The position numbers and the translations under genes are program-made. This document shows, one piece after another, positions 1-64,000 of a DNA stretch of 64,000 bases (positions are counted from its first letter, which is position 1; every line of letters starts with the position of its first letter). Source of the DNA: Herbinix sp. (GTDB taxonomy: Bacteria; Bacillota; Clostridia; Lachnospirales; Lachnospiraceae); the NCBI GenBank assembly GCA_029238935.1, contig JAQZBN010000013.1, forward strand, positions 19,089 through 83,088, given 5' to 3'. The notes beneath the pieces are model-generated. The model searched no databases and was not told the origin of the DNA. It was given only the letters and a program-made list of their open reading frames with translations.

Positions 1-222
1 GCAATCATGGAATTAAGATTGACAAAAAAGATAGCAGGTCGAACCGTATTGCAGTCCAATCTTAGAAAGCATTTCAAATTGAATATCATTGCAGTAGAAA
101 AGGAAGGAAAGACCACGACAGATATCACACCAAATCTAGTTCTAGAAGAAAACGATAGTATTGTGGTAGTAGGAAAAGAGGAGAACATAAAAAAATTTGA
201 GACCTTCTTAATCAGCCGTTAA
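1..222 (+). CDS. C-terminal fragment of a TrkA-C/RCK_C domain protein (probable K+ transport regulator); gene continues upstream of the window
   Basis: Frame is open to position 1; 'GRTVLQSNLRKHFKLNIIAVEKEGK...NLVLEENDSIVVVGKEENIKKFE' matches the RCK_C pattern. Confidence 0.75.
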   Translation, partial: AIMELRLTKKIAGRTVLQSNLRKHFKLNIIAVEKEGKTTTDITPNLVLEENDSIVVVGKEENIKKFETFLISR

Positions 223-242
223 ACATGTGATTAAAATGTAAA

Positions 243-277
243 GAACCACCTAGATGCCAATTTGGCACAGGTGGTTC
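243..277. terminator. Inverted repeat after the TrkA-like gene
   Basis: GAACCACCT ... TGCCA/TGGCA ... AGGTGGTTC stem; no strong T-run, so termination is uncertain. Confidence 0.45.
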
Positions 278-369
278 ACTACGTGGGGGATTATCGAAAT
301 TTAGTTAATTAGCTTATTTATCGAAAGTAGGAAAACAATATCAACTGTCATATTAATATCTTATGATGA

Positions 370-1662
370 TTAACCATTGTTTTTGCCTTTTGAATTATTG
401 TTTTTGCCATTATCATCACTTTGGCTGTTATTATTACTATTATTGTTTTGTGAATCATCTTTATCGGATTCGGATTGCTCTTTGTCAGATTGATTATTAC
501 GATCATCAGAACCTGGATCCGTTTGGTCTTTTACTGATTTATCGTTCTTTCCATTATTCTTAACATCTTTATCTGCTTGTTCTTGTTGCTTCTTAACATC
601 GTTGTCAGCTTGTTCTTGTTGCTTTTTAATATCTTTATCCGTTTGTTCTTGTTGTTTTTTAACATCTTTATCTGCTTGGTCCTGCTGTTTTTTAGCATCC
701 TTTTCCGCTTGATCTTTCTGTTTTTTATCTTCCTTTTCTGCTTTGTCTTTCTTTTTCTCGTCAGCTTTATTTTGCTTTTCTGCATTTTTCTCAGCTTCTT
801 TTTCGGCTTTATCTATGTTCTTGTCATCCTCTTTAATATCCTGAGTAGAATCTTCTACAAGATCTTCGTTTGAATCTGTAATTGTCTCGTCTTCTACTAT
901 AGTTTCATCAGGAGAGGCATTTTTTCCTAGTTTTTTATTATCCTTTGTTGCCTTCATGATTTCCTTGACCGGCTTATTTAACCAATCCTCGATCTTTATA
1001 CTATCGGGATCGGCAGCACTTGCCTGTAGCTTTTCTATAAGATTTAACTTACCGGGGGTTACTCCAAGAGTATGAGCTTCTTCTACCCGTTCAAGACCTA
1101 CACTGATTGTTTCAATTTGAACCTCATCGCCATGTTCTGAGATAGTTTGTGTTGCAGACTGTTGTAGTTCTTCAGCTAATTCCTCTGCTTTCTCCGGATC
1201 TTTTCCAGAGGTAGCAATCACGATACCACCTTCTGTTTCTCCATCAAAATAACCTTCATCAGCGATTTGTTCAATTGTTTGATCCAATGCATCTTGAATC
1301 GTCTTATTCTCTAATTGTTCTACGTTGACTAGATCTAGAATATCAGATCCGTCATCATTGACAGCATTTACATCGATCACTCGATCAAAGCGATTAATTG
1401 TATATTCGATGGATGGATTAACATCCAAACTTACATAGGAATAGGGACTTGCATATGCCCATGTACCTACACCGCATAATGTGACAAACATTGCTGCAGA
1501 TGCAGCCATAACAGCCAGTTTCTTTGTTATTACTACCTTCTTCTGATCCATCGTTATCTCCTGTCCAATCTCATAATTGTTGTTCTTCACTTTAAGAATA
1601 CAACCTTCATCAGATAGGACTGCTGCATAACCATCTTTGATTTCTACTATAACTGCTTTCAT
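370..1662 (-). CDS. rsgI: RsgI-type transmembrane anti-sigma-I factor with C-terminal charged repeats
   Basis: N-terminal RsgI_N-like domain, single TM segment, 'YVSLDVNPSIEYTINRFDRVIDVNAVNDDG' motif, adjacent to sigI. Confidence 0.85.
   Translation of the reverse strand: MKAVIVEIKDGYAAVLSDEGCILKVKNNNYEIGQEITMDQKKVVITKKLAVMAASAAMFVTLCGVGTWAYASPYSYVSLDVNPSIEYTINRFDRVIDVNAVNDDGSDILDLVNVEQLENKTIQDALDQTIEQIADEGYFDGETEGGIVIATSGKDPEKAEELAEELQQSATQTISEHGDEVQIETISVGLERVEEAHTLGVTPGKLNLIEKLQASAADPDSIKIEDWLNKPVKEIMKATKDNKKLGKNASPDETIVEDETITDSNEDLVEDSTQDIKEDDKNIDKAEKEAEKNAEKQNKADEKKKDKAEKEDKKQKDQAEKDAKKQQDQADKDVKKQQEQTDKDIKKQQEQADNDVKKQQEQADKDVKNNGKNDKSVKDQTDPGSDDRNNQSDKEQSESDKDDSQNNNSNNNSQSDDNGKNNNSKGKNNG
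557..725 (-). repeat. Approximately 33-bp tandem coding repeat (11-aa unit KKQQ[DE]QADKDV, about 5 copies)
   Basis: KKQKDQAEKDA/KKQQDQADKDV/KKQQEQTDKDI/KKQQEQADNDV/KKQQEQADKDV read directly from the translation. Confidence 0.9.
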
Positions 1663-2405
1663 GAGCCTTTCTCCTCTCTGATGTACCGTAAATATTCTGC
1701 GAGATAGGGATACTCTCCGGATAGTATTTCTACCGCTGCTATTATATATTTTCGATGACGTTCTAATATTTTTCGGGGTACATCTGCTTTTTTTTCAATG
1801 ATTTTAAGTGGTAATTGTTGGGTTTGTTTTATTTCGTTGATTAATACGGGATTATCCAAAAGATAATTAACAGCATTGGCACATGCTTTTTTTGTCTTTT
1901 TGGCTTGCGGGGAGCAGTCTGCAAGATCAAAGAAGGAAAAACCGTAGTGGGAGAATATCTCGTTCGCAGCTTCGATTTCTAACTTCAGGGAACTATCTTG
2001 TTTTTGTGACACACGATCAGCTACTGCCATACGGATGGCGATATCTTCTTCGTTTTCCTCCGGTTCGGTGTCAAATACAATAGGGTCAACAGCAATCTCA
2101 GCATGATGCTTTTCTTGGCTTCGGATGTAATCAATCAACCTCCGTCGTATTACAAGTTCTGCAAAACCATAGAAATTGCCTTTCTCCAGTTGATACGTAT
2201 TGATTGCTTGGTGAAAGGCTAACAAAGCGATGGACCATTCGTCATCACTTTTAGTAATATATCTGTGGGTAACCGTAGAAGCGCACTTTAATATAAAGTG
2301 TTCACTTTGCTTTATAATCTGATCTGTCTTTTTGGGATCCGATTTTGCTTCAACAGCTAAGTAATCCAGTTCTCTCAATGGTACACCTCCATAAGCAAAT
2401 TCCAA
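1659..2405 (-). CDS. sigI: RNA polymerase sigma factor SigI
   Basis: 'YITKSDDEWSIALLAFHQAINTYQLEKGNFYGFAELVIRRRLIDYIRSQEKH' sigma-70 region 2 of SigI type; overlaps rsgI start by 4 nt. Confidence 0.9.
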   Translation of the reverse strand: MEFAYGGVPLRELDYLAVEAKSDPKKTDQIIKQSEHFILKCASTVTHRYITKSDDEWSIALLAFHQAINTYQLEKGNFYGFAELVIRRRLIDYIRSQEKHHAEIAVDPIVFDTEPEENEEDIAIRMAVADRVSQKQDSSLKLEIEAANEIFSHYGFSFFDLADCSPQAKKTKKACANAVNYLLDNPVLINEIKQTQQLPLKIIEKKADVPRKILERHRKYIIAAVEILSGEYPYLAEYLRYIREEKGS

Positions 2406-2683
2406 TAGAAACTTGGCGTGTTGTAATATGTCGAATTATATGCATATCACTTTTATTTTAACATGATGTTGGAAAATGGTAAACCTGTAATATATACTAG
2501 ATGGTAAGATGTGATAATATGTCGAGTAATGAAGACAGGGATCTTGGGAATGAACTTGAAATCCTGCACGATTATTTTTGTCATGAATAAACTGGAAATG
2601 AGAATATTTGGATACTTTGCATACTATTACGGTTTAGGCATATCGGTAGGTCTGCTAAAACGGTTAGTATCAAGGAGGTTTTT

Positions 2684-4477
2684 ATGTTTTACGATAATTC
2701 CCGCAACGAGTTTGTATCCGATGTTGGTATCCCCTATCAGGATATCAACTGGTATGACATGGAAGGTCAACCATTTGGTACAGCATCATACTTTAATGCC
2801 ATTATATTTGATAATGCAACGAATATTGTAGATACGAAAGGTGCGATGGCAGTAGGAGGTAATTTTACAAGCCCAAGAGGATTAAGTCTTGCTTATGGTA
2901 ATGAAACAAACCTCACAGGAACAGGTTATTCCCCTAACCATGTAAGATTTTTAGTAGGAGGAAATATAGCAACCGGCGGACCTTTGGTTGTGATAGGCCA
3001 TGTAGTAGCAGGAGGAAGTGCTAGGGTCGCACCCGGAAGTACTTATTTAATTGGAAAAGATTATTCTCCTGCTCAGGAGCAAACACTAGAATACTTGTAT
3101 CAGGCACCTGGAAGCAGTAGATATTGGAGGCCGAGTGACAGAGGAAATCATTATGCAATATCTAGTTATGATGTTCCTCGTTATATACCGGCTTCCAGAA
3201 TCGGTGCTAATGTAACTGAGTTCTTCCAGGATGCCAGAAGTAGTATTACTTATTATAAGAATTGTATCGATGCATTACAGCCGACCGGTACAGTAACGGA
3301 TAATTTCCATGAATGGGTATTAAGAGGCAATAATCCTAGACAAAACGTATTTGTGATTGATGTTCGGCCAACAGGAAGGTTGAATAAAGGCATTCGTGCT
3401 GAAGTTCCTGCGGGAAGTCTTGTAATTGTAAAACTGAGAACTGGAAATAACGCTTATCTGCAATATGGTGTTTGGGGAGAAAGAGAAAAAGTACACAACA
3501 CCTTATATGTATTTGAAGATGCTACGGATATCTGGATGGAAAAATCTTCGGAATTATGGGGCAGCTTCTTAGCTCCGCAAGCAATGTACCATGCACATTC
3601 AACCGGTGGTAATATCAATGGTAATGCAGCATTCCGTGCTCTTGAAGTGCCTGCGACCAGTGGTTTTGAATTCCATTTGTATCCGTTCTCCGGTGGTGTG
3701 GATTGTGTTGCGGTATCTCCGGTGGTTCCAGAAGCTCCAGTGATACCAGAAATACCGGCACCTGAAATTCTTCCGGTACCAGAGGTATTACCTGTACAGG
3801 AATGCCCAGAATGCCCGGCACCTGCTCCATGCCCAACACCGGCACCATGCCCAACACCGGCACCATGCCCAACACCTGCTCCGTGCCCAACACCTGCTCC
3901 GTGCCCTCCACAGGTCCCATGCCCGGCTCCTGTTCCGTGTCCGGAATGCCCTGAAATTCCAGAAATAGAACCAGTGACTTGTCCGTCCTGTCCGGAACCA
4001 ACACCTTGCCCGGATTGCCCAACCTGTCCAGAACCGACACCGTGCCCATCACCAGCTCCGTGTCCAGAATGCCCGACATGCCCAGAATGCCCGACTTGTC
4101 CGGAGGTAGCTCCTGAATACCTCCCATTCCCTGTACCAGTTCCAGTTCCTATCCCATGCCCAGAGCATGAATGCCCAGAATGCCGTGAGTGTGAAGAGTG
4201 TCTGGTATTACCGGGGTATATCTTTGGTTGCATCTCAGGCTGCTGCTGTTATAAACCACATGAGTGGGAAGTGAAATTATATAGTCTTTGTGATAACTGT
4301 GAAACCTTACTATGCTGTGTTAAAGTGGGTTGTTATGGATGTTTTGAATTTGTAGTTCCTTATGATGGATTTTATCAACTGAAGATCTGCCCGATCGGAA
4401 CCTACCGCAGTATCTGTAAACCAAGAGTGACCTTGAAAAATGTTGGTGTATCCGACCTTGTGATCGAATACAACTAA
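2684..4477 (+). CDS. Choice-of-anchor-A-like domain protein with Cys/Pro-rich repeat region and Cys-rich C-terminal domain
   Basis: RBS AAGGAGG at 2672-2678; 'YFNAIIFDNATNIVDTKGAMAVGGNF...RFLVGGNIATGGPLVVIGHVVAGGSA' resembles choice-of-anchor A domains; followed by (CPTPAP)n and CPEC/CPTC motifs. Confidence 0.65.
   Translation: MFYDNSRNEFVSDVGIPYQDINWYDMEGQPFGTASYFNAIIFDNATNIVDTKGAMAVGGNFTSPRGLSLAYGNETNLTGTGYSPNHVRFLVGGNIATGGPLVVIGHVVAGGSARVAPGSTYLIGKDYSPAQEQTLEYLYQAPGSSRYWRPSDRGNHYAISSYDVPRYIPASRIGANVTEFFQDARSSITYYKNCIDALQPTGTVTDNFHEWVLRGNNPRQNVFVIDVRPTGRLNKGIRAEVPAGSLVIVKLRTGNNAYLQYGVWGEREKVHNTLYVFEDATDIWMEKSSELWGSFLAPQAMYHAHSTGGNINGNAAFRALEVPATSGFEFHLYPFSGGVDCVAVSPVVPEAPVIPEIPAPEILPVPEVLPVQECPECPAPAPCPTPAPCPTPAPCPTPAPCPTPAPCPPQVPCPAPVPCPECPEIPEIEPVTCPSCPEPTPCPDCPTCPEPTPCPSPAPCPECPTCPECPTCPEVAPEYLPFPVPVPVPIPCPEHECPECRECEECLVLPGYIFGCISGCCCYKPHEWEVKLYSLCDNCETLLCCVKVGCYGCFEFVVPYDGFYQLKICPIGTYRSICKPRVTLKNVGVSDLVIEYN
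3821..3904 (+). repeat. 18-bp tandem coding repeat (PCPTPA units)
   Basis: Near-identical cc[ag]tgcccaacacc[gt]g[cg][at] units in tandem. Confidence 0.85.
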
Positions 4478-4551
4478 TTCATTGTTCGCATATTGCAGGG
4501 TTGAATTAGAAACGATATAATAAAGGTAAAAATACGAAAGGGAGTTTCAAA

Positions 4552-5109
4552 ATGGCTAAAGTATATATCTTTCTAGCAGATGGTTATGAGGAGATCGAAG
4601 GGTTAACTGTTGTAGATCTATTACGCAGAGCAGGGATTGAAATTGTAATGGTTTCCTTAACAGGGTCGCTTTCTGTCAAGGGATCCCATCAGATAACATC
4701 TCTAGCGGATAAATTATTCGAAGAGGTAGATTATCAGGATGCAGATATGCTTGTTTTACCGGGAGGAATGCCTGGTACTACGAACTTGATTAGGCATGAA
4801 GGACTGGATGGCTTATTAAAAGAGTTTCATCAAAAAGGCAAATCTTTGGCTGCTATCTGCGCAGCACCAACGGTTCTTGGAACAAAAGGAATATTGAAGG
4901 GGAAAAATGCAATATGCTATCCCGGTCATGAAGATAAACTAGAAGGTGCAACTCTAGTAAACAGTGCAGTAGTGACCGATGGTAATATTATTACTTCAAA
5001 GGGGATGGGAACTGCAATTGATTTTTCCCTTTCAATTATTCAGCATTTTCAAGGTGAGGCAGCAGCGAAGAAAATCTCTGCTTCTATTATGTACCAAACA
5101 ACTGCTTGA
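4552..5109 (+). CDS. DJ-1/PfpI family protein
   Basis: 'LADGYEEIEGLTVVDLLRRAGIE...VLPGGMPGTTNL...AAICAAPTVL' with the nucleophile-elbow Cys. Confidence 0.9.
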   Translation: MAKVYIFLADGYEEIEGLTVVDLLRRAGIEIVMVSLTGSLSVKGSHQITSLADKLFEEVDYQDADMLVLPGGMPGTTNLIRHEGLDGLLKEFHQKGKSLAAICAAPTVLGTKGILKGKNAICYPGHEDKLEGATLVNSAVVTDGNIITSKGMGTAIDFSLSIIQHFQGEAAAKKISASIMYQTTA

Positions 5110-5116
5110 TTCTAAA

Positions 5117-6442
5117 TTAATTTTTTGCGTAAGGAGAAATCTGCTTTCGTAACAGGATGAGACAGATGACATTAGGAATTGTCATAAAAGCATTTACCAG
5201 ATCGGTCATCTCCCAAACCAGATCCAATGTCATAATGGAACCAACAAAAATCATAACAATATAACAGATGCGGTAGGTGCTTATACCGGATTTCCCGAAT
5301 AAGTATTCTACCGCTTTTTCTCCGATATAAGACCAACCGATTAAAGTGGCTATAGCAAAAGCGATTAAGGATAATCCGAGCATCTTATCTCCGAAGGGAA
5401 TTGCCCCAAAAGCAGCAGTTGTAAATTCACCGATCGAAAATCCTGCAACAGATTCAGGATTTTTTAATAGATTGGTTGTAATGACCAAACCAGTGATTGC
5501 ACACATCACAACGGTATCCCAGAAAGTAGCACTCATTGCAATTAACGCCTGTCTGGAAGGGTGAATTGTTTTTGCTTCTGCAGCCAAGATTGCAGCGGAG
5601 CCAAGTCCCGCTTCATTGGTAAATAAACCTCTGGCTATTCCATATCTGGTTGCTGATCGCAGAGTGCTGCCGATAAATCCACCAGCTACAGCAGCGGGAA
5701 GATGATCAGATACAAAAGCAGTTCGAAAGATATATCCAAAAGAGGGAAGAAGATAAGGTATATTAATAGCTATAATAATAAGGCAGCCAAACACATAGAA
5801 AAAACCCATGGCAGGTACGAGTTTGGTACAGATTTTTCCAATGGATTTTACACCTCCTACAATAACCAAACCTACGATTAGTGCTGCACTCATTCCTACG
5901 GCATATTCCGGAAGCCCCCACAGCGTATGAGCGGTTTCAGTGATAGCCCTGGATTGGGTTGAACATCCAACTCCATAAGATGCAATGATGGCAAAGAAAG
6001 CAAAGATAACTGCCAACCATTTTTTATGAAGTCCATCCTCCATAGCAAACATAGGTCCACCTATAAAAGATCCGTCCTCTCTTTTCCTTCTGTAGAGCAC
6101 ACCTAGAAAGCATTCGGCATAAGTGGTAGCCATGCCAAGAACACCGGTAAGCCAACACCAAAAGATTGCTCCGGGTCCACCAAGGGCCACTGCAGTTGAT
6201 ATTCCTACAATATTACCAGTTCCTATGGTTGCAGCCAGAGTGGCAGAGAGAGAGGCAAAAGCACTTAAGTTTCCTTCCACTGATTTATCCGGAGTCACAG
6301 ATAATTTTACCGCTTTCCCTATGTGCCGTTGAACGCCTTTTAGATGTATGGTGAAATAAATATGGATACCGAACAGAAGAATCGGCATGGGAATCCCCCA
6401 GAGAAAGTTGTTAATCGATTTTAAAGTTGTTATTATTGACAT
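5117..6442 (-). CDS. Sodium:alanine (AGCS) symporter family protein
   Basis: 'ATIGTGNIVGISTAVALGGPGAIFWCWLTGVLGMATTYAE' AGCS signature; multiple TM segments. Confidence 0.9.
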   Translation of the reverse strand: MSIITTLKSINNFLWGIPMPILLFGIHIYFTIHLKGVQRHIGKAVKLSVTPDKSVEGNLSAFASLSATLAATIGTGNIVGISTAVALGGPGAIFWCWLTGVLGMATTYAECFLGVLYRRKREDGSFIGGPMFAMEDGLHKKWLAVIFAFFAIIASYGVGCSTQSRAITETAHTLWGLPEYAVGMSAALIVGLVIVGGVKSIGKICTKLVPAMGFFYVFGCLIIIAINIPYLLPSFGYIFRTAFVSDHLPAAVAGGFIGSTLRSATRYGIARGLFTNEAGLGSAAILAAEAKTIHPSRQALIAMSATFWDTVVMCAITGLVITTNLLKNPESVAGFSIGEFTTAAFGAIPFGDKMLGLSLIAFAIATLIGWSYIGEKAVEYLFGKSGISTYRICYIVMIFVGSIMTLDLVWEMTDLVNAFMTIPNVICLILLRKQISPYAKN

Positions 6443-6566
6443 GATGTCCTCGAGATATAGTTTCTATAAATATATGTCATTAAGAAGAGAAGTAGTATTG
6501 ACAGGAAAAAATAGAGAAATAGCTCAGGGAAAAGGTTTTGGCAATAGTTCATAGAAGAACATTATA

Positions 6567-6595
6567 TTGACAAAGAATATACGATAAACTATACT
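6567..6595 (+). promoter_or_regulatory. Sigma-A-type promoter upstream of the hydrolase/MurF/Ddl/VanX unit
   Basis: TTGACA (6567-6572), 17-nt spacer, TATACT (6590-6595). Confidence 0.7.
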
Positions 6596-6630
6596 TTTAA
6601 AAAGTAAGTAATAAAAAAGAAGGTGATTCT

Positions 6631-7407
6631 TTGAAGATTAATATAAAAGGAATTGATACAAATTATATCGTCGAAGGGGAAGGTAAATGTGTCCTGTTAC
6701 TCCATGGTTGGGGTTCTAATATAAAGCTTTTTGAACATATTATATCTTGTCTTGAACGCTCTCATAAAGTAATAGCACTGGATATGCCGGGCTTTGGAGA
6801 TACAGCAGAACCGCCCTGTGCTTGGAGCGTAGATGATTACGTAGATTTTGTATTAGATTTCATGAAAAATTTTAAATGTAAAGATTTAATTTTGCTGGGC
6901 CATTCCTTTGGAGGAAGGGTTATTATTAAAATGAATAGCAGGGAAAATCTCCCATTTGGCGTGACTAAAGTCGTCTTAATAGACAGCGCGGGGATTCTAC
7001 CGAAGAAGAGTATGAAGCAAAAGATAAGAACGAGAATGTATAAGATCGGAAGAACACTTCTATCCATTTCTTTGGTAAGGAAATTGTATCCAAATGCCTT
7101 AGAGGACTTTAGAAAAAGAAATGGTTCAGCCGATTATAATAATGCAACACCTCTTATGAGACAGACCTTAGTGAAGGTTGTAAATGAAGATTTGAAACCC
7201 TTACTGAGCAAGATTAAGGCTCCAACTCTGCTTATTTGGGGAGATAAGGACACCGCAACACCGATTTCGGATGCAAAGTGTATGGAGGAATTAATTCCGG
7301 ATGCAGGTCTTGTTACGCTTCAAGGTGGAAGCCATTTTGCCTACTTAGAACAGCCGTTTCTGGTAAACAAGGTATTAGAATCATTTCTTGGAGTAAAGGA
7401 AGCATAA
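6631..7407 (+). CDS. Alpha/beta hydrolase (TTG start)
   Basis: 'LLLHGWGSN', nucleophile GHSFGG, 'LLIWGDKDTATP', catalytic His in 'GGSHFAYLEQP'. Confidence 0.85.
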   Translation: MKINIKGIDTNYIVEGEGKCVLLLHGWGSNIKLFEHIISCLERSHKVIALDMPGFGDTAEPPCAWSVDDYVDFVLDFMKNFKCKDLILLGHSFGGRVIIKMNSRENLPFGVTKVVLIDSAGILPKKSMKQKIRTRMYKIGRTLLSISLVRKLYPNALEDFRKRNGSADYNNATPLMRQTLVKVVNEDLKPLLSKIKAPTLLIWGDKDTATPISDAKCMEELIPDAGLVTLQGGSHFAYLEQPFLVNKVLESFLGVKEA

Positions 7408-7439
7408 TAGGTTGGTAAAGAAAGAATAGGAGTATCAGT

Positions 7440-9005
7440 ATGCAGTTAGCCATTGTTATATTATTTATCATATCATTTCTCGTTAGTTTTACCGTATACG
7501 CGACGTATTTAGTTCATATGTTTCAGCTGAACTCTTATAAACCAAAGGTTCAATTTCATTGGCTTTTTGTCAATAAAGGAAAAATCATTGGTCGAAGCAT
7601 ACTACCGCTCATAATTGGGATCTGGCTTTTCCTTTCTACATGGACGGGTATGACTGCAGCAGTAATACTTAATCTTTTAAGTGTTTATTTTTCCAGAAGA
7701 AAAAATGTGAAGAAACCGCTTGTATACACCAGTAGAATAAAGAGATTATTTGTTTCTATTTTTGTTTTATTTATTGTGGTGCTTATAGCTGCTTTCTTCT
7801 CATTGGATGAAAATAAATTAAGGGTAGTGGTGCTATTTCCTATATGTTATCTTCTGCTACCATTACTTGTATTGTTAGCTAATTTGGTGAATAAGCCGAT
7901 TGAAAAAAGTGTTAATCAGTGGTATATCAATGATGCGAAGAAGATTCTTGCTTCCATGCCAAATCTGACCGTAATCGGTATCACCGGTAGTTATGGAAAA
8001 ACCAGCGTTAAATTTTATCTGAGTAAATTATTATCTGCTCAGTATAATGTATTACATACACCGGAGAGCTTTAATACACCACTTGGAGTAGTTCGGACAA
8101 TACGTCAGGAATTAAGAGCTTTCCACGAGATATTCGTTTGTGAGATGGGTGCAAAGAATATCGGAGATATCAAGGAAATCTGTGATATCGTTCATCCGAA
8201 ACACGGCGTTATTACCTCCATTGGGCCGCAGCATCTGGAGAGCTTCTTAACCGTCGAAAATGTAATCAAAACAAAGTTTGAATTAGCAGATTCCGTCCCT
8301 GCTGATGGTATTGCTTTCTTAAATTATGATAATGAATATATCAGAGGACAAAAAAAATATAAGAATATTGTAAGTTATGGTGTAGAGGAAGAATTTAATC
8401 CAACCTATCTGGCGTACGAAATGAAAACTTCATCAAAGGGTTCCACTTTTAAGATGAAAGATACCGAAGGAAACGAACATACCTTTACGACGAAATTGAT
8501 CGGAAAGAATAATGTAGAAAATGTTGCCGGGGCCATTGCGGTTGCCAATAGCTTGGGAATTCCGATGGATAAGTTAATTCCACAGGTGAAGCAGTTAAAT
8601 CCGGTTGAACACCGTTTACAATTAATTAAAAGAAAAGATTTGGTCATTATTGATGACTGCTATAATTCAAATCCGAGTGGAGCGAAAGCAGCACTGGATA
8701 CTCTGCAGATGTTTGAAGGAGTTAAGATATTATTAACACCTGGAATGATTGAACTTGGCAGCAGACAGTATGAATGTAATAAAACATTTGGAACACAGGC
8801 AGCAGCTGTGTGTGATTATGTAGTGCTTGTGGGAGAGAATCAGACCAAACCGATCTTTGATGGCCTGGTTGAGGCAGGTTTTATAAAAGAAAAAATTCAC
8901 ATTGTATCTAATTTGCAAGAAGGCTTAAAAGCCGTCGATAGCATAAAAGCGTCCGGTCAGGAAAAAGTGGTACTGATGGAGAATGACTTACCGGATAACT
9001 ATTAA
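7440..9005 (+). CDS. murF: Membrane-anchored MurF-like Mur ligase
   Basis: About 150-aa N-terminal hydrophobic region, then 'VIGITGSYGKTSVKFYLSKLL', 'EMGAKNIGDIKEIC', 'DDCYNSNPSGAKAALDTL' Mur ligase motifs. Confidence 0.85.
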   Translation: MQLAIVILFIISFLVSFTVYATYLVHMFQLNSYKPKVQFHWLFVNKGKIIGRSILPLIIGIWLFLSTWTGMTAAVILNLLSVYFSRRKNVKKPLVYTSRIKRLFVSIFVLFIVVLIAAFFSLDENKLRVVVLFPICYLLLPLLVLLANLVNKPIEKSVNQWYINDAKKILASMPNLTVIGITGSYGKTSVKFYLSKLLSAQYNVLHTPESFNTPLGVVRTIRQELRAFHEIFVCEMGAKNIGDIKEICDIVHPKHGVITSIGPQHLESFLTVENVIKTKFELADSVPADGIAFLNYDNEYIRGQKKYKNIVSYGVEEEFNPTYLAYEMKTSSKGSTFKMKDTEGNEHTFTTKLIGKNNVENVAGAIAVANSLGIPMDKLIPQVKQLNPVEHRLQLIKRKDLVIIDDCYNSNPSGAKAALDTLQMFEGVKILLTPGMIELGSRQYECNKTFGTQAAAVCDYVVLVGENQTKPIFDGLVEAGFIKEKIHIVSNLQEGLKAVDSIKASGQEKVVLMENDLPDNY

Positions 9006-9028
9006 GCTTAGGAAAGGCAGGGGGAAAT

Positions 9029-10213
9029 ATGAAAATCAAAGTTGGAGTATTTTTTGGAGGAAAGAGTGTGGAGCATGAGGTTTCCATCATATCTGCTATT
9101 CAAGCAACTTATTCCTTTAACAAAGAGAAATACGAGATTATTCCCGTTTACATAACCAAAGAAAATCGAATGTTTGTAGGTGAAGAAATCGGCAAGATTG
9201 AAGCTTATAAGAACGTAAAAGGTCTGCTGAAGAACAGCAAGGAAATTATTTTAATTAATGAAAATAATAGATTAAATCTTGTATACTATCCAATTAAAAA
9301 GTTTGGTAACGCTGTATATGATTCCATTGATGTGGCATTTCCGATTGTTCATGGAACCAATGTGGAAGATGGTACCTTTCAGGGATATTTAAAACATTTG
9401 GGTATACCCTTTGTTGGCTGTGATGTATTAGCATCCGCAGTAGGTATGGATAAGTACGTAATGAAGACAATTTTAAAGGAAAGTGGTATTCCGGTACTGG
9501 ATTGCTGTTATTTTGATCAGAAGAGATATCAAAAGGATTCTGATACGATTATGGATGAGATAGAAGCTAAATTAGGTTATCCGGTTATCGTAAAACCTTC
9601 CAATCTTGGTTCAAGCGTAGGAATTAAAGTAGCCAGAGATAGAGATTCGTTATCTGAAGCATTGGAATATGCGTTCCAATATGCGAAGAAAGTACTTGTG
9701 GAACATGCGATCACAGCACTACGAGAGATTAATTGCTCCGTAATTGGTGATTATGAAGAAGCGCTTGCTTCTGAATGTGAAGAACCGATTACAACCGATG
9801 AAATATTAAGCTATGAAGATAAATATCTCTCCGGTGGGAAAGGAAATGGATCCAAGGGAATGTCGTCTACCAAACGTCAGCTACCGGCACAGATTACGAA
9901 AGAGCAGCGGGATACCATACGAGATCTGGCTGTAAGAACCTTCCAAGCATTGGATTGTAACGGAGTAGCCCGTATTGACTTAATGATTGATAAGGATACC
10001 GGAAAGATTTGGGTAAATGAGATTAATACCATTCCTGGCTCTCTGGCTTTTTATTTATGGGAAGCGTTAGGAATGAAATATATTGAGTTACTAGACCGTT
10101 GTGTAAGCCTGGCACTGAAAAGAGACAGAGAGAATAAAGAGATTGTGTATTCCTTTGATACGAACATCTTATCCGGTGTTTCCTTTGGTGGAATGAAAGG
10201 TCTGAAAGGATAA
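9029..10213 (+). CDS. ddl: D-alanine--D-alanine ligase family
   Basis: 'VGVFFGGKSVEHEVSIISA', 'PIVHGTNVEDGTFQGYLKHLGIPFVGCDVLASAVGMDK', 'VKPSNLGSSVGI', 'VNEINTIPGSLAFYLWEA'. Confidence 0.92.
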   Translation: MKIKVGVFFGGKSVEHEVSIISAIQATYSFNKEKYEIIPVYITKENRMFVGEEIGKIEAYKNVKGLLKNSKEIILINENNRLNLVYYPIKKFGNAVYDSIDVAFPIVHGTNVEDGTFQGYLKHLGIPFVGCDVLASAVGMDKYVMKTILKESGIPVLDCCYFDQKRYQKDSDTIMDEIEAKLGYPVIVKPSNLGSSVGIKVARDRDSLSEALEYAFQYAKKVLVEHAITALREINCSVIGDYEEALASECEEPITTDEILSYEDKYLSGGKGNGSKGMSSTKRQLPAQITKEQRDTIRDLAVRTFQALDCNGVARIDLMIDKDTGKIWVNEINTIPGSLAFYLWEALGMKYIELLDRCVSLALKRDRENKEIVYSFDTNILSGVSFGGMKGLKG

Positions 10214-10243
10214 TGATTTTTGTTAAAGTAAGATAGGAGTGAG

Positions 10244-10993
10244 ATGATGTATTATAGTCAGCCGATACCAAAGCTGGTTTTCCCTAATGTAAAGGAAGCA
10301 AACACATTGGAGAGTAATGAACCCCTCGTGGATTTTTACCAGATGAGTAAGGGCAATGATCGTATTTATCATGCCAAACCTATGTATTATCAGATGGGAG
10401 TTCATGGTGCATGCTCAAAATGCTATTTAAGGAAAACAGCAGCAGAAAAACTATTTCTGGCCGCATCCTTGTTGCCGGATGGGTTTAAGCTAAAGATATA
10501 TGATGCATGGAGACCTGCATTAGTACAACAAACGTTATATGACCAATATTACAGTATACAAAAAAGATTGCCACAGAATGCACATAAAACAGAAGAGGAG
10601 CTTCGTAATATAACGACGAAGTTCATTTCTTATCCCAGTAAAAATCCATTATTTCCGTTTGTACACTCTACAGGAGGAGCTGTAGACTTAACGATAGTGA
10701 ATGAACTAGGGGAAGAACTGGATATGGGCACCGGATTTGATGATTTTTCTGATAAGGCCAACACCTCTCATTATGAGGACAGTGTCCTAGCAACAGAACT
10801 TACCATGGAGAAAAATACATCTCATTTGATCCGTAACCATCGCCGATTACTCTATCATATTATGTCGGAAGCGGGATTTACGAATTTACCTTCCGAATGG
10901 TGGCATTACGATTATGGTGATCTGTTCTGGGGGTATTACAAAGAGAAACCATCCATTTATCAAGGTATATTTGAAATAACACAGGTAAATTAA
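10244..10993 (+). CDS. VanX-like D-Ala-D-Ala dipeptidase (M15D)
   Basis: 'KIYDAWRPALVQ', 'STGGAVDLTIV', 'MGTGFDDFSDKANTSHYE', 'SEWWHYDYGD' Zn-peptidase signature. Confidence 0.88.
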   Translation: MMYYSQPIPKLVFPNVKEANTLESNEPLVDFYQMSKGNDRIYHAKPMYYQMGVHGACSKCYLRKTAAEKLFLAASLLPDGFKLKIYDAWRPALVQQTLYDQYYSIQKRLPQNAHKTEEELRNITTKFISYPSKNPLFPFVHSTGGAVDLTIVNELGEELDMGTGFDDFSDKANTSHYEDSVLATELTMEKNTSHLIRNHRRLLYHIMSEAGFTNLPSEWWHYDYGDLFWGYYKEKPSIYQGIFEITQVN

Positions 10994-11046
10994 TAAGGAT
11001 AAAATAAATAAGAAAATTTAAAATAGGGTACATGGGAGGAAATCTT

Positions 11047-12144
11047 ATGTTAACACAGGAGAAAAAGGAGAAGAACCGGCGAGGTAGAAAATATGCTACG
11101 ATTATGCTTGCCTGTGTCTCTTTTATTGTTTGGCTGGTGATCCTTACAATTAAGTATTTTTTTACGGAGAGCAGAGGAATTTCATTTGATTTTAGTGGTC
11201 TCCTGGATGGGATTTTGGATAATCTCTTGGGTATCCTGCCTCCGATTATCATATTTAATTTTGCTTATGAGTATTTTACTCAGGAGTATGTTTCAGAAGA
11301 GATGTCGGAGCAGATAACACAGACCTTAATGAGCGATCCCAGAGCAATCTCCCGATTTGATAAGGAGGCAAAAAAGAAGTTCGTTCATACAACGCTTCTC
11401 TCGATGTTAAAGGAAGAACAGGGAAATATGGTTTATGAGATGATTAAACCATATATTGATTCTGAATATAACATAAGAAAATACTATAAATATAAGTTTA
11501 CCCTCAGTGAGTATCCGCAAAATCATAAGATTTTTTCTGGTCAGAAATATTACAGAGTACAAGAAAAATTAGCATATAAAAAACTTTATATTGCATCAAA
11601 TAAGTTTAGCAGTAATTTTAAAATAGGCTTTTTTATGGAAGAGATTGAATTAGACAGTGCTCTTAAGAATCAAACTTTCTTATTCCGGGAGGATCTGAAT
11701 ATTGCAGTTTCAGAGCTGAATCAATTAACTCAATTAAATGACAGCCAGAAAAGAGATTTTTTAATCAATGATATGAAGTTAAAGGTCTATATTGATAATA
11801 TAGAAGCAGCCATTAACTTTGTTCAAATCGATGAAAAAGGAATTTTGCTAGATATGCTATGTCAGCAAACAAATACAAGTGAAATCATGGTAGAAGTCGG
11901 TTTCCAAATGCCACAGTTAAAGACAAGAGGGAAAATATTTGCCTCCATTAGTGAACCAACCTTTAGTCCAAATATTGAACTTACCTATCCGGATGACAAG
12001 ATGAAAGTTATTATGATACCATTTTTAAACGGAAGTACTTCCAGTCAAGATGCTATGCATTATGAAGGTATCTGTGAAATCTTAGTTCAGGATGAATGGA
12101 TTATGCCTATGAGTGGTGTAACTTTTATTATTGAAATGAAATAA
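11047..12144 (+). CDS. Orphan membrane protein: two N-terminal TM segments plus about 280-aa soluble domain
   Basis: RBS GGGAGGA before ATG 11047 (ORF track starts at 11032); TM segments 'ATIMLACVSFIVWLVILTI' and 'LLGILPPIIIFNFAYEY'; family not recognised. Confidence 0.7.
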   Translation: MLTQEKKEKNRRGRKYATIMLACVSFIVWLVILTIKYFFTESRGISFDFSGLLDGILDNLLGILPPIIIFNFAYEYFTQEYVSEEMSEQITQTLMSDPRAISRFDKEAKKKFVHTTLLSMLKEEQGNMVYEMIKPYIDSEYNIRKYYKYKFTLSEYPQNHKIFSGQKYYRVQEKLAYKKLYIASNKFSSNFKIGFFMEEIELDSALKNQTFLFREDLNIAVSELNQLTQLNDSQKRDFLINDMKLKVYIDNIEAAINFVQIDEKGILLDMLCQQTNTSEIMVEVGFQMPQLKTRGKIFASISEPTFSPNIELTYPDDKMKVIMIPFLNGSTSSQDAMHYEGICEILVQDEWIMPMSGVTFIIEMK

Positions 12145-12192
12145 ATAGTTATAAAAATAAATAATGATAAAAAAGTAAATATCATACATACT

Positions 12193-12240
12193 AACAATAT
12201 AAGCATTTCTGAGTGTACAGAAATGCTTATATTGTTTTTA
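12193..12240 (+). terminator. Rho-independent terminator
   Basis: Perfect 19-bp hairpin AACAATATAAGCATTTCTG-AGTGTA-CAGAAATGCTTATATTGTT followed by TTTA. Confidence 0.9.
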
Positions 12241-12360
12241 GGAAGGTAAGAAAATTTACTATTTTATAGTATATAAATTTGTCATATCATCTATGAACTA
12301 TGGGACATTAGTACTATGAGGTGAATTATAGGGAAAATAGTGACATTTTCAATAAAAATG

Positions 12361-12389
12361 TTGACAAATGGAAATATATGGAATATATT
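12361..12389 (+). promoter_or_regulatory. Candidate sigma-A-type promoter
   Basis: TTGACA (12361-12366), 17-nt spacer, TATATT (12384-12389), upstream of the 118-aa ORF. Confidence 0.55.
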
Positions 12390-12440
12390 TACAGGGTATA
12401 GTAAATTAGTATTAGTTAATCCGTAGAAAGGAGGAATATC

Positions 12441-12797
12441 ATGTACAAAGGAGAGGAGTATAAGATGGATTTTGATATGCCAAATCCTATTAACTCTTTA
12501 TCTAATTATATGAAAGACGGATGCTATTACATATCACCCGAAATCTGCAAGGATATTATAATCGATGCTGGTGTCATTGGTGTTCATATGCCAAAGGCTG
12601 TGAAAAAGATACGATATCAAATGGATACACTCCACGTAATTGAAGATGTAATCCCTGCTTTCCGCTTAATGCAGAGGGAAGTGATGTCTTCCTATTCCAG
12701 CGAATTGGCTGAAAGTCTTGTTAAAGCGGCTGGCAGCGGCAAAGGACTTGAAATAGTAATTGGTTATCCAAAGGTTCTAATATGTAGCGTAAAATAA
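12441..12797 (+). CDS. Small protein of unknown function (118 aa)
   Basis: RBS AAAGGAGG upstream, own candidate promoter; no recognised family. Confidence 0.65.
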   Translation: MYKGEEYKMDFDMPNPINSLSNYMKDGCYYISPEICKDIIIDAGVIGVHMPKAVKKIRYQMDTLHVIEDVIPAFRLMQREVMSSYSSELAESLVKAAGSGKGLEIVIGYPKVLICSVK

Positions 12798-13017
12798 ATG
12801 AAAGTTCTTAGTCAATAATCTAAATTATCAAAGAGTGGTTCCCTAAACAAAAATTACCATAATAATTCTCACAAATGCTGTTAACAATATCATTACAAGC
12901 AAAACAAAACGAAATCAATCGCGGTTGATACTTAACATAAAAGCCGCTGAACCTACAAAAAATTGATTTTGTAAATTGGTTGCTTTGATACTAAAAATTA
13001 TGGAGGTGAAAATTATT

Positions 13018-13248
13018 ATGGCAAGTAACAATAACAATAGTGGTTCTAACAGAGCAGAAGTACCTCAGGCTAGAGAAGCATTAGATCGCTTCAAGATGGA
13101 AGTTGCTAATGAAATCGGTGTTCCGTTAAAACAAGGTTACAATGGTGACCTTACTAGCAAACAGAACGGTTCTGTAGGTGGAGAAATGGTTAGACGTATG
13201 ATCAGAAGACAGGAAGAATCCATGTCTGGAACATCAAGCCAACAGTAA
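13018..13248 (+). CDS. Alpha/beta-type small acid-soluble spore protein
   Basis: 'EALDRFKMEVANEIGVPLKQGYNGDLTSKQNGSVGGEMVRRMI' SASP signature; RBS TGGAGGTGA places start at 13018 rather than 12976. Confidence 0.93.
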   Translation: MASNNNNSGSNRAEVPQAREALDRFKMEVANEIGVPLKQGYNGDLTSKQNGSVGGEMVRRMIRRQEESMSGTSSQQ

Positions 13249-13276
13249 TCGGATAATGAATTAAACATGATTTAAA

Positions 13277-13317
13277 AACATCACCGATTGTGAAAACAAT
13301 CGGTGATGTTTGTTTTT
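13277..13317 (+). terminator. Rho-independent terminator after SASP gene
   Basis: ACATCACCGATTGT-GAAA-ACAATCGGTGATGT then TTGTTTTT. Confidence 0.9.
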
Positions 13318-13476
13318 GGGCTTTTATTCCTGGTTAAATCTAAAATCTGTAAAATATCAACTTCCTATTTCTAATATAATATGTTAAAATATAATTCGTT
13401 AAATTCTTGATAAATGAATTCGAGGCACATGGGATGTGAATAGAATAAATATATTATAGAAGAAGAGAAAGGGAGA

Positions 13477-14835
13477 ATGAATAACATGGGCAAGTATTTT
13501 GGAACAGATGGTTTTCGAGGAGAAGCAAATATTAATCTTACAGTAACACATGCTTATAAAGTAGGAAGATTCTTAGGTTATTATTATGGACAGGAGCATA
13601 AAGCAAAGATTGTTATTGGTAAAGACACAAGAAGATCCAGTTATATGTTTGAATACTCTTTAGTAGCAGGTCTTACTGCAAGTGGTGCAGATGTATATCT
13701 TCTCCATGTTACTACTACACCCAGTGTGTCTTATGTTGTACGTAGTGAAGGCTTTGATTGCGGTATTATGATTTCTGCAAGTCACAATCCATTTTATGAT
13801 AACGGAATCAAAGTAATTAATGGGAATGGTTATAAATTGGAAGCAGAAGTTGAAGATAAGATTGAAAAATACATAGATGAAGATAGAGATTCCCTTCCGT
13901 TTGCGACCGGTGAAAACATAGGAAGAACAATTGATTATGCAATGGGGAGAAATCGCTACATCGGATATTTAATTTCCTTAGCAACGAGATCATTTAAGGA
14001 TATGAAGGTTGGTCTTGATTTAGCCAATGGAGCAGCGACTTCTGTAGCCAAGGGAGTATTTGATGCTTTAGGTGCTAAGACCTACGTGATACATGGTGAA
14101 CCAAACGGAATTAACATCAATCAAGACTGTGGATCTACCCATATGAAAGAATTACAGAAGTTTGTGATAGAAAATAAGCTTGATGTGGGATTTGCTTACG
14201 ATGGAGATGCAGATCGATGTTTGGCAGTCGATGATAAAGGGAATATTATAGATGGAGATTTAATTCTTTACCTATGTGGCGTATATATGAAAGAACATAA
14301 TGATTTGGCTAATAACACCATAGTTACAACGATTATGTCAAATATCGGTCTTTACAAAGCACTGGATCAAAAAAATATCTCCTATGAGAAAACAGCCGTT
14401 GGTGATAAGTATGTATACGAAAATATGATGGCAAATGGTCACTCCATTGGTGGAGAGCAATCCGGTCATATTATCTTTAGTAAGCATGCTACTACCGGAG
14501 ATGGTATTCTTACTTCTTTAAAGATTATGGAAGTTATGTTGGAAAGTAAAAATACGTTATCTGAACTGCTTAAGGAGGTCGTATTATATCCACAACTTCT
14601 TAAAAACGTTAAGGTTGCAGATAAAAAGGCTGTAAAGGATGATCCTCAAGTAATCAAAGCTGTGTCAATGGTGGAAGAAGCTTTGGGAACGGACGGAAGA
14701 ATTCTTGTCAGAGAGAGTGGAACTGAACCGGTTATCCGTGTCATGGTAGAAGCCCAATCAGAAGACCTCTGTAAACAATACGCAGAACAGGTAATTCAGG
14801 TTATGAAAGACCAGGGACATGTAATATCTGCCTAA
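13477..14835 (+). CDS. glmM: Phosphoglucosamine mutase / phosphohexomutase
   Basis: 'KYFGTDGFRGEAN', 'ISASHNPFYDNGIKV', 'AYDGDADRCLAVD', 'RESGTEPVIRVMVE'. Confidence 0.85.
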   Translation: MNNMGKYFGTDGFRGEANINLTVTHAYKVGRFLGYYYGQEHKAKIVIGKDTRRSSYMFEYSLVAGLTASGADVYLLHVTTTPSVSYVVRSEGFDCGIMISASHNPFYDNGIKVINGNGYKLEAEVEDKIEKYIDEDRDSLPFATGENIGRTIDYAMGRNRYIGYLISLATRSFKDMKVGLDLANGAATSVAKGVFDALGAKTYVIHGEPNGININQDCGSTHMKELQKFVIENKLDVGFAYDGDADRCLAVDDKGNIIDGDLILYLCGVYMKEHNDLANNTIVTTIMSNIGLYKALDQKNISYEKTAVGDKYVYENMMANGHSIGGEQSGHIIFSKHATTGDGILTSLKIMEVMLESKNTLSELLKEVVLYPQLLKNVKVADKKAVKDDPQVIKAVSMVEEALGTDGRILVRESGTEPVIRVMVEAQSEDLCKQYAEQVIQVMKDQGHVISA

Positions 14836-15067
14836 GTTGGTAACAGGAGGATGGTTATAATAGACTAAAATGGTATCTATTTCCTCCTTTGTTTCTAACC
14901 TTTTTATAAAAATTAAAATTATGGTCTTTACAGAATAAATATGTTATAATATACTAATGTCAAATTGTCTGCACTTTGCAGACATAATGTACATTTACGA
15001 GGAGTACCAATTGATGACATTCTCCTGCGAAAATAATAATGTACATATCACAAGGAGGAAATAATCG

Positions 15068-16354
15068 ATGAGTTTACAGGTAGAAAAGTTAGAAAAAAAC
15101 ATGGCTAAGCTAACAATAGAGACATCAGCTGAGGAATTTGAAAGTGCCCTCGAGAAAGCATATGTAAAAAACAGAGGTAAGATTAATGTACAGGGCTTCC
15201 GTAAAGGAAAAGCACCTCGTGCAATTATCGAGAAAATGTATGGAAGCAGTATCTTCTATGAGGATGCAGCAAACGAAATCATTCCGGTAGAATACGAGAA
15301 GGCAGCGAAAGAAAGCGGTCTTGAAATCGTAGCTAGACCTGAAATTGATGTTGTTCAAGTAGAAAAAGGTAAGACTTTTATATTTACTGCTGAAGTTGCA
15401 TTAAAGCCAGAAGTTACTTTAGGTGAATACAAAGGAATTGAAGTAGAGAAAAAAGAAATCTTAGTTACCGAAGAAGATATTCTTGCTCAGATGGATAAAG
15501 AGCGTGAGCAGAATGCCAGAATGATTACAGTAGATAACAGAACAGTAGAACAAGATGACATAACATCCATCGATTTCGAGGGTTTTGTTGATGGAGTTCC
15601 TTTTGAAGGCGGTAAAGGCGAGAACTATTCCTTAACCATCGGATCTCATTCCTTCATTGATACCTTTGAAGATCAGTTAATCGGCAAACCAATCGGTGAA
15701 GAGATTGAAGTTAATGTAACTTTCCCTCAGGAATACCATGCAAAAGAATTAGCTGGAAAACCTGCTCTCTTTAAAGTAACTGTGAAAGAGATTAAAGTAA
15801 AAGAGCTTCCTGCTTTGGATGACGATTTTGCTCAGGACGTATCTGAATTTGATACTCTGGATGAATACAAAGAAAGTATCAAGGCTACAATAAAGGCTAA
15901 TAAAGAAAAAGAAGCAAAAAGAGAAGTAGAAGATACAATCGTAGATAAAATTGTAGAGAATGCTTCCATGGATATTCCGGCAGCAATGATATCAGCACAG
16001 GTAGAACAGATGGCTGATGAATTTGCTCAGAGAATGCAATATCAAGGACTTACTTTAGAACAATACTTCCAGTTCACAGGAATGGATGCAAAGAAATTTC
16101 TCGAGAACTTAAAACCTCAGGCATTAAAGCGTATTCAAACCAGATTAGTATTAGAAGCTATCGTTAAGGCTGAGAATATTACTGTATCTGATGAAGAAGT
16201 AGAGAAAGAATTAACAGAGATGGCGTCTATGTATCAGATGGAGATTGATAAATTAAAAGGTCTGATGGGCGAAAAAGAAAAAGAACAGATTATGATGGAT
16301 ATCGCTGTTCAAAAAGCAGTGGATGTAGTTGTTGACGCTGCAAAAGAAATATAA
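15068..16354 (+). CDS. tig: Trigger factor
   Basis: 'GFRKGKAPRAIIEKMYG', FKBP-like domain, upstream of clpP-clpX. Confidence 0.95.
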   Translation: MSLQVEKLEKNMAKLTIETSAEEFESALEKAYVKNRGKINVQGFRKGKAPRAIIEKMYGSSIFYEDAANEIIPVEYEKAAKESGLEIVARPEIDVVQVEKGKTFIFTAEVALKPEVTLGEYKGIEVEKKEILVTEEDILAQMDKEREQNARMITVDNRTVEQDDITSIDFEGFVDGVPFEGGKGENYSLTIGSHSFIDTFEDQLIGKPIGEEIEVNVTFPQEYHAKELAGKPALFKVTVKEIKVKELPALDDDFAQDVSEFDTLDEYKESIKATIKANKEKEAKREVEDTIVDKIVENASMDIPAAMISAQVEQMADEFAQRMQYQGLTLEQYFQFTGMDAKKFLENLKPQALKRIQTRLVLEAIVKAENITVSDEEVEKELTEMASMYQMEIDKLKGLMGEKEKEQIMMDIAVQKAVDVVVDAAKEI

Positions 16355-16393
16355 TAGAAACTTAGATTTTAAATGTGATAAGGAGGATAACGT

Positions 16394-16975
16394 ATGAGTT
16401 TAGTACCTTATGTCATTGAACAAACGAGCAGAGGCGAAAGAAGTTATGATATATATTCAAGACTGTTAAAGGAGAGAATTATTTTCCTGGGAGAGGAAGT
16501 AACCGATGTATCAGCCAGTGTGATTGTGGCTCAGTTACTTTTCTTAGAATCCGAAGACCCGGGAAAGGACATTAATCTTTATATTAATAGTCCTGGCGGA
16601 TCAGTTACCGCAGGTATGGCAATCTATGATACTATGAATTATATCAAATGTGATGTTTCAACCATTTGTATCGGTATGGCTGCAAGTATGGGAGCCTTCC
16701 TTCTCTCCGGCGGAGCAAAGGGCAAAAGATTTGCACTCCCTAATGCGGAAGTAATGATTCATCAGCCTTCCGGCGGTGCAAAAGGTCAAGCAACTGATAT
16801 CAAGATTGTTGCAGATAATATCATTAAGACAAGAAGAAAGTTAAACGAAATTTTAGCAAAAAATACCGGAAAACCGCTGGATATTATTGAAGTTGATACA
16901 GAGAGAGACTTTTATATGAGTGCGCAAGAAGCACTTGAGTACGGTATCATCGATAGTGTTATTACAAGCAGATAA
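16394..16975 (+). CDS. clpP: ATP-dependent Clp protease proteolytic subunit
   Basis: '[19 protein letters not shown]', '[11 protein letters not shown]', 'MIHQPSGG'. Confidence 0.97.
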
Positions 16976-17021
16976 ATGTCAGGGTGTTTTTGCACTACAG
17001 AGAGAATGAGGTGAGTAGGCA

Positions 17022-18317
17022 TTGGCAATAAAAGTAGACGACAGAAAACAGCTGAGATGTTCCTTTTGCAATAAAACACAAGACCAGGTAAGAAAATTGA
17101 TTGCAGGCCCTGGTGTATATATCTGTGATGAATGCATCGAGATCTGCAGTGAAATCATTGAGGAAGAATTTGATGACGAAGCTGTGTCGAATACAGATAT
17201 TAACCTTCTAAAGCCGGCTGAAATAAAAAGCTTTTTAGACCAGCATGTAGTTGGACAGGATGACGCGAAGAAGGTTTTGGCTGTGTCCGTATATAATCAT
17301 TACAAAAGAGTGCTTTCGGAAAAAGACTTAGATGTTGAACTGCAAAAAAGTAATATTCTGATGATTGGTCCAACCGGATCTGGTAAGACATATTTAGCAC
17401 AAACCCTTGCAAAATTGTTAAATGTACCATTTGCAATCGCAGATGCTACTGCTTTAACAGAGGCAGGTTATGTAGGTGAAGATGTTGAAAATATCCTGTT
17501 AAAAATCATTCAGGCTGCGGATTTTGATATCGAACGGGCAGAATACGGAATCATTTATATTGATGAGATAGATAAGATTACAAGAAAATCAGAGAATACC
17601 TCCATTACCAGAGATGTATCCGGTGAAGGTGTTCAACAGGCTCTTTTAAAAATTCTGGAAGGTACGGTAGCATCCGTACCACCACAGGGTGGTAGGAAGC
17701 ATCCACATCAGGAATTCATACAGATCGATACGACGAATATCTTATTTATCTGTGGTGGTGCTTTTGATGGTTTGGAAAAGATTATTGAAGCAAGAATTGG
17801 TCAGAAATCCATCGGCTTTAATGCACAGATCACAGAGAAGCAAAAGAATAATGTTGGTGAGCTGTTCCGTCAGGTAATGCCCCAGGATTTCATTAAGTTT
17901 GGCTTAATTCCAGAGTTTGTAGGCCGTGTGCCGGTCGGCGTAGCACTGGATATGCTGGATGAAGAGGCATTAATTCGCATATTAACTCAACCAAAGAATG
18001 CAATTACCAAGCAATATAAGAAGCTGTTTGAATTAGACGGTGTCGAACTTGAATTTGAAGAAGATGCACTTGCTGAAATTGCAAAGCAATCCTTCAAGAG
18101 AAAGATCGGTGCCAGAGGTCTTAGAGCTATTATGGAAGCAGTTATGATGGATTCAATGTATAATCTTCCTTCGGATACGAAAGCGATCAAATGCATTATT
18201 ACAAAAGAAGCAGTATTAGGAACTGAGCAGCCCAAGGTAATTTTATCAGACGATAATGTTGCAAGGAAAGCGATTGCAAAGCGGTCTTCTAAGAAAAGTA
18301 AGGATGAAATAGCTTAG
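17022..18317 (+). CDS. clpX: ATP-dependent Clp protease ATP-binding subunit ClpX (TTG start)
   Basis: N-terminal C4 zinc finger 'CSFCNKTQ...CDECIEIC', Walker A 'GPTGSGKT', 'IYIDEIDKI'. Confidence 0.97.
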
Positions 18318-18420
18318 TATTCTGATTTCTTGATACTAGGATGAATGGATAAGATAAATTAATGAAATCCTATAGACAAGATGATTTAGAAAATGAATTA
18401 ACTTGTCACGAATAAAAATA

Positions 18421-18470
18421 AAGCCTGCCGCCGATGAGTTAATTCTGCCGGTGTCAGGCTTTTCTTTTTG
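18421..18470 (+). terminator. Rho-independent terminator after clpX
   Basis: AAGCCTG...CAGGCTT hairpin with inner pairing, then TTTCTTTTT. Confidence 0.7.
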
Positions 18471-18526
18471 ATAGTTACAATAGATGATATAGATGAAATA
18501 CCCAGTAGAAGAGGAGTGTTTAGAAG

Positions 18527-19225
18527 ATGGTAATTAAGAATGTACAATTAGAGACAGTATGTGGGATCACCAGCGTGCTGCCTGTCAATGAGAAACCGGA
18601 AATAGCATTTGCAGGTAAATCAAATGTAGGAAAGTCTTCCTTAATCAATGCTCTGATGAATCGGAAGGCATTGGCTAGGACCTCTGGCACACCTGGTAAA
18701 ACACAGACCATCAATTTCTATAATATCAATGATGCCTTATATTTTGTGGATCTCCCCGGGTATGGTTATGCTTCGGTATCCAACTCAGTAAAAGAAAAAT
18801 GGGGTAAAATGATTGAGAAATATTTGAAAACTTCTGGTCAATTAAAAATTGTATTTCTATTAATTGATATCCGTCATGAGCCTTCCGAAAATGATAAAAA
18901 TATGTATGACTGGATTGTATATCAAGGTTTTCATCCGATTATCATTGCAACGAAATTAGATAAGATTAACCGCAGCCAGAAGGATAAACATATCAAAATA
19001 ATCAGAGATGGGTTGCAAGTAGTTCCCGGAACTAAAATCTTTCCTTTTTCTGCACTTAGTAAGCAGGGTAGGGATGAAATCTGGGATTATATCGATGTAG
19101 TATGCCAGTTAACAGATGAGGTAAAAGTCGTAGAACAGAGGAATAGTAGTACTGAAACTGATATTGAGATACAAGTCGGTGAGGATCGCAGTAACGAACC
19201 AGAGGTTATGATTAAACCAGAGTAA
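18527..19225 (+). CDS. engB: Ribosome biogenesis GTP-binding protein EngB/YsxC
   Basis: 'AFAGKSNVGKSSLINALMNRKALARTSGTPGKTQTINFY', 'DLPGYGYA'. Confidence 0.95.
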   Translation: MVIKNVQLETVCGITSVLPVNEKPEIAFAGKSNVGKSSLINALMNRKALARTSGTPGKTQTINFYNINDALYFVDLPGYGYASVSNSVKEKWGKMIEKYLKTSGQLKIVFLLIDIRHEPSENDKNMYDWIVYQGFHPIIIATKLDKINRSQKDKHIKIIRDGLQVVPGTKIFPFSALSKQGRDEIWDYIDVVCQLTDEVKVVEQRNSSTETDIEIQVGEDRSNEPEVMIKPE

Positions 19226-19330
19226 AAATTGGTGGTAGTAAAAAACTTATTTGTTTTGTAATATAAATAAGGATATACAGACTGTATAATTATAACACTG
19301 TTTTGTAAATAGGATTGTAAAAAAAGAGAA

Positions 19331-19360
19331 AGAGCGTTGGCCTAGCCAACGCTCTTTTTA
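19331..19360. terminator. Bidirectional terminator between convergent genes
   Basis: AGAGCGTTGG-CCTAG-CCAACGCTCT then TTTT; A-rich on the other side. Confidence 0.85.
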
Positions 19361-19879
19361 CATAGTATCTAGTAAGGAAGAAAGTAAATAGGAATATACT
19401 TCGGAACTTTTATCTTTCCAGTTATTACACATTCTGGCAGCCTCATCTTCGGTAGTAACAATTAGAGTTAAATCAATAAAGGGAGTATCTCGCTCAATAA
19501 CTCTTAAGTGGGCAGCATATTCGCCTTTTTTTATCTGATAGTATTCAGCCGGTGTGGATACTTCCTCCAAGAGATCATATTTATTCTCCTGAAGGTAAAT
19601 CTCGATATCTTCTTTAATACCTGCAGAAATCATATTATCAAAGAGAGATAAGGTTTCAAGTCCGCTTTCGCTAATTCGATACAATGAGCTATTACGGATG
19701 GTTGTTACCTGCACATAGGAATCATCAATTAATTCAGAGATAGCTCTTTGAAGATTGAAGTAATTGGTGTATTCCTTTTCTAAGATGAAAGCCGTTATCT
19801 GAGCATTGGTTAAGGGAAAATTAACCCGGCTTAAAATGTATAAGATCATTAGTTTATAAAGCATAAAAGTATCGGAGTG
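19358..19879 (-). CDS. DUF4364-like winged-helix protein
   Basis: 'LYKLMILYILSRVNFPLTNAQITAFILEKEYTNYFNLQRAISELIDDSYV'; internal Met start preferred (track extends to 19921). Confidence 0.7.
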   Translation of the reverse strand, partial: HSDTFMLYKLMILYILSRVNFPLTNAQITAFILEKEYTNYFNLQRAISELIDDSYVQVTTIRNSSLYRISESGLETLSLFDNMISAGIKEDIEIYLQENKYDLLEEVSTPAEYYQIKKGEYAAHLRVIERDTPFIDLTLIVTTEDEAARMCNNWKDKSSEVYSYLLSSLLDTM

Positions 19880-19895
19880 CATCGTTATTACCTCC

Positions 19896-20873
19896 TTATA
19901 ATTCGTGATGGCTGGTATCATATTTACCCTGCCAGGTGTCTCTTTCCTTCATAGTCTGATGAATTTTGTTTAACACAAGCTTTTTATTACTGCTCCATAA
20001 GGGAGCAAGAAGAAGCCGTTTTGGACCATCCCCTGTAATTCTATGAATGATAATATGTTCAGGAAGATGCTCCAGGCAGGAAATAACATAATCAATGTAT
20101 TCATCCAGAGAAAGTACTTCTGGAATAAAGCCGTTTTCATATTCAAGGCCTAAATCAGTTCCTTTTAAGATATGGAGAAGTTGTAACTTGACACCTTGAA
20201 TTGGAAGGCTAGAGATATAGTCAATCGTCTGAAGTACATTCTCTTTGTTCTCCCCAGGAAGTCCAAGAATTGCATGGACTATAACGGAGATACCAATGGA
20301 ATGAAGCTTATGCACAGCACTGTCAAATACGGGCAGAGGATATCCGCGTCGTAGATACCGTGCAGTGTCTTCGTGGATGGTTTGTAACCCTAATTCAATC
20401 CATACTGGCTTGATACGGTTGAGCTTAGCCAGAAGGTCTAAGACATCATCTCCGAGACAATCCGGTCTTGTTGCAATGGATAGAATTACGACATCTGGAT
20501 GATTAATTGCTTCATAAAAAATTTTATGAAGGTAGTCCATCGGACCATAGGTGTTCGTATAAGCTTGGAAGTATGCGATAAACTTATGATCATTAGGATC
20601 TTTGGATAATTTCCCTGCAACTAATAATTTGGCATCCTCGATCTGGTCGTTAATCGTCTTACAACTAGAAGAAGCAAAATCACCGGACCCGCCTTCACTG
20701 CAAAAAATACATCCTCTGCTATCTAAAGTCCCATCTCGATTCGGACAACTCATACCACCGTTTAAGGATATCTTATAAACCTTATTTCCGTAGATTTGCT
20801 TCATCTCATAGTCAAGTGAATGATATCGCCGATCACCCCACTGCATTCGACTTTCCCTAAACACATACGACAT
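19896..20873 (-). CDS. TIGR01212-type radical SAM protein (YhcC-like)
   Basis: 'CPNRDGTLDSRGCIFCSEGGSGDFA' variant radical SAM Cys motif; 'ELGLQTIHEDTARYLRRGY'. Confidence 0.88.
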   Translation of the reverse strand: MSYVFRESRMQWGDRRYHSLDYEMKQIYGNKVYKISLNGGMSCPNRDGTLDSRGCIFCSEGGSGDFASSSCKTINDQIEDAKLLVAGKLSKDPNDHKFIAYFQAYTNTYGPMDYLHKIFYEAINHPDVVILSIATRPDCLGDDVLDLLAKLNRIKPVWIELGLQTIHEDTARYLRRGYPLPVFDSAVHKLHSIGISVIVHAILGLPGENKENVLQTIDYISSLPIQGVKLQLLHILKGTDLGLEYENGFIPEVLSLDEYIDYVISCLEHLPEHIIIHRITGDGPKRLLLAPLWSSNKKLVLNKIHQTMKERDTWQGKYDTSHHEL

Positions 20874-21001
20874 AATAAAAAACCATGCCTTCCTACAAAT
20901 TGTAAAATAATATGCAACAAGTGCAATAGTTAATAGTGATTAAGAAAATCGCTTCAATTTCATAAACCTAGTGTTACATACTATCTTCATAATTTCAAAC
21001 A

Positions 21002-22150
21002 TCAAATAAAAGATTTTACAGCAGCACTGACAACTTCACATACCCTTGGATCGAAAGGCTGAGGCATGATGTTATCAGCGCTTAAATCTTCCTCGTTTAC
21101 CAACCCTGCAATCGCAATCGCAGCAGCCAGTTTCATATCTTCCGTAATTTGAGTAGCTCGTCCTTCCAAAGCACCTTTAAATATTCCGGGGAAAGCAACT
21201 ACGTTATTCACCTGGTTAGGGAAATCAGAACGGCCGGTTGCAACCACACTTGCACCTGCTTCCTTTGCTAGATCCGGCATAATTTCAGGTACCGGATTTG
21301 CCATGGCAAATATAATAGCATCTTTATTCATGGAAGCAACCATTTCTTTCGTTACAATACCTGGTGCGGATACACCGACAAATAAATCTGCTCCTACCAG
21401 TGCATCAGCCAAAGAACCACTCTTATTCGTTAGATTGGTTACATCAAGCATCTGTTCATGCATCCAGTTCAAGTTCTCATACTCTCTTGATAGAATGCCA
21501 TTTCTATCGCATAGAGTAATATGTTGAAAACCATAAGTCAATAAAAGCTTTGTTATTGCGATTCCCGCTGAACCGGCACCATTTACAACTACACTGCATT
21601 CTTCCTTCTTGCGACCTGTAACTTTTAAAGCATTGATAGCTCCGGCTAATACCACGATTGCAGTACCATGCTGATCATCGTGAAAAACAGGTATCGTAAG
21701 GAGTTTCTTTAAGCGTTCTTCTATTTCAAAACAACGTGGTGCTGAAATATCCTCTAAATTAATGCCACCGAATGCTGGTGCAATCGCTACGATTGTTTTA
21801 ATGATTTCTTCGGTATCCTGTGTATCAAGGCAGATCGGAAATGCATTGACACCACCGAATTCTTTAAATAATACTGCTTTCCCCTCCATTACCGGCATAG
21901 CTGCAAGGGGGCCAATATTTCCGAGTCCAAGAACAGCACTGCCATCGGAGATAACAGCCACAGTGTTAGCCTTTAGAGTATATCGATAAGCTGCTTCCGG
22001 GTTCTTTGCGATTACTTTACAGGGTTCTGCTACTCCGGGAGTATATGCAACAGCGAGATCTTCTCTGGTTTTTACAGAACATTTCGCGGTTGTTTCTAAC
22101 TTGCCCTGCCATTCCTCGTGCAGTTCTAGCGCTTTTTCATTGATCGTCAT
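21002..22150 (-). CDS. NAD(P)-dependent malic enzyme
   Basis: 'AYTPGVAEPCKVI', 'VISDGSAVLGLGNIGPLAAMPVMEGKAVLFKEFGGV', 'FHDDQHGTAIV'. Confidence 0.93.
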   Translation of the reverse strand: MTINEKALELHEEWQGKLETTAKCSVKTREDLAVAYTPGVAEPCKVIAKNPEAAYRYTLKANTVAVISDGSAVLGLGNIGPLAAMPVMEGKAVLFKEFGGVNAFPICLDTQDTEEIIKTIVAIAPAFGGINLEDISAPRCFEIEERLKKLLTIPVFHDDQHGTAIVVLAGAINALKVTGRKKEECSVVVNGAGSAGIAITKLLLTYGFQHITLCDRNGILSREYENLNWMHEQMLDVTNLTNKSGSLADALVGADLFVGVSAPGIVTKEMVASMNKDAIIFAMANPVPEIMPDLAKEAGASVVATGRSDFPNQVNNVVAFPGIFKGALEGRATQITEDMKLAAAIAIAGLVNEEDLSADNIMPQPFDPRVCEVVSAAVKSFI

Positions 22151-22475
22151 TGTATTTTACCACCTTATCCTAATTTTTAATACATCTTTGAAAGATGATA
22201 CCACTGATTGGAAAAATGTTCAAAGTAATCATAACACTTAAAATTAGGTAAATCAAGTAATTCCTATCGATATCAAAACAGGGAAGACAAGAACAAACCT
22301 CATATATTTCTAAGAAAAGGCTTTTCTTTCTTGAAAACAAGGTGTATAATAATAGAAGCATAATTATTGGATAATCTATGGATATTATCCTTCAATATAA
22401 ATATCTATATCATGTCTTTTTATAAATCCGCACTAACTAAGAATAATTTTATATAGAATTAAAGGAGCTGAATAC

Positions 22476-24272
22476 ATGGAAAAGCAGTATGATTCGATGA
22501 CGCTTGCTAATTTAAGGGAGCTGGCGAAGGAGCGAGGTCTTAAAAATATAACCTCGTTGAAAAAAAGTGATTTGATAGCAGCATTATTAAATTATGATTC
22601 GACCGAACATGCGTCAATAGAAGAAAAGAAGGCTGAAACCAAACAGCCGCAGCTGGAACCCGGAATAAGTACTGTAAGCGAAGATTTACCGTCAGAGATG
22701 AAGCTAAATACTGCTAATATGGAAACTGAACAGAATAATGTACAGAATGTACAGGGTGATGTACAGAATTATCAGAACACAGAACAGGCACCGGTGGAAT
22801 CAGTGGATACGAAGCCAGTGAATAAAGAGGAAATAGTAGCTGAAGTATCAAAAACTTCTGTCAGGGATAACAGAAGTTCAGAAGCAAAGCATTCATCTGC
22901 AAGAGATAATAAAAGTACGGAGATAAAACAGACTCCAATGAGAGAAAATCGATCGGCTGAGAATAGGCAGACACCGGTGAGAGAGAACCGACCAGCTGAG
23001 GCAAAGCAAACTCCGGTTGGGGACGATAAGAAAAGCGAGGAAAAAGCCGTAGAACCTGCTGAAAATATGCAACCTCAGTCAAGAGACGAGAAGCCAGCGG
23101 AAGAAAGAAGACAGAATTCCAGCAATGAGATGGAGCAGTTAGACAGCGGAGAGACCAAAGAAGGAATTCTTGAGGTTTTACCGGATGGTTATGGGTTTAT
23201 TCGTTGCGACAATTATCTTCCCGGAGAAAATGACGTGTACGTATCTCCAGCTCAGATAAGAAGGTTTAACTTAAAGACCGGTGATATCGTAGCCGGAAAT
23301 ACAAGAATACGCAGTCAGAATGAAAAGTTTAGTGCACTTTTATATGTCAAATCAGTCAATAGTTTTCATCCGGTGGAAGCACAAAAACGTAAAAAGTTTG
23401 AAGATCTGACACCAATCTTTCCGAATGAAAGAATTCATTTAGAAACAGCCGGTACAGGGGTGTCTATGAGGATGGTGGATTTAATATCACCTATTGGTAA
23501 GGGTCAAAGAGGTATGATTGTATCCCAGCCAAAGACCGGTAAGACTACTCTTTTAAAACAAATTGCAAAAGCAATTACGCAGAATCATCCTGATATGCGA
23601 TTAATTATACTCTTAATTGATGAGCGGCCTGAGGAAGTAACCGATATCAAAGAATCCATTGAAGGTAAAAATGTAGAAGTAATTTACTCGACATTTGATG
23701 AGCTACCAGAAAATCATAAGAGAGTTTCTGAAATGGTAATTGAACGAGCAAAACGTCTCGTTGAGCATAAAAAAGATGTAGTAATTCTATTAGATAGCAT
23801 CACAAGACTGGCAAGAGCCTATAACCTTACAGTACAGCCCAGTGGTAGAACGTTATCCGGTGGTCTAGATCCAGCAGCACTTCATATGCCAAAGAAATTC
23901 TTCGGTGCAGCCAGAAATATGAGAGAAGGCGGAAGTCTTACCATATTAGCGACTGCTCTTGTAGATACCGGAAGCAGAATGGACGATGTAGTATTTGAAG
24001 AGTTTAAGGGTACCGGTAATATGGAATTGGTTCTTGACCGTAGTTTATCAGAGAAACGTATCTTCCCTGCAATCGATCTTCCAAAGTCCTCCACCAGAAG
24101 AGATGACTTACTGCTGACACAATCAGAGATGGAAGCAAACTATCTGATGCGAAAAGCGCTGGGCGGAATGAAGTCCGAAGAAGCCTTGGAAAGGATTATC
24201 GATATGTTCTTAAGGACGAAAACGAATGCGGAATTTATCGAAATTATCAAAAAGACTAAAATTGTCCTTTAA
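22476..24272 (+). CDS. rho: Transcription termination factor Rho with extended disordered N-terminal insertion
   Basis: '[27 protein letters not shown]' Rho N-domain; '[18 protein letters not shown]'; Walker A '[17 protein letters not shown]'. Confidence 0.95.
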
Positions 24273-24381
24273 GGTATTGCAATAGCGAATAAGCTATGCT
24301 ATAATTAGAAAGCTGTTTATTAGATTGGAATTATTATATAAACCAATATATAATATTATTTGATTGTAAAGAGGTGAAAAC

Positions 24382-24591
24382 ATGAAAGAAGGAATCCATC
24401 CACGTTACTTTCAGGCGAAGGTTGTTTGCAACTGTGGTAATGAATTTGTAACAGGTTCAACAAAGAATGATATTCACGTTGAAATTTGCTCCAAATGTCA
24501 CTCATTCTACACAGGTCAGCAGAAAGCTTCTGCTGCTCGCGGTGCTATTGATAAGTTCAACCGCAAATATGGTTTAAGTCAAGATAAATAG
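24382..24591 (+). CDS. rpmE: 50S ribosomal protein L31
   Basis: '[48 protein letters not shown]' Cys-containing L31. Confidence 0.96.
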
Positions 24592-24686
24592 AGTGGTAGA
24601 AGTGAACTTCTATTAACGGGAATTAGGCTTGATTATTCGTGCGACTGCACGTTACTCATTTAAAAACTATAAAGCGTTAAAAATCG

Positions 24687-24717
24687 GGTTGAGGTTCTAG
24701 AATCTCAACCTATTTTT
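24687..24717 (+). terminator. Rho-independent terminator after rpmE
   Basis: GGTTGAGGTTCTAGAATCTCAACC then TATTTTT. Confidence 0.75.
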
Positions 24718-24828
24718 AAATATTTGAAATTAATTGTAAAATTTATTATAATAGGAATGACACATAAGGCGTTATCTATCAAAGTACCTTCAGGATAGAA
24801 AATGAAAGAAAGGTTCAGGTGTGCATAG

Positions 24829-26037
24829 ATGAAACCATCAGGAATTGGTGGCATGGCTGTTATCGAAGGCGTAATGATGAAAAACAAGGACGAGTACGCC
24901 GTAGCAGTTAGAAAGCCGGATAATGAAATTGTTGTGGAAAAGAAAGCTCATGCTAGTTTTTCAGACAAAGTCAAGTTGTTTAAGTTGCCGATCTTTAGAG
25001 GAATGCTGGCATTTGTCGATTCCATGCTGATTGGAGTTAAGATCTTAAGTTTTTCTGCCAGTTTTTTTGAAGAGGAAGAAGAAACTAACCCTGATAAAAA
25101 GAACAAGTCGGGGGTAAAGAAAAAGGATGAAAAGAATTCTACTAAAAAGGACTCTGATAAAAACAAGAAGGATGCAACCGCTAAGGACAAACATGGTCCG
25201 GTAAAAGAAGAACAGAGCACCAATACTTTGATGATGGCAGCAGCGGTGTTTTTATCAATTATGATTGCTGTTACTTTGTTTATGATACTTCCTTTCTTGG
25301 CTTCTCAGTTATTAGTTAAGGTAATATCCAGTAGTTTAGTATTATCATTAATTGAAGGTGTATTACGTATCAGTATCTTTGTTGGTTATATCATGGCAAT
25401 CTCCCAGATGCCAGATATTAAACGAGTATTTATGTATCACGGCGCAGAACATAAGACAATTAATTGTCTTGAAAACGGATTTGAGTTAACAGTAGAAAAT
25501 GTAAAATGGCAGTCTAAACAGCATAAAAGATGTGGGACAAGCTTTATGTTAATTGTTATGTTTATCAGTGTTATTTTCTTTTTATTCATATCCGTAGATA
25601 ATTTTATTCTAAGAATTGTTATTCGATTATTATTAGTACCTGTCATAGCTGGTGTATCTTATGAGTTTATAAAACTGGCAGGCAACAGTAACTCGAAGAT
25701 TGTGCATATCTTAAGTCAGCCGGGTATGTGGATGCAGTCCTTAACGACAAAGGAACCGGATGATGATATGATTGAAGTCGCAATTCGTTCTGTCGAATCT
25801 GTATTTGATTGGAGAAGCTTTTTAGAAACTTCAGCTGCAGATGATAAAACTCAGAAGAAATTAAAAAGTAGTGAGAATCTAGCTTCTAAGGCTGAAACGT
25901 CAACGCAATCCAATACCGGAACAAAGACGACTGCTGCATCGGTAAAGTCAAAGAGTGCAGATAAGTCTGAGGAAGAGGATGATGAGATCCTTAAGGCTTT
26001 GGATAAATATTTGGATTTGAATAATAAAAATAATTAG
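24829..26037 (+). CDS. DUF1385 family protein (YqhQ-like)
   Basis: 'GIGGMAVIEGVMMKNKDEYAVAVRKPD', 'YHGAEHKTINCLENG'; located rpmE-yqhQ-prmC-prfA. Confidence 0.9.
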   Translation: MKPSGIGGMAVIEGVMMKNKDEYAVAVRKPDNEIVVEKKAHASFSDKVKLFKLPIFRGMLAFVDSMLIGVKILSFSASFFEEEEETNPDKKNKSGVKKKDEKNSTKKDSDKNKKDATAKDKHGPVKEEQSTNTLMMAAAVFLSIMIAVTLFMILPFLASQLLVKVISSSLVLSLIEGVLRISIFVGYIMAISQMPDIKRVFMYHGAEHKTINCLENGFELTVENVKWQSKQHKRCGTSFMLIVMFISVIFFLFISVDNFILRIVIRLLLVPVIAGVSYEFIKLAGNSNSKIVHILSQPGMWMQSLTTKEPDDDMIEVAIRSVESVFDWRSFLETSAADDKTQKKLKSSENLASKAETSTQSNTGTKTTAASVKSKSADKSEEEDDEILKALDKYLDLNNKNN

Positions 26038-26081
26038 GAACTTTTGAATACAGAAAATGTATTCTTCTGTGAGGATACTTC

Positions 26082-26912
26082 ATGGAAACGTATAAGGATT
26101 TATTGCAGGATGCCCGTAAGGTCCTGAAGGAACATGGAATAGCAGATGCTGATGTAGATGCATGGTATCTGCTTGAACATGTTTTCGGGATAAACAGGGC
26201 AAACTATTTCCTGAATCAGGAAGTGCAGGTTGCAGAGAGAGACAGGAATCAATATCTGAAATTAATAAATAGAAGAGCAACCCATGTACCGCTTCAATAT
26301 ATTATAGGAAAACAGGAATTCATGGGGCTAGAATTTATGGTAACGCCGGATGTTCTTATACCGAGACAGGATACGGAAGTTTTGGTGGAGGAAGTACTCA
26401 AATTATGTAAAGGAAAACAGGTGCTTGATTTGTGTACCGGATCCGGTTGCATTATCATAAGTCTTGCAAAGCTATCCACCTTAGAAAGGGCTTTCGGGTT
26501 GGATATTTCAGAGAATGCATTAAGAGTTGCATCGGACAATGGAAAACTGCATAATGTAGAAGTGCAGTGGATACAAAGTGATTTATATGAAAAATTGGAG
26601 GGGAGATTTGATATCATTATTTCAAATCCACCTTATATCCCCAGTGAGGATATTGAGAGTTTAATGCCGGAGGTAAAAACCTATGAACCAAGGATGGCCT
26701 TGGATGGAGCAGAAGACGGACTTAAATTTTACCGTAACATTACCGAAGGTTTGCATAAGCATTTAAAGAAAGATGGATTTATTTTCTTTGAGATTGGTCA
26801 TAATCAAGGTAACGATGTAAAGGAAATCCTGCAGAATGCGGGATTTTATGATGTGCAGATAATCAAAGATTTAAGTGGACTTGACCGCGTCGTCGTAGGT
26901 AATAGGCGCTAA
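26082..26912 (+). CDS. prmC: Peptide chain release factor N5-glutamine methyltransferase
   Basis: '[16 protein letters not shown]', '[17 protein letters not shown]', 'IISNPPYIP'. Confidence 0.95.
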
Positions 26913-26934
26913 ATATAATGGAGGAATTCAGGTT

Positions 26935-28008
26935 ATGTTTGATAAGTTAGAGGATATTTTAATACGATTTAAGGAATTGGAAGACGAGATGTTAGATCCC
27001 TATGTCACCAATGATACGAACAGGTATCGCAAGCTTCGGAAAGAACTCGCAGATCTAACCGATATTGCTGAAAAATACAAAGAATATAAAAATACCAAAG
27101 CTCGGATGGAAGACAGCTTAACCATGTTGGACGAAGAAAGTGATGAAGAGCTTCGCGAGATGGCAAAAGAAGAGTTAAACGAGTGTAAGGCTAATATTGT
27201 AAAAATCGAAGAAGAATTAAAAATATTATTACTCCCGAAGGACCCCAATGATGACAAGAATGTTATCGTAGAAATCAGAGGTGGTGCAGGAGGAGATGAA
27301 GCAGCCTTATTTGCAGCTGAATTATATCGAATGTACGTGCAGTATGCAGACCGAAATCGTTGGAAGATAGATATGATGAACCTAAACGAGAACGGCATTG
27401 GTGGTTTTAAGGAAGTTATCTTTATGATTAACGGAAAAGGTGCTTACTCAAAACTTAAATATGAGAGCGGTGTACATCGTGTACAGAGAGTTCCGGTAAC
27501 AGAGTCCGGTGGACGTATTCATACCTCCACAGCAACGGTTGCAATTATGCCGGAAGCAGAAGAGGTTGACGTGGAACTGGATATGGGTGACTGTAAGTTT
27601 GATGTATTCCGTGCATCCGGTAATGGTGGTCAGTGCGTTAATACTACGGACTCTGCCGTTCGTTTAACCCATATACCTACTGGTATTGTTATCTCCTGTC
27701 AGGATGAAAAATCACAGCTAAAGAATAAAGATAAAGCTCTTAAAATACTTCGTTCCAAATTATATGAGTTAGAATTGGAAAAAGCACAAAGTGCAGAGGC
27801 AGAAGCAAGAAAAAGTCAGATTGGTACCGGAGATCGTTCCGAGAAAATCAGAACCTATAATTTCCCTCAAGGTCGTGTAACAGATCATAGAATAAAGCTG
27901 ACAATCCATCAGTTGGAAGCAGTCATGAATGGAGATCTACAGGAAATTATCGATAGTTTAACAGCAGCTGATCAGGCTGCAAAGCTTACGAATATGCAAG
28001 AGGAATAA
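26935..28008 (+). CDS. prfA: Peptide chain release factor 1
   Basis: '[22 protein letters not shown]', GGQ in '[21 protein letters not shown]'. Confidence 0.97.
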
Positions 28009-28014
28009 TAGGAT

Positions 28015-28815
28015 ATGAAACCAATGATTAGCAGTATCAGTAATCCGAGAATGAAAAACTTAATATTACTGCAGAAGAAGGCAAAGGAAAGAGAAGAACA
28101 GGGTGTCTTTGTAATAGAAGGACGTAAAATGTTTGAGGAAGCCAAAGAAGCAGGGGATCTTCTGATGAAGACTTATGTTTCTGAAAGCTTCTATCATGCC
28201 AAAATGCAGGAAGATCCGATGTATTTTGAGGATACGGATATGGAACTCGTGACCGATGCTGTGATGAAAGAGGTTTCTGAGACAAAAACACCGCAGGGGA
28301 TACTGGCTTTGGTGAAAGCTCAAGGTTATACCTTAGAACAGATCATCAAGGCACCGTATGCCAGTCTGTTATTATTAGAGGATATAAGGGATCCCGGTAA
28401 TCTGGGTACCATACTTCGCAGTGCGGAAGGTGCAGGTATCACAGGAGTCATTTTAAATAACTCCTGTGTAGATATTTATAATCCTAAAGTAGTTCGATCT
28501 ACGATGGGTTCCATCTACCGGGTTCCTTTTTATTATGCGAAGGATTTTGAAGAAGCTATTGAAGAGATGAAGGAAATGGGAATTCGCATCTACGCCGCAC
28601 ATTTATCAGGAAAACCCTATGACAGCGATGGTAATTTTACTGAAAAATGTGCCTTGCTTATTGGAAATGAAGCTAATGGCTTATCACCGCAAATCAGCGC
28701 GAAGGCAGATGCATTGATTAAAATTCCAATGGCGGGTAAGGTAGAATCATTAAATGCTGCGGTTGCAGCAGCAATACTTATGTATGAAATCGCTAGACAG
28801 CGTAGGAATGCATAA
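28015..28815 (+). CDS. SpoU/TrmH-family RNA methyltransferase
   Basis: 'DIRDPGNLGTILRSAEGAGITGVIL', 'LLIGNEANGLSP', 'IPMAGKVESLNAAVAAAILMYE'. Confidence 0.93.
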   Translation: MKPMISSISNPRMKNLILLQKKAKEREEQGVFVIEGRKMFEEAKEAGDLLMKTYVSESFYHAKMQEDPMYFEDTDMELVTDAVMKEVSETKTPQGILALVKAQGYTLEQIIKAPYASLLLLEDIRDPGNLGTILRSAEGAGITGVILNNSCVDIYNPKVVRSTMGSIYRVPFYYAKDFEEAIEEMKEMGIRIYAAHLSGKPYDSDGNFTEKCALLIGNEANGLSPQISAKADALIKIPMAGKVESLNAAVAAAILMYEIARQRRNA

Positions 28816-28844
28816 GAAAAGATGGGATAAAAGGAGCTGTTGCC

Positions 28845-29576
28845 GTGGCTATCGAAGTATTTAACAGGTATGAAAAGAAGTATATCATTACAGATGAAAT
28901 GTATCATTCCATTGCGCCGATTCTGGAAAACTATATGGAAACAGATGACCATAGTAGAAATGGTAACTTCTATAATATATGTAGTATCTATTATGATACT
29001 CCAGACGCTGAGCTTATAAGAAAGTCGATTGAGGGTCCGGTATATAAAGAGAAATTACGGCTTCGAAGTTATGGAGTGGTCAAGCCTGAGGACAAGGTCT
29101 ACCTGGAGATTAAGAAAAAGTTCAACGGCATTGTGAATAAAAGAAGAACAGGAATGCTTTTAAAGGAAGCCTGTCAGTTCTTGGATACGCTGGTAAAGCC
29201 TGAGCCAAAACCCTATATGAACAGTCAAATCCTAAGTGAAATTGACTATTTACTTCATCGTTATTCATTAATTCCTTCCTTGTTTATATCCTATGACCGA
29301 CAAGCGATGTTTGGAAAAGAAGATGATAGCTTTCGCATCACCTTTGATACCAATATCAGAACCCGCCGTTATGAACTTGGTTTGGATAAGGGAAATTACG
29401 GAGATGAGCTGTTGCCCTCCGGGTTGTGGTTGATGGAAGCAAAAATGGAGAATACTGCTCCGCTTTGGTTTGCCAAACTTTTGTCAATGTCCCAAATATA
29501 TCCCGCACACTTCTCAAAATATGGTACGGAATATAAAAGGATGCTCGAGCAGAAGGGATTAGAGAGCAAACAATAG
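28845..29576 (+). CDS. VTC-domain (polyphosphate polymerase-like) protein (GTG start)
   Basis: 'RYEKKYIITDEMY', 'YDTPDAELIRKSIEGPVYKEKLRLRSYG', 'VYLEIKKKFNGIVNKRR'. Confidence 0.85.
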   Translation: MAIEVFNRYEKKYIITDEMYHSIAPILENYMETDDHSRNGNFYNICSIYYDTPDAELIRKSIEGPVYKEKLRLRSYGVVKPEDKVYLEIKKKFNGIVNKRRTGMLLKEACQFLDTLVKPEPKPYMNSQILSEIDYLLHRYSLIPSLFISYDRQAMFGKEDDSFRITFDTNIRTRRYELGLDKGNYGDELLPSGLWLMEAKMENTAPLWFAKLLSMSQIYPAHFSKYGTEYKRMLEQKGLESKQ

Positions 29577-29602
29577 TCGATAAATGGAAAGGGGATTTAC
29601 TT

Positions 29603-30292
29603 ATGTTTGATTCAATATTTAATAGTGCAGATACTTTGGAGGTATCCTTAGGAATAAATTCTACACTGATCAGTATTATAGCCTCATTATTATTTGGATT
29701 GGCTATAAGCAGTACATATTACTTTATGACATCAAAGAGAGATCGTTCCGTAAATTTTATTGTTAGTCTTATCATTCTTCCAGCAGTGATTAGCGTAGTT
29801 ATTATGCTAGTCGGTGGCAACATTGCAAGAGCTTTTTCCATGGCAGGAGTCTTTACCTTGGTTCGTTTTCGAAGCGTACCGGGAGATTCCAAGGATATCT
29901 CACTGATTTTCTTAAGTATGGCTGTAGGTCTTACCACAGGGATGGGCTATCTCACCTTTGGTGCAGCCATCACGGTTATTCTATGTCTTGTTATTCTTAT
30001 AAGCAGTAAAATATTAAAGTCAAGCAAAGGGGCCGAAAAGCAACTGAGAATCATTATTCCGGAAGATATGAACTACCACGGTGCTTTTGACGATTTATTT
30101 GAAAAATATACCACGGTACATGAGATGCAAAGGGTTAAGACAGCAAACCTGGGCACCTTGTTTGAACTTACCTATCGAGTGATATTAAAAAATGATGCTG
30201 CTGAAAAAGAGTTTATTGATGAACTCCGCTGCAGAAACGGAAATTTAAATATCATGCTCAGTATATTCAGTAAAAATGAAATTCAACTATAG
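29603..30292 (+). CDS. DUF4956-like membrane protein
   Basis: 'NIARAFSMAGVFTLVRFRSVPGDSKDISLIFLSMAVGLTTGMGYL'; follows VTC-domain gene. Confidence 0.82.
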   Translation: MFDSIFNSADTLEVSLGINSTLISIIASLLFGLAISSTYYFMTSKRDRSVNFIVSLIILPAVISVVIMLVGGNIARAFSMAGVFTLVRFRSVPGDSKDISLIFLSMAVGLTTGMGYLTFGAAITVILCLVILISSKILKSSKGAEKQLRIIIPEDMNYHGAFDDLFEKYTTVHEMQRVKTANLGTLFELTYRVILKNDAAEKEFIDELRCRNGNLNIMLSIFSKNEIQL

Positions 30293-30335
30293 ATAAAAAT
30301 ATAGTAAAAGTCTGCAATTTATTATAACATAAAAC

Positions 30336-30388
30336 AAGCTGATCAATTTTAGCTCATGGATAAATGACTAAATGGATCAGCTTTTTTA
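30336..30388 (+). terminator. Rho-independent terminator
   Basis: AAGCTGATC...GATCAGCTT followed by TTTTT. Confidence 0.75.
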
Positions 30389-30620
30389 ATGGTTGGTCAT
30401 ATGGTTCTCTTATTCGTAATAAATAGGAATGAAAGATTAAAGTGAAAATAAATTCATATTTATACTAAAGTTTGTTATCCTATGATTTATGGTAATATTA
30501 TTAGTGAATTAGTTAGCGATGTAACAGATTAAAAGTAAATTAGAAAACGGACCGAAGCCTTGTATTCTCCTATGCAATCATTTACAATAAAAATACTTAA
30601 TCTTGAAAGGAGGGTATTGT

Positions 30621-31061
30621 ATGACAAACTCTATCTATTGGCTTATTATACTTGCAGTATTGATATTTATAGAAATAATTACTTTGGGGTTAACAACGAT
30701 ATGGTTTGCAGGGGGAGCACTGGTGGCATTTATCGTATCCCTATTCATTGATAATTTGTTATTAGAAATTGTTTTATTTATTGTGGTATCCTTAATTTTA
30801 TTGTTCTTCACAAGACCGGTGGTGATGAGATATTTCATTCCGAATAGGATAAAGACGAATTATGAGGGGGTTATTGGAAAAGAAGCCCTGGTAATCCTTG
30901 ATATTGATAATATCAAAGCAACCGGACAGGTGACTGTAGATGGCGTTGAATGGTCAGCAAAATCATTAGATAATAATATGATCGAAAAAGGGAAGAGAGT
31001 TATTGTGCAAGGAATTGTAGGAGTAAAATTAATTGTAACAGAAAGAAAAGGAGAGGTATAA
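30621..31061 (+). CDS. NfeD-like membrane protein
   Basis: ATG 30621 with RBS AAAGGAGG; TM helices then OB-fold-like 'IGKEALVILDIDNIKATGQVTVDGVEWSAKS'; precedes SPFH gene. Confidence 0.85.
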   Translation: MTNSIYWLIILAVLIFIEIITLGLTTIWFAGGALVAFIVSLFIDNLLLEIVLFIVVSLILLFFTRPVVMRYFIPNRIKTNYEGVIGKEALVILDIDNIKATGQVTVDGVEWSAKSLDNNMIEKGKRVIVQGIVGVKLIVTERKGEV

Positions 31062-31062
31062 T

Positions 31063-32010
31063 ATGAGTGGTTTGGAAATTACAATCATTACGGTCATTAT
31101 TTTAGCATTGCTTTATCTTGCATCCTGTATTAAAATCGTTCCACAGGCAAATGCATATGTTGTTGAGAGACTTGGTGGTTATCAAAGTACCTGGGACGTT
31201 GGAGTTCATCTGAAGCTTCCAATCATTGACCGCGTCGCAAAGAAGGTTAATTTAAAGGAACAGGTTGCTGATTTTGCGCCTCAGCCTGTAATAACAAAGG
31301 ATAATGTAACAATGCGTATTGATACAGTAGTATTTTATCAGATAACAGATCCAAAGTTGTATGCATACGGTGTTATGAATCCGATTATGGCCATTGAAAA
31401 TCTGACTGCCACTACCTTACGTAATATTATCGGTGATCTTGAACTAGATGAGACCCTTACGTCCAGAGAAATTATTAATACAAAGATGAGAGTGTCCTTA
31501 GATGTAGCTACAGATCCTTGGGGCATTAAGGTAACCCGTGTGGAACTAAAGAATATCATTCCTCCAGCTGCAATTCAAGATGCGATGGAGAAGCAGATGA
31601 AAGCAGAGCGTGAACGAAGAGAATCAATTTTAATTGCAGAAGGTGGTAAGAGATCCGCAATACTAGTAGCGGAAGGCAAGAAGGAATCAGCTATTTTGGA
31701 AGCGGAGGCTGAAAAGGAAGCTGCCATCCTAAGAGCTGAAGCAAAGAAGGAAGCAACTATTCGTGAAGCGGAAGGTCAGGCAGAAGCAATTTTATCTGTT
31801 CAAAAAGCAAATGCAGAAGGTATTCGTTTCTTAAATGAAGCAGCTCCGAATAGCGCAGTTATTCAATTGAAGAGCCTCGAAGCTTTTGCAAAAGCCGCGG
31901 ATGGAAGAGCAACAAAAATTATTATACCCTCAGAAATTCAAGGGTTAGCAGGTTTGGTAAAGTCCTTGGTAGAAGTTGGTAATGAAGGTACATTGGATCA
32001 TAAGGAGTAG
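31063..32010 (+). CDS. SPFH/Band 7 domain protein (stomatin/QmcA-like)
   Basis: 'IKIVPQANAYVVERLGGYQSTWDVGVHLKLPIIDRVAKKVNLKEQVADF'; heptad-like A/E/K-rich C-terminus. Confidence 0.93.
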   Translation: MSGLEITIITVIILALLYLASCIKIVPQANAYVVERLGGYQSTWDVGVHLKLPIIDRVAKKVNLKEQVADFAPQPVITKDNVTMRIDTVVFYQITDPKLYAYGVMNPIMAIENLTATTLRNIIGDLELDETLTSREIINTKMRVSLDVATDPWGIKVTRVELKNIIPPAAIQDAMEKQMKAERERRESILIAEGGKRSAILVAEGKKESAILEAEAEKEAAILRAEAKKEATIREAEGQAEAILSVQKANAEGIRFLNEAAPNSAVIQLKSLEAFAKAADGRATKIIIPSEIQGLAGLVKSLVEVGNEGTLDHKE

Positions 32011-32092
32011 ATTTTTTCGAAATGGAATTGTATGAAACATAATAAAAGTTAATAGATATCATAGAAATCAGTAAAACAAATAAAAAATGACG

Positions 32093-32126
32093 AGAGTAGT
32101 AATATCAGCGATGATAGTACTACTCT
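32093..32126. terminator. Weak hairpin after SPFH gene
   Basis: AGAGTAGTA ... TACTACTCT inverted repeat, no T-run. Confidence 0.4.
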
Positions 32127-32231
32127 TCAAAATTGTTGGGAAGAATATGGAAAAGATTACGGCTTTATGAACGGATTAAGAAAAAATTAAGATTTATTTA
32201 CTTGATATTGGACTGGTGATAGGATATTATA

Positions 32232-34172
32232 ATGCATAGCTTTACAAGACATAATGTGAGATGGGCCGCTCATATGGGAGGGATTTTTAATTTTATGGAA
32301 AAGATTAAGAACTTGTTGAAATCACCGAATATAATAGTTTTGTTTTTTGCATTAAAAATGATGGTATATTATTATCTTATAGAAGTAAATCGTATGGAAT
32401 TGCTGCTGATATTACTTAGCATTGGAGTTTGGAGTGTTATATTTGTATGCTTTGCAAGATGCGGATTAAAGAGAAAGAAGGGAATTTTCTTAGTGATTTA
32501 TTCCCTGCTCAGTTTGCTTATGTTCTCCGATACCATGTATTTTAATTACTATAATCAGACGGTATCTATCAGGCAGTTATGGCAAGCAGCCAGTGTTACT
32601 GCAGTACCAAAAAGTTTTATTGCTACATTAATTCCGGCCAGTTTTTTACTTTTTGTTGATATTCCCTTTGTATATCATTATTTTAAAAAGGACATCGCTA
32701 AAGTTAACCAACATAGTTGGTCTTTAAAGAGGGAAATAAAATATGTGGTCTATGGACTGACCGCATTTGTAATAACAATAATAGCAAATCCATTTCATTC
32801 AGCTGCGATTGAACGGGTAAACAGTATGGAGTTTTTTACGAACCATGTCAATGATATCTGTGAAACGATAGCAAACAACATTGCTCCGGAGGAAATGGAG
32901 GAAGATGAGATTCTCGATGTTGTGAGCGAAGTTGCAGAGGAAAATGAAGAACCGGTAATATCTCGTTTTAAAGGCATAGGAGAAGGCAAAAATCTGGTTG
33001 TAATACAATTAGAAGCTTTTCAGGATTTTGTCTTAAATAAAGAGTATAACGGCCAAGAGATTACCCCTAACCTCAATCAGCTGCTGAAAGAGAATACCAT
33101 TTATTTTGATCAATATTATTCAAACATTGGAAAAGGGAATACCTCCGACGCTGAATTTTCAACCTTAAACAGCTTATACCCAATCATTGATGGGGAAAGT
33201 TATCGATTATACGAGCAGAACACTTACAATGGTCTTCCTTGGGCAATGAGAGATCATGGCTACTATTCCTTTGCAGTACATGGATTTGAAGGACAGTTCT
33301 GGAACAGAGAGAATGCTTATCCTTACCAGGGATTTCAGGATTTTATCAGCATGGAGGATCTAAATCAGGATGAGATCATCGGACTTGGTGTATCGGATAA
33401 ATCAATGTTTCATCAGTTGGTACCGATTTTAAAGGAAAAGCAAAGTCCATTCTTCTCCTTCGTCATAACTCTGACCAATCATCATCCTTTCGTTTTGGAT
33501 GAACAATATCGTTCTCTTTTGCTGACAGAGGAGGATAAGGATACCAAATTTGGGGCATATTTAGAAACAGTACGTTATACAGACGAAGCATTAGGCCAGT
33601 TTATAGCTGATTTGAAAGCAGCAGGGTTATATGAAAATACGGTAATTGCATTGTATGGTGATCACCATGGATTAAACTGTGGAATGGAAGATGTTTATGG
33701 AAGAGTCAGCGAATTTATCGGAAGATCCTATGATTATGATGAAATGTTAAATGTACCATTAATCATACACGTTCCAGAATCTGATGTGAATGAGACAATT
33801 CATACAACAGGCGGACAGATTGACTTCTTCCCTACGATTGCAAATGTTATGGGGCTGTCTCTTGGAGATCAAACATTTATCTTGGGTCAGGATCTTGCAA
33901 ATGCAAAGGAAGGTTTCGTTGCATTTACCTCCTACCTATTTGAAGGATCCTTTGCGAAGGATAATGCAATGTTTGAGATATCCAGAGGAGGTATCTTTGA
34001 GGGCAGTAGAGCGTGGGAGATTGGTACCGGTACTGTGCTGGATGCATCTCTTTATAAAGCCGAATATGATAAGGCAATTCTATTAAAGAAAACATCGGAA
34101 GAAATATTGCAACAAAACCTGATTGCAAATTATATCACACATGAAAATGAAACTGAACAAACAATACCGTAA
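32232..34172 (+). CDS. LTA synthase-like sulfatase-family membrane protein
   Basis: N-terminal TM segments, 'NIGKGNTSDAEFSTLNSLYP', 'YGDHHGL' sulfatase-fold motifs; true start may be ATG 32295. Confidence 0.88.
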   Translation: MHSFTRHNVRWAAHMGGIFNFMEKIKNLLKSPNIIVLFFALKMMVYYYLIEVNRMELLLILLSIGVWSVIFVCFARCGLKRKKGIFLVIYSLLSLLMFSDTMYFNYYNQTVSIRQLWQAASVTAVPKSFIATLIPASFLLFVDIPFVYHYFKKDIAKVNQHSWSLKREIKYVVYGLTAFVITIIANPFHSAAIERVNSMEFFTNHVNDICETIANNIAPEEMEEDEILDVVSEVAEENEEPVISRFKGIGEGKNLVVIQLEAFQDFVLNKEYNGQEITPNLNQLLKENTIYFDQYYSNIGKGNTSDAEFSTLNSLYPIIDGESYRLYEQNTYNGLPWAMRDHGYYSFAVHGFEGQFWNRENAYPYQGFQDFISMEDLNQDEIIGLGVSDKSMFHQLVPILKEKQSPFFSFVITLTNHHPFVLDEQYRSLLLTEEDKDTKFGAYLETVRYTDEALGQFIADLKAAGLYENTVIALYGDHHGLNCGMEDVYGRVSEFIGRSYDYDEMLNVPLIIHVPESDVNETIHTTGGQIDFFPTIANVMGLSLGDQTFILGQDLANAKEGFVAFTSYLFEGSFAKDNAMFEISRGGIFEGSRAWEIGTGTVLDASLYKAEYDKAILLKKTSEEILQQNLIANYITHENETEQTIP

Positions 34173-34186
34173 GGAGATCCTATAGC

Positions 34187-35401
34187 ATGAAACAAACCAT
34201 TGACCTAAGTAAAGAATATGGAATTGTGTTAGAAGGCGGTGGAGCCAAAGGCGCTTATCAGATTGGAGTCTGGAAAGCGCTTTTGGAATATGGAGTAAAA
34301 ATCAAAGGTATTGCCGGTGTATCGGTTGGTGCTTTAAATGGAGCCTTAATTTGTATGGGTGATTATGAAAAAGCCGTAGACATCTGGCAGAATATCAGCT
34401 ATTCAAAGATTATGAATGTCGATGACAATGAAATGGATAAATTAATAAGCGGTAAGCTGAAAAGCTTAAGCTTACAGATTGTTCGAAAAGAAAGTAAGAA
34501 ATTCCTCATTCGTGGGGGGTTGGATATCACTCCGCTCAAGGAGTTAATGAAAGACACTATAGATGAGAAAAAGATAAAAGAATCAGAAATAGAATTTATT
34601 ATGGGAACATTTTCTCTGAGTAATATGAAAGAAATAGAGATTTCATCAAAGGAAGCGGAAGAGGGGTATCTTAAGGATTACTTACTGGCCAGTGCTTCCT
34701 TTCCTCTGTTTAAGAACGATAAATTGCTCGGTAAGAAGTATCTGGATGGCGGTATTGTAAACAATGTTCCAATTGATATGTTATTAAACAGAGGGTATAA
34801 AGATATTATAGTAGTTCGAATTTATGGGCCAGGATTAGAAAAGAGAGTTAAGATACCGGAGGATGTAAACATAATTGAAATCTCTCCAAGATGTAACCTC
34901 TGCAATGTTCTGGAGTTTAACAAGAAGAAAGCAGCAAGAAATATAAATTTAGGGTATTATGATGCTAAACGGAACTTGGAGGATCTTGCAGGTTGTTCTT
35001 ATTATATTGATGTGAAATGCTGTGAAAAGGAATATCTAAATCGGCTGACCGTAATAGATGATGATATGATTGTACAACTATTAACCGCATATAAGCAGGA
35101 AATAGGTAGCAGTGAACGTAATCTACGTACTTTACTTGAGAATGTTTATCCTCAGATGGCAGGGGCTTTTCGGTTAGACAAGAATTGGTGTTATCAGGAT
35201 TTATATTATGCACTGTTGGAGTATGCAGCTAAAAAGTTAAAAGTGCCAAGATTTTGTATTTATCAGGAGGAAGAGCTTATTGAAAAAATTGATGGAAAGT
35301 TAGCTCAAAAAGTGGAAGAGCAGATGGAGAATCTCTTTTTGAAACTGGTTCAATCCATAATCAACCATAAACAGAATACAAGCCAAAGCAATCTCTCATA
35401 A
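34187..35401 (+). CDS. Patatin-like phospholipase family protein
   Basis: 'GIVLEGGGAKGAYQIGVWKAL', 'GVSVGALNGALI' (GxSxG), 'DGGIVNNVP' DGG motif. Confidence 0.92.
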   Translation: MKQTIDLSKEYGIVLEGGGAKGAYQIGVWKALLEYGVKIKGIAGVSVGALNGALICMGDYEKAVDIWQNISYSKIMNVDDNEMDKLISGKLKSLSLQIVRKESKKFLIRGGLDITPLKELMKDTIDEKKIKESEIEFIMGTFSLSNMKEIEISSKEAEEGYLKDYLLASASFPLFKNDKLLGKKYLDGGIVNNVPIDMLLNRGYKDIIVVRIYGPGLEKRVKIPEDVNIIEISPRCNLCNVLEFNKKKAARNINLGYYDAKRNLEDLAGCSYYIDVKCCEKEYLNRLTVIDDDMIVQLLTAYKQEIGSSERNLRTLLENVYPQMAGAFRLDKNWCYQDLYYALLEYAAKKLKVPRFCIYQEEELIEKIDGKLAQKVEEQMENLFLKLVQSIINHKQNTSQSNLS

Positions 35402-35506
35402 ATTAAGTGTTTGGTATTGACATTCCTGAGAAAAAAGAATAATGTATAAATAAACATTTTGAAGTATAAATATTAATACATTGTTTTGATGATTAGGAGG
35501 ATGTAT

Positions 35507-36445
35507 ATGAATTTAAAAGGACGTAGTTTTTTAACTCTAAAGGATTTTTCTCCGGTGGAAATTGAATATTTACTCGATTTATCAGCAGAGCTGAAACAAA
35601 AGAAGAAAAATGGGATCCTAGGTAGCAGCTTAAAGGGAAAAAATATCGCTTTAATATTTGAAAAACCATCGACCAGAACCCGCTGTGCGTTTACCATTGG
35701 TTGCATCGATGAAGGCGGACATCCGGAATATCTGGGTAAAGATGATATCCAATTAGGGCATAAAGAAAGCATAGAGGATACTGCGAGAGTTCTTGGAAGA
35801 ATGTTTGATGGAATTGAATTTCGTGGGTTTAAACAGGAGACGGTAGAGAAATTAGCTAAATACAGCGGTGTTCCCGTATGGAATGGATTGACAGACAGTT
35901 ATCACCCTACTCAGATTCTGGCGGATTTTTTAACTTTGAAGGAGCAGTTTGGAAGATTAAAAGGGCTGAAGCTTGTATATACCGGTGATGGTCGTAACAA
36001 TATGGCAAATAGTCTTATGATCGGCTCCACTAAATTAGGTATTAATTTTACAATATTAGCTCCTAAGAGCCTGTGGCCGGAGGAGACTTTGGTAGAGATC
36101 TGTAAAGGGTATGCTCAAACATCGGGTAGTAAGATTACGATCTCGGACTCTCTAGAAGCAGTGGAAGGTGCTGACGCTGTATATACCGATGTTTGGTGCT
36201 CCATGGGAGAAGAACATCTGGCAGCAGAGCGTATCGAGCAATTAAAGCCCTACCAGGTAAATAAAGAATTAATAGCAAAGACGAAAAAAGCAGAAACTGT
36301 ATTTTTGCATTGCTTACCAGCGGTTAAGGGAAATGAAGTGACCGAAGAGGTCTTTGAACAATTTGCCAACGTAATATTTGATGAAGCAGAAAATAGGATG
36401 CATACGATTAAAGCAGTAATGGTAGCAACCTTAGGAAATTATTAA
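35507..36445 (+). CDS. argF: Ornithine carbamoyltransferase
   Basis: '[12 protein letters not shown]', '[18 protein letters not shown]', '[13 protein letters not shown]'; RBS AGGAGG before ATG 35507. Confidence 0.93.
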
Positions 36446-36466
36446 TACCAAGGAGTAATATAGTCC

Positions 36467-36751
36467 ATGGATAAACTATATCAATGGTTGATTAGAATCC
36501 GGAACATTTTAAATATAGTTCAAGTGCTTTTAGGAATTGCTTTAGTACTATTGATTTTCTTACTGGTACAAAGTCCGGCGAATCAAAATATTCTGCTGTT
36601 GGCCTTTTGTGTTGGTGGAGCAATGAATATCTTCAATGGAATTAAGACAGTAGAAGATAAAAAACGGAAAAATATGGGCTATTCTTACATTCTGTTTGGT
36701 CTTTGTATGATTATACTGGGTATTGCAATCGTTAAGAGGAATCTGGTATAG
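36467..36751 (+). CDS. Small hydrophobic membrane protein
   Basis: 94 aa, about 3 TM segments, positioned between argF and coaX genes. Confidence 0.6.
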   Translation: MDKLYQWLIRIRNILNIVQVLLGIALVLLIFLLVQSPANQNILLLAFCVGGAMNIFNGIKTVEDKKRKNMGYSYILFGLCMIILGIAIVKRNLV

Positions 36752-36780
36752 TAGAAAGAAAAAAAGATAGCAGGAGGAGC

Positions 36781-37143
36781 ATGAGAATGTATCAGGATAG
36801 AGTGGTTTTATGTGCCAGTAGTGCTTATGATAAAAAATTTTATATGAATGATGATTTTGACACCTTGCCGGAACAGATTAAAAATGAGCTTAAGATTATG
36901 TGTGTGCTATATACAGAGGATGTAGGAGGTGTACTTACCTTAGAATATGATGAGGATGGTACCCTTCTCTTTTCTGTAAATCCCAAAGAAAATGATTTTA
37001 GCTTTGATGAGATTGGAAGCGTATTAAAAATAAAAGAGTTACAACGAACAAAATCGGAATTGCTGGAAGCCTTAGAGATTTTTTATAGGGTATTCTTCTT
37101 AAATCAAGATCCAGCAGATTTACTTGATGAAGAGGAGGAATAA
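36781..37143 (+). CDS. Conserved hypothetical protein (DUF6145-like)
   Basis: Good RBS (caggagg), acidic 120-aa protein directly upstream of coaX. Confidence 0.6.
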
Positions 37144-37144
37144 G

Positions 37145-37924
37145 ATGTTATTAGTAATTGATGTAGGTAATACCAATATAACGCTGGGTGTATTTGAAGG
37201 GGAAGCCTTAAAGGCGAGCTTTCGTATGACAACGCAGGTTCCGAGAACCTCGGATGAATATGGCTTATTACTTTGTGATTTAATAAAGTCTCGGAATATG
37301 AAAGTAGAAGAGATGGAAGCGGTTATCATCGCATCGGTAGTTCCTAAAATCATGCATTCCTTAGCATCTGCAATTGTAAAGTATTTAAAGACAACCCCAT
37401 TGATTGTTGGTGCTGGAACTAAGACCGGTATTAAAGTGTCAGCGATTAACCCCAAAGAAATCGGTGCTGACAGGGTGGTAGATGCAGTGGCAGCATATGA
37501 AATATATGGTGGTCCAGTACTTGTCATTGACTTTGGAACCGCTATCACGTATGATTTAATTACTGCGGATGGAACTTTCCTTGCGGGAGTAACGAGTCCG
37601 GGTCTTCGTATCGCAGCCAACGCGTTATGGAATGATACAGCAAAGCTTCCGGAGATTGAAATTGCAATGCCGGATACAATCTTAGCGAAGGAGACAGTAA
37701 CCAGTATGCAAGCAGGTCTTGTATTTGGATGCATTGGTCAGACGGAGTATATTGTAAAAAGAATGTTAGATGAATCCGGTATCAAACAGTGTAAAGTAAT
37801 TGCAACCGGAGGACTTGGCAAGATTATATCAGATGCAACCGATGTAATAGAAATATACGATCCTGATTTAACCTTAAAGGGATTACGAATCATTGCAGAA
37901 AAGAACAAAGTATTTGGAAAATAG
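37145..37924 (+). CDS. coaX: Type III pantothenate kinase
   Basis: '[19 protein letters not shown]', '[13 protein letters not shown]', '[11 protein letters not shown]'; Met 37145 preferred over 37124. Confidence 0.95.
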
Positions 37925-37932
37925 GAGTAACC

Positions 37933-38907
37933 ATGAGTTTTTATATAGGTAACATTAAGATAAATGGGAATTTGATCTTGGGACCAATGGCAGGAGTAAC
38001 TGACCTGCCATTTCGTTTATTATGTAAAGAAAAAGGGGTAGATTTAGTTTATACCGAGATGGTGAGTGCGAAAGGGATACAGTTTCGTAATCAAAATACG
38101 GAAAGCCTTTTAACAGTTGCAGAAGAAGAACGTCCTGCAGCGATTCAGTTATTTGGATCGGACCCAGTTATATTAAGTGAAACAGCAAAAAAGATAGAGA
38201 ATCGGAACTTTGATATACTAGATATTAATATGGGGTGTCCTGTACCTAAGGTAGTCAATAATGGGGAAGGCTCCGCATTGATGAAAAATCCTAAGTTAAT
38301 AGGTGAGATCGTATCAAAGGTAGCAAAAGCGATTAGGAAGCCGGTAACCGTTAAAATTCGTAAAGGGTTTCAAGCGGATTGTATTAATGCAGTGGAAGTT
38401 GCTAAAATAGCAGAAGATAATGGTGCAGCAGCGATTGCCGTCCATGCCAGAACCAGAGAACAATATTATAGTGGTAAAGCTGATTGGGACATTATAAGGC
38501 AGGTAAAAGAGGCAGTAGCAATACCAGTCATAGGCAGTGGGGATATTGTAACTCCGGAAGATGCTAAGCGAATGCTTTGTGAGACAGGCTGTGACGGACT
38601 TATGATAGCAAGAGGAGCGAGAGGTAACCCATGGCTTTTTGAACAAATTAAAAGCTACCTAAACGAAGGTATCTTGCTACCGAGACCGGAATTTGGCCAG
38701 GTTCAAGAAATGATATTACGCCACGCTGCATTAGCCGCAGATTATAAAGGTGAATATACTGGTATCAGGGAAATGCGTAAGCATGTAGCCTGGTATACAA
38801 CTGGATATCCCGGATCTGCAAAGCTACGAAATAGGGTCAATGAGATCGAAACAATGGAGGATCTTAGGCGACTCTTAAAGGAATATCGTGATTATGTTGA
38901 AAATTAA
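37933..38907 (+). CDS. dus: tRNA-dihydrouridine synthase
   Basis: 'ILGPMAGVTDLPFRLLCKEKG', 'DINMGCPVPKVVNNGEGSALMKNP', 'HARTREQYYSGKADW'. Confidence 0.95.
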   Translation: MSFYIGNIKINGNLILGPMAGVTDLPFRLLCKEKGVDLVYTEMVSAKGIQFRNQNTESLLTVAEEERPAAIQLFGSDPVILSETAKKIENRNFDILDINMGCPVPKVVNNGEGSALMKNPKLIGEIVSKVAKAIRKPVTVKIRKGFQADCINAVEVAKIAEDNGAAAIAVHARTREQYYSGKADWDIIRQVKEAVAIPVIGSGDIVTPEDAKRMLCETGCDGLMIARGARGNPWLFEQIKSYLNEGILLPRPEFGQVQEMILRHAALAADYKGEYTGIREMRKHVAWYTTGYPGSAKLRNRVNEIETMEDLRRLLKEYRDYVEN

Positions 38908-39061
38908 CAAACAAAACGATATAAATGAGAATATCTTATCAATAATAACAAATATAAAGTATATTATTAAAAACAGTTGATTTTTTCTATAAAAAAGTAT
39001 AGTATACATTCTAGAAAGACAAATGTATGCGGTACGAGAACATTGCATGGAGGAATTGGGA

Positions 39062-40144
39062 ATGGATAAGTTAAGAGTTGGTATCCTTGGGGGTACCGGA
39101 ATGGTTGGGCAGCGTTTTATCGCTTTACTGGAGAATCACCCTTGGTTCGAAGTTGTTACAGTAGCCGCAAGCCCAAGAAGTGCTGGTAAAACCTATGAAG
39201 AAGCTGTGGGTAATCGTTGGAAGATGGTTACACCAATGCCGGAAAGCGTTAAGAAGCTGGTTGTTATGGATGTAAATGACATTGAAGCGGTAAGCAGTAC
39301 GGTTGACTTTGTATTCAGTGCCGTTGATATGACAAAGGAAGAAATAAAAGCCATAGAAGAAGCATATGCTAAAACAGAAACACCGGTAGTATCTAATAAC
39401 AGTGCTCATCGTTGGACACCGGATGTACCTATGGTGGTTCCTGAACTAAATCCTGAACATTTTGAAGTAATCGAGACCCAGAAGAAGCGTCTTGGTACAA
39501 CAAAGGGCTTCATAGTGGTGAAACCTAACTGCTCAATACAAAGCTATACTCCAGCACTTCATGCATTGAAGGAATTTGGTCCTAAGGTAGTGGTAGCAAC
39601 CACCTATCAGGCAATATCAGGAGCAGGTAAGAATTTTGCTGATTGGCCGGAGATGTTAGATAATATCATTCCTTATATTGGTGGAGAAGAGGAAAAGAGT
39701 GAAGAAGAGCCGCTTCGTATCTGGGGTAAAGTGGTTGATGGAAAGATCGTGAAAGCAGATGGACCAATCATTACAACCCAGTGTATTCGTGTACCGGTAA
39801 CGGACGGACATACAGCTGCGGTATTTGTAAGCTTTGAGAAAAAGCCTACGAAGGAAGAAATTTTAAAAGCATGGGCTGAGTTTAAAGGACTTCCTCAGGA
39901 ACTCGACTTACCAAGTGCTCCAAAACAGTTTATAAAATATTTTGAAGAAGATAACCGTCCTCAGGCAAAATTAGATAGAGACTACGAGAATGGAATGGGT
40001 GTTACCGTAGGAAGACTACGAGAAGATAAAGTATATGATTATAAGTTTGTGGGATTATCTCATAATACTGTCCGTGGAGCAGCCGGTGGTGGCGTATTGA
40101 CTGCTGAATTGTTAAAAGCACAGGGCTATATTGTAAAAAAATAA
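39062..40144 (+). CDS. asd: Aspartate-semialdehyde dehydrogenase
   Basis: 'VGILGGTGMVGQRFI', 'VKPNCSIQSYTPAL'; ATG 39062 after ATGGAGGAA. Confidence 0.93.
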   Translation: MDKLRVGILGGTGMVGQRFIALLENHPWFEVVTVAASPRSAGKTYEEAVGNRWKMVTPMPESVKKLVVMDVNDIEAVSSTVDFVFSAVDMTKEEIKAIEEAYAKTETPVVSNNSAHRWTPDVPMVVPELNPEHFEVIETQKKRLGTTKGFIVVKPNCSIQSYTPALHALKEFGPKVVVATTYQAISGAGKNFADWPEMLDNIIPYIGGEEEKSEEEPLRIWGKVVDGKIVKADGPIITTQCIRVPVTDGHTAAVFVSFEKKPTKEEILKAWAEFKGLPQELDLPSAPKQFIKYFEEDNRPQAKLDRDYENGMGVTVGRLREDKVYDYKFVGLSHNTVRGAAGGGVLTAELLKAQGYIVKK

Positions 40145-40150
40145 AAAGAT

Positions 40151-40209
40151 AAAAGGTGTCAGGCACCCTTACAGAATTCTTACATTTGTAAGGGTGCCTG
40201 ACACCTTTT
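40151..40209. repeat. REP-like perfect inverted repeat / bidirectional terminator
   Basis: 23-bp arms AAAAGGTGTCAGGCACCCTTACA / TGTAAGGGTGCCTGACACCTTTT with a 13-nt loop between convergent genes. Confidence 0.85.
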
Positions 40210-40219
40210 GGTATTCCCT

Positions 40220-40924
40220 CTATTTGAATAAATATCGAATGTATTCAATGGCATTTTCAGAATGTTTGGAGTTAGCAACAATTCCAAGAACATAAGGATC
40301 GGAAGGAGTCGTACTGTTCTGATACAACTTGGTATTGGTTAAATAAACACCGTAAACACCGTTTTCCTTTGTATCTTCCATCTCGGAAGAAAAGAAGCTA
40401 TCCGTTAGATTACTGTAAAGGTCGGTTGGCATCGCATCGGATAGTTCAACGAGATAACCATAATATGCATAGGATTTGAATTCTGATTCTGGTGCAATGA
40501 TAACATCTACCTCTGAGGAAGCAATGTATGTAGTCAAGGCTTGCTTCATGTTCATTGTATAGTCTCCGGTTTGATTGAAAAAGAAGGAAGAATTTAAATA
40601 AACTTCCTGGGTCTCGGGATCTAACTGCAGTACATCCGAAAATTCGGCTTCCACCTGCTCCAATACGTCGTCGGGAAGGGGGTTATTAATCATAGCGGCA
40701 TAAAATACCGTATCAACATTTGGCGTTATGATTGTATGTATTACATAAATCAAAAATGCGATTCCAGCTACAGAAGCAATAAAATGTATTTTATAATATT
40801 CCCATAAGTAAGCTCTTTTTTCTCGAAAAGACATTTCTTTTAATTTTTGCTTCTCTGATTGCTCTATTCTTGGCTGATAGATATCAGCTTCATCATTTAA
40901 TCTTGTTTCCTTGGGCATGGTCAA
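40220..40924 (-). CDS. Single-TM protein of unknown function
   Basis: 234 aa with TM 'IHFIASVAGIAFLIYVIHTII' and soluble exterior domain. Confidence 0.65.
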   Translation of the reverse strand: MTMPKETRLNDEADIYQPRIEQSEKQKLKEMSFREKRAYLWEYYKIHFIASVAGIAFLIYVIHTIITPNVDTVFYAAMINNPLPDDVLEQVEAEFSDVLQLDPETQEVYLNSSFFFNQTGDYTMNMKQALTTYIASSEVDVIIAPESEFKSYAYYGYLVELSDAMPTDLYSNLTDSFFSSEMEDTKENGVYGVYLTNTKLYQNSTTPSDPYVLGIVANSKHSENAIEYIRYLFK

Positions 40925-41082
40925 ACCTCATTTCTATTTCATTCGTGTAAAATAAAATTTGAGTTCTATCAAATTAAAAACAGTTTATCATAGATACTCA
41001 GTGAAAAAAAGAAATTTCTTATAAAATATATCTTAAAAATTAAATAACAGATTTTTATTATCAATACATACGAAAACAAGAT

Positions 41083-42699
41083 CTAGTTAGCATTAAACCA
41101 AGGAAGAAGATCCATAAGTTTTTCTGATCCAAGTTTTTCGGATAGGGTAGTGAAAACCTCTTCTGTATGAATGGCAGCAAGATATTCATCTAGTTCATTC
41201 CATTCATAACTCTGCTCTGTATCAGCCGGTATGGTAAAGGAGTAGTCCTTCAGCTTTTCCAAAGAAGAAGTCAAGGTAATTAGTGATGCATTGCCCATCT
41301 GAAGTTTGAATACAGATTGCTGAAGGTTATTATCATCCATTAGTTCGAATAGAACCTCCGTACCCATAAAGGAGGGAGAGGTGATCCGAATAGAACCTTG
41401 ATAAAAGTCCTGACCTTCTACAACTGTTGAGGCTACATTGTTAAATTGTATATCGAAAGAATAGCCAGATTGCAGCGTAGTAGCGGCGATCGGTGCAATT
41501 ACCAGGTTACCCATACCATCATAGAACCCATTTTTATAAGTAATTGATCCAACAAAATGAATCAGCTTTTTACCCTCTTGATTAGCAACATATACATCGA
41601 GAGCAGCATGGTTAAGATTTCTTGTAATCATATAACCAAAGGTAGAAGGTGTATCCTCTAATAGATCAGAACCAAACCGTTTTACTTCCCTACCGATAAT
41701 ATTACCGCGATGATCAACATTGATTATTATTTGAAGGGCAATATCCTCTGAAGGGGAAGGATATACCGAATCGAGGTATAGGATACTTCGTTCAATTGTA
41801 GAGACATAATCCTCCTTTGTTATGGATAAGCTAGGAAGAAGCTTTAGCAGCAAAGGATCTTTTTTTGCCTCTGTAAGGATTGCTGTAAGGAAATCATATT
41901 GTTCTTTCTCAGAAAAGGAAAGAGTTAACTTTGTAGTTTTGTCAGTCAATTCACCAACGGTTAGAGAATAATTTTTCTCCATCGTTACATTCGATGTTCT
42001 GTTAAGATAAAGATCACGGTAACGAGAAAGGAAGTTTGTAACTTCTTCTGTGGTAGGAGCAGCTTCCAGATGTTCAGTAGGATTATCTAAGCCAAGAACA
42101 GCAGAAGTAATCTTTAAAAAGGAAGGGGAAATTTCAGGGGAACGAAGAAATAGTTCCTCCATCAGGTTAAGGGTGTACATTTCGAGGGAAACCAGAGATT
42201 TTCGATTGATACCGAGGGATAAGGAGGACTTAGTATTGCTTCCGCTCTTTGCTGCAAGGATATCTGCTTGAAACGATTGTAATGATATACCCAGATTAGC
42301 TTCAAACTCCTCTGGATTTACATCGGTATAGGATTTTAATAAAGCTAAGACCGTAGGACGATCGAAGGTAAGTTCGGAGGTTAACTGGTATGCCTGGGGT
42401 TCTTTTCCAGCGAAAAATTTAGAATTATATGCTTCACTAAGTTGATCAATGGATTTCGTCAAGGCCATTTCTTCTACATAACGATAATATTCGGCGGGGG
42501 TTTTCGTTGCCAGAGCGAAGGAATTAGCAAGGGTAGGCGAAAAGCCATAAGCTGTAATCCCAGCGGATAGAATAAGAAATAATATCAAAAACAATAGAAA
42601 ACTTCTTTTATGAGAGTACTTGCTCTTTTTTGAGGTTTTGAACGTAGTGTCAGGTACCTGATGTAAAGATGAGCGCGTAGTTGTTTCGGGGTCTAGCAT
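41083..42699 (-). CDS. Single-TM protein of unknown function with large exterior domain
   Basis: 538 aa, TM 'SFLLFLILFLILSAGITAYGF'; no family recognised with confidence. Confidence 0.7.
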   Translation of the reverse strand: MLDPETTTRSSLHQVPDTTFKTSKKSKYSHKRSFLLFLILFLILSAGITAYGFSPTLANSFALATKTPAEYYRYVEEMALTKSIDQLSEAYNSKFFAGKEPQAYQLTSELTFDRPTVLALLKSYTDVNPEEFEANLGISLQSFQADILAAKSGSNTKSSLSLGINRKSLVSLEMYTLNLMEELFLRSPEISPSFLKITSAVLGLDNPTEHLEAAPTTEEVTNFLSRYRDLYLNRTSNVTMEKNYSLTVGELTDKTTKLTLSFSEKEQYDFLTAILTEAKKDPLLLKLLPSLSITKEDYVSTIERSILYLDSVYPSPSEDIALQIIINVDHRGNIIGREVKRFGSDLLEDTPSTFGYMITRNLNHAALDVYVANQEGKKLIHFVGSITYKNGFYDGMGNLVIAPIAATTLQSGYSFDIQFNNVASTVVEGQDFYQGSIRITSPSFMGTEVLFELMDDNNLQQSVFKLQMGNASLITLTSSLEKLKDYSFTIPADTEQSYEWNELDEYLAAIHTEEVFTTLSEKLGSEKLMDLLPWFNAN

Positions 42700-42845
42700 A
42701 GGATTCTCCTTCTGATGATGAAAAATTTATGTACTATTTCATACTACTACATTTTATAAGATTAATAAATGGAGAATGCTGTAAGAGAGAAAACATTCGA
42801 TCGTTTATATTGGCTTTATACATGAAAGTGTACTTTAGGCAAAGA

Positions 42846-42874
42846 TTGAAATGGATATAAATGTATATTATAAT
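42846..42874 (+). promoter_or_regulatory. Sigma-A-type promoter upstream of cellobiose phosphorylase gene
   Basis: TTGAAA (42846-42851), 17-nt spacer, TATAAT (42869-42874). Confidence 0.65.
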
Positions 42875-42911
42875 GGATAGGGTATAAATAAGTAATAAGG
42901 AGGAACTAGCT

Positions 42912-45350
42912 ATGCAATTTGGATTTTTTGATGATTCAAAGAAGGAGTACGTTATTACAACTCCGAGAACACCGTATCCTTGGATCAACTATTTAGGATC
43001 ACAAGATTTTTTCTCTTTGATCTCTAACACAGCGGGGGGGTATAGTTTTTACAAGGATGCAAAGTTAAGAAGAATCACCAGATTTCGTTATAATAATGTT
43101 CCCTTGGATTTAGGTGGCGGGCGTTATTATTATATTTACGATGAAGGTGATGTATGGTCTCCAGGTTGGGCACCGATGAAGAAGGAATTAGAGCATTATG
43201 AATGCAGACATGGTATGGGATATACCAAGATTACCGGTGAACGAGGTCAGGTTGAGACTGAAGTAACGTTCTTTGTTCCAATCAACTATAATACAGAAAT
43301 TCATAAGGTAGTGGTAAAGAATAAGTCCAAGCAGGCAAAGAAGATCAAATTGTTTTCATTTCTTGAATGGTGCTTATGGAATGCGCAGGACGATACGACC
43401 AATTTTCAGAGAAATTTTAACACTGGAGAAGTAGAGGTAAAGGGATCTGCTATTTATCACAAGACAGAGTATAAGGAGAGAAGAAATCACTATGCCTTCT
43501 TTTCTGTTAATACCGAGATAGCAGGATTTGATTCCGACAGAGAAAGTTTTATTGGGACGTATAACGGATTTGATCATCCACAAGTGGTACTTGCGGGTCA
43601 GTCTAATAATTCTGTGGCAGACGGATGGTCACCAATCGCCTCTCACTGCATCGAAATAAACTTAGCAGCAGGGGAACGAAAAGATCTTGTTTTCCTTATG
43701 GGATATGTGGAGAATGTATTGGAAGAGAAATGGGAAAGCAAAAATGTAATTAATAAGAAAAAAGCAGAGGAAATGATGGCTGCATTCTCTACAACAGAAG
43801 CAGTGGATAAGGCATTCGCAGAATTGGGGGAGTACTGGGATACACTTTTATCAAAATATACCATTCAATCTGCAGACGATAAATTAAATCGTATGGTTAA
43901 TATATGGAATCAGTATCAATGTATGGTAACGTTTAATTTATCCAGAAGCGCATCCTACTTTGAGTCCGGTATTGGAAGAGGAATGGGATTTCGGGATTCA
44001 AATCAGGATTTACTGGGCTTTGTCCACCAGATACCGGATCGGGCAAGAGAGAGAATTATTGATCTTGCTTCAACTCAGTTAGAGGATGGAGGAGCATATC
44101 ATCAGTATCAGCCGCTGACGAAGAAGGGAAATGATGAGATTGGCGGTAATTTTAATGATGATCCTTTATGGTTAATCCTTGCTGTAGTCGCTTATATCAA
44201 AGAAACCGGTGATTTTAGTATCTTAGATATCATGACACCGTTTGATAACGATGAAAGTACAAGTACACCATTAGCCGATCATCTGAAACGTTCCTTTGAT
44301 CATGTCATTCATAATGTCGGACCACACGGACTTCCATTGATTGGCCGTGCTGACTGGAATGACTGTCTAAATTTAAACTGTTTCTCTACCGAGCCGGGAG
44401 AATCTTTCCAGACGACCACCAGTAAGGACGGAAGAGTAGCGGAATCCGTAATGATCGCGGGTATGTTTGCTTATATCGGTGAGGAATATGCAAAGCTAAT
44501 GGAACTTACCGGTAATCAAGATGAAGCAGACCGTGCTTATAAAGAAGTTATAAAAATGAGAGAAATCATTATGGAGCATGGCTGGGATGGAGAATGGTTC
44601 CTCCGTGCTTATGATGATTATGGTAAGAAGATTGGCAGTAGCGAATGTGAAGAGGGTAAGATCTTTATTGAGTCCCAAGGCTTTTGTATTATGGGTAAAT
44701 GTGGTATTCAGGATGGGAAAGCATTGAAAGCGCTAGATTCCATTGAAGAACGTTTGGGAACCAACTATGGTCTTGTATTGAATAACCCTGCATTTACAAA
44801 ATATTATGTTGAATATGGTGAGATCTCTTCTTATCCGGCAGGTTATAAAGAAAATGCGGGTATCTTCTGCCATAACAATGCATGGATCATGGTTGCAGAA
44901 GCGTTAATGGGCAGAGGGGATAAAGCCTTTGATTATTATACAAGAATTGCGCCGGCATATACGGAGGAATATTCTGAAACTCACCGGATGGAACCCTATG
45001 TATACTCCCAGATGGTGGCAGGTAAGGATGCAAAGAGGTTTGGAGAAGCAAAGAACTCTTGGCTTACCGGAACGGCATCATGGAACTTTGTTGCAATTAC
45101 TCAATATATTCTTGGGATTAAACCGGAATACAATGGATTGATGATTGACCCATCCATACCGAAGGACTGGAACGAATATAGTATTACCCGTGAGTTCAGA
45201 GGAGATACTTATCATATTACCGTTCAAAATCCGAAGCATGTGTGCAATGGTGTATCCAAATTATCTGTCGATGGTACAGAGGTTTCAGGTAATATTATTC
45301 CTGTAGCGGGAGATCAAAAGCTTCATGAAGTGATTGTTGTCCTAGGATAA
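42912..45350 (+). CDS. Cellobiose phosphorylase (GH94)
   Basis: Strong resemblance to clostridial cellobiose phosphorylases: '[27 protein letters not shown]', '[32 protein letters not shown]', '[18 protein letters not shown]'. Confidence 0.95.
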
Positions 45351-45365
45351 ATATTAAAATCGATG

Positions 45366-45400
45366 GAGACCGGTAATTTTATATCCGGTCTCTTTTCTTG
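45366..45400 (+). terminator. Rho-independent terminator after GH94 gene
   Basis: GAGACCGG...CCGGTCTC then TTTTCTT. Confidence 0.85.
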
Positions 45401-45524
45401 GGTGCAACATGAGAAATAACGATGGATGTATCTTGTTTATCTTAAGAACAAAAATATCTGGAAAAGAGATAGGGAAATGGTGTATACTGTCTATAGAGTC
45501 AGATGATAGGAGGATATCACTAGA

Positions 45525-46415
45525 ATGAAAAAGTTCTTAAGCATTATAGTTGCAGTATTACCTGCCTTAGCGGCATTTGGAATTCAAGTTTTAGGGGCTA
45601 TTTTATTTTTAATCTTTTATGGAATTATATATTTTCTCACCACCGGTATAAGCGCAATCAACTCCGGTGATGGAGATGTTGCATCCTCATTGGAGGATTT
45701 TGTGAACAATGTATTATTATCAACGGAAGTGAATTATCTTGGATCAGCCTTATCCATTGTACTATGTGGAGTGGTTTTTTACTTTTGGTATCGAGGCATA
45801 ACCCGTAATGAAGCAAAAGTAAAACTTCGTAGTATTTGTACCGGTAAAAATATCGGATTGCTGGTTTTGCTCGGATTGGGTAGCCAATTTTTAATATCAG
45901 GACTCTTATCCATGATACTACCCTTTATGGAGGATCTTCTTACCGACTATGCAGAAACCATGGAACTGTTGCAGAGTGGAAATACTATAGTAGTAGTGTT
46001 ATTGACGGTATTGATTGCTCCAATTTGTGAAGAATTAATCTTTCGTGGTGTGATTTTACACAACTTAAACCGTCAGCTTCCTTTTCTGGCCGCCAACCTG
46101 ATACAGGCAGCATTATTTGGTATTTATCACATGAATATTGTCCAGGGAGTTTATGCCTTCCTATTGGGTTATGTTCTTGGGTATGTATTTTATAAATTTA
46201 GAACTATCGTTGCACCTATTGCTCTTCATATGATAGTAAACAGTAGTGCATTCCTGATAGAGCTATTTCCAAGTTATTATTTTGTCTTTATTCTCTTCCT
46301 GGTGATTGGTGCAATTGCGATGTTCGTTGCTATATTCTTCATTCAAAAGACAGAAGCACCGATTATGGTGATGAAGACAAAGATAAGTTCTTATGGAGAC
46401 TTTGACGATAACTAG
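45525..46415 (+). CDS. CPBP-family intramembrane glutamic/metalloprotease
   Basis: 'APICEELIFRGVIL' (EExxxR), 'ALFGIYHMN', multiple TM segments. Confidence 0.88.
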   Translation: MKKFLSIIVAVLPALAAFGIQVLGAILFLIFYGIIYFLTTGISAINSGDGDVASSLEDFVNNVLLSTEVNYLGSALSIVLCGVVFYFWYRGITRNEAKVKLRSICTGKNIGLLVLLGLGSQFLISGLLSMILPFMEDLLTDYAETMELLQSGNTIVVVLLTVLIAPICEELIFRGVILHNLNRQLPFLAANLIQAALFGIYHMNIVQGVYAFLLGYVLGYVFYKFRTIVAPIALHMIVNSSAFLIELFPSYYFVFILFLVIGAIAMFVAIFFIQKTEAPIMVMKTKISSYGDFDDN

Positions 46416-46452
46416 GAAAACCCACTAAGTATGTTATTGATAGGTATCTAAA

Positions 46453-46489
46453 AATAATCATTGCAGAAACTGTAATGGTTATTTTTTTA
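46453..46489 (+). terminator. Candidate rho-independent terminator
   Basis: AATAATCATTGCAG-AAA-CTGTAATGGTTATT (mismatched) then TTTTTTT. Confidence 0.6.
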
Positions 46490-46621
46490 TTCAAACAGCA
46501 TGGGCAAACTCTTTATTTTTCTTTCTTCGATAAAATATGCTTTCTTTGATTAAATATGGGATAGTTATGGGTAGAATAATTAGTGCCATTATTAAATCCA
46601 ATGATTAAAGAAGGATGTATT

Positions 46622-47530
46622 ATGTCTAGTAAAGAAAAACGAAAACAATTTTTAGTTCATAAGAATCGGATTATATTATATACAATATTGAGCTTAGTGC
46701 TATTCGGAGCAGCTTTTTCCTGGCTTTTATATCAGGTAAGACCTGACATTGTCTTTGGCTTTCGGGATTACTTTACTCCAAGAGATGAGATTATCTTGGA
46801 GGAATATGAGATTAAGCAACTAACCTTAATCCAAGCCTCCACCTATATTGTTACGAGACAAGAGGAGGTGAGCTATAATAATAATCTTCTACTAGTGAAT
46901 AACAACTACAAAGTAGCTGATGATATAACGCTACAGCTGGTTGAGATTGGAGAGACTGGATTGCTTTTAGACAAGGAAGTAGTGGAACCTTTGAACCACC
47001 TACTTGCTACGGCAGAGGAAGTTACCGGACAGCACATTTATTTATCCTCTGCCTATCGTACCGGTGAAAGACAAGCTGAGTTATATGAGGATGACCCTAA
47101 GATTGCTGCAGAACCCGGCATGAGTGAACATCAAATAGGTTTGGCAGCAGATTTGATAGTTAAGAATTTTGGACAAAGAAGGTTTGTTAAAACAGAGGCT
47201 GGTAAATGGGTGAATCAGAATTGTTGGAAATATGGATTTATTATACGTTATCCTTTTCTTCGTAAGGATGTCACCGGGTTTGCCTATGAGCCTTGGCATA
47301 TTAGGTATGTTGGTCTTCCACATTCGGAAATTATATATCACAATCGTTTAACCTTAGAGGAGTATAATTCAATGTTGGAGACAGGACATTTTTATCAGTA
47401 TCATAATTATGTATTTGGAGCTGTATCCGGCCCGGATATACAAGTTCCGCAAGATCTTAGAAAAGTCACTGTTTCTAGTGATAATACCGGAAGATATATC
47501 ATAACAGGCATTGTATTAGGACAAGAATAG
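46622..47530 (+). CDS. M15 D-alanyl-D-alanine carboxypeptidase (VanY-like), membrane-anchored
   Basis: 'YLSSAYRTGERQAELY', 'PGMSEHQIGLAADLIV', 'EPWHIRYVG' Zn-peptidase signature; Met 46622 has RBS AAGAAGGA. Confidence 0.9.
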   Translation: MSSKEKRKQFLVHKNRIILYTILSLVLFGAAFSWLLYQVRPDIVFGFRDYFTPRDEIILEEYEIKQLTLIQASTYIVTRQEEVSYNNNLLLVNNNYKVADDITLQLVEIGETGLLLDKEVVEPLNHLLATAEEVTGQHIYLSSAYRTGERQAELYEDDPKIAAEPGMSEHQIGLAADLIVKNFGQRRFVKTEAGKWVNQNCWKYGFIIRYPFLRKDVTGFAYEPWHIRYVGLPHSEIIYHNRLTLEEYNSMLETGHFYQYHNYVFGAVSGPDIQVPQDLRKVTVSSDNTGRYIITGIVLGQE

Positions 47531-47642
47531 ACTTAGGGGAAGGGGGTTTTTCATATTTTTTCTTGCAATCCCAATAGAAATCATTTATTATGTATAATAC
47601 AATTGAATAATGAGAGTGAATTCATAAGTGAGGAGTGAAATT

Positions 47643-49214
47643 ATGCTGAAACGAAATGTAACTAAAATCCTTTTCCTTATCGCGTTATTAACTATTGCAC
47701 TCTACGGATGTAGTGGCAACAAGGAAAATACCAATGAGGAAAATACTCCTGCAGATGAGAATCAGTCTTCTGCTGAACCTACCTATGGCGGTTCAGTCAC
47801 AGTTGGAATCACACAGGATCTGGATAGTCTTGACCCACACAAAGCAGTAGCGGCAGGAACTAAAGAGGTTTTATTCAACATTTTTGAGGGCTTAGTTAAG
47901 TTCGATAAGGATGGAAATTTAGTTCCCGCAGTAGCAGAACGTTATGAGATATCTACCGATGGTATGGAGTATACCTTTACCCTTCGGGATGGAGTGAAGT
48001 TTCATAATGGGAACCCTGTTACAACGGATGATATCGTATATTCTATAAAACGAAGTGCCGGAATGCTTACGCCAGTTGATCCATTGGTTGTGGTAGAGTC
48101 GGCGCTTTCTGTCATTTCTGAAGTAACAGCCGTAGATGAAAAGACGGTAAAGATTACTCTTAGTAAAGCAGATACCGAGCTGCTTTCCTATCTAACCTGT
48201 GCAATTATCCCCGCTGATTACGATGCACTAGATACAAAACCTGTAGGTACAGGCCCCTTTCAATTTGTATCCTACACCCCATTGGAAAGCATCGTTATGG
48301 AGAAGAATGAAGATTATTATGTAGAAGGAGTTCCCTATTTAGATCAGGTAACCTTTAAAATGTCTGCGAATACAGATGCTGCATTTTTGGAATTAAGTGC
48401 AGGTTCGATCGATATTCTGCCTTACCTGACGGATGCTCAGGCAGCACAGATGCCGACCGGATATCACTTAGAGGCAGGCAGTATGAATCTTATTCAGGGA
48501 ATGTTCTTAAACAATGGCGTGGAACCTTTTAATAATCCAACCGTCAGAAAAGCCCTCAGCTATGCAATCGATCGTCAGGCTATCATTGATATGGTAGGCG
48601 GAGGACGTGGTGATGTCATTGGAACGAATATGTTCCCCGGATTTAAAAAGTACTATAACGCAGATTTGGATACCTACTATAACTATGATATTGAAAAAGC
48701 AAAAGCATTACTTGCAGAAGCAGGATATCCCGATGGTTTTACCTTTACTGTTACGGTGCCATCCAATTATCAGTTTCATGTAGATACAGCTCAGGTAATC
48801 GTAGAGCAGTTGAAGCAGATCGGTGTAACGGCTGAGATACAATTAATTGAATGGGCTAGCTGGCTATCCGATGTTTATGCAGGAAGAAATTATCAAGCGA
48901 CGGTAGTAGGTCTTGCAGCGGAAGTTGCACCAAGAAAAGCATTGGAGAGATTTCAATCCGATGCAGATAATAATTTTTTGAATTATAAAAATGAAGAATT
49001 TGACCATATCTATGGTTTAGGTGAAAATACCACCGATGAAAATGAAAAAATAGATTATTACAAACAGATGCAGACCTTATTAACTGAGGATGCAGTTGCA
49101 ATTTATATCCAAGACCCATATCAGCTCACAGCGGTTAGTGACAAATTGGGCGGATATACCTATTATCCAATCTATGTACAGGATATGTCTCTGGTATATC
49201 ACAAGGGCGAATAA
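47643..49214 (+). CDS. ABC transporter peptide/oligopeptide-binding lipoprotein
   Basis: Lipobox 'IALYGC'; SBP family 5 'SLDPHKAVAAGTKEVLFNIFEGLVKFDKDGNLVPAVAERYEIS'. Confidence 0.92.
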   Translation: MLKRNVTKILFLIALLTIALYGCSGNKENTNEENTPADENQSSAEPTYGGSVTVGITQDLDSLDPHKAVAAGTKEVLFNIFEGLVKFDKDGNLVPAVAERYEISTDGMEYTFTLRDGVKFHNGNPVTTDDIVYSIKRSAGMLTPVDPLVVVESALSVISEVTAVDEKTVKITLSKADTELLSYLTCAIIPADYDALDTKPVGTGPFQFVSYTPLESIVMEKNEDYYVEGVPYLDQVTFKMSANTDAAFLELSAGSIDILPYLTDAQAAQMPTGYHLEAGSMNLIQGMFLNNGVEPFNNPTVRKALSYAIDRQAIIDMVGGGRGDVIGTNMFPGFKKYYNADLDTYYNYDIEKAKALLAEAGYPDGFTFTVTVPSNYQFHVDTAQVIVEQLKQIGVTAEIQLIEWASWLSDVYAGRNYQATVVGLAAEVAPRKALERFQSDADNNFLNYKNEEFDHIYGLGENTTDENEKIDYYKQMQTLLTEDAVAIYIQDPYQLTAVSDKLGGYTYYPIYVQDMSLVYHKGE

Positions 49215-49234
49215 ATCTAGGAGGTGAAGGTAGG

Positions 49235-50176
49235 ATGAAATATATCATAAAAAAAATCATTACTCTCATTATGACTTTGTTGTTGGTCTCCATCTTTACC
49301 TTCACTGCATTTCAATTAATCCCCGGGGATAGCGCAACTGCTATCCTCGGTATGGAAGCTACCGAAGACGCCAAGGAAGCTCTTAGAGAGGAGCTTGGTT
49401 TAAATAAAAGTATACCGGAACGGTATCTGAACTGGTTATTAGATGCTATAAAAGGCGACTTTGGTACCTCCATACAGTATAGTGATATGCCGGTTCATGA
49501 ATTAATCCGTGATCGACTTACTGTGACGGTGTATCTCGCATTGATTTCTTTTGCGTTCATCATCATCATCTCCATTCCTCTGGGAATTCTGACCTCAAAG
49601 AAGAAGGATGGTTTTCTGGACAGGGTAATTACCTTTTTTACACAGCTTTCTATGGCAGTTCCACCGTTCGTCCTGGGCATAATGATTATTTTGCTCTTTG
49701 GTATTATATTAAAATGGTTTACACCGGGGAAATTCGTTCATCCTAGTGATAGCCTTTTTGGTTTTTTTCGATTTATCATTTTTCCTGCCATAGCAGTTGC
49801 TATTCCCAAGGTGGCTATGCTGGTTAAGTTCCTCCGCAGTTCGATCCTAAGGCAGAAGGATATGGATTATGTGCGGACTGCAAAAAGTAAGGGAATGAAG
49901 GAAGACGATATCCTTTATCATCATGTATTAAAAAATGCATTGATTCCTGTTATAACATTTCTGGCAATGATGCTTGCTGACCTACTGGCAGGAATCATAT
50001 TAATAGAACAGGTATTTAACTTGCCTGGATTAGGAAGACAATTGGTAGTTGCCATCGGAGGCAGAGATTTTTCTGTGGTACAGGCAATTATTTTATATAT
50101 TGCAGCAGTAGTCGTGGTAATTAATTTTATCGTAGATATTTTGTATCAATGGATTGATCCCAGAGTGGCAAATTGA
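49235..50176 (+). CDS. Dpp/Opp-type ABC permease (DppB-like)
   Basis: 'FQLIPGDSATAILG', 'TAKSKGMKEDDILYHHVLKNALIPVITFLAMMLADLLAGIILIEQVFNLPGLG'. Confidence 0.94.
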   Translation: MKYIIKKIITLIMTLLLVSIFTFTAFQLIPGDSATAILGMEATEDAKEALREELGLNKSIPERYLNWLLDAIKGDFGTSIQYSDMPVHELIRDRLTVTVYLALISFAFIIIISIPLGILTSKKKDGFLDRVITFFTQLSMAVPPFVLGIMIILLFGIILKWFTPGKFVHPSDSLFGFFRFIIFPAIAVAIPKVAMLVKFLRSSILRQKDMDYVRTAKSKGMKEDDILYHHVLKNALIPVITFLAMMLADLLAGIILIEQVFNLPGLGRQLVVAIGGRDFSVVQAIILYIAAVVVVINFIVDILYQWIDPRVAN

Positions 50177-50214
50177 TCTGGATGAGTGGAATTCATAAAG
50201 AATAGGAGTGGGGA

Positions 50215-51021
50215 ATGATATCTTTCAAGAGAAAAAACAATACGAATTTCATAATCGGATGTATTATGACAGGAGTAATTGCTCTGTTTGTCCTTGTCGG
50301 TGTATTCTATACACCCTATGATCCAAATCAAATGAATGGCAGTTTAAAGAATGTATCTCCCAGTCTTTCACATCTGTTTGGTACTGATAATTTTGGTAGA
50401 GATATCTTCAGCCGCGTCATGGAAGGAGCAGGAACCACTTTTATGATCGCAGTTATTACAGTATTGATCGGAGCTGGAATTGGGATACTTCTGGGAGCAG
50501 TGACCGGATATTTTGGGGGTGTACTGGATGAAGTTCTGATGAGGGTAAATGACAGCGTAACTTCATTTCCCAGCATACTTTTAGCACTGGTATTTGTCAG
50601 TATTCTGGGAGCAGGTACTTATAATATCGTCCTAGCTCTGGGTATTATCTTTATACCCAGCTTTGCCCGTGTTGTACGCAGCGAGTTTTTAATTTATCGA
50701 GAGATGGATTTTGTGAAGAATGCAAAGCTGATGGGAGCGGGACATCTTAGAATTATGTTTGTCCATATACTACCAAATACAAAACCAATTCTGCTTACAT
50801 CCCTAATGATTGGTTTTAATAATGCAGTACTGGCAGAAGCAGGTATGAGTTATCTGGGACTGGGGGTACAACCCCCTCAGGCAAGCCTTGGAAGAATGCT
50901 ATCGGAAGCGCAAGCCTATCTGCTCTATGCCCCTTGGTATGCCTTGGCTCCGGGTTTAATGATTGTAATGACGGTTCTTTCGGTGAATTTAATGAGTGGA
51001 GGTGCCGTGAATGAAAGATAA
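50215..51021 (+). CDS. Dpp/Opp-type ABC permease (DppC-like)
   Basis: 'HLFGTDNFGRDIFSRVMEGAGTTFMIA', 'NAKLMGAGHLRIMFVHILPNTKPILL'. Confidence 0.94.
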   Translation: MISFKRKNNTNFIIGCIMTGVIALFVLVGVFYTPYDPNQMNGSLKNVSPSLSHLFGTDNFGRDIFSRVMEGAGTTFMIAVITVLIGAGIGILLGAVTGYFGGVLDEVLMRVNDSVTSFPSILLALVFVSILGAGTYNIVLALGIIFIPSFARVVRSEFLIYREMDFVKNAKLMGAGHLRIMFVHILPNTKPILLTSLMIGFNNAVLAEAGMSYLGLGVQPPQASLGRMLSEAQAYLLYAPWYALAPGLMIVMTVLSVNLMSGGAVNER

Positions 51022-52705
51022 TCCAGTGTTACAGGTAGAGGATTTAACCATTGGGTTTCCTGGGAAGAAAGGAATGAATACGGTACTGGATCATGTTACT
51101 TTTTCTTTAGGAGAAGGGGAGATACTAGGTATTGTAGGAGAGTCCGGATCCGGTAAGACCATGACGGCATTAACGGTAATGGGATTACTACCGGCGTCAG
51201 CGCAGAAATTGGGAGGCAGTGTAATTTTTTTAGGCAAGGAACTGCTTACGATGTCTAAAGATCAACTGCGAGAATTAAAAGGAACCCAGGTAGCAATGAT
51301 CTTTCAAGAACCGATGACTTCCTTTAATCCGCTATTAACCATTGGAGTGCAGGTAGAGGAGATGCTTAAACTCCATACGAAATTAGATAAGGAAGAATAT
51401 AAAAAACGTACTTTGGATGCTTTCACGGAAGCAGGATTGCCGGATGCGGAAGAGATTTATCATAAGTATCCCCATCAGTTATCAGGAGGAATGCGCCAAA
51501 GAGCTATGATTGCTATGGCCATGATTGCCGGACCGAAGCTTCTGATTGCGGATGAACCGACTACAGCTCTGGATGTAACGATTCAGGATAAAATATTAAA
51601 GTTATTAAAGAATATAAATCAAACCCATGGAACTACTATTATCTTGATCTCTCATGATCTGGGAGTCATAAAAAGCATCTGTCAAAGAGCGCTGGTAATG
51701 AAAGATGGACAGTTAATGGAGGAAGGCCCGGCAAAGGAATTACTACTCCATCCGAAAACTGATTATACGAAGGAATTGGTGGCAGCAGTGCCAGCAGCTT
51801 GGTTGAAATCAGTTGGAGAGAAGGAAGATCTAGTACAGCAGAAATCAAGTGATGGGAAGAATAAATCTATTAGGCAAAACAACTTAATGCAACAGGACAT
51901 CGATCAGCAGTTGATCAAAACAGAAGACGAAATAGAAACGGAAGCAGCACTTCTTACCGTAGAAGCATTGCAGGTCTATTATCCTGAAAAATCGAAAGGA
52001 ATATTTTCAAAAAAAGGGAAGAAACATGTTGTTAAAAATGCCTGCCTATCTCTGAAAAAAGGAGAAGCATTGGGGATTGTAGGAGAAAGTGGCTGCGGAA
52101 AATCAACACTTGCAAAAGCAATTGCCGGCTTAATTAAGGATACAGAGGGTAATATTCGGTTTATAGCAGAAGGGTCATCGAAAAAGGCATTAGGAAGGCC
52201 ACAGATGGTATTCCAGGATCCCTATGGTAGTCTTAATCCGGTGAAGAAGGTAGGCTGGATATTAGAAGAACCATTAAAAGTTCATGGGGGCTTAACTGCA
52301 CAGGAACGAAAAGATAGGGTTGTAGAGGTAATGAATCAAGTAGGGCTGAAAGAAAAGCATCTGGATCGTTATGTTGCTCAATTAAGCGGAGGACAGAGAC
52401 AAAGAGTTGCTATTGCAGCAGCATTTATACTCCATCCCGATATCATTATCTTAGATGAACCGGTATCTTCTCTGGATGTTACCGTTCAGGCTCAGATTTT
52501 AAAACTTCTTAAACAGTTACAAAAGGAATATCAATTATCCTATCTTTTTATCTCCCATGATCTGAATGTTATTTACCAGATGTGTGATCGGGTGTGTGTG
52601 ATGTATCAGGGAGAGATTGTAGAAACCCGTACTACCCGTGAGTTGTTTCATCATCCGAATCATGCGTACACAAAGGTTCTGCTGGATGCAGCATTACCGG
52701 AATAA
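51011..52705 (+). CDS. Fused DppD-DppF-type ABC ATPase (two nucleotide-binding domains)
   Basis: Two Walker A motifs (GESGSGKT, GESGCGKS) and two LSGG signatures; linker of about 50 polar residues. Confidence 0.95.
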   Translation: MKDNPVLQVEDLTIGFPGKKGMNTVLDHVTFSLGEGEILGIVGESGSGKTMTALTVMGLLPASAQKLGGSVIFLGKELLTMSKDQLRELKGTQVAMIFQEPMTSFNPLLTIGVQVEEMLKLHTKLDKEEYKKRTLDAFTEAGLPDAEEIYHKYPHQLSGGMRQRAMIAMAMIAGPKLLIADEPTTALDVTIQDKILKLLKNINQTHGTTIILISHDLGVIKSICQRALVMKDGQLMEEGPAKELLLHPKTDYTKELVAAVPAAWLKSVGEKEDLVQQKSSDGKNKSIRQNNLMQQDIDQQLIKTEDEIETEAALLTVEALQVYYPEKSKGIFSKKGKKHVVKNACLSLKKGEALGIVGESGCGKSTLAKAIAGLIKDTEGNIRFIAEGSSKKALGRPQMVFQDPYGSLNPVKKVGWILEEPLKVHGGLTAQERKDRVVEVMNQVGLKEKHLDRYVAQLSGGQRQRVAIAAAFILHPDIIILDEPVSSLDVTVQAQILKLLKQLQKEYQLSYLFISHDLNVIYQMCDRVCVMYQGEIVETRTTRELFHHPNHAYTKVLLDAALPE

Positions 52706-52843
52706 ATAGGAGTTACAGATAAATTACTTAACGAATGATAGAAATATCAATTGTGTTTATTCCATATTATTAATTAAAGTAATAGAAATATTGACATTAT
52801 ATATTATAAAGCTAAAAAAGTATTATGAATGTAAAAAATAGTA

Positions 52844-52872
52844 TTGACGTCAATACTACATTGTGTTATAAT
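52844..52872 (+). promoter_or_regulatory. Sigma-A-type promoter of infC-rpmI-rplT
   Basis: TTGACG (52844-52849), 17-nt spacer, TATAAT (52867-52872). Confidence 0.8.
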
Positions 52873-52878
52873 TGGTTT

Positions 52879-53197
52879 GCTGTGGATATTGTATAACAAT
52901 ATTTCATAGAGAAAGAAGAGTATCCATCTCTCACCCATAGCGTAACTTGATTACAGTGAACGGGTCAATGCGAATTATATAATATTTCTAGAAATATATA
53001 ATATTTCTATATGAAATAAGTATGTTAAGAGCTTGTAGGTGGATATCTTTGTATCCACCTTTTTTATTTATAGTAAGTTAAATTAGATTGATAATTCAAC
53101 TTGCAGTGGAGGTGCTCTTATCGTTAAGAGATCTCTGCATAATATGAAAAGCTGAAACTAAGAGATGTGAAGATTTAACCTATGGAGGTGCAGTACT
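52879..53197 (+). promoter_or_regulatory. infC operon 5' leader with attenuator-like alternative hairpins (L20-leader-type candidate)
   Basis: About 320-nt untranslated leader containing an intrinsic terminator and an upstream segment able to pair with its 5' arm. Confidence 0.7.
53037..53066 (+). terminator. Leader terminator hairpin
   Basis: AGGTGGATA-TCTTTG-TATCCACCT then TTTTT. Confidence 0.88.
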
Positions 53198-53704
53198 ATT
53201 AGCGATTTAATGATTAATGAACAGATCAGGGACAGAGAGGTTCGCCTGATTGGTGAAGACGGCGAACAACTAGGCATTATGTCAGCGAAGGATGCAATGA
53301 AACTTGCGAAAGATGCTAATCTTGACCTTGTAAAGATTGCTCCTACAGCGAAGCCACCTGTTTGTAAGATTATCGATTACGGTAAATACAGATATGAATT
53401 GGCTAGAAAAGAAAAAGAAGCCAAGAAAAAGCAGAAAGTTACTGAAGTAAAAGAAATTCGTCTAACACCGAATATCGATGAAAATGACTTGAATACAAAA
53501 GCAGGTCAGGCCAGAAAGTTTATAACCAAGGGTGATAAAGTAAAAGTGGCTTTACGTTTCCGTGGTCGTGAGATGGCTCATACAGCAGCCTCAAAAGCTA
53601 TCCTGGATAACTTTTTCTCAAAGCTTGAAGATGTAGCAGTAGTTGAAAAACCTGCAAAGCTGGAAGGAAGAAGTATGATTATGTTCTTAACAGAAAAACG
53701 TTAA
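53198..53704 (+). CDS. infC: Translation initiation factor IF-3 with ATT start codon
   Basis: In-frame ATT AGC GAT TTA ATG at 53198, preceded by TGGAGGTG; ORF track starts at internal ATG 53210; body 'INEQIRDREVRLIGEDGEQLGIM'. Confidence 0.9.
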   Translation: MSDLMINEQIRDREVRLIGEDGEQLGIMSAKDAMKLAKDANLDLVKIAPTAKPPVCKIIDYGKYRYELARKEKEAKKKQKVTEVKEIRLTPNIDENDLNTKAGQARKFITKGDKVKVALRFRGREMAHTAASKAILDNFFSKLEDVAVVEKPAKLEGRSMIMFLTEKR

Positions 53705-53799
53705 AATACTCAATATAACAGCAATCAAACGGTTGTAAACAGCACAGGATTAAAGCAGCATTCCGTAAGGCTGTATTAATTATTAAGGAGGAAACATCA

Positions 53800-53997
53800 A
53801 TGCCAAAATTAAAAACAAGCAAAGCAGCAGCGAAGCGTTTCAAAAAAACAGGTACCGGAAAACTTAAGAGAATGAAGGCTTTCAAAAGTCATATCTTAAC
53901 TAAGAAATCCGCTAAGAGAAAGAGAAATCTCAGAAAAGCAGCTATGACAGATGCAACTAATGTAAAAAACATGAAGAAGATCTTACCATATCTGTAA
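53800..53997 (+). CDS. rpmI: 50S ribosomal protein L35
   Basis: '[46 protein letters not shown]'. Confidence 0.97.
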
Positions 53998-54022
53998 GAG
54001 ATTGATGAAGGAGGAATAGAAA

Positions 54023-54379
54023 ATGGCAAGAGTTAAAGGCGGATTAAACGCTAAGAAAAGACATAATAAAGTGTTAAAGCTGGCTAAGGGTTACAGAGGT
54101 GCCAGATCAAAACAATATAGAGTAGCAAAGCAATCAGTTATGAGAGCTTTAACTTCTTCTTTTGCAGGCAGAAGAGAAAGAAAAAGACAATTCAGACAGT
54201 TATGGATTGCAAGAATTAATGCAGCTGCAAGAATGAACGGTTTATCTTACAGCAAATTAATGCACGGCTTAAAATTAGCTAACGTTGATGTCAACAGAAA
54301 GATGTTATCTGAGATGGCAATCAACGATGCTGCAGGCTTCACTGCATTAGCAGAAGTTGCTAAGTCTAAATTAGCTTAA
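54023..54379 (+). CDS. rplT: 50S ribosomal protein L20
   Basis: '[37 protein letters not shown]'. Confidence 0.97.
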
Positions 54380-54398
54380 GTAAATCTTAAACATAAAT

Positions 54399-54449
54399 AG
54401 AGGGGCTGATGTTCAACTAAGTAATTGGTTGAGCATCAGCCCTCTTTTT
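54399..54449 (+). terminator. Rho-independent terminator after rplT
   Basis: AGAGGG-GCTGATG.TCAAC ... GTTGAGCATCAGCCCTCT TTTT. Confidence 0.88.
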
Positions 54450-54503
54450 GCCATATAAACATAAATGCTGATTCCTTATAGTTTAGCAACACGCCTTACT
54501 GTC

Positions 54504-55211
54504 TTAATTAATCTCACCGGAACCTAGTCCTAGGGTAGCATTTACCGGGAGGGAAAAACATACACCTTTACCTTCGGTAGATAGACCTAATTCATGGGTG
54601 ATATGCTCCATAATCTTTGCTCTGATTTCTCTGGGAGCAAGAATTAAGACGATATCCTTTTCCTGTGAAATCGTTATTCCAAGAAATCTTGACGCTTCTT
54701 CAGAACCTAGCCCTCGTGCATGTAATAAGGTTCCTCCGGTGGCACCGGCAGCTTTGGCTACCTCCATAACCTCATTAAAATAACCGGAGGTAACAATAGT
54801 TAATATCAAATCAAAAGGCTCATTTTGTGTCATACGAGTCTCCTCACTTTCAAATTTTGTAGATTGATCAGCCTGATTACACAGCTTCGATAAATAGCTA
54901 CTAATACTGGATAAAGGAAGGGTAAATGCAATACCGGTTCCGGGTTTTGAAAAAAACAAATCTTTTTTTAACAGTTCGAACATATGGTGAGACATAGTTT
55001 CGGTGAGAATACTCAAGATAACAGCTTTTTTCGTATCAGTCAGGCCCAATGTATCAAGAAGTTCAGAGTCAGCAGAACCATGTCCGTGCATAATCATTTG
55101 GATGGGAAGGGTTTTCTTAAGATATAAATCTGCTACTGCTTTACTCATATTATAGTCAATAATTGTAACTAAAAATTCTATTTTGTTCGTATTAGATGGA
55201 TGGTGTTCCAT
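54504..55211 (-). CDS. Tandem PII-like (GlnB-superfamily-like) protein
   Basis: Two similar halves ending 'SKPGTGIAFTLPLSSISSYL' and 'TEGKGVCFSLPVNATLGLG'; 'GATGGTLLHARGLG' PII-like; ATG 55211 with AGGAGG RBS. Confidence 0.75.
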   Translation of the reverse strand: MEHHPSNTNKIEFLVTIIDYNMSKAVADLYLKKTLPIQMIMHGHGSADSELLDTLGLTDTKKAVILSILTETMSHHMFELLKKDLFFSKPGTGIAFTLPLSSISSYLSKLCNQADQSTKFESEETRMTQNEPFDLILTIVTSGYFNEVMEVAKAAGATGGTLLHARGLGSEEASRFLGITISQEKDIVLILAPREIRAKIMEHITHELGLSTEGKGVCFSLPVNATLGLGSGEIN

Positions 55212-56919
55212 TATGGTCCTCCTGTTTATATTCAAGGCGGTCATTACTTAATGTGCATGTTTCGGCATCATCATTATACTCTTGCCCTATAGTATGATTC
55301 AAGTTCATTTCCATTTCTTTTTCAATGGGGGTAACAATTGTTGTTACATCTGGTTCTATATTGTTATCAACGTTATATTCCACAAAAGTCATCTCGTATA
55401 TGATATCATCATTTAAATCAATGATACTATCTTCCATCAAAGGATGAGAAACAGCATCCTCTGTAACTCTTCGTGCCTTGATTTGGTATACAATTCCTAA
55501 GATTTGTATGGTGATCAAAGGGGTCATGGCCACCATAGCCACAATACCAAACGCGTCTGTGACCATGTTACCTCCGACAGCTTCACAAGCACCCATGGCA
55601 AAAGGCATAAGGAAAGTGGCGGCCATAGGACCAGAGGCAACTCCACCGGAATCAAAGGCGATGGAGGTGAATAATGATGGGACAAAAAATGTTAATGTTA
55701 ACGCGATTAGATATCCCGGGATAAGTAAGTAAAAGATGGAGATACCGGTGATAACTCGAAGTAAGGCTAAACCAACAGAAATCGCTACTCCTATCGATAA
55801 ACTAAGGCCCATAGCTTTTCCAGAGATAGAGCCTTCGGTAATATCCTCTACCTGTTGCTTTAACACATGGACCGCTGGCTCTGCGGCTACAATAAAATAA
55901 CCCATTACCATTCCTAAGGGGATAAGGAGCCATACATAGGAGCTTCCTGCTATTTTTTCACCCAGATAATAACCGGCAGGCATAAATCCTACATTAACAC
56001 CAATTAAGAACAAGATCAAGCCCAAAAAGGTATAGATAATACCAATGATAATTTTCGCTAAAGGTTTCTTCTGTAAACGGAGGGTAGTGATCTGAAACAG
56101 AAGAAAGAATAAAATAATAGGAAGTAAAGCGAAGGATACTTCCTCCACGTAATGGGGAGTGTTAGTAACAAAGGAAAGTATGACTTCGGTAAAATTCTGA
56201 AAATCAGGAACGGTTACCGGAGAATAGCTATTTTGGGAAGAATTATAAAACATACCTAAGATAAGTACCGTCATAATTGGACCGACAGAGCATAAAGAAA
56301 CCAATCCAAAGCTATCTTCTTCTGCAGTATTATCTCCACGTACCATGGACAGACCTACACCTAAGGCCATGATGAAGGGAACTGTAATGGGACCGGTGGT
56401 GACACCTCCAGAATCAAAAGCAACAGCCAGAAAGTCCTTATCCGTAAAGCTAGCTAATAGGAATACAATTAGATAAAGGAAAATCAAAATGTAGGATAAT
56501 TTGATCTGAAGTAAAATTCGTAGAAAAGAAACCACAAGAAAAATTCCGACACCAATAGCCACGGCAACGATCAGAACCATGTCGGGAACAGCCGGGGTTT
56601 GTCTGGCTAATACCTTAAGGTCTGGTTCAGCGATGGTAATGAAGACACCGATGATAAAGGTTACAATAATAATGAGGGGTAATTTCCGTGACTTTGTTAG
56701 ATGCGCGCCTATCTTTTCACCCATGATCATCATGGAGATATCAGCACCTAGGGTAAAGAGAGACATGCCCAGGATTAGAAGAAGTGATCCAATCAAAAAT
56801 AACACCATAATATAAAGGGGCATTGGTGCAATCGTAAAATGAAGTATAAGAACGATTACAGTGATGGGAATAACAGAAGATAGAGATTCCCTTAGTTTGG
56901 TAGTAAGTAGTTGTTGCAT
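55192..56919 (-). CDS. Fused two-domain DUF1538 membrane protein (UmpA/UmpB-like)
   Basis: Internal duplication: 'AFDSGGVTTGPITVPFIMALG' and 'AFDSGGVASGPMAATFLMPFA'; two 'AEP' motifs; many TM segments. Confidence 0.85.
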   Translation of the reverse strand: MQQLLTTKLRESLSSVIPITVIVLILHFTIAPMPLYIMVLFLIGSLLLILGMSLFTLGADISMMIMGEKIGAHLTKSRKLPLIIIVTFIIGVFITIAEPDLKVLARQTPAVPDMVLIVAVAIGVGIFLVVSFLRILLQIKLSYILIFLYLIVFLLASFTDKDFLAVAFDSGGVTTGPITVPFIMALGVGLSMVRGDNTAEEDSFGLVSLCSVGPIMTVLILGMFYNSSQNSYSPVTVPDFQNFTEVILSFVTNTPHYVEEVSFALLPIILFFLLFQITTLRLQKKPLAKIIIGIIYTFLGLILFLIGVNVGFMPAGYYLGEKIAGSSYVWLLIPLGMVMGYFIVAAEPAVHVLKQQVEDITEGSISGKAMGLSLSIGVAISVGLALLRVITGISIFYLLIPGYLIALTLTFFVPSLFTSIAFDSGGVASGPMAATFLMPFAMGACEAVGGNMVTDAFGIVAMVAMTPLITIQILGIVYQIKARRVTEDAVSHPLMEDSIIDLNDDIIYEMTFVEYNVDNNIEPDVTTIVTPIEKEMEMNLNHTIGQEYNDDAETCTLSNDRLEYKQEDHNGTPSI

Positions 56920-57121
56920 GTGTTCACCTCGTGTTTTCTAGCGTTTATTAGCTGGTGACAGAATGTTCATACCGCTTGCTTATATTTAGTTTAAAGGAAA
57001 AAAGCGATATAGGCAATAGTATATTTTATTTTGTATGGAAAATGTACATAGAATAGCCAATGGAATCATTAGACGTTACCTCAAAAATGGTTTATAATAT
57101 AACTAGAAAGGACGTGATCAT

Positions 57122-59518
57122 TTGACTAACAACGAACGCATAACTATAAAATTATACTTAAAAACCCTCCGGTGGATCACAGCATTTATTATTACATTCG
57201 TAATATTTCAGGTTTCTTTACCTACTGGTGTCATAGCAAAAGGATCTTCAGTCAAAGTGTATACGGTTAAATCTACCAGTGCTCCCTATCAGAATCATTA
57301 TATCAAATCCACTAGTTATAATAGCAAGACGAAACCCTATTATATGCTCCGTTCTTATATGGAACAGTTGGAAAAAGACGGAGGGGGAACCTTGATTCTT
57401 AAGAAAGGTTCTTATGTGATAACAAATACCCTCTATATCCCATCCAATGTTACCTTGATATTAGAAGATGGTGTTACCATTAGTAAGGGAAGTATCACCG
57501 GAACTAGTAAGCTTTTGCCATCAAAATCTTTATTCCAACTGGTTCCACCAAGCAAAGCACAGACTACCAAACAATTAACAAAATACAATAGTTCAAAGAA
57601 CGTTACGTTCAAAACAGATGGGAAAGCGATCATTGATTTAAACTACGAAAAGGATGCAACAGCCATTATTCTGGGGCATAATGAGGACATTACCATAAGC
57701 GGTATCACTTTTCAAAAGATGTATGAGGGAAACTTTATTAAAATAGGTGCATCACAGGATGTTACCATCAAGAAGAATATCTTCCGCTACCATAAGGACT
57801 CTGAGAATAATGCAAAGGAAGCGATTGCACTGGAAACTCCGGATGAGAAAACAAAAGCATTTGTATATCCCTGGAGTAAGAGTGATAAGACAGCTAATTC
57901 CAATATTATCATAGAAGAGAATGAATTCTTTCAATTAGAGAGAGCGATCGGTAGTTCCAAATACACCGAGAAGGTTTACCATAAGAATATCAGTATTTTA
58001 CATAACAAGATCTCCAAAACAGATTCCCATGCCTTGAGGATGATAAATTGGGAATATGCAAAGATTAAGAATAATCGGTTTTCAGATATTTCGAACAAGG
58101 ATGGATCCTTAAAAGCAATCCTGATCAGTGGAGGAAAGTATCCTACAATATCGAATAATGAATTTTCTAATTCCGATCGCCCGATTCAGATTATGCCTTG
58201 GAAGAACAATAATAATGGAAGCAGCTATCGAACAACCTACAATACGATCAATGAAGCAAACAAAGCAGATATGTTAAGGAATACCTTAGTTAATATGAAG
58301 GAATATTATATCCGGTACAATAAAACCTATAACGAGTTCACAAAGGATACCGAGAAGTGGGAATTTATTGATCTTACGGCAACACAATTTATCATAACGC
58401 CATCCAGTGAACCTTATCAAAATTATTTTACTAATTATAGTACCTATAATAACAATACGAAGCAATATTACATGATTCGTTCCTATCTCGAGCAGCTTGA
58501 GAGGGTAGGTGGAGGAACACTTTCCTTTCAATCTGGCACTTATGTTATAACCAATACTCTTTATATTTCGTCGAATATTAATATAGTATTGGAAGATGGA
58601 GTAGTCATAAGAAAAGGAAATGATACGAGCAGTGCCCAAATGGAAGACTCCAAATCGATCTTTCAATTAGCCGCTCCTACGAAATCTAAGACCGCTGGAG
58701 CATACGGCGGATATAAGGGAGAGACGAACATTCATTTTCAGGGCAATGGCAAAGCAATCATTGATTTAAATTACATACAGGATGCAATCGGAATTGTGAT
58801 GGGACATAACACGAACGTTACGATCTCCGGAATTATCTTTCAGAATATGTACAGCGGACATTTTATTGAATTGGATGCTTCAAAGGATGTAACAATTGAG
58901 AAGAATATATTTCAAAATCATAAGGCCTCGGCTTCGGAAATCAAAGAAGCAATCAACATTGATACACCGGATAAGAATACTGGAGGTTTTAACGCAGTAT
59001 GGACCAACTATGATTGTACCCCAAACAAAGATATATTAATTCGTAATAACGTATTTGATCATCTAGAACGAGCCATAGGAACGCACAAATATTCCGAGGG
59101 GAAATACCATGAAAATGTGCAAATCTTAAATAATAAAATATCCAATACCTCCTCTGATGCAATAAGAATTATTAATTGGAAAAATCCTGTAATCAAAGAA
59201 AATGAAATTATTATGGTTGCTGAGGGAAAAGGAAATGACCGGGCAATATTAGCCAGTGGTGTCATTAATCCCATTATTACAGATAATTTCTTCATGGATG
59301 TAACTCGACCAATTCAATTAATGCCTTGGAAGAATAATGGAACCGGAAGTAGTTATGCGATTACCTATAATTCGGTTACTTATGATAATATCCTTCTGAT
59401 GCTGAAGAATTATCTTCGTAGAGTGGAAGAGAGATTTATCCGGGTCAATAATACCTATAATGTTTTTGACAGGAATACCGACCGGTATTATTATTCCAAT
59501 CAATATACCGACTACTAA
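57122..59518 (+). CDS. Secreted/membrane-anchored right-handed beta-helix protein with tandem duplicated domains (TTG start)
   Basis: N-terminal TM/signal; 'GGGTLILKKGSYVITNTLYIPSNVTLILEDGVTI' and 'GGGTLSFQSGTYVITNTLYISSNINIVLEDGVVI' head each copy. Confidence 0.78.
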   Translation: MTNNERITIKLYLKTLRWITAFIITFVIFQVSLPTGVIAKGSSVKVYTVKSTSAPYQNHYIKSTSYNSKTKPYYMLRSYMEQLEKDGGGTLILKKGSYVITNTLYIPSNVTLILEDGVTISKGSITGTSKLLPSKSLFQLVPPSKAQTTKQLTKYNSSKNVTFKTDGKAIIDLNYEKDATAIILGHNEDITISGITFQKMYEGNFIKIGASQDVTIKKNIFRYHKDSENNAKEAIALETPDEKTKAFVYPWSKSDKTANSNIIIEENEFFQLERAIGSSKYTEKVYHKNISILHNKISKTDSHALRMINWEYAKIKNNRFSDISNKDGSLKAILISGGKYPTISNNEFSNSDRPIQIMPWKNNNNGSSYRTTYNTINEANKADMLRNTLVNMKEYYIRYNKTYNEFTKDTEKWEFIDLTATQFIITPSSEPYQNYFTNYSTYNNNTKQYYMIRSYLEQLERVGGGTLSFQSGTYVITNTLYISSNINIVLEDGVVIRKGNDTSSAQMEDSKSIFQLAAPTKSKTAGAYGGYKGETNIHFQGNGKAIIDLNYIQDAIGIVMGHNTNVTISGIIFQNMYSGHFIELDASKDVTIEKNIFQNHKASASEIKEAINIDTPDKNTGGFNAVWTNYDCTPNKDILIRNNVFDHLERAIGTHKYSEGKYHENVQILNNKISNTSSDAIRIINWKNPVIKENEIIMVAEGKGNDRAILASGVINPIITDNFFMDVTRPIQLMPWKNNGTGSSYAITYNSVTYDNILLMLKNYLRRVEERFIRVNNTYNVFDRNTDRYYYSNQYTDY

Positions 59519-59698
59519 TAAGACTGCCACCTCTTGTATCATTAGGATTATATTAAAATTACATAAAGCTCATTAGAAATGACATTTGTAACTTGAAAGA
59601 AGCATATGGATACAGTATGATATGAGGGTAGGAATTGCTTTTTGTGGTTATTAGTTCCAGAGGCAAATTCCTGAATATAAGTATCTAGGGAGGAAGTT

Positions 59699-60391
59699 AT
59701 GCGTAATAAATTAGGTAATATACTGTGGGGATTATTTTTTATTGTAATTGGTGCCGGATTTGCAGGAGAAGCCTTTGAGCTTTGGGATTTTGAATTATTT
59801 TTTGATGGTTGGTGGACGCTGTTTATCATCGTTCCTTGCACCATCAGTATCGTGCAGAACGGTTTCAGAAGCGGAGCATTGATTGGCTTAATTATTGGTA
59901 TTCTGCTATTCTTATCCTGTCAGCCAGGTATTGATTTTGATCTTTCCAAACTGATTGTTCCTGCAATCTTGGTTATTATCGGCTTTAGGCTCATCCTCCG
60001 TGATTCATTCCATCACAGAAGAATACAGGGTGAGGGAAAGTTTAATGCTGGTAATACAACCTATCATAGTGATACAGAGCATAGTGCGGTATTTAGCTCC
60101 AACACGATCGTAGTTGATAATGAACCATTCAATGGAACCAATCTAAATGCTATCTTTGGAGCTATCCAATTAAACTTATCCAATGCTATCATTGATCACG
60201 ATGTTGAGATTAGTGCCTCTGCAATCTTTGGCGGTATTGATATCTATGTACCCAGAGGTGTGAAAGTGAAAACAAACAATGTTCCGATCTTTGGGGGTGT
60301 AAGTAATAAAACAGTGAAAAATACAGATCCCAATGCTCCAACCATTTATCTGAACTCGACCTGTATGTTTGGAGGCATTGATATCAAATGA
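59699..60391 (+). CDS. LiaF-like/DUF5668-type membrane protein
   Basis: 'NILWGLFFIVIGAGFAGEAF...WWTLFIIVPCTISI' plus C-terminal 'AIFGAIQLNLSNA...SAIFGGIDIYVPRGVKV'. Confidence 0.8.
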   Translation: MRNKLGNILWGLFFIVIGAGFAGEAFELWDFELFFDGWWTLFIIVPCTISIVQNGFRSGALIGLIIGILLFLSCQPGIDFDLSKLIVPAILVIIGFRLILRDSFHHRRIQGEGKFNAGNTTYHSDTEHSAVFSSNTIVVDNEPFNGTNLNAIFGAIQLNLSNAIIDHDVEISASAIFGGIDIYVPRGVKVKTNNVPIFGGVSNKTVKNTDPNAPTIYLNSTCMFGGIDIK

Positions 60392-61242
60392 ATAGCTTTC
60401 AAAGAGTAGTTAAATATTGTGCGATTGCATTTGCAGTAGTATTAGCGGTTGGTATTATTTCAGGTATTGTCAGTGCTACGATTGCCGTTGTTTCTGGAAT
60501 TGGTAGTGGTTTTTCCTCGAATGAAGAGGATAGAAAAAATTTTGCTGAGAACTTCTCCGATGTAGAACGACTGGATATCAATAATTCTACCGGTACCTTA
60601 GAGATAAAGACAGGAGACACTGTAAGAGTGGAAGCTGAAAATGTCAGAGAAAGTTTTCGTGCTAAGGTAACGGGGAATGGAACCTTAGAAATTGAATCAG
60701 ACAATAATTTCATTGACTGGATTAATGGTTTTTTGAATGGTAATAATCCTTTTAAAGGAGAGAAAATTACGGTTTATCTTCCAGAGGAGCTTTTATTAGA
60801 GAAAGCGTTTATTGATTGCGGAACAGGAAATGTTACCATTGAAAAGTTGAACACCGAAAGATTGGAATTAAATGCCGGTACGGGAAATATGAAAGCCTCC
60901 GATATCGTTGCTCAAAAGGCGGATATTGATGGAGGAGTAGGCAATATTGATTTAATGAATGTCTCACTTACGGATGCAGAGATTGATTGCGGAGTTGGAG
61001 AGATGGAAATTGACGGTGAAATTCTTGGTCATAGCTCCATTGACTGCGGTGTGGGTAATGTTGATATAAAATTAGATGGAAGATATGAAGATTACGACCT
61101 GGATGTTGAATCAGGTTTGGGCTCCGTTTATATTAACGGGGAACGTGTAAAAGAAACGAAGAAAAGTAATTCCCAGAATGATGACCTTTCCTTAGAAGTG
61201 GATGGGGGACTTGGTAATATCAGATTGGATTTTGCTTATTAA
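60388..61242 (+). CDS. DUF4097-like beta-strand repeat protein (LiaG-like)
   Basis: 4-nt overlap with upstream gene; repeated 'IDCGTGNVTIEKL...IDGGVGNIDLMNV...IDCGVGEMEIDG...IDCGVGNVDIKLDG'. Confidence 0.82.
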   Translation: MNSFQRVVKYCAIAFAVVLAVGIISGIVSATIAVVSGIGSGFSSNEEDRKNFAENFSDVERLDINNSTGTLEIKTGDTVRVEAENVRESFRAKVTGNGTLEIESDNNFIDWINGFLNGNNPFKGEKITVYLPEELLLEKAFIDCGTGNVTIEKLNTERLELNAGTGNMKASDIVAQKADIDGGVGNIDLMNVSLTDAEIDCGVGEMEIDGEILGHSSIDCGVGNVDIKLDGRYEDYDLDVESGLGSVYINGERVKETKKSNSQNDDLSLEVDGGLGNIRLDFAY

Positions 61243-61325
61243 TTTAAATAATGAATAATTTTTTAAAATCAAGGATAATTCTTGCAAACTTTGGATACAA
61301 ATATTAAAATAAGAAATAAAAGTAG

Positions 61326-61360
61326 GGGACGTTAAACATCATATAACGTCCCTCATTTTC
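61326..61360 (+). terminator. Candidate rho-independent terminator
   Basis: GGGACGTTA...TAACGTCCC then TCATTTTC. Confidence 0.65.
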
Positions 61361-61411
61361 TGAAGCCATTTATACAGCCAGTGTTGACATTGAGAAGCAA
61401 GGGAGATTACG

Positions 61412-62791
61412 ATGAGTAAGAAGAATATACTTGGATTAATTTTATTTGGAGGCATCACCACGTTGAGTTTGTTTATCGGCGTTCATTTTATGATAAACAA
61501 TGACACAGATACGAATAGTAAAAGTGAGTCTAACCGAGTAGAATATACCAATGATGATATCCTAGAGGAAACGCAAGAGAAAAGTACTGAATCAGTTAAG
61601 AAAGATTTGGCCTTAGATGATACCGAAAATATTCTTACCAGTGAACCCTGGTTAGCTGCAAATCCTACGGAAGGAAACGGAACGCAGGATACCGTTCAAA
61701 GTGAAGAAGATCAGCCTATCAATGGGGATGTGGACCAAACTGCTTCTGCTCCTTTAGACTCTCCGGTGGACGGAGAGGATTTCGTGGATAATGATTCGGC
61801 AACGGATGTTATGAGCGGTAACAAAACCGGTGGTATTAAGAAAACAGAGGAAGAGGACAACTCTATTGATACTTTTGGTGAAGTCTCACCAGGAGAAGAA
61901 GCACTACAATTAATCTACGATTGTACGGCAGTTGACTATGAATCCTATATTCCTGAAATGATTTTATCAAGTAAGATTGAAACTGCTTTAGATATCAATA
62001 ATCCATCAATTAAAGTAGATGCAACCGCAGCTATTTTATTTGATGCTGACACCAAAGAAGTTCTATATTATAAAAATCCAATTGATGCAGTATTTCCAGC
62101 GAGTACTGCAAAGCTCCTTACTTCCCTCGTTGCACTGGATTGGTGTACTTTAGAGGAAGAAGTTAAGGTAGGAGATGAGGTAACGATGATTGCATCAGAT
62201 TCTACAAAAGCTTATCTAAAAGAAGGACAAATATTAACAGTGAAATCCTTACTGGAAGGGATGCTTCTTCCTTCCGGAAATGATGCGGCTTACGTCATGG
62301 CTACCTATGTTGGGAGAAAATCTTTAAAGGATAGTAGTATCAACAACAAGGATGCGGTAAAAGAGTTTATACGTCTCATGAACAAAAAGGCAAAGGAGTT
62401 AGGAGCGGTAAATTCCTGCTTTATGACACCGGATGGTTATGATGCGATAGGTCAATATACAACAGCTTATGATATGGGACTCATTGGACTTACAGCTTCT
62501 AAAAATGAAACGATTACTGAAATTAGCCAGTTAGATACCGGTAGAAATATATTTATCAGTGGGGAAGATGTAACTTGGACAAATACCAATGCACTAATCA
62601 AAGAGGGAAGCGGAAAGTTTTATTCCTATGCTATTGGGTTAAAAACAGGAACCAGTACCATGGCAGGCAGATGCATTATAGCAGCGGCTCAAAAAGATGG
62701 GAAAGAAGTAGTCTGTGCAATTATGGACTCCACATCATCCGGCAGATGGGACGATGCCATCGAGCTTTTGGATTATGGTCTAAACCATTGA
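61412..62791 (+). CDS. Serine-type D-alanyl-D-alanine carboxypeptidase (S11, DacA-like) with long acidic N-terminal linker
   Basis: SxxK 'ASTAKL', SxN 'PSGNDAA', 'KTGTST'; N-terminal TM and about 150-residue acidic low-complexity segment. Confidence 0.93.
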   Translation: MSKKNILGLILFGGITTLSLFIGVHFMINNDTDTNSKSESNRVEYTNDDILEETQEKSTESVKKDLALDDTENILTSEPWLAANPTEGNGTQDTVQSEEDQPINGDVDQTASAPLDSPVDGEDFVDNDSATDVMSGNKTGGIKKTEEEDNSIDTFGEVSPGEEALQLIYDCTAVDYESYIPEMILSSKIETALDINNPSIKVDATAAILFDADTKEVLYYKNPIDAVFPASTAKLLTSLVALDWCTLEEEVKVGDEVTMIASDSTKAYLKEGQILTVKSLLEGMLLPSGNDAAYVMATYVGRKSLKDSSINNKDAVKEFIRLMNKKAKELGAVNSCFMTPDGYDAIGQYTTAYDMGLIGLTASKNETITEISQLDTGRNIFISGEDVTWTNTNALIKEGSGKFYSYAIGLKTGTSTMAGRCIIAAAQKDGKEVVCAIMDSTSSGRWDDAIELLDYGLNH

Positions 62792-62956
62792 GTTAAGTCA
62801 TAAAAGTTACAGATGGAAAAGAGAAAATAAAGATAGTAGTCAAAAGTTAAATCGAAGTGATACTTATGCGTATTAGCTTGACAACTAACATAAGACTGAT
62901 ATTCGAGGTATTAAATTATATACACAAATAATAAGTTTCTACAGGGGAGGATATAC

Positions 62957-63865
62957 ATGGAAGGGAATCCGTTAGGATCTAAAAAATTAATGAATCGAGT
63001 ATGGCTTGCTCTCTTTGGTATGGGGGTAGCGGTGATAGGGGTTCAATTTCTGGTACAATTTACTTTAGAGACATATGCTCCGAGTATTCTAGAGATGGAA
63101 TGGTATACATGGGTGCTTACAGCAATAAGCTTTGCGGGAGTAGGACTTCCGGTATTTTACCTTTTATTAAAGGGGGTACCGGATTCGACCCGGAGGCCGG
63201 TTAATAAATTAGGAATACTACCATTTATCGTTATTTTTTTAATCTGTATTGCTGCCATGTACATAAGCAATCTGTTTGGACTTCTGGTGAATGCAATTTT
63301 AGCTTTTATCAAAGGTGCACCGATCATAAATCCGCTGGAGGATGTTATCTTGTCCGGTAATATGGTATTAACATTCCTTTATGGAGTAATTGTTGCGCCG
63401 ATCGTAGAAGAAACAATCTTTCGCAAGATATTATTAAATAAGGTACGCCGATATGGTGATCTTCCGGCCATACTGGTTTCTGGGTTTGCATTTGGTTTAT
63501 TTCACATGAATTTATCTCAGTTCTTCTATGCAACGGTGCTTGGAGCTATCTTTGCTTATGTTACTTTAAAAACCAATACGATTAAATATTCTATACTGAT
63601 GCATGTCTTAATTAACTTTATGGGAACAACAATATCACCTTTATTGATAAAGGCTAACAGTTTATATCTTATGATGTTGTTTGGAGGTTTTATTCTTACT
63701 GCAGTAACATCGGGAGTCGTATTATTTATCATATATGTGCGCCATGTTCAACTGGAAAAAGGAGAAGAAATCCCAGAGAGAACATCGCATATATTTTTGA
63801 ATCCTGGGATGATTCTGTTTACGCTTCTTTGTTTTATTCATATGGTTCTGGTGGTATTGCAGTAG
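62957..63865 (+). CDS. CPBP-family intramembrane protease
   Basis: 'APIVEETIFRKILL' (EExxxR), 'FGLFHMNLSQFFYATVLGAIFAY'. Confidence 0.9.
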   Translation: MEGNPLGSKKLMNRVWLALFGMGVAVIGVQFLVQFTLETYAPSILEMEWYTWVLTAISFAGVGLPVFYLLLKGVPDSTRRPVNKLGILPFIVIFLICIAAMYISNLFGLLVNAILAFIKGAPIINPLEDVILSGNMVLTFLYGVIVAPIVEETIFRKILLNKVRRYGDLPAILVSGFAFGLFHMNLSQFFYATVLGAIFAYVTLKTNTIKYSILMHVLINFMGTTISPLLIKANSLYLMMLFGGFILTAVTSGVVLFIIYVRHVQLEKGEEIPERTSHIFLNPGMILFTLLCFIHMVLVVLQ

Positions 63866-63933
63866 GTTAAGCATTTATGTTTATAAAAATATCAGTAGAA
63901 GATGATAGTGTCAAGATTTATGTGTAAATAGAT

Positions 63934-63999
63934 TTATGAGTACTTCAGAATAAACATCTCCTGAAGATCATCATAAGCCATAGCAAAACCTCTAAGCTT
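63934..63999 (-). CDS. Possible C-terminal end of a minus-strand gene entering from the right
   Basis: Reverse frame reads ...KLRGFAMAYDDLQEMFILKYS* and is open to the window edge; short, so weak. Confidence 0.3.
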   Translation of the reverse strand, partial: KLRGFAMAYDDLQEMFILKYS

Positions 64000-64000
64000 T

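Follow-up and report, generated by a model that had tools for sequence, protein, structure and literature searches.

The locus studied here raises the question of what a MurF, a D-Ala-D-Ala ligase (Ddl) and a dipeptidase of the VanX family are doing in one gene unit of Herbinix sp., i.e., whether they edit the peptidoglycan stem terminus in the manner of glycopeptide-resistance clusters or supply its ordinary D-Ala-D-Ala end. An earlier note on this DNA had left two readings side by side: a constitutively expressed, regulator-free pathway that edits or recycles the stem terminus, or a housekeeping murF-ddl locus to which a dipeptidase was added. We examined the unit within its window (the whole 64,000-nt stretch of DNA analyzed), in the genome assembly, among 34 species of the genus and in wider relatives.

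Organization of the five-gene unit

The unit comprises five ORFs, all in the positive strand as previously described, and their proposed families agreed with Pfam and NCBIfam assignments. They encode an alpha/beta hydrolase of 258 aa (6631-7407; Abhydrolase) with a Ser92/Asp207/His235 triad; a membrane MurF of 521 aa (7440-9005; Mur ligase middle and C-terminal domains); a D-Ala-D-Ala ligase of 394 aa (9029-10213; N and C domains); a dipeptidase of 249 aa (10244-10993; Peptidase_M15) with no apparent signal peptide; and an orphan membrane protein of 370 aa (11032-12144) with no match in either collection and two predicted transmembrane (TM) helices, in keeping with its first description. The intergenic gaps are 32, 23, 30 and 38 nt in gene order; they are short, as had been noted, but their range (23-38 nt) is slightly tighter than the 25-55 nt given before.

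A promoter-like site, TTGACA-N17-TATACT, is present at 6567-6595 in the positive strand, with 11 of 12 matches to the consensus, upstream of the TTG-start ORF at 6631, which is itself preceded by the ribosome-binding site AAGAAGGTGA. Since promoter-like sites as a class were no commoner in the region than expected by chance (38 found, 39 expected from shuffles), the case for this one is its position, which suits the TTG start. At the other end, an intrinsic terminator (12193-12239, positive strand) begins with a hairpin at 12193-12236 that has a perfect 19-bp stem and a 6-nt loop (-24.6 kcal/mol, z = -8.3; equaled by 0 of 200 shuffles). Its T tail is short, with a free run of just 3 nt, because the remaining Ts sit inside the stem. 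We infer that the five genes are co-transcribed. Outside the unit lie a sodium:alanine symporter gene on the left (5117-6442, negative strand) and glmM on the right (13477-14835, positive strand), and no gene for VanR/VanS, VanH or VanT adjoins the unit, as the earlier note had stated.

Single-copy enzymes and the glycopeptide-resistance alternative

The paralog count that the earlier note proposed found murF, true ddl and M15 genes in a single copy each in the genome, all three within the unit, and no second murF/ddl set. The other Mur-type ligases read as MurC, MurD, MurE, MurE and FolC, and the mraY-murD-ftsW stretch of the genome contains no murF. Two weak Dala_Dala_lig matches were considered as extra Ddl proteins and rejected, their reading frames being those of a carbamoyl-phosphate synthase and a biotin carboxylase-type protein. 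At 95% completeness and 8% contamination, the assembly (5.37 Mb) might lack a second MurF that the genome has, though 34 other genomes give the same picture. The Ddl of the unit belongs to the long omega-loop subfamily NF002528 (332 bits, cut-off 262), both its N and C domains score above their cut-offs, and its omega loop carries K265-Y266 of the D-Ala type.

These results bear directly on the glycopeptide alternative, in which the dipeptidase would remove D-Ala-D-Ala and the ligase would make a D-Ala-D-X depsipeptide or dipeptide without dedicated regulators. Like vanI and vanHAX clusters, the unit encodes a MurF, a Ddl-family ligase and an M15 dipeptidase together, and vanI clusters offer a precedent for vanX-murF without vanH (PMC4229326). 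However, the Ddl passes general D-Ala-D-Ala cut-offs and none of those for VanA, VanB, VanC, VanD, VanG or VanI, and the dipeptidase reaches 39.9 bits against the VanX equivalog cut-off of 320. As a positive control, a real van cluster in a congener (G011) did pass: its VanR and VanH are above their cut-offs with VanS just below, its D-Ala-D-Lac ligase is above the VanI cut-off, its VanX scores 391 bits, and a MurF paralogue and VanZ complete it. That genome keeps a conventional ddl-murF apart from the van cluster, whereas the genes in our window are the only housekeeping copies, with no second housekeeping Ddl elsewhere. The dipeptidase is moreover missing from the wider three-gene relatives described below. 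With ligase and dipeptidase below every van-specific cut-off and the ligase being the sole Ddl of the genome, the glycopeptide-resistance assignment was rejected, and a regulator-free pathway of that type is very improbable.

A membrane MurF module probably exchanged in place

The MurF of the unit had been correctly called a membrane protein; the loss of its N-terminal domain and its replacement of ddl-murF in place were not part of that description. The UDP-binding N-terminal domain PF01225 is absent from this protein and from three relatives, and present in three conventional congeners. Its place is taken by residues 1-145, which make up about five hydrophobic TM helices; two short basic loops between them, at residues 29-46 and 85-100, are predicted to face the cytosol. 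The middle and C-terminal domains that follow match MurF best by sequence, and a structure model built from 58 sequences (pLDDT 92, pTM 0.86) gave MurF as the best PDB matches of the soluble part. With conventional soluble MurF (PDB 4cvk, 3zl8, 1gg4) the protein shares these two ligase domains, the P-loop, the conserved Lys279, the YN(S/A)NP motif and the proximity to ddl; it differs in the helices that take the place of PF01225 and in being accompanied by the hydrolase and a long-loop Ddl. It also scores 226 bits on TIGR01143, below the cut-off of 288.6 bits at or above which we called a MurF conventional. This model separates the two types cleanly, conventional congeners scoring 424-433 bits and membrane congeners 220-232. 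Across 76 sequences, H26, Q29, Y33, K91, T97, R99, R102, N148 and N151 of the membrane part are at least 95% conserved; such near-invariant polar and basic residues are more than an anchor requires and point to a function of this domain beyond anchoring.

Hydrolase, membrane MurF and Ddl form the core module. A scan of species-level genomes recovered at least 567 relatives, and a membrane MurF is also encoded by the isolate Lachnotalea glycerini (L084). The three-gene core recurs in most of the best 80 relatives, the hydrolase having been found in 76 of them and Ddl in 76; the four relatives without hydrolase were all cut at a contig end, and neither the M15 gene nor the orphan occurred in any of the 80. 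The M15 gene and the orphan are additions to a three-gene core of far broader distribution, in agreement with the housekeeping reading of the earlier note, which was right in essence. At least 95% of 67 relatives preserve the Ser-Asp-His triad of the hydrolase, so that this protein is probably an active enzyme. Of 35 further genomes encoding the membrane type, 34 had no conventional MurF above the TIGR01143 cut-off (35 of 36 when the Herbinix genome is included); the exception, G038, has both. Judged from these gene contents, the membrane MurF appears to do the work of the usual soluble enzyme in many gut Clostridia.

Within the genus the two types exclude each other, the membrane type being found in six of the 34 species and the conventional one in the remainder, and they occupy the same chromosomal sites. 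The first site has the order DJ1 - alanine symporter (AGCS) - X - (SASP) - glmM, where X is the conventional murF-ddl in G002, G011, G015 and G023 and the membrane cassette in the Herbinix genome (G000); in G033 the cassette has the left flank of this site and the contig stops short of glmM. The second site has the order metF - phosphoesterase - X - nitroreductase. Here X is conventional in G004, G006, G013 and G032 (and, as far as partly seen, in G008, G014 and G016) and the cassette in G022 and in G001, the latter spread over two contigs; G019, also of the membrane type, preserves the nitroreductase side only. The membrane type is scattered over a PriA tree of 30 congeners, on which MurF type needs six changes, at least five of them forced by well-supported branches, in a tree made from a single gene of draft genomes and with several weak forks. 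A single origin of the cassettes of the genus, with those of the two sites as one clade, was rejected (AU p = 1.5e-5). We take this distribution to mean that the two essential modules have repeatedly replaced each other, as putative interchangeable alleles. Such replacement in place would be a natural indication that both modules supply the same step.

In the mechanism that we infer, including its enzymatic activities, catalysis close to the membrane and the roles of the hydrolase, the dipeptidase and the orphan, Ddl would make D-Ala-D-Ala, which the membrane MurF would attach to the stem tripeptide on the cytoplasmic side of the membrane. The cassette and its conventional soluble counterpart, ddl-murF, would be alleles swapped several times in the genus, and the dipeptidase with its membrane partner would be an optional extra, most likely for recycling or editing D-Ala-D-Ala-type dipeptides. 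We assign a probability of about 0.78 to this explanation in its full form, in which the five-gene locus is the housekeeping source of the D-Ala-D-Ala end of the stem and its core is a swappable cassette.

A sub-question of this explanation, and not a competitor to it, is the substrate of the membrane MurF. The protein could be an ordinary MurF tethered near MraY and still acting on UDP-MurNAc-tripeptide, to which we give somewhat less than an even chance. That it trades places with conventional MurF is most easily understood if substrate and product stay the same, and the neighboring steps of the pathway (MurC, MurD, MurE and MraY) are present; yet the UDP-binding domain is gone, and the conservation of polar and basic positions in the membrane part exceeds the needs of an anchor. 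MurT, of the MurT/GatD lipid II amidotransferase, is likewise a Mur ligase without the N-terminal UDP-binding domain and acts on lipid II; the report of its structure relates the missing domain to this substrate, stating that a domain for binding UDP-MurNAc would not be needed and would probably collide with the membrane (PMC6113224). The membrane MurF may, by analogy, use a lipid-linked tripeptide. MurT differs in having no membrane domain, in carrying a zinc ribbon and in acting with GatD on D-Glu, and its sequence kinship to the membrane MurF is only distant. That hundreds of Clostridia might add D-Ala-D-Ala at the membrane to a lipid I/II tripeptide, and not to cytosolic UDP-MurNAc-tripeptide, is accordingly a tentative and rather doubtful proposal.

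The dipeptidase and its orphan partner

Alignment of the M15 protein to VanX (1r44) showed intact zinc ligands (H141, D148 and H221), the catalytic E218 and the transition-state R90; the residue opposite VanX Ser114 differs. The description of this gene as a VanX-like dipeptidase holds as regards family and catalytic residues but not as regards the VanX equivalog score given above. The protein is also below the DdpX equivalog cut-off (84.9 against 176 bits). Distant M15 relatives adjoin a DUF819 permease, and not ddl, in four other clostridial genomes, and ddpX of Escherichia coli sits in a transport operon. By this analogy with DdpX, the DUF819 neighborhood suggests that dipeptides are taken up and recycled; no papers treating DUF819 together with a dipeptidase were found in the open-access literature searched. 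With DdpX the protein shares the M15 family, the conserved catalytic residues and the lack of an apparent signal peptide, and it differs from DdpX in lying beside ddl with an orphan membrane protein. On the basis of family membership and of the distant relatives beside DUF819 permeases, its most likely role is that of a cytosolic D,D-dipeptidase in the recycling or editing of dipeptides of the D-Ala-D-Ala type. A ligase and a dipeptidase in one compartment could form a futile cycle, which would be avoided if the dipeptidase recycled dipeptides brought in from outside or cleared faulty ones.

The orphan occurs only where the M15 gene occurs. It gave no match in Pfam, NCBIfam, PHROGs, PADLOC or plasmids, and its structure model (pLDDT 43) was too poor for use. 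The intact pair is found in three of the 34 congeners (the Herbinix genome, G001 and G022), and G033 retains an in-frame fusion of the beginning of the M15 gene with the last part of the orphan, which could reflect either a genuine deletion or a misassembly. The expected synteny of dipeptidase and ddl therefore held in part: adjacency is kept in G001, G022 and the G033 remnant but in none of the best 80 wider relatives. One could suppose that M15 and orphan form a mobile unit of their own and came to lie downstream of ddl by chance, as their restriction to two non-sister cassette lineages and the location of M15 relatives away from ddl would allow. We consider this unlikely, given that all three intact cases lie directly 3' of a long-loop Ddl in the same order, that the M15 reading frame of G022 shares 11 nt with ddl and 4 nt with the orphan, and that the orphan has no plasmid match.

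The housekeeping module itself is a widespread version of the MurF/Ddl step that has apparently gone undescribed; the open-access literature searched, whose coverage was limited, contained no account of a membrane MurF of this kind. MurF and Ddl are essential, near-universal enzymes and drug targets. A sole MurF that is an integral membrane protein without the UDP domain in many gut Clostridia would call into question the textbook order of steps. Were the lipid-linked reading true, MraY would act before MurF, in reversal of that order, and both orders would exist as swappable alleles in one genus. A membrane MurF that trades places with the soluble form would also bear on the spectrum of MurF/Ddl inhibitors.

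Mur ligases and Ddl in other settings

Conventional MurF and membrane MurF are both present in genome G038, where the Ddl encoded downstream of the membrane form (locus L068, 2587-4572) carries a low-complexity, Asn/Asp-rich C-terminal extension of ~265 aa. Membrane MurF and the hydrolase were also found in MAGs labelled Synergistaceae, in flanks without Ddl (L112, 9341-11560; L143, 9317-11599); these may reflect wrong labels or gene transfer. The own genome has two differing MurE-type ligases, at L005 and L006 (contigs C86 and C42): one adjoins priA and the other lies in an unrelated place, by a leucine-rich-repeat-like surface protein.

The swap site and an M15-orphan fusion

Between the unit and glmM, the window holds an ORF resembling a small acid-soluble spore protein (12976-13248), found too in congener G015 at the conventional version of the swap site. 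In congener G033, the 5' end of the M15 gene (~70 codons) is fused in frame to the 3' end of the orphan membrane protein gene (~145 codons) at L062, 6764-7420; either a deletion left this fusion behind or the assembly is wrong here.

Glycopeptide resistance and M15 dipeptidases

Congener G011 presented a complete D-Lac glycopeptide-resistance cluster, VanI/VanA-Sc-like (L192, 7666-15773), comprising VanR, VanS, a DacA/VanY-like carboxypeptidase, VanH, the ligase, VanX, a MurF paralogue and VanZ. In four other clostridial genomes, an M15 dipeptidase gene is directly adjoined by a DUF819 permease gene (L188, 7631-9596; L189, 7624-9677; L190, 7360-9385; L015, 981-2876), possibly a pair for dipeptide uptake and recycling.
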